From a virus, in IMG/VR virus record IMGVR_UViG_3300023245_000067, positions 1 to 30,839 of that record: a stretch of 30,839 nucleotides of DNA. The stretch is one strand, 5' to 3'. Under the pieces are notes generated by a model that saw nothing but the letters and a program-made list of their open reading frames with translations, did no database searches and was not told where the DNA came from. This document shows positions 1-30,839 of this stretch, one piece after another; the first letter of the stretch is position 1, and every line of letters begins with the position of its first letter. The translations under genes and the position numbers were made by a program.

Positions 1-127
1 GTGGAAGGGTGACACCCAGCTGAGTGAATCCCCACTGCTTGACCTGCTCGCACAACCCAACCCCATGCAGTCTGGCTCAGAGTTCATGCAAGCCATGATT
101 GGATATTATCTAATTGCTGGTAATGCC
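1..127. repeat. Terminal direct repeat, left copy (circularising overlap)
   Basis: This segment is identical to the last 127 bases of the window (30713-30839). It lies inside the portal gene, and the reading frame is continuous when the two ends are joined. The repeat length equals a common maximum assembler k-mer. I infer a circular contig of 30,712 bp and not a biological terminal repeat. Confidence 0.95.
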
Positions 128-1318
128 TACAATGAGAAAGTTGTGGTGTCTGGCGAACCTAAAGAGCTTTACACATTGCGGCCAGACCGCATGACAATTG
201 CAGCCGGTGCTCATGGATACCCCAAAGGCTACGTCTACAAAGTGAACAACCGCACTGCCACATTTGACGTTGATGACACCACTCTGGCCAGTGACATATT
301 GCACATGAAGGCATTCAACCCACTTGATGACTGGTATGGACTCAGCCCGATTGAGGCTGGTGCATATGCCATTGACCAGAACAGTGAGAGCATGAAGCAC
401 ATGCAGGCGCTCTTGCAGAACGGTGCGACACCATCCGGTGCACTTGTTTATGATGATGACAACAAGGGCACGATGGATGAGGAAAACTTCAACCGGCTCA
501 AGGCTCAGACTGAGGAACAGTATCAGGGCAGCAAGAATGCCGGAAGACCGATGCTGCTGGAAGGCGGTCTCACTTGGCAACAGATGGGATTATCGCCAAC
601 AGATGTTGGGATATTAGGTATTAAAGACTCAAGCGCTAGAGATATCAGTCTGGCGTTTGGCGTACCACCGCAGATGCTGGGCATACAGGGTGACAGCACC
701 TACTCAAATTACAAAGAGGCTCGCCTAGCATTCTGGGAAGACACAGTGATCCCGTTGGTGACGCGTACAGCTGGTGACTTCAATCAATGGCTCAGTGAAG
801 AGTTCGGCGGCGTTGAGTTGAGGCCAAACCTTGACAAGATACCGGCCATTGTAGACAAACGCATGACTCTCTGGGATATGGCAGACAAGTCAGCTGACCT
901 GACCATCAATGAGAAGAGAGCGCTGAAAGGATATGAAGAAACAGATGGCGGTGATGCCCTGTTTGTTGATGCCAGCAAAATCACGTTGCAAGATGCCAGT
1001 GTGCCGTTCAGTGAAATCACAGCTGATGCAGACGCTGAGAATGGGGCACCCTCACCTGTCGCTGTTGACGAAAACATTCAAGCTGCTGTGCTCAACAGTG
1101 CGCAGATATCAAGCCTCAATGCAATTGCTCAGTCAGTTGCTGATCAGTTGCTGCCTGCTGCGACAGCACGCGCACTGATTGCGGCGGCATTCCCATCATT
1201 GAGCGCTGCTCAGATTGATGACATTATCAACCCAGCTGATGGATGGATAACACCAGCAGCAGATGACTTTGACGGAATCAAGGCAATAGTTTATGGCAAA
1301 GAAAAACCTGTCAGTTAG
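2..1318 (+). CDS. Portal protein, HK97-type (3' part; gene starts at 30516 across the circle join)
   Basis: Portal proteins form the dodecameric ring at the capsid vertex through which DNA is packaged and ejected. The open frame runs in from base 2. After circle closure it is continuous with the frame that starts at 30516, giving 504 residues, a normal size for HK97-type portals. Its position directly after the large terminase and before a MuF-like protein and the protease is the standard order. Family-like features include the segment around LHMKAFNPLDDWYGLSPIEA and later SLAFGVPPQMLG. The C-terminal ~100 residues are Ala/Asp/Ser rich and more variable. A Met at base 65 is internal, not the true start. 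Confidence 0.93.
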   Translation, partial: WKGDTQLSESPLLDLLAQPNPMQSGSEFMQAMIGYYLIAGNAYNEKVVVSGEPKELYTLRPDRMTIAAGAHGYPKGYVYKVNNRTATFDVDDTTLASDILHMKAFNPLDDWYGLSPIEAGAYAIDQNSESMKHMQALLQNGATPSGALVYDDDNKGTMDEENFNRLKAQTEEQYQGSKNAGRPMLLEGGLTWQQMGLSPTDVGILGIKDSSARDISLAFGVPPQMLGIQGDSTYSNYKEARLAFWEDTVIPLVTRTAGDFNQWLSEEFGGVELRPNLDKIPAIVDKRMTLWDMADKSADLTINEKRALKGYEETDGGDALFVDASKITLQDASVPFSEITADADAENGAPSPVAVDENIQAAVLNSAQISSLNAIAQSVADQLLPAATARALIAAAFPSLSAAQIDDIINPADGWITPAADDFDGIKAIVYGKEKPVS

Positions 1319-1472
1319 TTTCAAGGTATCAAGGTTGGATGTGTTCTTCCTCAAGGCAGGCGTTGTTTGCCGCATGGCAATGCGCCAGAGTGATGAAGAA
1401 ATACTTGAATGGGTCAAGCTCAGGGCATCAGACATGCTCAAGGTGACTGGGCCTACTTCATGCAAACACTGA
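1293..1472 (+). CDS. Small hypothetical protein between portal and MuF gene (59 aa)
   Basis: This short frame opens with ATGGCAAAGAAA inside the last 26 bases of the portal gene and ends just inside the next gene. The overlaps on both sides are like those of the other late genes. The product is basic at its N-terminus (MAKKNLSVSFKV), has a hydrophobic middle (DVFFLKAGVVCRMAM) and then an acidic helix-like segment (SDEEILEWVKLR). I do not recognise a family. The protein-like composition and the fact that it fills the portal-to-MuF gap support it, but it could be chance. Confidence 0.5.
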   Translation: MAKKNLSVSFKVSRLDVFFLKAGVVCRMAMRQSDEEILEWVKLRASDMLKVTGPTSCKH

Positions 1473-2221
1473 CCGGATTATCACCAACCAGAGAACAGCA
1501 ATATCAAGAGCGCTTGGTGCTGTCTCTATCCCGCAAGATTGAACCGGCACTCACCAGAGAGATTGCCAGAGCCATGAATGAGCTGGGCAAGAACCCAGAC
1601 GCATACTCATCTATTCTGGCCAGCCACAAAGCCAGACTTGCAGACACTCTTGGCAAGCAATACAAGACCACCATGACAACCTTTGGCACACGCATTCTCA
1701 AGTCAGCGGCCAAGGCTGAAGCGCTGAAGGGCACGGCAGAATTCACTGAGGCGGCAAGCAATTGGATTCGCAATGTCGGTGCTCAGAAGGTCACAGAGAT
1801 ATCAGGCACCACTATGGATCAGGCCCAGAACATAATTTCCAGAGCGACAGCGGCGGCCATTGAAGATGGCCTGAGCGAGATCAATATGGCCAAGCTAATC
1901 AGGTCAGAGGTCAGCACCGGTGGCGGCCAGTTGAGCAGATACCGCAGCAGGATGATTGCCAGAACAGAGACACATGCAGCGAGCAGTGCAGCCGGTGACT
2001 TGGCAGCAGTTGCAACCGGCATACCTAACATCATGAAGGAGTGGGTGGCCAGTGGTGGTGAGCGAACCAGAGAAGACCATCGTATTGCAAACGGTCAGAT
2101 AGTACCGCTTGACCAACCCTTCAAAGTGGGTGGCTCATTGCTAATGTATCCAAGCGACCCATCAGGCTCAGCTGCTCAAGTGATAAATTGCCGATGTGTA
2201 TCAGTTCAGGTTGTTTCATAG
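1460..2221 (+). CDS. Phage head morphogenesis protein, Mu gpF / SPP1 gp7-like
   Basis: Minor head proteins of this family bind the portal and are packaged in small numbers. The C-terminal block carries the MuF signature: ARTETHAASSAA, then a Trp-containing strand, ERTREDHRIANGQIVPLDQPF, a YPSDPSG turn and INCRC near the end. The N-terminal half is helical, as usual. I chose the ATG at 1460, which gives a short overlap with the preceding small ORF and has AAGGTGA 13 bases upstream. The ATG at 1409 would add 17 residues (MGQAQGIRHAQG...) and cannot be excluded. Position between portal and protease agrees with the call. Confidence 0.85.
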   Translation: MQTLTGLSPTREQQYQERLVLSLSRKIEPALTREIARAMNELGKNPDAYSSILASHKARLADTLGKQYKTTMTTFGTRILKSAAKAEALKGTAEFTEAASNWIRNVGAQKVTEISGTTMDQAQNIISRATAAAIEDGLSEINMAKLIRSEVSTGGGQLSRYRSRMIARTETHAASSAAGDLAAVATGIPNIMKEWVASGGERTREDHRIANGQIVPLDQPFKVGGSLLMYPSDPSGSAAQVINCRCVSVQVVS

Positions 2222-2251
2222 TTTTGATTAATTAAGGTAGAATATATCCCC

Positions 2252-2914
2252 ATGGAAAAAACAACCCAGTTATCAATCAAACTCGACATCAAGAAAATGC
2301 CTGATGATGATGGCATCTTTGAAGGTTATGCTTCAGTTTTTGATGTCGTTGACCAAGGGCTTGATGTGGTGGCCAGCGGTGCATTCACTCAGTCACTAGT
2401 TGACCGGATGCCCAAACTGCTTTGGCAGCATGACAGTGATCAGATCATTGGCAAATGGGAAGAGGTCAGAGAAGATGAGCGCGGGTTATTTGTTAGGGGT
2501 CGATTATTCAAAGACCTGCAACAAGGCCGAGAGGCAATGACCCTCCTGAAAGAAGGCGTGCTTGATAGCATGTCGATTGGCTTCAAAGTTGTTGAAGCAA
2601 TGGAAGAGGCACGCGGCAGAGTTCGCAGGCTTCTAAAACTAGATTTATTTGAGATCAGTCTTGTGACATTCCCCATGCTCATTGAAGCAATGGTGACATC
2701 GGTGAAAAGCTGTGAGACTGAGAGAGATTTTGAGAAGTTCCTGCGAGATGCTGGTGGCTTGTCACGTAAGGAGGCCAAGGCGGTTTGCGCCAAAGGTTTC
2801 AACGCCATCAAAGACCTGCGAGATGCAGAGGATGAAGGCGAGACCAGCCCTGACTATTCAGAGCTATTAACCAGTATCAACCATCTATCAGAGAATATGA
2901 AAAATGGAAATTAA
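2252..2914 (+). CDS. Prohead maturation protease, HK97 family (U35/S78)
   Basis: The protease removes the capsid protein's N-terminal delta domain during head maturation. The 220 residues show the expected order: GIFEGYASVFDVVDQGLDVV near residues 21-40, the catalytic His in LLWQHD (His60), then GVLDSMSIGF with the likely nucleophile Ser108, and a final strand LFEISLVTFPM. The C-terminal ~60 residues are a charged tail, possibly for targeting to the scaffold. The end overlaps the capsid gene by 11 bases. The ribosome site is weak (AAGG 14 bases before ATG). A TAGAAT hexamer lies just upstream but the -35 is poor, so I do not call a promoter. Confidence 0.92.
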   Translation: MEKTTQLSIKLDIKKMPDDDGIFEGYASVFDVVDQGLDVVASGAFTQSLVDRMPKLLWQHDSDQIIGKWEEVREDERGLFVRGRLFKDLQQGREAMTLLKEGVLDSMSIGFKVVEAMEEARGRVRRLLKLDLFEISLVTFPMLIEAMVTSVKSCETERDFEKFLRDAGGLSRKEAKAVCAKGFNAIKDLRDAEDEGETSPDYSELLTSINHLSENMKNGN

Positions 2915-4193
2915 AGATGTGAGCGAGGCAGTTGTAAAACTGAATCAATCCTTTGAATCATACAAGGAAACGCAAGACGCGCAACTTGAAGAGATCAAAG
3001 CAAACGGCACACCAAGTGCTGAACTAGAAGCAAAACTTGAAGCTATTCAAGGCGATCTGGACAAGTACCAGAAAACCGCTGAAGACTTCCAGCTTGCACA
3101 GAAACGTCAGGCACGTTTTACAACTGATGAGAAAGGCCAAGAAATTGACCTAGACCTGAAGGCGCAAAACTGGGCAGACAATTCTGCAAAACGGCAGGGC
3201 AGAGCGGCAGCTGACTTTACAGCAGAGCGCATGGCTGAGTATTCCAAAGCCTATGAAAATATGCTGCGAAACGGCAAAGACGAATTGAGCCACGATGAGC
3301 GCAAAGCGTTGAGTGTTGGTTCTGATCCTGATGGCGGATTCTTTGTATCGCCTGATATGTCTGGTCGAATTGTCACTGAGGTTTTTGAGACTTCACCAAT
3401 GCGCCAGTATGCAAGTCAGCAAAACATCTCAACAGATTCGCTGAAAGGCATTTTTGATGATGATGAGTCAACTGTATTCTGGGAAGGCGAAACAGAAACA
3501 CCGGCAACTGGCGATACGCCACAAGTTGGCCAGTGGGCAATTGCTGTGCACGAGATGCGAACCATTCAGAAAGCAACTCAAAAGCTGATCGAGGATGGCG
3601 AGGTAAACGTCGAGTCTTGGTTAGCAGAGAAAGTTTCTGCCAAAATGGGCCGAGCTGAAAATGCAGCTTTCGTTTCTGGTTCTGGTGTTGGGCGGCCTCG
3701 CGGCTTCCTAGACTATGCAGAAGGGACTGATTTGCGCAACTCAATTGAGCAGTTTGACACTGGCGTTGATGGCGCATTTGCAGCAGCACCCAATGGTGGC
3801 GACATCCTGATTGATGCACTCTATGGCTTGAAAGCACCTTACCGTGCAAACGCCACTTGGTTCATGAATCGCGGAACCACCAAGACTGTGCGAAAGCTGA
3901 AAGACTCTGATGGCGCTTACCTATGGCAGCCAAGCATTGCAGCCGGACAACCAGCAACGTTGTTGGGTTATGGCACAGCAGCTTTTGAAGATATGCCTGA
4001 CATCGCAACTGGTTCACTGTCAATCGCTGTTGGCGATATGCGGCAGGCTTATCAGATTGTTGACCGCACCGGTGTTTCAATCTTGCGCGATCCGTTCAGC
4101 TACAAGCCATACGTTGGCTTCTACTTCCGCAAGCGCGTTGGTGGTGGCATGATCAATGGCGAAGCACTTAAACTCATCAACTTTAAAGCTTAG
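2904..4193 (+). CDS. Major capsid protein, HK97 fold
   Basis: This is the main shell protein. Residues 1-~125 are charged, heptad-like and Gln/Glu/Lys rich, as expected for the scaffolding delta domain that the upstream protease removes. The shell domain starts around LSVGSDPDGGFFVSP (residues 136-150), a typical HK97 capsid opening, and continues with TSPMRQYASQQNIS, an E-loop region around residues 185-210, and AENAAFVSGSGVGRPRGFL. The C-terminus has GVSILRDPFSYKPYVGFYFRKRVGGGMINGEAL as in the P-domain end. At 429 residues it is of normal length for a delta-domain fusion. Confidence 0.95.
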   Translation: MEIKDVSEAVVKLNQSFESYKETQDAQLEEIKANGTPSAELEAKLEAIQGDLDKYQKTAEDFQLAQKRQARFTTDEKGQEIDLDLKAQNWADNSAKRQGRAAADFTAERMAEYSKAYENMLRNGKDELSHDERKALSVGSDPDGGFFVSPDMSGRIVTEVFETSPMRQYASQQNISTDSLKGIFDDDESTVFWEGETETPATGDTPQVGQWAIAVHEMRTIQKATQKLIEDGEVNVESWLAEKVSAKMGRAENAAFVSGSGVGRPRGFLDYAEGTDLRNSIEQFDTGVDGAFAAAPNGGDILIDALYGLKAPYRANATWFMNRGTTKTVRKLKDSDGAYLWQPSIAAGQPATLLGYGTAAFEDMPDIATGSLSIAVGDMRQAYQIVDRTGVSILRDPFSYKPYVGFYFRKRVGGGMINGEALKLINFKA

Positions 4194-4204
4194 GAGCTAT
4201 TGAC

Positions 4205-4648
4205 ATGAGAGATAATCTTTCCACCCAGCAGGTTGTGCACCTTGGCAACCTAACACTCTCAGGAGTAACTCCGGCAGCATCTGCTTGGGTTGACCTGACT
4301 GGCTATGAATCAGCAACAATCATGCTGATAGCCAACACCGTTACTGATGCAGGCACTACTGCTGGCTTTGTTGCCAGCGTGCAGGATGGATCAACCACAG
4401 CAGCATCTGGGGCAGCAGCGATTGTTGCCGCAGATAGTGTTGACGGTGAAATTGCAATCACTGTGACCAGTGACGGAGCTGACAACACAAACGCCGGTGG
4501 CGTTGGTTATGTTGGCAACGAGCGATATGTTCGCATGAATGTTGTCGGAACAACTGGCACTGACGCAGACGTGACTGTTGTCGCTGTTCTTGGCTGCCCA
4601 GACGTTGCGCCAACCACCTTCATTGGTGTAAGTGTAGCCGCTACCTAG
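4205..4648 (+). CDS. Putative capsid-associated structural (decoration-like) protein
   Basis: The gene lies directly downstream of the capsid gene with a strong ribosome site (AGGAG 7 bases before ATG) and ends at a good terminator, so it is co-expressed with capsid at high level. The 147-residue product is rich in Ala, Gly, Thr and Val with alternating beta-strand patterns (ATIMLIANTV, GEIAITVTSDG, ADVTVVAVLG) and almost no charged helix. That would suit a small beta-sandwich. I recognise no specific family. A decoration or head-stabilising role is inferred from position, composition and size. Confidence 0.6.
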   Translation: MRDNLSTQQVVHLGNLTLSGVTPAASAWVDLTGYESATIMLIANTVTDAGTTAGFVASVQDGSTTAASGAAAIVAADSVDGEIAITVTSDGADNTNAGGVGYVGNERYVRMNVVGTTGTDADVTVVAVLGCPDVAPTTFIGVSVAAT

Positions 4649-4671
4649 TAGCAGTTAATAAGTGGTAAACT

Positions 4672-4702
4672 AAAGGGCGCCTGAAATGGGTGCCCTTTTT
4701 TT
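4672..4702 (+). terminator. Rho-independent terminator after capsid / decoration genes
   Basis: The stem AAGGGCGCC (4673-4681) pairs with GGTGCCCTT (4689-4697), including one G-T wobble, across a 7-base loop. It is followed by an unbroken T run to 4702. The next gene starts 12 bases later, so termination is probably partial. Confidence 0.85.
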
Positions 4703-4714
4703 ATGCGAGGCAGA

Positions 4715-4915
4715 ATGATGAAAGCAAAGATTACTAACCCGCTAGGGTTCAGGTGCGCGCCAAAGGGTAGCTCAGTTGAGACCTTTGCCAAGGGCACCAT
4801 TGTTGAAGGCCAAGTTGCTGAGTGGGCTGTGCGAATGAAGCAGGCCACGAAGGTCACTGACCCGCGCACTGAGACCAAAGTCGTTTCACCCGCTGAGACC
4901 AAAGGCAAAAAATAA
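4715..4915 (+). CDS. Small hypothetical protein before the head-tail connector (66 aa)
   Basis: A short basic protein beginning MMKAKITNPLGFRCAPKGSSVE and ending in a Lys-rich tail (AETKGKK). An ATG at 4703 sits in the terminator T run and has no ribosome site. The ATG at 4715 has GAGG five bases upstream and is preferred. The stop overlaps the next start as TAATG, showing translational coupling to the connector gene. The family is unknown; it probably belongs to the head-completion module. Confidence 0.65.
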   Translation: MMKAKITNPLGFRCAPKGSSVETFAKGTIVEGQVAEWAVRMKQATKVTDPRTETKVVSPAETKGKK

Positions 4916-5601
4916 TGGCATTGAGACAACCTTCAGACCTATACCAACGGCGCGGCAGTGTAATTGACACAGTGCCAGCCACTGAGCCGGTAACGGCTGC
5001 TGAGCTGCGAACATTCTTGAGAGAGACTGAAACCGGCCTGCCAGATGCTCAGGCAGATGAGTTCATTGAGCAGGCGCGTGAAGAGATTGAGAAGAGTCTG
5101 AACATTGCCATGATCACCCAGAGCTGGCGCATGTCATTGGATGCTTGGACGATCGGTCAGTCAGCAGAATTCTGGGATGGAATGAGAACCGGTTCAGTGC
5201 TTGCCCTGAACGCCTCATCACCAGCCGCCGCCGTTGTTCTGCCAGTGTTCCCATTGCAGACCATCACCAGTGTGACCACCTATGATGAAGACAGCACGCC
5301 AACAGTTGTGACTGTCGCTGATGTCTTTGATCTTGATATATATCGAACACCGGCGCGGCTTGCTTTAAAATCTGGCGCGAGCTGGCCAACGGTCTCAAGG
5401 GCCGTGAATGGCATTCAGATCATATATGTGTCTGGGTATGGCGATGCAGCAGCAGATGTGCCAAAGCCGCTTGTGCGAGCAGTCAAGCAGTTGGCTGCCT
5501 ACTACTACGCGCACAGAGGCGACGGATGCGACATGAGCAACGCAATGCAAAACAGTGGCGCTGCCTCAGCTGTTGCCAGCTTCAAGGTTAAAGCAATTTG
5601 A
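4915..5601 (+). CDS. Head-tail connector protein, phiE125 gp8 / HK97 gp6-like
   Basis: Adaptor proteins of this family form the ring below the portal. Diagnostic blocks are EPVTAAELRTFLRE (residues ~25-38), the helical QADEFIEQAREEIEKSLN, then AMITQSWRMSLDAW, a LPVFPLQTITSVTTYDED strand, ALKSGASWPTV, and IQIIYVSGYGDAAADVPKPL followed by a terminal helix with AAYYYAHRGD. This is the order seen in phiE125 gp8-type proteins. It is coupled by TAATG to the upstream small gene. Confidence 0.85.
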   Translation: MALRQPSDLYQRRGSVIDTVPATEPVTAAELRTFLRETETGLPDAQADEFIEQAREEIEKSLNIAMITQSWRMSLDAWTIGQSAEFWDGMRTGSVLALNASSPAAAVVLPVFPLQTITSVTTYDEDSTPTVVTVADVFDLDIYRTPARLALKSGASWPTVSRAVNGIQIIYVSGYGDAAADVPKPLVRAVKQLAAYYYAHRGDGCDMSNAMQNSGAASAVASFKVKAI

Positions 5602-5843
5602 GCTGGCCAGACTATCTGGCTATTGCTCGCGGAAACGCAGATGGCCTTTCAAGTGATGACAAGTTTGGCCAAAACCTTTTGGTTGGCACCGCTTACTCTG
5701 TTATATCAATTGGTGGGATATATCGCGTGCCACAAGTTGGGCCGTTTCCACCGCTGACTGATTACGGATATCTGGCCAAGGTGCAAAACCAGACTGGTCA
5801 GGTGTCAGTTCTTTTTGACTACATACTTGTGAAGGTGGCCTAA
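5598..5843 (+). CDS. Hypothetical protein in head-completion module (81 aa, TTG start)
   Basis: This frame starts with TTG overlapping the connector stop (TTGA) and ends overlapping the next start (TAATG), so it is tightly coupled on both sides. The product has beta-rich segments (QNLLVGTAYSVISIGGIYRVP and QVSVLFDYILVKVA). No known family is recognised. The double coupling strongly supports a real gene; a role in head-tail joining is a position-based guess. Confidence 0.65.
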   Translation: MSWPDYLAIARGNADGLSSDDKFGQNLLVGTAYSVISIGGIYRVPQVGPFPPLTDYGYLAKVQNQTGQVSVLFDYILVKVA

Positions 5844-6187
5844 TGAAATGCTGTGACATGCACGCCGGGATGCTGAATGAGCCGATCACAATACAAGAGA
5901 AGGCACGCACGCCTGATGGCAGCGGCGGATTTTCAGAAAGCTGGGCAACGATATCTGGCTCACCCGACAAAGCATCTCTTAAAGCAGCCAGTGGACAAGA
6001 AAAGTATTTGAATCAGCGAGTGCAAGAGGTGCCGGTGCTCAATGCGACCATTAGATACTTTGCAGGGATTGAGGGCGCTGACCGTGCTGTGATCCGCAGC
6101 AGAAATTACAACATTGGATTCATCAACAATCTTGAATTCAAAGACCGCTGGATTACCTTGACCCTCACAGGTGGCGTTGCTCAATGA
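5843..6187 (+). CDS. Head closure / head-tail adaptor protein (Phage_H_T_join-like)
   Basis: This 114-residue protein matches the small beta-barrel head-closure (stopper) family. It has an N-terminal AGMLNEPITIQEKARTPDG, followed by GGFSESWATI, then EKYLNQRVQEVPVLNATIRY and AVIRSRNYNIGFINN, with a terminal strand RWITLTLTGGVA. Proteins of this type close the channel after packaging. Order between the gp6-like connector and gp10-like protein is canonical. Cys3 and Cys4 near the start are unusual but not diagnostic. Confidence 0.85.
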   Translation: MKCCDMHAGMLNEPITIQEKARTPDGSGGFSESWATISGSPDKASLKAASGQEKYLNQRVQEVPVLNATIRYFAGIEGADRAVIRSRNYNIGFINNLEFKDRWITLTLTGGVAQ

Positions 6188-6633
6188 TCAAAGTGACCGG
6201 AATGGATGCACTGCTCAAGAATCTCAACGGGCTTGCGGTGGACATACCAAGGGCCATTGATGAGGCGGTGGTTGATGTGGCGCTGAACGTCAAGTCAGAT
6301 GCTGTGAAGTCAATCCAAGAGGTGAGCGCTGGCAATACTGTCACGAGATACTCGCAAAATGGCAAGGCTTACGAACACATGGCAAGCATGGCAGGTGACG
6401 CACCCAACACTGACACCAGCAGGCTTACTGGGTCGATTGGCGTGCAGCATAAAAAGGGCAGCAATGAGGCTTACGTTTCAACTGACCTTGAGTACGCTGA
6501 GAACCTAGAGTTTGGAACGCTGAACATGGAAGCGCGCCCATTCTTGGGGCCAGCTGAAGAAGAGAACAGAGACCACTTGGTTGGTGCAGTGACTAGATCA
6601 GTGCAGCGACAACTGAGGAAGGCAACGGCATGA
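6184..6633 (+). CDS. HK97 gp10-like tail-completion protein
   Basis: The protein starts MIKVTGMDALLKNLNGLA and later carries the family signature YAENLEFGTLNMEARPFLGPA near residues 100-120, followed by a C-terminal basic helix (VQRQLRKATA). These proteins sit at the head-tail interface and are needed for tail attachment or completion. The start overlaps the closure gene by 4 bases and the stop overlaps the DUF3168 start as ATGA. Confidence 0.88.
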   Translation: MIKVTGMDALLKNLNGLAVDIPRAIDEAVVDVALNVKSDAVKSIQEVSAGNTVTRYSQNGKAYEHMASMAGDAPNTDTSRLTGSIGVQHKKGSNEAYVSTDLEYAENLEFGTLNMEARPFLGPAEEENRDHLVGAVTRSVQRQLRKATA

Positions 6634-7025
6634 TCATTGGATTACAGACAGCGATTTTCACAGTGCTCGAAGCGGCACTCACTCCACCAGTTTATGACCA
6701 AGTGCCGCAACCGGCTGATGGTGGTGATGATGCAGCTTATCCTTATGTTGTGATGGGAGACTACAAGCCAAACCAGAATGACACAGATGATGAGGTTGGC
6801 TTTGACGGCACAATGCAGGTGCATGTGTGGAGCAGATACGATGGCAACAAAGAGGTCTCTGATATCCAAGACCTGATATATACAGCACTGCACCGGACTC
6901 AGCCAACGGTCACAGGCTATGGTGTGTCTGATGTGCAGCAAGACTTTGGCGAGATACTGAGAGACCCAGACGGATTGACCAGACATGGAGTTCAGCGTTT
7001 TCGTGTTATCATTACACCTGTATAA
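6630..7025 (+). CDS. Tail terminator / tail-completion protein, DUF3168
   Basis: This 131-residue protein has the usual DUF3168 layout: N-terminal helix LQTAIFTVLEAAL, VYDQVPQPADGGDDAAYPYVVMGDY, a beta strand FDGTMQVHVWSRYDGNKEVSDIQDLIYTAL-type block, and C-terminal QRFRVIITPV. Family members cap the tail tube at its head-proximal end. The stop codon region contains a perfect TATAAT (7021-7026) upstream of the tail-tube gene, but the matching -35 is poor. Confidence 0.85.
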   Translation: MIIGLQTAIFTVLEAALTPPVYDQVPQPADGGDDAAYPYVVMGDYKPNQNDTDDEVGFDGTMQVHVWSRYDGNKEVSDIQDLIYTALHRTQPTVTGYGVSDVQQDFGEILRDPDGLTRHGVQRFRVIITPV

Positions 7026-7052
7026 TTTTTTATTTAAGTTTGGAGAGTTGAA

Positions 7053-7451
7053 ATGAGTGTTGGAATTGGAGTGATGGGCCGTGAGGTCACAATGACAGTT
7101 GGTGGCCAGACATTGCTTGGCACCATTACAAAAGGGATCAGTTGCGCCAATGAACTTGGTGACACATCTGATGATTCAACAGCAGGCTGGCAGCAGTTTC
7201 TTGCCACGCCAATCAAGAAAACTGTTGGCCTTACCATCTCAGGACTGGTCAAGAACTATGAACTGGTTGCAGCTTACTTTGCAGGCGGCTCAGAAATTTA
7301 TGAAGTTGTTGTGACTTACCCAGACGGCAGCACGCTGACCTTTGATGCAATGCTTGAGAGCATTTCGCAGACTGGTGAGTCAAATGGGTTGTCAACATTT
7401 GATGCTGCATATCAGTCAAGCGGCACACCAGCATTTGCTGCTGGCACTTAA
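7053..7451 (+). CDS. Major tail tube protein (TP901-1-like)
   Basis: The tube protein polymerises around the tape measure. Supporting features are the N-terminal VGIGVMGREVTMTVGG, the block CANELGDTSDDSTAGWQQFLA that resembles TP901-1-type major tail proteins, and beta-rich TVGLTISGLVK plus VVVTYPDGSTLTFDAMLES. At 132 residues it has a single tube domain without an Ig-like extension. A strong ribosome site (GGAGAG, 6 bases upstream) and the position before the chaperone and tape measure agree. Confidence 0.88.
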   Translation: MSVGIGVMGREVTMTVGGQTLLGTITKGISCANELGDTSDDSTAGWQQFLATPIKKTVGLTISGLVKNYELVAAYFAGGSEIYEVVVTYPDGSTLTFDAMLESISQTGESNGLSTFDAAYQSSGTPAFAAGT

Positions 7452-7454
7452 TAG

Positions 7455-7808
7455 GTGGCTATCCGCAACACCATTGAGATGAAATGGCATGGCACATCCT
7501 ATGATGTGCTCGTGACCATGGATGTCATTGACAAGCTTGAAGACCGCCTGAACCTGATGCTGATGATGCAGCAGGTGCAGGAGGGTGACATCAGATTTTC
7601 AAAGGCTGCAATGCTGCTTTCTTTGCTGTTGCAATCGGCTGGCTGCAAGGTCTCACAAGATGAGATGTATGATGCGCTCTTTGGAAATTCTGAAGATATC
7701 ACACCCGATGGCCTGATAGAAATCCTCTATACCGTATTTGCATCCGTATTCCCAGAACCGCCAAAAAAGTTCAAGCCGCGACAAGCGGCGGTGATCAGAA
7801 AGCACTAG
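7455..7808 (+). CDS. Tail assembly chaperone, short form (GTG start)
   Basis: Tail chaperones bind the tape measure and guide tube assembly. The 117-residue product (MAIRNTIEMKWHGTSYDVLV...) is small, helical and lies immediately between tail tube and tape measure, the invariant position for this function. Its 3' end carries a classic slippery heptamer (7763-7769). A fraction of ribosomes should shift to -1 and make a 189-residue fusion ending at 8023, like lambda gpG/gpGT. The start is GTG; no in-frame ATG is nearby. Confidence 0.85.
   Translation: MAIRNTIEMKWHGTSYDVLVTMDVIDKLEDRLNLMLMMQQVQEGDIRFSKAAMLLSLLLQSAGCKVSQDEMYDALFGNSEDITPDGLIEILYTVFASVFPEPPKKFKPRQAAVIRKH
7763..7789 (+). promoter_or_regulatory. 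Programmed -1 ribosomal frameshift signal
   Basis: The heptamer A-AAA-AAG (7763-7769) is positioned exactly in the zero frame of the chaperone gene (codons AAA 7764, AAG 7767). After a 5-base spacer comes a GC hairpin: GCCGC (7775-7779), loop GACAA, GCGGC (7785-7789). The -1 frame is open from 7769 to the stop at 8021. Heptamer, phase, spacer, hairpin and open frame together are a textbook -1 shift site. Confidence 0.88.
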
Positions 7809-8023
7809 GTGACAGATGGCCATGGTCTCAGATGTATGAGACTCTGGTTGGCAGTTACGATGTTGCACCATCAGAATATTGGGGCATGACTCCCATTGAG
7901 TGCTGGCATGTAATTGCGGCAAAGATACCTGCAAGGAAATTTGGCGAGATGAACGGCCCAGACTTTGACAGATTGGCAGAACGCAGAGCAGAACTAGAAG
8001 CTCAAGGCATAAGGGTGCACTAA
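7769..8023 (+). CDS. Tail assembly chaperone, frameshift extension (GT-like)
   Basis: This is the -1 frame part of the chaperone fusion. It is read after slippage at 7763-7769 and adds 84 residues beginning VQAATSGGDQKALGD and continuing with WPWSQMYETLVGSYD and EYWGMTPIECWHVIAAK. An ATG at 7832 exists inside this frame, but the 21 sense codons between the slip site and that ATG, which look protein-like (DRWPWSQ), argue that it is made as a fusion. The end overlaps the tape-measure start as TAATG. Confidence 0.85.
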   Translation, partial: VQAATSGGDQKALGDRWPWSQMYETLVGSYDVAPSEYWGMTPIECWHVIAAKIPARKFGEMNGPDFDRLAERRAELEAQGIRVH

Positions 8024-9978
8024 TGGCCCAGATAGGCGCGCTCAGCGTCAAGGTCTCAATTGACTCTTCAGGCGTTGACATTAATGGCAAGAAGGTTGTC
8101 AGGTCTGTCAAAGAGATCAATGCAGAGCTTCGATCATCAGTAAACAGTTTGGCTAAGTGGGGTGCCGCAGCCGGTGCCGCAGCTATAGCCGTGAGCGCCG
8201 CTATTGTGCGCAGTAACATCTCAAGCATTGATGCCCTTGCCAAGACAGCAGACAAGCTGGGCCTCACCACAGATGCCCTTGCTGGCTTGAGGTTCGCAGC
8301 TGAGCAGACAGGCATTGCGCAAACCACATTAGACATGGCCCTTCAGCGATCCACCAGACGAATCGCTGAAGCTGCGCAGGGCACCGGCGAGGCGGTCAAA
8401 GCACTTGACACTCTTGGCTTATCAGCTGAAGACCTTGCCGCAAAATCACCCGACCAACAGATGAGAGACATTGCTGACGCGATGGCAAATGTTGAAGGTG
8501 AGGGCAACAAACTGGCGCTGGCATTCAAGCTGTTTGATTCTGAAGGTGCTGCGCTGGTCAACACATTGCGCGGCGGTTCTGCATCACTAGATGAATTTCA
8601 AAGTCAGGCTGAGAAACTAGGTCTGGCCATCAGTAGAGTTGACGCTGCCAAAGTGGAAGCGGCCAATGATGCCATCAATAGAATGAATTCAGGACTGAAG
8701 GGCGCGGCTCAATCGGTCACGGTTACACTTGCGCCAGTCATTGCAGCACTGGCTGACAAGTTTGTTGACTCAGCCATTGCGGCTGGTGGCTTTGGCTCAA
8801 TAGCTGAGAGGGCATTCAGCACAGCTGTGCGCGGTGTTGGCTTTCTGGCTGACATGCTGCGCGGCGTTGATGTGGTTCGCAAGACAATTGAGGTGGGCTT
8901 CTTAGGACTGGCAGCGGTCATTGTTAAAGGCGGCACAGAGGTGCTGCGCGGCTGGTCAATGATATTCTCAACCATTGGTGATGGATTGCGCAACATGATT
9001 GAGTTGGCCAACAGGCTGCCCATGATCAACATCCCAACTGATGGGCTTGATGCTTTCACCTCGCGGCTTGAGACTGAGCAGGATGCACTCAAGGCCATGG
9101 GTGACGTTGCAGTTGCAGCCGTCAAAGAGTCAGCAGATGAGCTGGCCATTCTTGCCATGAAGCCACTGCCATCTGAAGCCATTCAAGCCTATGCTGATGG
9201 CGCAGTTGAGGTAGCCAACACAGCCGTTGAAGAGATGGCGCGGATCAGAGAAGAGGCAGCTGCTGGCGGCCTGACAGAAGATGAAGAAGGCGGTCTGCTC
9301 GCGCAAACTCAGCTTGAGTCTGAAGCATTCCTTGAGGAATTGCGGCAGAGATATCTGACAGCGCAAGAGATTAAAGATGAAGCATATGCGCTTGACCTTG
9401 AAAAACTGAGAGCGGCCAGAGAGAACGGCCTGCTGACTGAAGAAGAATTCCTGCAACGCAAGCAGGCACTTGATCAGCAGTTTGCCAAAGACAGCGCTGA
9501 CATCACCAAGGCTGAACAGAATCTCAAAAACAGATTGGTTGGGCAGGGTGGTGACTCTCTGCTGAGCACGCTATCAAACAGCGCAAAACGTGGCACAGCC
9601 ATTCAACGAACAGCAGCGAAAGCTCAAGCGGTCATTGCGATTGCAACAGGTGCTTCCAAAGCTCTTGCATTAGGCTTACCCGCAGCGATACCAGAGGGCA
9701 TCAGAGTGGCAACAGTTGGCGCTGCTTCACTTGCTCAGATTGGCGCAGGTGGAAGCTCAAGCATACCAACTGGCAGCGCATCAAGTTCATCGGAAGCACT
9801 GAGCACTGGCACATCGGCAACATCCAGCGGGCCAGCAGTTGCAGCAGAACCAACTCAATTTGTGACCATTGCCGTGCCAGATGATGCACTTCTTGGCGGC
9901 ACCGGTGTTAGGAGTTTGATAGAATTGATTAATGAGCAGACCAGCGATGGCGTTCAATTGACAGTGACTACAGGATAA
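8023..9978 (+). CDS. Tail tape measure protein
   Basis: This 651-residue protein sets tail length and is ejected with the DNA. The N-terminus (IGALSVKVSIDSSGVD) is followed by a hydrophobic Ala-rich helix around residues 45-65, a long helical region with ALAKTADKLGLTTDALAGLRFAAE-type repeats common in tape measures, and an acidic coiled coil around 400-490. Near the end comes AKAQAVIAIATGASKALALG, typical of this family, and then a Ser/Thr/Gly-rich low-complexity linker. With about 1.5 angstroms per residue in known siphophages, the length would suggest a tail near 100 nm. This is the longest late gene apart from the hub. Confidence 0.93.
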   Translation: MAQIGALSVKVSIDSSGVDINGKKVVRSVKEINAELRSSVNSLAKWGAAAGAAAIAVSAAIVRSNISSIDALAKTADKLGLTTDALAGLRFAAEQTGIAQTTLDMALQRSTRRIAEAAQGTGEAVKALDTLGLSAEDLAAKSPDQQMRDIADAMANVEGEGNKLALAFKLFDSEGAALVNTLRGGSASLDEFQSQAEKLGLAISRVDAAKVEAANDAINRMNSGLKGAAQSVTVTLAPVIAALADKFVDSAIAAGGFGSIAERAFSTAVRGVGFLADMLRGVDVVRKTIEVGFLGLAAVIVKGGTEVLRGWSMIFSTIGDGLRNMIELANRLPMINIPTDGLDAFTSRLETEQDALKAMGDVAVAAVKESADELAILAMKPLPSEAIQAYADGAVEVANTAVEEMARIREEAAAGGLTEDEEGGLLAQTQLESEAFLEELRQRYLTAQEIKDEAYALDLEKLRAARENGLLTEEEFLQRKQALDQQFAKDSADITKAEQNLKNRLVGQGGDSLLSTLSNSAKRGTAIQRTAAKAQAVIAIATGASKALALGLPAAIPEGIRVATVGAASLAQIGAGGSSSIPTGSASSSSEALSTGTSATSSGPAVAAEPTQFVTIAVPDDALLGGTGVRSLIELINEQTSDGVQLTVTTG

Positions 9979-9985
9979 AAAGGCC

Positions 9986-11035
9986 ATGGCATTCACACCA
10001 GAACCAGCAGGCAGCATTGCAGTTCCAGTCACAGTGGCACCAGAGACGGCTGGCGAGATTGCAGCGCCGGTCACAGTTTCACCTGAGTCAGCAGGCACTG
10101 TTGCGGTTCCTGTAACAGTTACGCCTGAGACAGTGGGTGGGTTGGCCGTACCTGCCACCGTATCCCCAGAGACAGCAGGTGAGGTTGCAGCACCCATAAC
10201 TGTCACGCCTGAGACAGTTGCCGAAGTTGCAGCACCAGTTGTGCTCACTGATGTCACAGAGGGTGCGATTGCAACACCTGTGAGCCTGTCGCCAGAGACA
10301 CTTGGTGAGGTAGCCATTCCGGTCACAGTTGCACCTGAGTCAGCCGGTGCCATAGTGGTGCCGGTAGTGGTTACGCCAGAGACACTTGGTGAGGTAGCCA
10401 TTCCGGTCACAGTTGCACCTGAGTCAGCCGGTACCATAGTGGTGCCGGTAGTGGTTACGCCAGAGACACTTGGTGCTGTTGCCATACCAACCACCGTTGC
10501 ACCAGAAACTCTGGGAGCATTGGGCGTGCCGGTTGTTGTTGGCCCAGAGACACTTGGTGCCGTAGCGGTTCCGGTAGTAGTAGCACCAGAGACTCTTGGT
10601 GCCATAGTTGTGCCGGCTGTTGTCGCGCCTGAAACACTTGGTGCGTTGGCAGTGCCTGTGACGGTGACACCAGAAACTCTGGGCGCTCTTGCCGTCCCAG
10701 TTACAGTTGCACCTGAGACAGTTGGTGCCATCTCGGTGCCAGTCACTCTCACACCTGCTGACACTAACATTCAATATCTTGACTATGGCAGCACTGCTGA
10801 TGCGGTCACAACTAGTCTTGACTATGAAGGCACAGCAGATACACCCACCACATTTCTTGACTATGGATCAACCATTGTTGGCACCGGCGCACTGGTTCCA
10901 CCCATTGACTTGGCAGCGGTTGCTCTGGGCGCAGTTGCGGTGCCAATTGTGGTCACACCAGAGGCGGCCAACGATGTCGCAATTCCTGTTACACTAACAG
11001 CCGTTGCAGCAGGCTCAATTGGCCCACCAGCTTAG
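9986..11035 (+). CDS. 14-residue tandem-repeat protein of unknown function (tail region)
   Basis: This 349-residue protein is almost wholly repeats. Residues 9-260 are 18 consecutive 14-residue units with consensus G-A-[ILV]-A-V-P-V-T-V-x-P-E-T-[LVA]. Next come three 13-residue units built on LDYGSTADA (261-299), then about two and a half more degenerate 14-residue units. Each unit alternates hydrophobic residues (VPVTV) and then turns at PETLG, which suggests one beta strand plus a turn, as in a beta-solenoid or fibrous shaft. There are no Cys residues. Position directly after the tape measure and before a fibre gene suggests a virion tail or fibre role. I know no named family with this repeat. 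A long open antisense frame is a side effect of the 42-base period. Confidence 0.8.
   Translation: MAFTPEPAGSIAVPVTVAPETAGEIAAPVTVSPESAGTVAVPVTVTPETVGGLAVPATVSPETAGEVAAPITVTPETVAEVAAPVVLTDVTEGAIATPVSLSPETLGEVAIPVTVAPESAGAIVVPVVVTPETLGEVAIPVTVAPESAGTIVVPVVVTPETLGAVAIPTTVAPETLGALGVPVVVGPETLGAVAVPVVVAPETLGAIVVPAVVAPETLGALAVPVTVTPETLGALAVPVTVAPETVGAISVPVTLTPADTNIQYLDYGSTADAVTTSLDYEGTADTPTTFLDYGSTIVGTGALVPPIDLAAVALGAVAVPIVVTPEAANDVAIPVTLTAVAAGSIGPPA
10010..10765 (+). repeat. 18 tandem copies of a 42-bp coding repeat
   Basis: The 42-base units encode the 14-residue repeats. Most have diverged at third positions, but the adjacent 84-base blocks 10291-10374 and 10375-10458 differ by a single base (G at 10349, A at 10433). 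That marks a recent duplication of a two-unit block. Confidence 0.92.
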
Positions 11036-11046
11036 GACTTTATTAA

Positions 11047-11925
11047 ATGGCAGATTCAACTCAGGTAAAATTTAGAGGCGGCACCACAGCAGAGAACGCT
11101 GCAATGGTTCCGGTTGAAAAAGAAATGGTCATTGATAAGACCAAGAAAGTTGTTGCAGTTGGCGACGGTGTACAGGCTGGCGGTCATGAGATGCTTGGCG
11201 CGAATATGGCCAACTATGACGGCACGCGCCTGACAGTCACATTAAACGGCGCGGCATTGGATTTAACCGGCGCGGCGTCCATTGGTGGCTTGCTCACAGC
11301 CCTTGCTGGCTTGGCGGTAACTGGTGATATAAGTGCGGTATCAAACGTAACTGTTACCGGCACTGACTCTGACTCTCCTACTGTAACCTTGCAAGCCGGC
11401 CCAACTGCTGCTGGTGGGTTCTTGCGTCCAGCAATAAACCTATATGACGAAACAGGGGTTAACGGCAACCGAGTACAGAACCTAGCTGACGGTAGTGACT
11501 TGCTTCAGTTCCAGCGAGTAGTCGCAGGAACCCCCACAACAATTATGGCTATGTCTGCTGCTGGCTTGGCGGTAACTGGTGATATTACAGCAGCAGGCAG
11601 TGTAGCTGTTACAGACTTTTTAAGGCTACCTAACAAGGGAGAGCTAACTATAGCTACAGGCGTTATTACCGCGACAGGCTCTCAGCATTTTGTAGACACA
11701 GAAGCCGACGCAGCAACAGATGATTTAGCTACTATTAACGGAGGAACTTCGGGGGATATTTTAATTCTGAGATCGGCCAACAACAGTCGCGACACCACCG
11801 TGAAAGACGGCTCGGGAAATCTCAGGATTGCGGGAGATTTCACTTTAACAAACTCTCAAGACACGATTGAGCTTCTTTTCGATGGGTCTAATTGGATTGA
11901 ACTATCTAGGAGCGATAACTCATGA
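11047..11925 (+). CDS. Tail fibre / receptor-binding protein with Mtd-N-like head
   Basis: The first ~50 residues (STQVKFRGGTTAENAA, then EMVIDKTKKVVAVGDGVQAGGHEMLG) resemble the N-terminal attachment domain of fibres such as Bordetella phage Mtd, where an R-x-G-T-T-A-E-x-A motif is followed by a beta hairpin ending in D-G-x-x-x-G-G. The middle has two AGLAVTGDI[ST]A segments separated by ~85 residues. The C-terminal part (NGGTSGDILILRSANNSR... NWIELSRSDNS) is a common fibre ending. From about 11260 to 12130 the DNA uses more CTA, TTA and AGA codons than neighbouring tail genes, which suggests an acquired receptor-binding module. No reverse transcriptase or template repeat is nearby. Confidence 0.75.
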   Translation: MADSTQVKFRGGTTAENAAMVPVEKEMVIDKTKKVVAVGDGVQAGGHEMLGANMANYDGTRLTVTLNGAALDLTGAASIGGLLTALAGLAVTGDISAVSNVTVTGTDSDSPTVTLQAGPTAAGGFLRPAINLYDETGVNGNRVQNLADGSDLLQFQRVVAGTPTTIMAMSAAGLAVTGDITAAGSVAVTDFLRLPNKGELTIATGVITATGSQHFVDTEADAATDDLATINGGTSGDILILRSANNSRDTTVKDGSGNLRIAGDFTLTNSQDTIELLFDGSNWIELSRSDNS

Positions 11926-12497
11926 ACATAACAATCTTACAAGACAACACAGTCCACGTCCGATACAGATCTGGCGAGTCTCAAACAATCAACTCTACAC
12001 ACGCTCACAAGGCTTTATCGCCAATCGTTGAGGCAGTAGCTAAAGCGCTGCCTTACAAGGGCGCAATGGAATTTACAGCTGATTACACAGCCCCTACATT
12101 CAGCTTTGATTCCTTAGAATGCACAGGTGGCAATAAAGCCTTTGAAGCTGCTATAGGGCCATTCATGGCCGAGCTAACGGAATTAAAAGCTGCATTTGAC
12201 GGGGAAGAAGATCAGCCAATCACCAAAACCGAAATGCGCCCAGAGCAGAAGGTTGAAATGATTGACGGCGCTGCTGTGATGGTCACAACTGAGGTGCCGC
12301 ATGAGGTGCCGCAGTATGATGAATTCCCCATCACGGATGGCACAGGCCAGCCGGTTCTTGAATTGGTATCAGCAGCAACTGAAGATGCTGATGCAGTCTA
12401 CAAGCAAGCCGTTCACAAGGTTGCCAAAATGAAGAAGGGCAAGAAAGTATCTGCAACCAAGAAGAAAAGGCTGGCCAAACTTCTGGCCACTGGATAG
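11922..12497 (+). CDS. Hypothetical protein downstream of tail fibre (191 aa)
   Basis: The start overlaps the fibre stop as ATGA, so the two are translationally coupled. The product starts with beta-like MNITILQDNTVHVRYRSGES, has a helical middle and ends in a strongly basic tail (KKGKKVSATKKKRLAKLL). It contains an internal DEVP/HEVPQYDEFP segment. I recognise no family. A fibre-assembly chaperone is possible because such genes commonly follow fibres, but nothing in the sequence proves it. Confidence 0.6.
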   Translation: MNITILQDNTVHVRYRSGESQTINSTHAHKALSPIVEAVAKALPYKGAMEFTADYTAPTFSFDSLECTGGNKAFEAAIGPFMAELTELKAAFDGEEDQPITKTEMRPEQKVEMIDGAAVMVTTEVPHEVPQYDEFPITDGTGQPVLELVSAATEDADAVYKQAVHKVAKMKKGKKVSATKKKRLAKLLATG

Positions 12498-12504
12498 TTG
12501 ACCG

Positions 12505-13245
12505 ATGCCGTTAACGCCAACCACACCGGCAGTTGTTGGTGCTGCACAAATTGGATATCAGAACCTGCTAGAAACAGCAGAAGATCTTGAGATGTTGACA
12601 CCTGACACATGGCAGCGGTGGAGGCCATCAGTGGCTGATGACACCCTTCTGTCATTGGGTGGCCCAACTGAGTGCGATTACATTGGAATTGCTGCACACA
12701 CGCTCACAGGCGTTGAGGTGATAGTTAAAACATCTGCCACCCTTGGCGGTGCTCTGACTACCAGATCAACCACCACGCCAACCGACAACCGGCCCATCAT
12801 CATTGCACTTGCTGACCTGACCATTGCTGATGTGCAAATCCTTGTTGATGGCGCGTGCGAGATTGGCGTTGTCTATGCTGGCAATCTGATGGAAATGGAG
12901 CGCCCAATCTACGGCGGGCACTCACCCAATGACCTGAATCCAACTGCTGTGTATCAGAGCAACATGTCTGAGTCGGGCCAGTTTCTTGGTCGCCAGATAA
13001 TCCGCAAAGGCGGTGACACTCAATTCAACTGGCGCAACCTGACAGCTGCATGGGTGCGCTCAACCTTTGACACATTCATTGAGTCTGCACTGACCAAACC
13101 TTTCTTCATTCAGTGGCGGCCTGACAGCTATGCCTCAGAAATATCTTTTGCCCACACCACTGGACAGATCGCTCTGACCAACCAAGGCGGCAGCACTGAG
13201 CTGATGAGTGCGAGCATGAAGGTCAGGGCGCACAGTGACATTTGA
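12505..13245 (+). CDS. Putative distal tail / tail-tip structural protein
   Basis: The 246-residue protein is beta-rich with few charged helices. Notable segments are DTWQRWRPSVADDTLLSLGG, CDYIGIAAHTLTGVEVIVKTS, and near the C-terminus FDTFIESALTKPFFIQWRPDSYASEISFAHTTGQIALTNQGG. It overlaps the hub gene by 11 bases, and small beta-sandwich proteins in this slot are often distal-tail or hub-adaptor proteins. Assignment is by position and fold-like composition, not by a recognised motif. Confidence 0.55.
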   Translation: MPLTPTTPAVVGAAQIGYQNLLETAEDLEMLTPDTWQRWRPSVADDTLLSLGGPTECDYIGIAAHTLTGVEVIVKTSATLGGALTTRSTTTPTDNRPIIIALADLTIADVQILVDGACEIGVVYAGNLMEMERPIYGGHSPNDLNPTAVYQSNMSESGQFLGRQIIRKGGDTQFNWRNLTAAWVRSTFDTFIESALTKPFFIQWRPDSYASEISFAHTTGQIALTNQGGSTELMSASMKVRAHSDI

Positions 13246-15523
13246 AACTGAGCGCATTGCATATTCAAAAGAGCACATTTATATCATTGAGGTGTTGCAA
13301 GACTTCTGTGATCTTGTAAGCGGCACAGCGCCGTGCACTGCCACTGAGACTGGTGATGCTAAGTGCTACAACACACTTGCCAGCTGCAACGATGTGCCAA
13401 ACTTTGACCAGACAACAAAGACTTATAGTTTCTGCACTCCCAGATCACCGCACCCAGCTGGGCTGGATGCAATACCCTCACTGCTATCAGTAAGTATCAC
13501 ACCAGCACAGATAGACTTGCAGGGTGGTCTGGGTACACGTTCAAATGTATCTCTGACATTCAGTGATCAGCCCAGTGCAGACATATCTGATGACCCATAT
13601 CTTGCTGACCGCACATACATTGCCAGCGATCAGGGCACGTTCTGGACAAAGTGGCGCTCAAGAAATCCGCATTACCAAGGGCGCACTCTGAGGGTGCTGT
13701 CTGGGTACCTGGTTGATGGCGCATACGATGCGACCAACTTCACCACCCGCACATATATCATTGACAAATTAGATGTCACCAAGGGCAAATGCACCATCGT
13801 TGGGAAAGACCCACTCAAGCTGGCAGACAGCCTGAAGGCTAAGGCACCAGCGCCCAGTGCTGGGCTTCTATCAGGTGCGCTCACCGCAGTGGCAACAACC
13901 GTGAACCTTGTGCCAACCGGCATTGGCTCTGAATATCCAAGCACTGGCTTTGTCAGGGTGAAGGGTGAGGTGATGGAAATCACCAGCAAGGCATCAGATG
14001 CGCTCACTGTTGTGCGTGGCCAGTACAACACCACTGCCGCCGCACAGTCTGCCAATGATACCGTGCAGTTGTGCCTTGAATATGATGGCGTTCAGGTTGA
14101 TGACATTGTTGAAGACCTGCTGACAACTTACGCAGGCATTGACTCTGCGTTCATTCCAACCGCAAGTTGGGCAGCTGAAGCTGACATCTATCTGACCGGA
14201 CTGCTCAGTGCTTTGATTACTGAGCCAACCGGCGTGGGCACCCTCCTAAAAGAGCTGGGTGAGCAGGCACCGCATTCTCTGTACTGGGATGAGCGCAGCC
14301 AAAAGATAGAATTCATTGCCGTTAAACCGCCACCAGCGAGCGCCAACGTCTATGACATGAGTGGCAACCTGCTTGAGAAAAGTGTATCAATCAAAGATGA
14401 GCAAGCACTGCGCATCTCAACGGTTATCATTTACTTTGGACTTGTTGACCCAACTCAGAAACTAGATGAGCTGAACAACTATGCGCAGATATATGCGCGC
14501 ATTGATCCTGACTCAATCACCGCCTATGGCAGCGACCAGATCAAAACCATTCACAGCAGATGGGTCACGAACCTGAACAAGACAGCTGCACTGCTAATGG
14601 GTGAGAGACTAGGCAGGCGGTTCAGCAATATGCCGCGCTCAATCATGTTTGCCTTTGATACAAAGGATGGCAGCGTGTGGGCAGGTGACACCATCAGCAT
14701 CAACCACCGTGACATGGTTGACTTTGCCGGTGTGCCTGAAGACATTATTTTTCAAGTAGTCAGTGCTCATGAGGGTGCTGAGAATTACAAATACAAGGGT
14801 ATTGAATTTGGCTATGGCGCAGCAGTTGACTCAGATGATGGCGCTGGTGATATCGGAGTTGACCTGATAACCATCGGTGCCAATCAAGAAAATCTGAACA
14901 TGCGCACTGCGTATGACTCGCTCTTTCCTGCACCTGATGCAACCACAGTGGCCAAGATAGTTATCGAGGCCGGCGTTGAGGTGGGCAGCATTGACAACCT
15001 AACTGCCGGATTCGATACAGGGTCATGGCCAGTGGGCGCTGTGATAACAATTGAGAATAGAGGGTTCATTGTTGGCCGGGGTGGAGTAAGAGGAGGCACT
15101 GGATCTGGCACTGGAGCTAAAAACGGTACAGCTGGAGGCCTTGCTTTGAACATCACAAATGATGTTACCATCGACAACTTTGGCGTGATCGGTGGCGGTG
15201 GAGGCGGTGGTGGCTCTCTCAGATTCTTCTCAGATTTGGACGGCAGCGCATACTCTGCAATCGGTGGTGATGGAGCAGGCTATATTAGACAGATAGGCCC
15301 AACTGTGACAGACGGGGAGGCAGCCGTGGCAAACAGCAGCCCACCTGATGGCACATACTATGGCGGTTATGGTGGTGATCTCGGTGTTGCAGGTGGCATC
15401 TCAGATGGATACTACGGTGGTGACGAAGGCCTTGGTGGTGCAGCCGGTGCAGCAATTGATGAGAACGGCAACTCTGTGACATACTCTACCGCTGGCACGA
15501 TTGAGGGTGTGATAATTCCATGA
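13235..15523 (+). CDS. Tail tip hub / host-specificity protein with glycine-rich adhesin tail
   Basis: This 762-residue protein is the likely central tip protein. The N-terminus holds five Cys residues (25, 34, 44, 51, 67) in the context CYNTLASC and TYSFCTP. The middle (residues ~90-530) resembles hub proteins, with beta-rich segments and ADIYLTGLLSALITEPTGVGTLLKELGEQAPHSLYWDERSQKI-type helical and strand blocks. After ~residue 595 comes a domain with VGAVITIENRGFIVGRGG, a run of eight glycines, and GGYGGDLGVAGGIS. This recalls the polyglycine receptor-binding domains of T-even gp38-type adhesins. The C-terminus is therefore the probable host-recognition surface. Confidence 0.8.
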   Translation: MTFETERIAYSKEHIYIIEVLQDFCDLVSGTAPCTATETGDAKCYNTLASCNDVPNFDQTTKTYSFCTPRSPHPAGLDAIPSLLSVSITPAQIDLQGGLGTRSNVSLTFSDQPSADISDDPYLADRTYIASDQGTFWTKWRSRNPHYQGRTLRVLSGYLVDGAYDATNFTTRTYIIDKLDVTKGKCTIVGKDPLKLADSLKAKAPAPSAGLLSGALTAVATTVNLVPTGIGSEYPSTGFVRVKGEVMEITSKASDALTVVRGQYNTTAAAQSANDTVQLCLEYDGVQVDDIVEDLLTTYAGIDSAFIPTASWAAEADIYLTGLLSALITEPTGVGTLLKELGEQAPHSLYWDERSQKIEFIAVKPPPASANVYDMSGNLLEKSVSIKDEQALRISTVIIYFGLVDPTQKLDELNNYAQIYARIDPDSITAYGSDQIKTIHSRWVTNLNKTAALLMGERLGRRFSNMPRSIMFAFDTKDGSVWAGDTISINHRDMVDFAGVPEDIIFQVVSAHEGAENYKYKGIEFGYGAAVDSDDGAGDIGVDLITIGANQENLNMRTAYDSLFPAPDATTVAKIVIEAGVEVGSIDNLTAGFDTGSWPVGAVITIENRGFIVGRGGVRGGTGSGTGAKNGTAGGLALNITNDVTIDNFGVIGGGGGGGGSLRFFSDLDGSAYSAIGGDGAGYIRQIGPTVTDGEAAVANSSPPDGTYYGGYGGDLGVAGGISDGYYGGDEGLGGAAGAAIDENGNSVTYSTAGTIEGVIIP

Positions 15524-16002
15524 TAAGCAATGTCGAACAACTGCGAGCACTTCAGACGGTATGCGCTAAAGTTTACGGACTGCATGAGCACATGGAGAAG
15601 ATCAACATCACTCCAACACTTGAAGAAGTTAGAGCAGCTGCTTGGATTGAATTCATAAAAGATGACCATGGCATCATGCTGGCTGTATCCAAGGGATACA
15701 CCACGCTGACAGGCATCAAGACTGAAGACTACGAAGGGCGCAGTGACTCTGATATCTGGGGCGCTGATGGATATGGATTCTCATTGAGAGATAGCTATGT
15801 GCGAGAAACTGGATTTACTTTGGAGACTGTTGAATCTTGGTTTAATCCAAAGGATCAAATGTATCAAAAGGGTGTGATTATAAAAATGTCATATCCTCTA
15901 ATAAGTGGCCGCATCGGGACACGCGGGAAAATCCACAAGGATAGTCTGGAATACATTGACGCATCCGAATATCAAAGGCTCACAAGCCATGTCGAAAGAT
16001 GA
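15520..16002 (+). CDS. Stand-alone PAS-like domain protein
   Basis: Residues ~38-135 read as a PAS fold: DDHGIMLAVSKGYTTLTGIK (sensor strand and N-cap helix), EDYEGRSDSDIWGADGYGF (the G[KR][ST]D-x-D-[IL]W turn of PAS domains), SLRDSYVRETGFTLETVE, a GxxxKMSYPL strand and SGRIGTRGKI, where PAS domains typically have G-x-x-G. No kinase, GGDEF or HTH domain is attached; the remaining N-terminal ~35 residues are helical. It overlaps both the hub gene (ATGA) and the following membrane-protein gene, so it is a late gene. Its function is unknown; ligand sensing or a fold-only structural use are both possible. Confidence 0.65.
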   Translation: MISNVEQLRALQTVCAKVYGLHEHMEKINITPTLEEVRAAAWIEFIKDDHGIMLAVSKGYTTLTGIKTEDYEGRSDSDIWGADGYGFSLRDSYVRETGFTLETVESWFNPKDQMYQKGVIIKMSYPLISGRIGTRGKIHKDSLEYIDASEYQRLTSHVER

Positions 16003-16264
16003 TGAGAGGGGTGCGGGCTTGCAGCTTGGTCTCAAAAATGCTGAGGTAGCACTTGAGCACGAAGGCAAGATTGCAACTCATGAAGAACAACTGAAGGGAC
16101 ATGCTGAAGATATTAAAGATCTTCAGGATACAAAGGCAGACAAATCAAAAGCCGTTGAAATTATCAAAGTTCAAGGCTGGCGAGTGTTTGGTATTGTCAG
16201 CTTTGGTAGTATGATGGCATGGGCAACCGGTGTACTTGACGCAGTTAGGCAGGCATTTAAGTAA
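15989..16264 (+). CDS. Coiled-coil protein with C-terminal membrane helix (possible holin-like)
   Basis: From the ATG at 15989 the product is 91 residues. Residues ~15-60 are charged and heptad-like (EVALEHEGKIATHEEQLKGH, DIKDLQDTKADK). Residues ~66-85 form one hydrophobic segment (VFGIVSFGSMMAWATGVLDAV). This layout is like XhlA-type or other lysis-accessory proteins. An open frame extends upstream to 15905, but it lies inside the PAS gene and has poor composition. It is directly followed by the DUF5675 gene (stop and start overlap as TAATG). A lysis role is inferred from layout and position. Confidence 0.6.
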   Translation: MSKDDERGAGLQLGLKNAEVALEHEGKIATHEEQLKGHAEDIKDLQDTKADKSKAVEIIKVQGWRVFGIVSFGSMMAWATGVLDAVRQAFK

Positions 16265-16668
16265 TGGCCACAATAAGACTCGACACATGGTTGCAGCCAG
16301 ACTGCACGCTTGGCCGCCTGATGTTCAACAGATTCGACTGCTGGACGCTAGAGCTGCCATGGCGAGATAATCAAAAGAGCATCAGCTGCATCCCAGCTGG
16401 CCTGTACAAGTGCGAGATATATCAGTCGCCAAAGAATGGGCGAGTGCTGCTAATCAAAGACGTATCTGGCCGGACATTTATTCAGATTCATTCTGGCAAC
16501 TACACGCGCCAGATTCTGGGCTGCATTCTGGTTGGTGATGGCATCAAGTATCTTGACGCTGACAGAATCCCAGATGTGACCAACTCGCGGAACACCTTGG
16601 CCAAATTCCTTGCTGTAGTAGATGCAGCCAATGATGATATCTGGATTGATATCAGAAGGGCAGGATGA
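16264..16668 (+). CDS. DUF5675 family protein (candidate cell-wall enzyme)
   Basis: The 134 residues show the family's conserved points: CWTLELPWRDNQKSISCIPAG (residues 26-46), a VSGRTFIQIHSGN strand with His76, and LGCILVG with Cys87. The H-x10-C pair with GC[IV] resembles the active-site pattern of YkuD L,D-transpeptidases (H then S-x-G-C), although that link is my inference. It sits between two membrane-protein genes and a spanin-like pair. No lysozyme, amidase or transglycosylase is visible elsewhere in the genome, so this is the best candidate for the missing peptidoglycan enzyme. Confidence 0.7.
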   Translation: MATIRLDTWLQPDCTLGRLMFNRFDCWTLELPWRDNQKSISCIPAGLYKCEIYQSPKNGRVLLIKDVSGRTFIQIHSGNYTRQILGCILVGDGIKYLDADRIPDVTNSRNTLAKFLAVVDAANDDIWIDIRRAG

Positions 16669-16859
16669 AAGGCATATTGGTAGCACTTGAAATTCTCAAC
16701 TGGATCATCAAGGGATACACAAAGTATGAACGTGACAAGCGCATTGCAAAGATTAAGGCAGATCCTAACGCTAGTTTTGCTGGCAAGTTTGGCAAGCTGC
16801 GGAAGCCAGTCGACCTGCCAAGTGACGGCACCGGATCTGATGGCGATAGAGAACCCTGA
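16665..16859 (+). CDS. Small membrane-associated protein, i-spanin-like candidate (64 aa)
   Basis: The start overlaps the DUF5675 stop (ATGA). The N-terminus MKGILVALEILNWIIKGY is a short hydrophobic or amphipathic helix followed by a highly charged helix (TKYERDKRIAKIKADP) and a flexible Pro/Asp/Gly tail. A lipoprotein gene starts inside it in another frame, which is the classic Rz/Rz1 arrangement. It is shorter than most i-spanins and the membrane helix is marginal, so the role is tentative. Confidence 0.5.
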   Translation: MKGILVALEILNWIIKGYTKYERDKRIAKIKADPNASFAGKFGKLRKPVDLPSDGTGSDGDREP

Positions 16860-16944
16860 CAAGAGCATCACCATCCCAGCTGCGCGTATTGATTTGCTAA
16901 TGGTGTATATTGATGACCTTGAGACCTGTGCAGGACTTAATTAA
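16726..16944 (+). CDS. Small lipoprotein, o-spanin (Rz1-like) candidate, overlapping frame
   Basis: This gene lies in a different frame and overlaps the upstream gene for 134 bases. Starting at ATG 16726 the 72-residue product has a basic N-terminus (MNVTSALQRLRQ), a hydrophobic core (ILTLVLLAS) and the lipobox LASC (residues 22-25), so Cys25 would be lipidated after signal peptidase II cleavage. The mature part is short and contains two further Cys. A ribosome-site-like AAGGGA lies 10 bases upstream. An outer-membrane lipoprotein embedded in a membrane-protein gene within the lysis region is strong circumstantial evidence for an o-spanin and for a Gram-negative host. Confidence 0.62.
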   Translation: MNVTSALQRLRQILTLVLLASLASCGSQSTCQVTAPDLMAIENPDKSITIPAARIDLLMVYIDDLETCAGLN

Positions 16945-16965
16945 TTAATCAACGAGGGCACCACC

Positions 16966-17235
16966 ATGGACACAGTTTTGAATTACGGATCATATTTTCT
17001 CACCATCTTAGGCACGGCACTGGCAATGGCTGCGATGCTAGGCCCAAAACTTCTGGCACTGCTTGAGGCTGTTGAAGCCAGCACTGATGAAGGCACCAAG
17101 ATTGACAGCAACCTTGACACTGCCATCCGGTGGATTCAGTTTGTACTGGTATATGCCACGGTGCAGAACTCAACCAGAGTGAAAGCAGCAGCTGCTGCAA
17201 TTAGCAGAAAGCCTGCCGGAACTAGGGGAGAGTAA
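16966..17235 (+). CDS. Small membrane protein, possible holin (89 aa)
   Basis: The product has an N-terminal hydrophobic segment (residues ~8-33, SYFLTILGTALAMAAMLGPKLLALL) and a second, weaker one near 53-66 (IRWIQFVLVYATV). A basic C-terminal tail follows (SRKPAGTRGE). Size and layout are compatible with a class II-like holin. A good ribosome site (GAGGG) precedes the ATG and the stop overlaps the next start. Either this or the coiled-coil protein at 15989 could be the holin. Confidence 0.55.
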   Translation: MDTVLNYGSYFLTILGTALAMAAMLGPKLLALLEAVEASTDEGTKIDSNLDTAIRWIQFVLVYATVQNSTRVKAAAAAISRKPAGTRGE

Positions 17236-17822
17236 TGAGTCAGCTTTTTCCCCTGTATAACAATGTCAAAGACAAAGCCCCAACTAAATATCTATGCCTA
17301 GCTGAGTTGTGTGCTTACGCATGCACTCCGACGGTTGGCCCGAAGTCTGAATCCCCGGCACTCACTCCCTATTTTGCCTCCGCCAAAACCAAGGAGGCGG
17401 CCCTAGCGGCAGAGTTCAATGCGCTGGTAATAGATCACGACCATGACAATCTGACAGAGGAAAATATTCGCGTCATTTACGATGCATACGGAGTGGCCTA
17501 TCTGGCATTCACGACTGCAAGCCACATGCAGGAAAAGGGCGGCATTACCGCCAACCGCTGGAAAGTGGTAATACCTTTCGAGAATCCTGCGCGCTATGAA
17601 CAATTCGTGAAGCTTGCCGTGGGCCTCACCATTCACCATGGCGCAGACCGAGCCCAAGCTAGAGCCCAGCAGGTGTTCTATGCCCCAAACAAATTAGAGC
17701 CGGACGCCGAGTATAAATTCATAAACGCTACTGATTCACCGTTTCTGGTTCTCGAAGATGAAGCTAATCCGCTAGTGGTCGCTGCCTTGTCTGCGTACGC
17801 CAAGACCAGGAGGAGACGTTAA
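17235..17822 (+). CDS. Stand-alone AEP (PrimPol-like) primase/polymerase domain protein
   Basis: The 195 residues carry signs of an archaeo-eukaryotic primase core: ALVIDHDHDNLTEENI (hhDxD metal motif), AYLAFTTASHM (the S-x-H motif), ANRWKVVIPFENP (basic strand), and GADRAQARAQQVFYAPNKLE (strand and Asn as in phage and plasmid primases). The usual helicase or PriCT C-terminus is absent; the protein ends in an Arg run just before a repeat-rich region. It is the last gene of the rightward late block, unusual for a replication gene, and its base use is more GC rich than its neighbours. Possibly an acquired or shortened primase placed beside an origin. Confidence 0.55.
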   Translation: MSQLFPLYNNVKDKAPTKYLCLAELCAYACTPTVGPKSESPALTPYFASAKTKEAALAAEFNALVIDHDHDNLTEENIRVIYDAYGVAYLAFTTASHMQEKGGITANRWKVVIPFENPARYEQFVKLAVGLTIHHGADRAQARAQQVFYAPNKLEPDAEYKFINATDSPFLVLEDEANPLVVAALSAYAKTRRRR

Positions 17823-17836
17823 CCGACTATAGTGAG

Positions 17837-17932
17837 GGTAAAGACAGGGACGGCAGGGACGCCTGTTCCGACATTCCATAATGCGGTAAAGACAGGGACG
17901 GCAGGGACGCCTGTTCCGACATTCCATAATGC
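17837..17932 (+). repeat. Two perfect 48-bp tandem direct repeats
   Basis: Copies are 17837-17884 and 17885-17932, followed by a stub of a third (GGTAAA). Each unit contains two GGGACG boxes nine bases apart and a TTCCGACATTCC stretch. They are candidate iterons. Confidence 0.92.
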
Positions 17933-17988
17933 GGTAAAAAAAGGTTTGTATTTTAGTCTGAGCCTGAAAACTATTTGTCTGGGTATAG

Positions 17989-18026
17989 GGGAATGTGGAA
18001 AGACGTGTCCCTTGCGTCCCTCGCCA
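17989..18026 (-). repeat. Degenerate inverted copy of the 48-bp repeat
   Basis: On the plus strand this reads GGGAATGTGGAAAGACGTG and then TCCCTTGCGTCCCTC. It matches the reverse complement of the repeat core with a one-base indel and a few substitutions. The two orientations flank about 55 bases of AT-rich DNA. Confidence 0.7.
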
Positions 18027-18199
18027 TCAGCAACACAAGCAAAAAATGGGCCTTTTCGGAGCAGTACTCGCGGGGGACGATAACCGACGTAGAAGGCCGC
18101 ACGGGCATCCTGTTTCATGCGGCAAATCTAGTTAGCCAGCTGCTCGGTTGCGTAGCAATGGGGATCAGGCGCGGCAAGCTAGGAGGCGAGGAGGCCGTA

Positions 18200-18658
18200 T
18201 TATCCTCTGGGGCTGCACTGAATAGTCGGTTTATAAGATAAAACCTTATCAACTATTCCAATAATACCTTTGAGTTTATCGTAATCTTTGCCGCAGGCTT
18301 CGCGAAGTCGTTGCAAAACGAACCATGCTGATTTTTGAGTAATACCTATTTCTTTAGATAGTTGCAACGACGAAATACCTTTGCGGGAAGTAATCAGTAA
18401 ATACATCGCATAAATCCATTTATGTAGCGGCACATGCGATCTTTCAAATATAGTGCCTGTGCGAACTGTAAAATCTAATTTGCATGAATTACAGCGATAG
18501 TATCCGTTTTTACGAATAGTAATCCGTTTGTCCGAACTACATGTAGGGCAATGTGCGCCATCAGGCCAACGGCGAGACTCTAAATAATCTCTAGCTGAAT
18601 CCTGATCTGGAATTATTTGAAATAACTGAAATGTGCTGATTGTTAATTTATCGTTCAT
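18200..18658 (-). CDS. IS1595/ISXO2-type transposase N-terminal fragment (zinc ribbon + HTH only)
   Basis: Residues 1-~110 match the start of IS1595-family transposases: FQIIPDQDSARDYLESRRWPDG, a zinc ribbon with CPTC and CNSC pairs, FTVRTGTIFERSHVPLHKW, then SLQLSKEIGITQKSAWFVLQRL (HTH) and KLKGI. In intact enzymes the DDE catalytic domain begins here. This protein instead diverges (IIGIVDKVLSYKP) and stops at 152 residues. No terminal inverted repeats are visible. It is coupled to two other small genes under a good promoter, so it may be a retained DNA-binding protein, not just debris. Start chosen at ATG 18658, overlapping the upstream stop. Confidence 0.72.
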   Translation of the reverse strand: MNDKLTISTFQLFQIIPDQDSARDYLESRRWPDGAHCPTCSSDKRITIRKNGYYRCNSCKLDFTVRTGTIFERSHVPLHKWIYAMYLLITSRKGISSLQLSKEIGITQKSAWFVLQRLREACGKDYDKLKGIIGIVDKVLSYKPTIQCSPRG

Positions 18659-18902
18659 CCAAATGTTCTTTATAAATGTCGCCAGCTTCGCGCAGAAGTC
18701 GAGCGAGTGCATTAGCAGTAATGCCGCCTTGCGATAACATTTCATTAATCTTGTCGAGTTGCTTGACTTTACTATCGATGTAATCGCCGTCAGACGACAT
18801 CTCAAAGGTCACTATAATGCCGGTAGGCTTGTGAGTGGCGCAACAGGCAGCAAGATCAACTTGCCACCTGTTGCGCCAGTTACGATTTGGGTGATTAGTC
18901 AC
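18648..18902 (-). CDS. Hypothetical early protein (84 aa, GTG start)
   Basis: The product opens MTNHPNRNWRNRWQVDLAAC and continues with CATHKPTGIIVTFE, then a charged helical half (DYIDSKVKQLDKINEML...LARLLREAGDIYKEHLDER). The GTG start overlaps the upstream stop by 8 bases and the end overlaps the transposase-like gene by 11, so the three form one unit. The N-terminal R-W-x-V-D motif looks conserved-phage-like, but I cannot name a family. Confidence 0.65.
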   Translation of the reverse strand: MTNHPNRNWRNRWQVDLAACCATHKPTGIIVTFEMSSDGDYIDSKVKQLDKINEMLSQGGITANALARLLREAGDIYKEHLDER

Positions 18903-19113
18903 GATTTGTTAATAACGCCTGTTCTGCTAAATCGTTCATTTCGTCCCAAACGCAAGAAGATATTTCGAAAGTAGGAAATTTTGACACTGCATTATATTCT
19001 TTGACTAATTCAGCGGCGTTCCTTGCTCGGTTCTCCTCATTGCTGTATGAGTACGACAAGTGATGTTTGATTTGTCCGGTTAATGCTTGGATTTGTCGGT
19101 CAAATGGTTTCAT
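18895..19113 (-). CDS. Hypothetical early protein (72 aa), first gene after promoter
   Basis: The gene has a strong ribosome site (GGAGAAAT before ATG) and lies directly downstream of a consensus-like promoter and a palindrome. The product is helical and mildly basic at its start (MKPFDRQIQALTGQIKHHLSYSYSNEENRARNAAELVKEYNA) with a C-terminal acidic half. No family is recognised. Confidence 0.68.
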   Translation of the reverse strand: MKPFDRQIQALTGQIKHHLSYSYSNEENRARNAAELVKEYNAVSKFPTFEISSCVWDEMNDLAEQALLTNRD

Positions 19114-19150
19114 TTTATTTCTCCAGCCCCTGTCAATCCGAGGCGCGATT

Positions 19151-19170
19151 TAAGTTATTTATTTAACTTA
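19151..19170. promoter_or_regulatory. Palindrome at the promoter start point (candidate operator)
   Basis: Perfect arms TAAGTTA and TAACTTA are separated by six A/T bases. The palindrome covers roughly +1 to +20 of the leftward promoter at 19177-19205. It could bind a dimeric repressor such as the HTH or LexA-like proteins of this phage, or form a leader hairpin. Confidence 0.5.
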
Positions 19171-19176
19171 TGCGTA

Positions 19177-19205
19177 AATATAACTCAAATTAATGAGGGA
19201 GTCAA
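19177..19205 (-). promoter_or_regulatory. Sigma70-type promoter, leftward (TTGACT-17-TATATT)
   Basis: On the minus strand, -35 TTGACT (19205-19200) is followed by a 17-base spacer and -10 TATATT (19182-19177). Start would be near 19170, about 57 bases before the ATG at 19113. It would drive the 19113-18200 gene set independently of the main early promoter. Confidence 0.7.
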
Positions 19206-19222
19206 GTATATAATTCCCTTAA

Positions 19223-19327
19223 TTAACTTTTCCTATCAAAATCCTCGTCTGTTAAATCGCTTTCCTCGCCTATCCCAAGAAGGGACAGCAAAATAAGTAT
19301 TGCGAAAAATCCTATTAGCATATTCAT
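19223..19327 (-). CDS. Tiny single-pass membrane protein (34 aa)
   Basis: The frame starts 1 base after the upstream 54-residue gene stops. The product is a hydrophobic helix (MNMLIGFFAILILLSLLGIG) followed by an acidic tail (EESDLTDEDFDRKS). It is plausible as a small phage membrane protein; its function is unknown. Confidence 0.5.
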   Translation of the reverse strand: MNMLIGFFAILILLSLLGIGEESDLTDEDFDRKS

Positions 19328-19328
19328 T

Positions 19329-19493
19329 TCACAACTCCAGCATAAAAGGATAGCAAGCCATAGAAGATAATATTGCTAGCCCCGTACAAACTTCTGAGTT
19401 AGATCCAAGCCCATAGGCAAGCATTCCAATTAGCAATCCCATAGTCAAAGATGCTGCTCCTGTGGCTATGTGGTCATATATGTTTATGTTCAT
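19329..19493 (-). CDS. Small two-helix membrane protein (54 aa)
   Basis: The start overlaps the RusA-like gene end as ATGA-type coupling. Residues ~11-30 (TGAASLTMGLLIGMLAYGLG) and ~36-52 (CTGLAILSSMACYPFML) are hydrophobic with a short linker. No family is recognised. Coupling and composition support a real gene. Confidence 0.55.
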   Translation of the reverse strand: MNINIYDHIATGAASLTMGLLIGMLAYGLGSNSEVCTGLAILSSMACYPFMLEL

Positions 19494-19813
19494 AATGCCT
19501 CCAATTCAAATTTAATATATTCAGATCCTTTCGGAACCTTAACTTTTTTCACTGTTGCTTCAATTATATATCTATCGTCAAAATTGTATTTCTTTTGCAG
19601 TACGTCCTGAAATGGCTTTACGGGGTTGTCCCAATCTGCCATGACGTTACTCTGCCCGAACTCGTAAAATGCCTTTAACGGGCCTTTAGGGACGGTTAAA
19701 CGGGGTAATATTAACAATAACTCCTGCTCATACACTTTATAGGCCGGTGTCTTGAACCTTTTGCCCTGCCAAACCTGATTTACCGATAGGGGTTTAATAT
19801 CGACCTTAATCAC
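19490..19813 (-). CDS. rusA: RusA-like Holliday junction resolvase
   Basis: RusA cleaves four-way DNA junctions during phage recombination and replication. The sequence shows the family pattern: DIKPLSVNQVWQGKRFKT near the start, YEFGQSNVMADWDNPVKPFQDVLQKKYNFDDR in the centre with the catalytic Asp residues (DWDN and DDR), and VPKGSEYIKFELE at the end. I place the start at GTG 19813 because AAGGGAGGGG sits five bases upstream and it overlaps the previous stop as GTGA. An ATG at 19834 lacks a ribosome site. This gives 107 residues, a normal length. Confidence 0.88.
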   Translation of the reverse strand: MIKVDIKPLSVNQVWQGKRFKTPAYKVYEQELLLILPRLTVPKGPLKAFYEFGQSNVMADWDNPVKPFQDVLQKKYNFDDRYIIEATVKKVKVPKGSEYIKFELEAL

Positions 19814-20085
19814 AGAAACCCCTCCCTTATCCAAATCTCTTGAGTTCTAACCATACCTTGAAGCAGTGCTAGTTCAGCTTCTTCCTTACTTAATTTTCGC
19901 GTCCTGCGGTCTACTTCATCGTGACAGCTTGAGCATCCTATCGATGCGTGAATGTCGCTTGACTTAATCCCCATACCCCCGCTAGGCAAATGGCAAAGAA
20001 CTGAGGTTTCAGGATTGCCGTTACATATCCCGTATATTCTTATCTGGCACTCGCGGCCCCTTGCTTGCTTTCGTAGATTAGCCAT
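19810..20085 (-). CDS. DUF1364 (YbcO-type) putative HNH-like nuclease
   Basis: The protein starts MANLRKQARGRECQIRIYGICNGNPET, then SVLCHLPSGGMGIKSSDIHASIGCSSCHDEVDRR, and ends with QGMVRTQEIWIREG. These are the conserved blocks of DUF1364 found in lambdoid nin regions, with Cys/His residues (CNGN, CH, CSSCHD) arranged like a zinc-bound HNH fold. It lies directly before rusA, as in lambdoid phages. Confidence 0.85.
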   Translation of the reverse strand: MANLRKQARGRECQIRIYGICNGNPETSVLCHLPSGGMGIKSSDIHASIGCSSCHDEVDRRTRKLSKEEAELALLQGMVRTQEIWIREGFL

Positions 20086-20088
20086 TAT

Positions 20089-20701
20089 TTAAAACTCTAG
20101 TGCCGGTTGAGATGTGCGATTAGTAAATAAAGGCGCATATTCTGGGTTAAGTTCGCACCCTAAATACTTTCTTCCGAGTGCTTGTGCGACTTGTGCCGTA
20201 GTGCCTGATCCCATGAAAGGGTCAAAGACAATATCACCTACTCTAGATCCAGCAAGAACACATGGCTCAATAAGATCGGATGGGAATACTGCAAAGTGCG
20301 CTCCCGAATAGGGCTTAGTGGCAACCGTCCACACATTTCTTTTGTTTCTTCTGCCCTCTGACTGTTCGGCTCTGGTCATTCCGTCCCATCTATCGTTAAA
20401 TCCAGCGTGTCGGCGGCTGTGCCCTCTCTGCTTATCTGAATTTTTTAGCGTCTTTAGATCCTGTTTCGTCTTGACCTAGCAGTCCCTCATACTTGCAATC
20501 TTCCTTAATCGCTTCGTTGTCAAAATAATACTTTGGCTTTTTGCTGAGTAAAAATATATGTTCGTGCGCGCTTGTGCATCTATCCTTAACGGATTCGGGC
20601 ATTGGGTTTGGCTTTGCCCAAATAATATCTTGCCTCAAATACCACCCTGCCGCCTGAAGCGCTAAAGCGACTCTTGCGGGAATCATTATTATTTCGTTCA
20701 T
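20089..20701 (-). pseudogene. DNA methyltransferase remnant: N-terminal catalytic half missing and frameshifted
   Basis: Two frames together form the C-terminal ~200 residues of an N4/N6 DNA methyltransferase. The first (20701-20432) has ARVALALQAAGWYLRQDIIW, PNPMPESVKDRCTSAHEH and PKYYFDNEAIKE. The second carries RGHSRRHAGFNDRWDGM, VWTVATKPYSGAHFAV and the SAM motif DPFMGSGTTAQVA. Removing one base from the A6 tract (20441-20446) joins them perfectly. The usual N-terminal part with the (S/D)PPY catalytic motif is absent, yet the shortened gene still has a good ribosome site (GGAGGGGG) and ATGA coupling. It is probably inactive as an enzyme. Confidence 0.82.
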
Positions 20702-20760
20702 TCTCTACCCCCTCCATTTTCTTTTTCCATAATAGCGCTAAATAGGTCTAGTAGCTTCAT
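20698..20760 (-). CDS. 20-codon coupled mini-ORF
   Basis: This frame joins the upstream gene (ATGA overlap) to the methyltransferase remnant (ATGA overlap). The peptide begins MKLLDLFSAIMEK. The first residues recall the MKLLDLFSG start of C5 methyltransferases, but nothing follows. It may be a coupling peptide or a deletion scar. Confidence 0.35.
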   Translation of the reverse strand: MKLLDLFSAIMEKENGGGRE

Positions 20761-21236
20761 TTCTGCGCCTCCCGGCAATTCAATAATTCTTTTTCGCTCG
20801 GAGACGTGAGGAATATTCCATTCTCTGCGTACTTAACTTGTATAGCGGATAGATACGCGCCTCTTTGCTCTGTACTCATAACCGCTTTTCGGATTACGGG
20901 AATGTCAAAATTGAGTGCTATTTCTATACATTCTGTGCGCGTTCTACCGCCTAGAAACTTGGCTATGAATTCTCGGTACGTGTGGTCATCTGCCGTTAGA
21001 ATCGGCACTCCGAAATCTATTTTGCAAGTAGCCTCAACTTCCTTAATCGTATCCCCCATGCCCTGCGCGATATCTTTGTACCAAATATTTGCTAGAGCTA
21101 TCTGCTTACCCGCCAAACTATTGTCCGTAGTCCTGATGACCATTTCAAAGTCTTTCTCAGCATCACAAGCAAGGTTAATAAACTCTACGCATCTAACGAG
21201 AGTGTCGGGCTTGATTGGTGTAACGGTTTGAGTCAT
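20757..21236 (-). CDS. Hypothetical early protein, possibly NinB-like recombination protein
   Basis: The 159-residue product includes IRTTDNSLAGKQIALANIWYKDIAQ, GDTIKEVEATCKIDFGVPIL, TYREFIAKFLGGRTRTECIE and MSTEQRGAYLSAIQVKYAENGI. The spacing of a QxxLANxWYKDIA helix, a charged strand and a C-terminal MSTEQxxxYL helix is reminiscent of NinB-type proteins that assist single-strand annealing. Its place upstream of DUF1364 and RusA is like the lambdoid nin region. The match is weak and I treat the name as a guess. Confidence 0.5.
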   Translation of the reverse strand: MTQTVTPIKPDTLVRCVEFINLACDAEKDFEMVIRTTDNSLAGKQIALANIWYKDIAQGMGDTIKEVEATCKIDFGVPILTADDHTYREFIAKFLGGRTRTECIEIALNFDIPVIRKAVMSTEQRGAYLSAIQVKYAENGIFLTSPSEKELLNCREAQK

Positions 21237-21238
21237 AT

Positions 21239-21421
21239 TTATGCCGGGCCATCCAAATTAAGCGCCTTGCAAACCCTTTTCCAAATTTCGGACTCTAGGG
21301 CGAATAACTGGTCGTCAACTCTATTCCCATCATTGGCCCGCAGTTTCTTTATCCGCAAAGATGTAACAGGGTCAGCAATGGCGGAATATAAATCTGTTTG
21401 TTTCTTTTCACTTAATTTCAT
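21239..21421 (-). CDS. Hypothetical early protein (60 aa)
   Basis: The second ATG (21421) has GAGG eight bases upstream, while the one at 21427 is too close to it. The product is helical and charged (MKLSEKKQTDLYSAIADP, LRIKKLRANDG, LFALESEIWKRVCKALNLDG). No family is recognised. It sits in the tightly packed leftward operon. Confidence 0.6.
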   Translation of the reverse strand: MKLSEKKQTDLYSAIADPVTSLRIKKLRANDGNRVDDQLFALESEIWKRVCKALNLDGPA

Positions 21422-21423
21422 AA

Positions 21424-21663
21424 TCATAACCTCAAAGATTTGTGTTCGTGATCGGGTCTAGGCTCTCTAAACGCCCGTGGTGCGCGTACCGGGACTCGCT
21501 CGTAAGTTCTAATTGGGTCAAGAGCTAAGATTCTCCCTCTGTGCTGCTCATAGGTTCCGCCAAGCGTTCGCACAACCTCCCCTAGCGTTACTGAACATTC
21601 TTTTTCGGCATACTTACCTTTAAATACATAGACCAACTCTGTTGGTTTGGGCCCGCGTTTCAC
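21424..21663 (-). CDS. Hypothetical basic protein (79 aa)
   Basis: A basic protein starting MKRGPKPTELVYVFKGKYAE, with CSVTLGEVVRTLGGTYEQHRGR, which could be a small DNA-binding helix, and an Arg/Pro-rich tail. The start overlaps the ASCH-like gene stop (ATGA). The family is unknown; nucleic-acid binding is plausible from charge only. Confidence 0.6.
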   Translation of the reverse strand: MKRGPKPTELVYVFKGKYAEKECSVTLGEVVRTLGGTYEQHRGRILALDPIRTYERVPVRAPRAFREPRPDHEHKSLRL

Positions 21664-21959
21664 GTTATATACTCCTTTAACCAGGAAAATCGTATCGCAA
21701 AAACTTCAACCGGATCTGGGCCAAAATGTCTATGTGTTATCGTTTTTATTCTATAACCGCCGTAATTGAAATACATACGCCTACTTTCGTCATCGCGTTT
21801 TGGATACCCCCTAGTGAAAATTATCTCGCCGTAATCTCTGCCCACTAATCGCTTCTTCCAGTAATCAGTGCACAGCCTAAATTCTTCTGTTTTATCGCCT
21901 CGCTGTATCGCGTCGAAATACTCTCCGTTTAAAGCAATCTGCAATGTTTTCTTATTCAT
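21660..21959 (-). CDS. ASCH/PUA-like domain protein
   Basis: The product (99 residues from ATG 21959) has LQIALNGEYFDAIQRGDKTEEFR, then DYWKKRLVGRDYGEIIFTRGYPKRDDESRR and a beta-rich end with HRHFGPDPVEVFAIRF. The G-x-K-T-x-E-x-R pattern after a short strand and helix is that of ASCH-type RNA- or nucleotide-binding domains common in phages. I chose ATG 21959 because it overlaps the DUF1376 stop as TAATG. Confidence 0.7.
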   Translation of the reverse strand: MNKKTLQIALNGEYFDAIQRGDKTEEFRLCTDYWKKRLVGRDYGEIIFTRGYPKRDDESRRMYFNYGGYRIKTITHRHFGPDPVEVFAIRFSWLKEYIT

Positions 21960-22639
21960 TAGTCTGCCCATCCTGTATCCGTTAAATCGGTTAATAAGGA
22001 TCTATCTCTAGTGCTCGTTTTAGATACTTCCTTTTGCTGATTCTTTTCCCATGTTCTTACGCACGCTTTCCAGTCCTTGATTTTGGTCTTACCTCGCATC
22101 CATCCATTAGTTTCGTAATGGTTAATAAAGTTTTCAGGATCAACGAAGTTATTTCTTTCCATGCAATACATTTGCACTTCTTCTAATTTGGGAGGAGCGA
22201 AGCGAGCGACTATCTTTTTAGTATTAGTTATTGGTTTATGGTTCTTGGTTCTTGGTTCTTGGTTCTTGGTTGGTTGCACGGTCGTTGCACGGTCGTTGAA
22301 CGGTCGTTCTATCTTGTTGTTTCTCCTAGACTTTGCGCTTGCCTTTCCTGCCTTAGATGCCGCCTCTATCTTTCCTTGATAGATACTTATCTCTGTATCT
22401 GCCCTACTATTAACCCAATTATCACCAGTTTTAGGGAAGAACTTGTTAAGAATATAGTCAACTTCAGTCTGATTGCCCTGCATTCCAATATCCCGTGCAA
22501 CGTCCGTTGAACACCCGTTGAACGGACGTTCATTTAGATAGTAAACATCGAGCAATCGGCGATAGGCTAGATCCTCTAACAGAGATAATCTGCTCGTTCG
22601 TCTGGCGTAGTCGCCTATATTGAATGGGTAGTAATGCAA
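21959..22639 (-). CDS. DUF1376 replication protein (O-like initiator candidate)
   Basis: The N-terminus is a classic DUF1376 domain: HYYPFNIGDYARRTSRLSLLEDLAYRRLLDVYYLNERPF, VARDIGM, ILNKFFPKTGDNWVNSRADTEI. The C-terminus (PPKLEEVQMYCMERNNFVDPENFINHY, WMRGKTKIKDWKACVRTWEKN) resembles DNA-binding C-termini of phage replication organisers. The linker (~105-150) is Thr/Asn/Lys rich and is encoded by short tandem repeats that look like origin iterons. Start is TTG at 22639 directly after an in-frame stop. Likely role: replication initiation and host helicase loading. Confidence 0.8.
   Translation of the reverse strand: MHYYPFNIGDYARRTSRLSLLEDLAYRRLLDVYYLNERPFNGCSTDVARDIGMQGNQTEVDYILNKFFPKTGDNWVNSRADTEISIYQGKIEAASKAGKASAKSRRNNKIERPFNDRATTVQPTKNQEPRTKNHKPITNTKKIVARFAPPKLEEVQMYCMERNNFVDPENFINHYETNGWMRGKTKIKDWKACVRTWEKNQQKEVSKTSTRDRSLLTDLTDTGWAD
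22241..22268. repeat. Four perfect 7-bp repeats (GGTTCTT) inside the DUF1376 gene
   Basis: Four uninterrupted heptamers lie next to an AT-rich stretch (22210-22240). Because seven is not a multiple of three, a change in copy number would shift the reading frame and remove the C-terminal DNA-binding part. Confidence 0.92.
22274..22306. repeat. Three 11-bp iteron-like repeats (GTTG[CA]ACGGTC)
   Basis: Units at 22274, 22285 and 22296 follow each other exactly; the third differs by one base. The last unit creates the inverted motif GAACG-GT-CGTTC (22299-22310). They lie beside the heptamers and an AT-rich stretch. Confidence 0.88.
22504..22532. repeat. Second cluster of related 11-bp repeats (CCGTTGAAC..)
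   Basis: Two 11-base units (22504-22514, 22515-22525) and the palindromic TGAACG-GA-CGTTCA (22519-22532) match the first cluster in core sequence, about 200 bases away in the same gene. Confidence 0.82.
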
Positions 22640-22767
22640 TTATTCAGCCCTATAGTTGTAATTTAACTAACGTATAAGGATAATAGGGGGGTCGGTTGGT
22701 GCATGGATATACCCTCTTCCTTTATCCTCGCCGTAAAGCCTAGTAAGCCTCCGACATATTTAATTTA

Positions 22768-23025
22768 CTACTGTTTTATAACGCGGTCAACAAGTATTAC
22801 GTCATAATTCACGAGCTTTATGCTTTTATGCTTAACACCTATATCTTGGACAAGATCAATAACGCCTTTTCTCTCTAGGCATCTAAGATGATCGAAAGCG
22901 GAATTAGTGCTGGCGAATCCAAAAGCCTTAGAGATATCAACAATACTTGCCATCCGCTGATTCTCAACAAAGAATTTTTTGATGAACTCGAATATCTCGG
23001 ATTGGCGGGCGGTTAATGGTTTCAA
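22768..23025 (-). CDS. LexA-type winged-helix DNA-binding protein without protease domain
   Basis: The 85 residues match the LexA N-terminal domain: KPLTARQSEIFEFIKKFFVENQRMASIVDISKAFGFASTNSAFDHLRCLERKGVI. The recognition helix corresponds to STNSAFDHLRCL. The autocleavage protease domain of LexA is absent, so it would be an SOS-independent regulator. Start is TTG (23025), with GGAGA eight bases upstream and TTGA overlap with the methyltransferase stop. About 130 bases downstream (22640-22767) hold no gene and no clear terminator. Confidence 0.75.
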   Translation of the reverse strand: MKPLTARQSEIFEFIKKFFVENQRMASIVDISKAFGFASTNSAFDHLRCLERKGVIDLVQDIGVKHKSIKLVNYDVILVDRVIKQ

Positions 23026-23642
23026 AATAATGTCTCCTGTGCTGTCTCGCGATCAAACCTAGCGCAAGCTGCTTTATAATAATCCTCGTCTAGCTCGCAC
23101 CCTACAAAATCATGGTTGGCGTAATGCGCCGCTATTGCGCTAGAGCCTGAGCCTAAGTGAGTGTCTAAGATTCTGTCGCCTTCTTTGGCGTATGTTGTGA
23201 TTAGGTATTCATATAATTTAATCGGCTTGCTTGTGGGATGAAACTTGGCCTTCAATCCCATCGGCCTTAACTCAAAAACTTTAACGTTTTTCCGAATACT
23301 CACCCATGCCATTTCTGCCATCGACAGGTGCGTTCCATCGTTGTTTTTATACCAAACAAACCAATTATTATTTGCGCTTAAAAACTCGGTGAAGTAGTTT
23401 CCCCCGAAAATAACCTGATCAACGGAAACCCTGCGCAACTCTTCAAAAAAATCTCCGCGAGGCGCATCAGCCCATCCTTTCATGCCCTGTCCGCCTTTAA
23501 TGTCGTTGTCCCTCATGTGGCCATCCGGCGCGTTTAGGTGCGCGTCTAGGTAAGGCGGATCTACAATAGCCAGTTCAAAAGCGTTATCTTCAAGCCCTGC
23601 CATGTACGACATGCAGTCGATATTTAGAAGTTCAGATTTCAT
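23022..23642 (-). CDS. DNA adenine methyltransferase (beta class), intact
   Basis: All key motifs are present: AIVDPPY (catalytic motif IV, ~residues 25-31), FGGNYF and WFVWYK (target-region strands), KFHPTSKPIKLYEYLI (motif X-like), ILDTHLGSGSSAIAA (SAM-binding motif I) and FVGCELDEDYYKAA. Motif order IV...I is that of beta-class N6-adenine or N4-cytosine enzymes; DPPY favours adenine. The 206-residue length is typical of phage solitary methyltransferases. Start overlaps the upstream stop (ATGA). Probably protects phage DNA from host restriction. Confidence 0.9.
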   Translation of the reverse strand: MKSELLNIDCMSYMAGLEDNAFELAIVDPPYLDAHLNAPDGHMRDNDIKGGQGMKGWADAPRGDFFEELRRVSVDQVIFGGNYFTEFLSANNNWFVWYKNNDGTHLSMAEMAWVSIRKNVKVFELRPMGLKAKFHPTSKPIKLYEYLITTYAKEGDRILDTHLGSGSSAIAAHYANHDFVGCELDEDYYKAACARFDRETAQETLF

Positions 23643-23839
23643 TGCTCAACAGGCTCGGCAGTAAAGAATAATCTACCCTTACCGGTCACTGGCTCCATCG
23701 TGTTTGCGTCAAAACCAAGCTCCTTTCCTAGCTGGAACCATTCGTTATTGAACTCAACCGATTCGCCGCGTTTAGCAGATAGGTACTCGGCGCGTATAGT
23801 TTCATACTGCCTCTGGCTCATTTGGTATTCTTTTCTCAT
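23639..23839 (-). CDS. Hypothetical early protein (66 aa)
   Basis: A small acidic protein (MSQRQYETIRAEYLSAKRGE, VEFNNEWFQLGKELGFD, GKGRLFFTAEPVEQ). The start could be ATG 23839 or the internal ATG at 23821; both have weak ribosome sites. It is coupled to the methyltransferase by ATGA, so a related accessory role is possible but unproven. Confidence 0.6.
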   Translation of the reverse strand: MRKEYQMSQRQYETIRAEYLSAKRGESVEFNNEWFQLGKELGFDANTMEPVTGKGRLFFTAEPVEQ

Positions 23840-23868
23840 GCCTCAAATCCTTTGGTTAGTTAACTAAT

Positions 23869-24048
23869 TTATAGAGATTTTAAGCACTCTAAAAGATCAT
23901 CTCGTTCTTGTTGGTAGGCTGCTGACCATGCTGACCAATCGCAACTACCACCACCTATTTCAGATTCAGCGCACTGCTTAACTGTTTTCAGCGCGGCTAG
24001 AACTCCAGTGCAATCATGTTCTGCATTCTTCTTTTGTAGGGCAATCAA
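23869..24048 (-). CDS. Hypothetical small protein (59 aa, TTG start)
   Basis: The TTG start overlaps the stop of the zinc-ribbon-like gene. The product is helical with four Cys (HDCTGVLAALKTVKQCAES, GGSCDWSAWSAAYQQERDDLLECLKSL). Repeated use of coupled TTG starts in this operon (also 22639 and 23025) supports it. The function is unknown. Confidence 0.5.
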   Translation of the reverse strand: MIALQKKNAEHDCTGVLAALKTVKQCAESEIGGGSCDWSAWSAAYQQERDDLLECLKSL

Positions 24049-24212
24049 TCCTCATCCTCATTGTTTTTAGGGCAAATCTGAAACTCGCAAGATTTAACAT
24101 CATTGAAATTAACAGCGCATTTCGGACAAGGCACAGCGGAAACTAGAGCTAGCTTAACTGGCTCGGGTCTACTCACTTGATAATCCCGTAGAATTATTAC
24201 TTCTGCCTTCAT
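24045..24212 (-). CDS. Small zinc-ribbon-like protein (55 aa)
   Basis: From ATG 24212, which has AAGGA upstream, the product has a basic start (MKAEVIILRDYQVSRPEP) and a Cys pair CPKC followed by CEFQIC, a possible zinc ribbon, then an acidic end. It overlaps the HTH gene by 44 bases. The function is unknown. Confidence 0.58.
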   Translation of the reverse strand: MKAEVIILRDYQVSRPEPVKLALVSAVPCPKCAVNFNDVKSCEFQICPKNNEDED

Positions 24213-24381
24213 TTTCCAATCCTTCAAAGTAATTACTTATTTCTTCAACTACTTTATAGCTTACATTTTCATTCCCATTTTTCACCTTCATTAAGGTCTG
24301 ACGGGATATGCTTAATGAGTTAGCCATCTTCGCTATATTCATCATTTTTAATCTATTTCTAATCTGATCTAGTGTAAGCAT
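24169..24381 (-). CDS. Small HTH regulator (Cro/CI-like)
   Basis: The 70-residue protein has a clear helix-turn-helix: LDQIRNRLKMMNIAKMANSLSISRQTLMKVKNG, with ISRQTLMKVKNG as the recognition helix, followed by a short helix and a Ser/Asn-rich tail. It is the first gene of the leftward block, 24 bases from the divergent promoter region, so it is the best candidate to act on the inverted repeat there. It lacks a dimerisation or protease domain and is Cro-sized. Start chosen at ATG 24381. Confidence 0.8.
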   Translation of the reverse strand: MLTLDQIRNRLKMMNIAKMANSLSISRQTLMKVKNGNENVSYKVVEEISNYFEGLENEGRSNNSTGLSSE

Positions 24382-24405
24382 TATCAATCTTTCTTGTTTC
24401 GATGG

Positions 24406-24434
24406 TTGACATCTTAGAACGGATGATATACATT
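24406..24434 (+). promoter_or_regulatory. Rightward early promoter (TTGACA)
   Basis: Consensus -35 TTGACA (24406-24411). The -10 is either TATACA at 24427-24432 with an extended TGA (15-base spacer) or TACATT at 24429-24434 (17-base spacer). It reads into the gene at 24476. Confidence 0.75.
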
Positions 24435-24440
24435 TGTCAA
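24411..24440 (-). promoter_or_regulatory. Leftward early promoter (TTGACA-18-TAAGAT)
   Basis: On the minus strand, -35 TTGACA (24440-24435) and -10 TAAGAT (24416-24411) with 18 bases between them read into the HTH gene. Its -10 overlaps the -35 of the rightward promoter, so RNA polymerase cannot use both at once. Confidence 0.65.
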
Positions 24441-24475
24441 CAGTTAATAAATCAAATGAATAACGGGAAAGAGAT

Positions 24476-24670
24476 ATGCAGAATCCAAGCCTACAAGAAG
24501 GAACAACGGATCAAATGGTAGACGACCTATGCCGAGACGAAGTGGTAGAGATTAGACGACCTACGATGGAAGAAAGATACCCGGGCTATATGAGCGAATC
24601 GATTGAAGGAGCTATAGCCAAGATTAGGGATACGACTCACAAGATAACAAAGGGGTTGCAAGATGAATAG
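24476..24670 (+). CDS. Hypothetical early protein (64 aa), first gene of rightward block
   Basis: A good ribosome site (GGGAAAG) precedes the ATG. The product is acidic and hydrophilic (SLQEGTTDQMVDDLCRDEVVEIRRPTMEERYPGYMSES...) with no recognised domain. As the first gene after the rightward promoter it may be a fast-acting host-interaction protein, but that is a guess. Confidence 0.7.
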   Translation: MQNPSLQEGTTDQMVDDLCRDEVVEIRRPTMEERYPGYMSESIEGAIAKIRDTTHKITKGLQDE

Positions 24671-24719
24671 CCCAGAGAGGATCTATTTAGAGTCACAAGA
24701 AGAGGCCGAGGAGCGATGA
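24663..24719 (+). CDS. 18-codon mini-ORF
   Basis: The ATG overlaps the preceding stop, and the frame ends one base before the next ATG. The peptide is acidic (MNSPERIYLESQEEAEER). It may only couple translation between its neighbours. Confidence 0.3.
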   Translation: MNSPERIYLESQEEAEER

Positions 24720-24720
24720 T

Positions 24721-24822
24721 ATGAAAAAAATAGAAAACTGGCCTAATTGGGCTCAAGCATTACTAGTAACTGCGGTATTTATAGGCGCTCACCCTTTGGC
24801 TGAGTTGATAGCGAGTATTTAG
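24721..24822 (+). CDS. Tiny single-pass membrane protein (33 aa)
   Basis: Starts with MKKIENWPNWAQ and continues as one hydrophobic helix (ALLVTAVFIGAHPLAELIASI). GAGGAG lies about nine bases before the ATG. A credible small membrane protein of unknown function. Confidence 0.5.
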   Translation: MKKIENWPNWAQALLVTAVFIGAHPLAELIASI

Positions 24823-24831
24823 GAGATAAAA

Positions 24832-25548
24832 ATGGTAGATCAAGCATTAGTTGAAGGAGAAGCAAGCCCGGTAGCGGTAATTCAGTCACCAGACAATCTT
24901 ATCGCTCTAGCGATAGAGAAAGGGACGGATATAGATCAATTAGAAAAGCTATTTGCTCTGAAAGAAAGGTTTGACGCTGGCGAGGCTAAGAAGGCATTTT
25001 TTGCAGCCATATCTCAGTTTCAATCCTTAGTCCCAACGATTAAAAAAACATCCTTGGTGAAGTATGGGCAAACAGAATACTATTTTGCACCGCTTGGCAG
25101 TATTGCCGAGCAAATCAGAGAGGCGCAGCAGATATGCGGCCTGTCGTATAGATTTGACCAGAATCACGAAGATGGGATAGAGGTTCGTTGCATAGTGACT
25201 CATGTGGACGGGCATAGTGAATCGACATTTATGAAAGCCGCGCCTGACGGATCGGGTGGTAAAAACTCCATCCAGGGAATTGGCTCTACTGTCACTTATT
25301 TACAGAGATATACGCTGATTAGTGCGCTAGGGCTAACCACTGCCGACCAAGATATTGACGCGCAGGTGGCTTTGGCTACAGGGAACACGCTAGATGTTAA
25401 TCAAATCTCATTAGTGGAGAAGGCTTGCGAGGCGCAGAAACGCGACCTTAACAAACTACTTAACTGGATTGGTGTATCTAGAGTTAAAGATATACCCCTA
25501 AAGGATTGGGAAAAAATCTGTAAAGCCCTTGGCATGGATAACCAATAA
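24832..25548 (+). CDS. erf: ERF-family single-strand annealing protein
   Basis: ERF proteins bind single-stranded DNA and anneal complementary strands during phage recombination and circularisation. Family features are the helical start (LFALKERFDAGEAKKAFFAAISQFQ), the block TEYYFAPLGSIAEQIREAQQICGLSYRF, and SIQGIGSTVTYLQRYTLISALGLTTADQDIDAQ, the hallmark ERF segment. Length (238) is normal. AGGAG precedes the start, and the stop overlaps the exonuclease start, matching the usual annealing protein plus exonuclease pair. Confidence 0.9.
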   Translation: MVDQALVEGEASPVAVIQSPDNLIALAIEKGTDIDQLEKLFALKERFDAGEAKKAFFAAISQFQSLVPTIKKTSLVKYGQTEYYFAPLGSIAEQIREAQQICGLSYRFDQNHEDGIEVRCIVTHVDGHSESTFMKAAPDGSGGKNSIQGIGSTVTYLQRYTLISALGLTTADQDIDAQVALATGNTLDVNQISLVEKACEAQKRDLNKLLNWIGVSRVKDIPLKDWEKICKALGMDNQ

Positions 25549-26126
25549 TGGAACAGCGCAGCCCAGAATGGTTTGCAGCTCGATGTGGGATACCAACCGC
25601 GTCCAGCTTCAACAAGATTATTACATCTACGGGCCGGCCCTCAAAAACCGCAATCACCTATATGTACGAATTACTGGCAGATTGGCTAGGTGCTGAGAAA
25701 GAGCAGTTTCAAACCGAGTGGATGACCAGAGGCACAGCAATGGAGCCAGAAGCGATTGCTTTCTATGAGTTTGAAACAGGGTTAGATGTCCAGCCAATAG
25801 GGTTTATAACGGCCCTAGATGGCCTTGTGGGGTGCTCTCCTGACGGAATGACCGAACATAAGGGGTTAGAGTTAAAGTGCCCTAAAGCGTCCACGCACGT
25901 CAAATACCTGCTATCTGGAAAGTGCCCAGCCGAGTATGTTCCTCAGGTTCAAGGATCTATGTGGGTTGCAGAGAAGGATGAATGGGACTTTATGAGCTAT
26001 CACCCAGATTTAGATCCGTTGTTGATTACGGTTAAGCGGGACGATGAGTTCATAGATGCACTAGAGGTTCAAGTGAAAAAATTCATAGCAAACATGTTAG
26101 AAAAAAGACTGGAGTTTAAGCCATGA
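25548..26126 (+). CDS. YqaJ-like viral recombinase (lambda-exonuclease fold)
   Basis: The product starts with EQRSPEWFAARCGIPTASSFNKII and has TRGTAMEPEAIAFYEFETG, VGCSPDGM (catalytic Asp), LELKCPKAS (catalytic Glu and Lys) and AEYVPQVQGSMWVAEKDEWDF. These are the PD-(D/E)XK motifs of YqaJ exonucleases in the usual order. It would resect dsDNA ends to feed the adjacent ERF annealing protein. 192 residues, typical size. Confidence 0.92.
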   Translation: MEQRSPEWFAARCGIPTASSFNKIITSTGRPSKTAITYMYELLADWLGAEKEQFQTEWMTRGTAMEPEAIAFYEFETGLDVQPIGFITALDGLVGCSPDGMTEHKGLELKCPKASTHVKYLLSGKCPAEYVPQVQGSMWVAEKDEWDFMSYHPDLDPLLITVKRDDEFIDALEVQVKKFIANMLEKRLEFKP

Positions 26127-26173
26127 TCGACCAACTCCAAACATGTAACTAAACCAACCAGCAGGTGAACAAA

Positions 26174-26632
26174 ATGAGTGAAGACAAAAATATGATAGAC
26201 ATCAGAATTCTATGTCTAGGAACCTATACTCAGAATGGCAAAAGGTTCAAATCCTTTGTCAATATATCTGACTCAGGTGTCAGGTCTGGTGAGAGTGGAA
26301 TTTTTAGCGGCAAATGGGTGCCCGGTTATGTGAACTGCATCTATACCGGAAAGGGTTCAGTTGATGCTCTTGGAAACCTTAACTGTGTTCAGTTCAATGG
26401 GCTTGTAATGGCTGACCGGTACACAGGAACCGATGAGCAATTGAATAAGATCAACCATGAAATTGCTGAGACTGAGCTGCTGGTAATTAGCCAAAACAAG
26501 AAAGGTGAGAAAGAAGCCGGTGATGTGCTCAAAGATTCTCTTGAGCCATTGCGGATTGCGTACAAGGGATACAGGTCAGCAAACCAGCGCACAGCATTTG
26601 AGTTGCGAGTGCTGAACTATCTCAGAGGATGA
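26174..26632 (+). CDS. Hypothetical early protein (152 aa)
   Basis: I chose ATG 26174, which has AGGTG six bases upstream; a GTG at 26165 would add three residues. The N-terminal half is beta-rich (IDIRILCLGTYTQNGKRFKSFVNIS, GKWVPGYVNCIYTGKG) and the C-terminal half helical (LKDSLEPLRIAYKGYRSANQRTAFELRVLNYL). No family is recognised. It follows the recombination pair in the same transcript. Confidence 0.65.
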   Translation: MSEDKNMIDIRILCLGTYTQNGKRFKSFVNISDSGVRSGESGIFSGKWVPGYVNCIYTGKGSVDALGNLNCVQFNGLVMADRYTGTDEQLNKINHEIAETELLVISQNKKGEKEAGDVLKDSLEPLRIAYKGYRSANQRTAFELRVLNYLRG

Positions 26633-26634
26633 GG

Positions 26635-26718
26635 ATGAGCAAGACCATAACCATCTGGTGCATCTTGATGGTGCTAGGTGGTCTCAATTTAATCTATCAA
26701 CTAATGGTGATCTTATGA
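26635..26718 (+). CDS. Tiny membrane protein (27 aa)
   Basis: The frame encodes mostly one hydrophobic helix (TIWCILMVLGGLNLIYQLMVIL). GAGG lies just upstream and the stop overlaps the next start (ATGA). A short but plausible membrane peptide. Confidence 0.42.
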   Translation: MSKTITIWCILMVLGGLNLIYQLMVIL

Positions 26719-26804
26719 GTCAGAAATCAGAAATTAAGAAACTAATCCGCAGAATGAGGCAAGATTCAAAACTCTTTATGCGTATGGGGTACGATCATGA
26801 GTAA
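26715..26804 (+). CDS. Tiny basic protein (29 aa)
   Basis: Coupled on both sides: ATGA overlap with the membrane peptide and an 8-base overlap with the next gene. The product is basic and helical (MSQKSEIKKLIRRMRQDSKL). The function is unknown. Confidence 0.4.
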   Translation: MSQKSEIKKLIRRMRQDSKLFMRMGYDHE

Positions 26805-27273
26805 CGAGAAATCAATTCTGGAACTAATGACCGACATGAAGACGTTGGCTGATGACATCATTGCCAAGAGTGAGGGTGTGATCGGGTGTGTAACTGAGGA
26901 GAGGATTAACCCTGAACCAGCACCTGACAAACCAGTTGACTGGCAGGTGATTATTGATGAAGGGTTGCTGTGTGACTTTGACGGCTTCTCCGGAATTGGG
27001 CAGTTGCAAGATGTGTACAATTATGGACATGACCATTTCTGCAGACTAGGTGGGCAGGGTTACTGGCGAGAATGCACACCACTACCTCATCAGAGCATTG
27101 ATGTAACCCAGTCAGATGATGTCTATGGTGATTCAAGCAGGTTGAATTATCGGCTATCTGATGCGGGTTTTAAAAATACTTGCATGGCAGCGCACGTTGC
27201 TCAGTCAGGCTGGTTCATCCTTGTCACCATCTCAGGCCCACTAGACGGCTACACATACGAGGTGCAGTCATGA
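26797..27273 (+). CDS. Hypothetical early protein (158 aa)
   Basis: An acidic product with an N-terminal helix (SILELMTDMKTLADDIIAK), Pro-rich linker, and a C-terminal half with several Cys and His (GLLCDFDGF, DHFCRLGGQGYWRECTPLP, CMAAHVAQSGWFILV). No recognised domain. The stop overlaps the next start. Confidence 0.6.
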   Translation: MSNEKSILELMTDMKTLADDIIAKSEGVIGCVTEERINPEPAPDKPVDWQVIIDEGLLCDFDGFSGIGQLQDVYNYGHDHFCRLGGQGYWRECTPLPHQSIDVTQSDDVYGDSSRLNYRLSDAGFKNTCMAAHVAQSGWFILVTISGPLDGYTYEVQS

Positions 27274-27542
27274 GCAAGCACACAGCTGGGCCGTGGAAGC
27301 TAAGAGAGAGCAGAACAGTCCTTCATCGAGCGGTCTGTTTTGATGTTTACAAAGCAAGCGGAAAGTATGTGGCAGAGGTCTCAAGCAAGGCCAACGCAAA
27401 CCTCATAGCAGCTGCGCCTGATATGTTTGAGGCTTTGTCTGAACTTAGAAAGCAGATTGCTCTTGAGCCTATGGTGGGTGATTGGGCTGGGAAGTTACTG
27501 ATTATTGAGGCAGCACTGGCCAAGGCAAGGGGTGAGTTATGA
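27270..27542 (+). CDS. Small conserved phage protein (HTAGPW type, 90 aa)
   Basis: Starts MSKHTAGPWKLRES and contains AEVSSKANANLIAAAPDMFEAL, a sequence pattern (H-T-x-G-P-W followed by N-A-x-L-I-A-A-A-P) seen in many phage early proteins of unknown function. The ATG at 27270 overlaps the previous stop (ATGA); an open frame extends upstream but is not protein-like there. Confidence 0.78.
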   Translation: MSKHTAGPWKLRESRTVLHRAVCFDVYKASGKYVAEVSSKANANLIAAAPDMFEALSELRKQIALEPMVGDWAGKLLIIEAALAKARGEL

Positions 27543-27880
27543 GTAAGTCAAAAACCTACCACGACGCAGATGGAAACGAATGCACCTTGTTTAAAATGGT
27601 TAGGCATGAACCGGAGTGGGCTTGCTCGCGGATAACGGTTGGCGAAGAAGCAGCCGACACAATAGAGCAACTAACTAAGGAGCTAGAGGCTAGTCGGGCT
27701 AGGCCTAAAATAACGAACGCTATGAAGGCTAATTTTATAGGTGAGTTTGAGTGGCAAGAGTACGCGCCATACTACGATGAAAGTGGGAATGAGTTTGATC
27801 TTGTCGCTACCAGAACAGTGCCTTGGGATTTGTGCAAGCGCATCTACAAAGAAATGGCTACGTTTGCCTCAGAGCACTAA
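27539..27880 (+). CDS. Hypothetical early protein (113 aa)
   Basis: Coupled by ATGA to the previous gene. It has KTYHDADGNECTLFKMVRHEPEWACSRITVGEEA, then a helix (DTIEQLTKELEASRARPK) and EFEWQEYAPYYDESGNEFD. The E-P-E-W-A-x-S-R-I segment looks like a small conserved phage motif, but I cannot name a function. Confidence 0.65.
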   Translation: MSKSKTYHDADGNECTLFKMVRHEPEWACSRITVGEEAADTIEQLTKELEASRARPKITNAMKANFIGEFEWQEYAPYYDESGNEFDLVATRTVPWDLCKRIYKEMATFASEH

Positions 27881-27892
27881 AGGAGAAGTCAA

Positions 27893-28261
27893 ATGATACA
27901 GATCACTAGCGAGAAAGATTTAACGCCGGAAATGGTGGGTAGGAGTGTTTTGTTGAAAGATAAAGATAGTGACCACATTGAAGCTCGCACGATAAAAAGA
28001 AGCCGAAACTTCGGAATATTAATTGGTGGGAATAGGCCTAGCGCTCTTCTTGAGCGCTTTGAAATTTACCTAATCCCCACACTAGCAGAATCACTAGAGC
28101 GCGACAAGGTTCTTGAGAGCATGGCAAAGGCTTTGAATGAAATCAAAGGATTTGCCAGCTGGGTTGATCCACCGGAAGATTATTGGAAATTTCTCTACGT
28201 ATCTGATATCGCAGAGAAATCACTAGCCCTATACAGCGCACTAAAGGAGAAGTCCAAATGA
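27893..28261 (+). CDS. Hypothetical early protein (122 aa)
   Basis: A ribosome site (GGAGAAG) precedes the ATG. The product has a beta-rich N-terminal half (MIQITSEKDLTPEMVGRSVLLKD, ARTIKRSRNFGILIGG) and a helical C-terminal half (ESMAKALNEIKGFASW, SLALYSALKEK). The same DNA phrase CACTAAAGGAGAAGTC occurs before this gene (27877) and near-identically at its end (28239), perhaps a copied ribosome-site cassette. The function is unknown. Confidence 0.62.
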   Translation: MIQITSEKDLTPEMVGRSVLLKDKDSDHIEARTIKRSRNFGILIGGNRPSALLERFEIYLIPTLAESLERDKVLESMAKALNEIKGFASWVDPPEDYWKFLYVSDIAEKSLALYSALKEKSK

Positions 28262-28551
28262 GCAAGTTTAAATTCAGCGCAAAGCGTAGAGATAGCGACG
28301 AGATTGTTACAGGGTATTACCTAGTCAAAACAGGGAGAAACCACCCGCACCCAATGATCTTTATTCCTTTATGTAATTTCGATGAAGATGATCAGTATAT
28401 TGACGTCGACGCGAGCACTGTAAAGCCCGTTGTTAGCGGACTTAGGGAGGGGCTGGGCAAGCTGGCTCGGCACTGGAGGAGTGGAGACAATAACGCGGAA
28501 GCCAAAAGGTGCGCAGACGAACTCCAATCCCTGCTAGACACAGCCCACTAA
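28258..28551 (+). CDS. Hypothetical early protein (97 aa)
   Basis: Overlaps the upstream gene by four bases (ATGA). The N-terminal strand pattern (KFKFSAKRRDSDEIVTGYYL) and YIDVDASTVKPVVSGL faintly recall small YopX-like phage proteins, but the match is weak. The C-terminal third is helical (LGKLARHWRSGDNNAEAKRCADELQSLL). The function is unknown. Confidence 0.6.
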   Translation: MSKFKFSAKRRDSDEIVTGYYLVKTGRNHPHPMIFIPLCNFDEDDQYIDVDASTVKPVVSGLREGLGKLARHWRSGDNNAEAKRCADELQSLLDTAH

Positions 28552-28561
28552 AGGAAATAAA

Positions 28562-28780
28562 ATGATCAAGAAGTTGAGAACCAAAATCAAGCAGAAACTG
28601 TGCCGCCACAGCGACACTGATGAGCACACATTGATGGTGAGGCGCAGCAGGCCAAGCAAGTTGAAGCAGGTTGCCATTTGCAATAAGTGCAACAAGTTCA
28701 AGGTTCTCTTTGTTGGCAGTCGCAGGCAGTTGCGCATGTGGCAAGAGAAGCGGCCTGTGATATTCTATATCCATGACTAA
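28562..28780 (+). CDS. Small basic zinc-finger-like protein (72 aa)
   Basis: AAGGAAA lies just before the ATG. The product is very basic (MIKKLRTKIKQKLCRHSD) with a later CNKC pair (ICNKCNKFKVL); Cys14, His15 or His17 with this pair could bind zinc. Ends inside the small terminase gene. Its role is unknown; possibly nucleic-acid binding. Confidence 0.6.
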   Translation: MIKKLRTKIKQKLCRHSDTDEHTLMVRRSRPSKLKQVAICNKCNKFKVLFVGSRRQLRMWQEKRPVIFYIHD

Positions 28781-29261
28781 ACAAACCGATACAAACCAAC
28801 TCTGGAAAGTGGCACGCACTGAGTCCAACCCAAATGGAGCTGGTGAAAAGCCTAGATATGCAACGCCTGAGCTTTTGTGGGCTGACTGTGTTGCATACTT
28901 TGAGTGGTCTGATGCCAACCCGTTGCAAGAAGAAAGAGTGGGCTGGTACTTAGGGAACCCCACTGTTGTGAATGTCAACAAGCTCAGGGCATACACTCAG
29001 CGCGGGCTTCAGTTGCATCTTGGCATTGTCAGGGATACATGGCAGCGGTGGGCAAAAGCAGAGCACCATCTGTCTGAGGTAGTCAACCGCGCCAACAATG
29101 TCATTTTTGAGATGAAGTTCACAGCAGCAGCAGCTGACCAGCTCAACCATGCGATCATTGCCAGAGAGCTTGGCCTTGCCGACAAGCAGGATCACACCAG
29201 CTCAGATGGATCAATGACACCTGACCGAATCACTCGCACCATCGTTAAGCCTGCCAAGTAA
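28773..29261 (+). CDS. terS: Terminase small subunit
   Basis: The small subunit recognises phage DNA for packaging. The 162-residue protein contains GEKPRYATPELLWADCVAYFEWSDANP, VNKLRAYTQRGLQLHLGIVRDTWQRW (HTH region) and NVIFEMKFTAAAADQLNHAIIARELGLADKQ, the usual pattern of phage TerS families. It is immediately followed, without gap, by the large subunit. Confidence 0.87.
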   Translation: MTKQTDTNQLWKVARTESNPNGAGEKPRYATPELLWADCVAYFEWSDANPLQEERVGWYLGNPTVVNVNKLRAYTQRGLQLHLGIVRDTWQRWAKAEHHLSEVVNRANNVIFEMKFTAAAADQLNHAIIARELGLADKQDHTSSDGSMTPDRITRTIVKPAK

Positions 29262-30515
29262 ATGGGCCAAGTTCTGCCCATGTTTGCAGCAGAAGCTGAA
29301 TATGTTCTTGACATCCCCACGCCTGAATGGGCAATCCCAATGCTTGAGCCTTGCCGGTTCAAAGGCGCAAAGGGTGGCCGCTCTGGTGGAAAGTCACATG
29401 AGAGGGCTGAGGCATTAGTTGAGGCCATGGTGATGAATATGGACTTGAGCGCGGTCTGCATCAGGGAAATTCAGAAGTCACTCAAATTCTCTGCCAAGAA
29501 ACTCATTGAGCAGAAGATACAGAAGTTCAAAGTGGGGCACCTCTTCCACATCACCAACACTGAGATTAGTCGCATAGGTGGCACCGGTGTCTGTATATTC
29601 CAAGGAATGCAGGATCACACAGCAGACTCTATCAAGTCACTTGAAGACTTTGGCATTGCATGGGTGGAAGAAGCGCAGAACCTGTCAGCCCGATCACTTG
29701 AGCTGCTGATACCAACCATCAGGGCATCTGGCTCAGAGTTGTGGTTCACATGGAACCCGCACAATGCCACTGACCCAGTTGAGGCAATGTTTGTCACAGC
29801 AGCTGCGGCCAATGACCCTGACTTCATCTGTATACATGTCAACTTCGATGACAACCCATTCAATACTGAAGAATCAATCAAGGAAGCTGCAAGGCATCTG
29901 AGGTTGCGGCCTGATACTTATGCCCATGTCTGGTTGGGTGAGTACAGCATGATCAGTGACAATCAAGTCTTTGCCAACAAGTTCAGGGTGGCTGAGTTTG
30001 TGCCTGAGCCAACATGGGATGGCCCATATCACGGCATTGACTTTGGCTTTGCTAAAGACCCAACCACTGCGGTGAAGTGCTGGATTGATAATGAGCGCCT
30101 ATATATTGAATATGATGCAAGCAGGGTTGGACTAGAGCTAGATGACACAACTGATTATCTGCTGGAAGCCGTGCCCGACATTGACAAGCATACCGCCAGA
30201 GCAGATTGCGCCCGACCAGAATCAATCAGTTATCTGAAGCGCAACGGCCTGCCCAGAATAGTGGGCTGCAAGAAGGGCGCTGGATCGGTTCAGGATGGCA
30301 TTGAGTTCATGAAGTCATTCAGAGAAATTGTGATCCACACACGTTGCAAAGAGACCGTTAGTGAGTTCAATATGTACAGCTACAAGATTGACAAGTTGAG
30401 TGGTGATATACTTCCCATCATTGTCGATGCGTACAACCACTTAATTGACGCAATACGCTATGCACTTGAGCCAGTCATGAGGCGGTCAGGTCAACCAAAT
30501 ATAAGGGCACTTTAA
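29262..30515 (+). CDS. terL: Terminase large subunit (PBSX-type)
   Basis: The ATPase-nuclease motor that packages DNA. Walker A is GAKGGRSGGKSHE (~residues 34-46). Walker B and catalytic Glu are FGIAWVEEAQ. The coupling motif is in SELWFTWNPHN. The nuclease domain starts GPYHGIDFGFAKDPT, with further acidic sites at ADCARPESI and IVDAYNHLIDAIRYAL. At 417 residues it is typical of PBSX-type TerL. The stop TAA touches the portal ATG with no spacer. Confidence 0.94.
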   Translation: MGQVLPMFAAEAEYVLDIPTPEWAIPMLEPCRFKGAKGGRSGGKSHERAEALVEAMVMNMDLSAVCIREIQKSLKFSAKKLIEQKIQKFKVGHLFHITNTEISRIGGTGVCIFQGMQDHTADSIKSLEDFGIAWVEEAQNLSARSLELLIPTIRASGSELWFTWNPHNATDPVEAMFVTAAAANDPDFICIHVNFDDNPFNTEESIKEAARHLRLRPDTYAHVWLGEYSMISDNQVFANKFRVAEFVPEPTWDGPYHGIDFGFAKDPTTAVKCWIDNERLYIEYDASRVGLELDDTTDYLLEAVPDIDKHTARADCARPESISYLKRNGLPRIVGCKKGAGSVQDGIEFMKSFREIVIHTRCKETVSEFNMYSYKIDKLSGDILPIIVDAYNHLIDAIRYALEPVMRRSGQPNIRAL

Positions 30516-30839
30516 ATGGCTTGGTGGAATAAGAACAAACGGGAATCAAAAGAAAGTGCCACTGGCCGGGTCATGATGACCCAGCCCAACCAACCGGTTT
30601 GGTCAAATAGAAACTATGCGGCATTTGCAAAGGAAGGCTATCAGCAGAATGTGGTGGCATATCAAGCCATCAACAAGATAGCTGAGGCGGTTGCATCTGT
30701 TGAATGGGAAGTGTGGAAGGGTGACACCCAGCTGAGTGAATCCCCACTGCTTGACCTGCTCGCACAACCCAACCCCATGCAGTCTGGCTCAGAGTTCATG
30801 CAAGCCATGATTGGATATTATCTAATTGCTGGTAATGCC
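30516..30839 (+). CDS. Portal protein, 5' part (continues at window start after circle closure)
   Basis: The frame begins MAWWNKNKRESKESATG immediately after the TerL stop, with no separate ribosome site, suggesting coupled translation. It contains VVAYQAINKIAEAVASVEWEVW, a usual portal N-terminal helix, and runs off the end in frame. Its last 127 bases equal the first 127 of the window, so joining the ends gives a single 504-residue portal. Confidence 0.93.
   Translation, partial: MAWWNKNKRESKESATGRVMMTQPNQPVWSNRNYAAFAKEGYQQNVVAYQAINKIAEAVASVEWEVWKGDTQLSESPLLDLLAQPNPMQSGSEFMQAMIGYYLIAGNA
30713..30839. repeat. Terminal direct repeat, right copy
   Basis: Identical to 1-127; see the left copy. 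It marks the point where the circular contig was opened, inside the portal gene. Confidence 0.95.

Follow-up and report, generated by a model that had tools for sequence, protein, structure and literature searches.

A candidate tail-tip spacer or scaffold built from 14-residue repeats in marine and aquatic siphophages

We describe a family of 14-residue repeats encoded between the tape measure and tail-tip genes of marine and aquatic siphophages. A free-standing repeat protein is encoded in a 30,839-nucleotide stretch of a marine phage IMG/VR record (hereafter the window) and, judged by its sequence, has both the unit and the gene position by which we define the family here. This protein is probably an undescribed tail-tip building block, and on balance we favor the view that it is a spacer or scaffold there. 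Arrays of this kind in related phages are sometimes part of a Dit-like protein with a predicted sugar-binding CBM32 domain, and these fusions are our chief reason for assigning the free protein to the distal tail. We infer that it would be present in the virion, bind the Dit-like protein, and fold into a regular structure that serves as a spacer.

The repeat protein and its neighbors in the window

The window encodes a terminase, an HK97-type capsid and a GTA-like siphophage tail set. The tape measure protein (TMP) gene (8023-9978, + strand; phrog_9483, E 8e-145) is followed after 8 nt by the repeat gene (9986-11035, + strand, ATG start), which ends 12 nt ahead of the downstream gene. Its 349-aa product has a pI of about 4 and contains no Lys, Arg, His, Cys or Trp. 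Because Lys, Arg and His are missing, tryptic data would be uninformative for this protein, which offers ordinary tryptic proteomics no internal cleavage and could easily be missed. Residues 5-256 (9998-10753, + strand) are 18 back-to-back 14-residue units with zero internal indels, the consensus PETLGAVAVPVTVA and a hydrophobic-x-x-Pro-x-x-hydrophobic core. PE opens 17 of the 18 units, the degenerate remaining one being DVTEGAIATPVSLS; the Pro column is conserved at 0.96, and the flanking positions are hydrophobic at 0.92 (-3) and 0.96 (+3). Three units of about 13 residues with a DYG motif follow (10778-10891, + strand), namely LDYGSTADAVTTS, LDYEGTADTPTTF and a degenerate third, LDYGSTIVGTGA. 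The C-terminal tail (10892-11032, + strand) appears from our reading of the protein to hold 2-3 further 14-residue units. A preliminary description of this DNA had counted 18 copies of a 14-residue repeat followed by three LDYG units, with a periodic strand-turn pattern and a position in the tail cluster; all of this holds, and its inventory lacked the C-terminal 14-mers. Lag-14 self-similarity is strong in the sense frame (z = 12-20 against composition-preserving shuffles), and a degenerate 48-nt unit pattern has 11 matches, all inside the repeat gene, whereas 100 shuffled versions of the window gave 0.

One full-length homologue, 51% identical, is encoded by a second phage (IMG/VR 3300024518_003244, a 33,681-bp record; G001, loci L014/L022), where it has the same neighbors. 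It shares the start MAFTPEP and the same layout of 14-mers, three DYG units and again 14-mers. By sequence it is the sole clear full-length homologue, and among 80 loci related through their TMP, arrays are confined to the window lineage and G001. Between the two phages, identity is 62% for the TMP, 51% for the repeat protein, 68% for the Dit-like protein and 73% for the adhesin. Divergence by codon position between the repeat gene and its homologue (0.35/0.26/0.68) confirms sense coding of 9986-11035, and codons have changed at 105 of the 166 residues that are identical. An antisense ORF (9787-10770, - strand, 327 aa) was rejected as a gene by the same measure and is thus a by-product; this open frame is present in homologues too and is accounted for by the repeat's codons.

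Downstream lie a gene for a fibre-like protein with an Mtd_N N-terminal domain (11047-11925, + strand; PF18454, E 2.3e-6, above cut-off) and one for a 191-aa protein of no family (11922-12497, + strand), whose C-terminal part resembles a G001 protein. These are followed by the gene for a CBM32-bearing protein (12505-13245, + strand; phrog_11633; F5/8C/CBM32 profile, E 0.0034), which we call Dit-like since its assignment as a distal tail protein is based on position and CBM content, and by that for a large tail-tip protein with a Gp38-like glycine-rich adhesin end (13235-15523, + strand; phrog_11439, E 3e-222; PF05268). The repeat gene thus sits directly 3' of the TMP gene and upstream of the phrog_11633 gene, with two genes intervening in the window and G001. 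In P12026, 1N2-2, XX1924 and GJ44 the phrog_11633 gene adjoins the TMP gene or is separated from it by one small ORF, and in Pseudoalteromonas phages the interval holds small ORFs on either strand. Given this gene order in relatives, the two intervening genes are extra in the window and G001.

The preliminary description had proposed a new spike shaft, whisker or adhesin, and the beta-like repeats, together with a gene position in the tail cluster beside an Mtd_N fibre gene, are compatible with this. However, profile searches of the repeat protein for an N-terminal anchor and a receptor-binding tip domain found none, no receptor-binding or trimerisation domain was detected, and its conservation with G001 over the full length exceeds that of the adjacent Mtd_N fibre. 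Likeness between the Mtd_N gene and its counterpart (11048-12004 in L022) is limited to the first ~33 residues, the pattern expected if a receptor-binding fibre can exchange its tip. The fibre-like gene is the neighbor, and relatives tie the array to the Dit-like protein; we regard a tail spike, or the shaft of a receptor-binding adhesin, as decidedly improbable.

Two other parts of the window also carry tandem repeats. In one, a perfect 48-bp x 2.1 tandem (17837-17938) begins shortly after the end of a helicase/primase-like piece (17235-17822; phrog_256, E 9e-5), and beyond the tandem lies a transposase-like zinc-ribbon ORF (18200-18805, - strand; phrog_25593); the whole (17235-18805) looks like a replication gene broken by insertion. 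Within a primosomal-type gene (21959-22639, - strand), adjoining 7-bp x 6.4 and 11-bp x 3.3 tandems (22227-22308) may mark an origin-like repeat or simply a stretch that varies.

Arrays in related siphophages and their shared unit

By eye and by a lag-14 scan of the interval from TMP to tail tip in related phages, we found a wider set of arrays, many of which come from related phages and are not independent. The carriers include Pseudoalteromonas phages SL25, AL, PHS3, PS_L5 and Pq0, Idiomarinaceae phage 1N2-2, Alteromonas phages PB15 and XX1924, Oceanospirillum phage GJ44 and several metagenomic phages. The array is a free ORF in SL25, AL, PHS3, PS_L5 (WMM36560), L062 (MALTPQAAGALSAPTTLAPEAAGAIEAPDTLTPEAAGAI...) and L048, and PHS21 has a free array seen merely as a fragment at the record end. 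It lies within the phrog_11633 protein itself in 1N2-2 (N22_023), Pq0, PS_L5, PB15, XX1924 and GJ44 and in the metagenomic loci L048, L091/L092, L100, L105 and L117. Several phages, such as PS_L5 and L048, have both forms; the free and fused arrays of L048 share the same unusual basic composition (pI 10.1 each). The short 14-mer genes of SL25 (L010 4630-4815), AL (L031 4971-5168) and PHS3 (L120 4618-4815) are unannotated, and the annotations of AL and PHS3 have an opposite-strand gene called over the repeat gene. The preliminary description missed the relatives and the fusions.

Fused arrays sit close to the N-terminus of the CBM32-bearing protein. The 1N2-2 protein begins MAVVISNSMAV, matching the MAVVISSSLVV of array-free relatives, which places the array between the N-terminal strand and the CBM32 domain, whose part of the protein has the conserved start PPFPLNHARIL past the array. 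Such gene fusion argues for a physical association of array and CBM32-bearing protein, and it gives the earlier proposal of a virion part an indirect link that does not extend to a spike, whisker or adhesin. The lag-14 scan finds an array fused or adjacent in 9/80 phrog_11633 loci; about 70/80 have no detected array, so that the array is dispensable in general. Arrays are also missing from H105/1 and HS2, the two named relatives of their group for which structural proteomes have been published, so these proteomes say nothing about the array.

The repeat protein could alternatively be an assembly factor that helps the tape measure or the adjacent fibre as a scaffold or chaperone and is not kept in the virion. 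Its placement between the TMP and Mtd_N genes and its acidic composition, free of basic residues, are compatible with this, as is the fact that no virion peptide is known for it; our search for a proteome of an array-bearing phage found none, the available one covering PSA-HS phages (PMC5498523), relatives of which the two checked, H105/1 and HS2, are array-free. In relatives, however, the interval from TMP to phrog_11633 has no Mtd_N gene and the array belongs to the CBM32-bearing tail-tip protein itself, and we consider an assembly factor improbable.

About 175 units in 17 phrog_11633-linked arrays are almost indel-free, as counted with a gap penalty; the exceptions to the register are the DYG module, one insert in GJ44 and single-residue shifts at two array starts. 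In phase-aligned units, position 7 is I/V/L at 0.78, position 10 Pro at 0.79 and position 13 L/V/I at 0.74. Most arrays share this Pro-centered core: against a null made by column permutation, hydrophobicity summed over positions -3/+3 of Pro reaches 29.7 for all arrays (null 13.1 +/- 1.8, largest 19.5) and 17.3 with one array per group (null 7.9 +/- 1.4, largest 13.0). Tested array by array, GJ44 fails and L105 passes in part. A strict 14-residue register with almost free sequence amounts to a compact rule for designing part of a phage tail.

Known families offer no match. The window protein had no hit above cut-off among Pfam, PHROG and NCBIfam profiles, weak matches to FliK and DUF6324 being below cut-off and compositional, and none in a PDB sequence search, in agreement with the earlier statement that no known family fits. 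A match in Corynebacterium phage CL31 (E 0.03) is antisense to its gene and hence due to chance. A two-unit pattern run against 84,980 bacterial and archaeal genomes returned 37 stretches and no convincing relative; these were rejected as 7-mers, other low-complexity sequence or antisense frames. A search with the DYG module had matches at E of 3 only, and we came across no 14-residue repeat of phage tails in a literature search. The family defined here, absent from the searched libraries, accounts for several ORFs that lie between tape measure and distal-tail genes and had been hypothetical or unannotated, and links them to the tail tip in cultured marine phages.

Array length, fold and proposed role

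Between units of the window array, synonymous divergence is near saturation (pS 0.66) while pN is 0.27, which indicates that the array is mostly old and under purifying selection. Only 10290-10457 (+ strand), two 84-bp copies of two units each that are 1 base apart, is a fresh duplication; the rest is ancient. L003 (IMGVR 3300035698_001956), 99.4-99.95% identical to the window over the matched region, lacks exactly 84 bp of this duplication and so has two units fewer, with TMP length unchanged. Unit number therefore varies, unless the L003 assembly collapsed the repeat.

This bears on whether the array could be a tail-length ruler or tube decoration with one unit per tube ring. The repeat gene adjoins the TMP gene, and 14 extended residues (about 4 nm) roughly match the ring spacing of a siphophage tube. 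Unit number, however, runs from 0 to 24 against TMPs of 592-663 aa and is uncorrelated with their length (Spearman -0.18, p 0.64), and L003 loses two units at constant TMP length. We rejected this model, which we hold to be extremely improbable.

Structure prediction weakly suggests the solenoid or rod of the preliminary description. The best of five AlphaFold models of the window protein has a mean pLDDT of 59.9 and a pTM of 0.62 (the other four, pLDDT 49-53), with strands every 28 residues, or two units, and block means of about 66-83 over residues 70-200. This model suggests, at low confidence, a beta arrangement with a 28-residue period, and a beta rod is plausible; a Foldseek search of the low-confidence monomer against the PDB returned nothing significant (best E 0.21, CsgA). 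For the fused L105 protein, AlphaFold predicts a confident C-terminal part, of which residues 202-327 align with CBM32 modules at Z 17.3 and 2.1 A across 122 residues, the structural matches listed being confined to this CBM32 part. Its array is modeled as low-confidence coil (pLDDT 36-48).

Low pLDDT of this kind would suit a flexible, extended tether, elastin-like and rich in Pro, Ala and Val, with no fixed fold and a period merely inherited from duplication. The Pro+Gly content of the phage arrays (0.11-0.21), the very divergent and partly polar units of GJ44 and XX1924, and the shift of copy number by whole units are likewise compatible with such a linker. However, an unconstrained linker would not be expected to keep constant Pro and hydrophobic positions under purifying selection, nor to stay almost free of indels across about 175 highly diverged units. 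The strict register argues for a regular structure over a loose linker, and we judge the flexible tether unlikely.

Under our preferred reading of a spacer or scaffold, each unit would consist of a turn, PExx, and a short strand carrying the hydrophobic-x-x-Pro-x-x-hydrophobic core in strict 14-residue register, and the units would most likely fold into a regular elongated beta array. This array would be held at the distal tail ring beside the CBM32-bearing Dit-like protein; in the window it is a protein of its own, and in relatives an insertion in the Dit-like protein. There it may serve the adhesion device as a spacer or scaffold whose length would evolve via gain or loss of whole units. More tentatively, and as a possibility that we would not yet call likely, the family may represent an undescribed proline-centered beta unit that builds length-variable tail-tip rods and moves between free gene and CBM32-protein insertion in aquatic siphophages.

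Comparison with known systems

A familiar 14-residue beta-roll is formed by YadA-like head repeats (PF05658), with alternating hydrophobic residues and a turn. The phage units differ in having Pro where the beta-roll has Gly, and a search of 11 repeat proteins for PF05658 gave nothing up to an E of 1. For the DYG module, a lead rather than a relationship comes from Synechococcus phage Sf-FS3 (L036), in which D[YW]G motifs 13 residues apart occur in one place (EDWGLISNSATEFEDWG; tblastn E of 3 only). These DWG motifs, at residues about 476-500 of a 1502-aa protein, resemble the window's DYG module.

A parallel in design is the tail protein QOI69663 of Aeromonas phage BUCT551 (Casjensviridae; L035), whose C-terminal PYGLRPGVIADLTA repeats have a 14-residue period, about 19 units and the same hydrophobic-x-x-Pro-x-x-hydrophobic core, in a tail-tip gene adjoining DUF2163. 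Its sequence is different and its array forms the C-terminus of a 1438-aa protein; the likeness is one of design, with homology no more than a possibility.

The arrangement as a whole recalls the evolved Dits of siphophages, distal tail proteins carrying CBMs (reviewed in PMC7291167); those described occur mostly in phages of Gram-positive bacteria, with the CBMs in galectin-domain loops. The 14-residue array was not found in the searched parts of that review, and the window differs in encoding its array as a separate gene. For the 12505-13245 protein, the CBM that marks an evolved Dit is indicated by its profile match (E 0.0034) together with the fold predicted for its L105 relative. As in evolved Dits, the protein that bears or neighbors the array is encoded just past the TMP and carries a CBM32/F5-8C-type domain.
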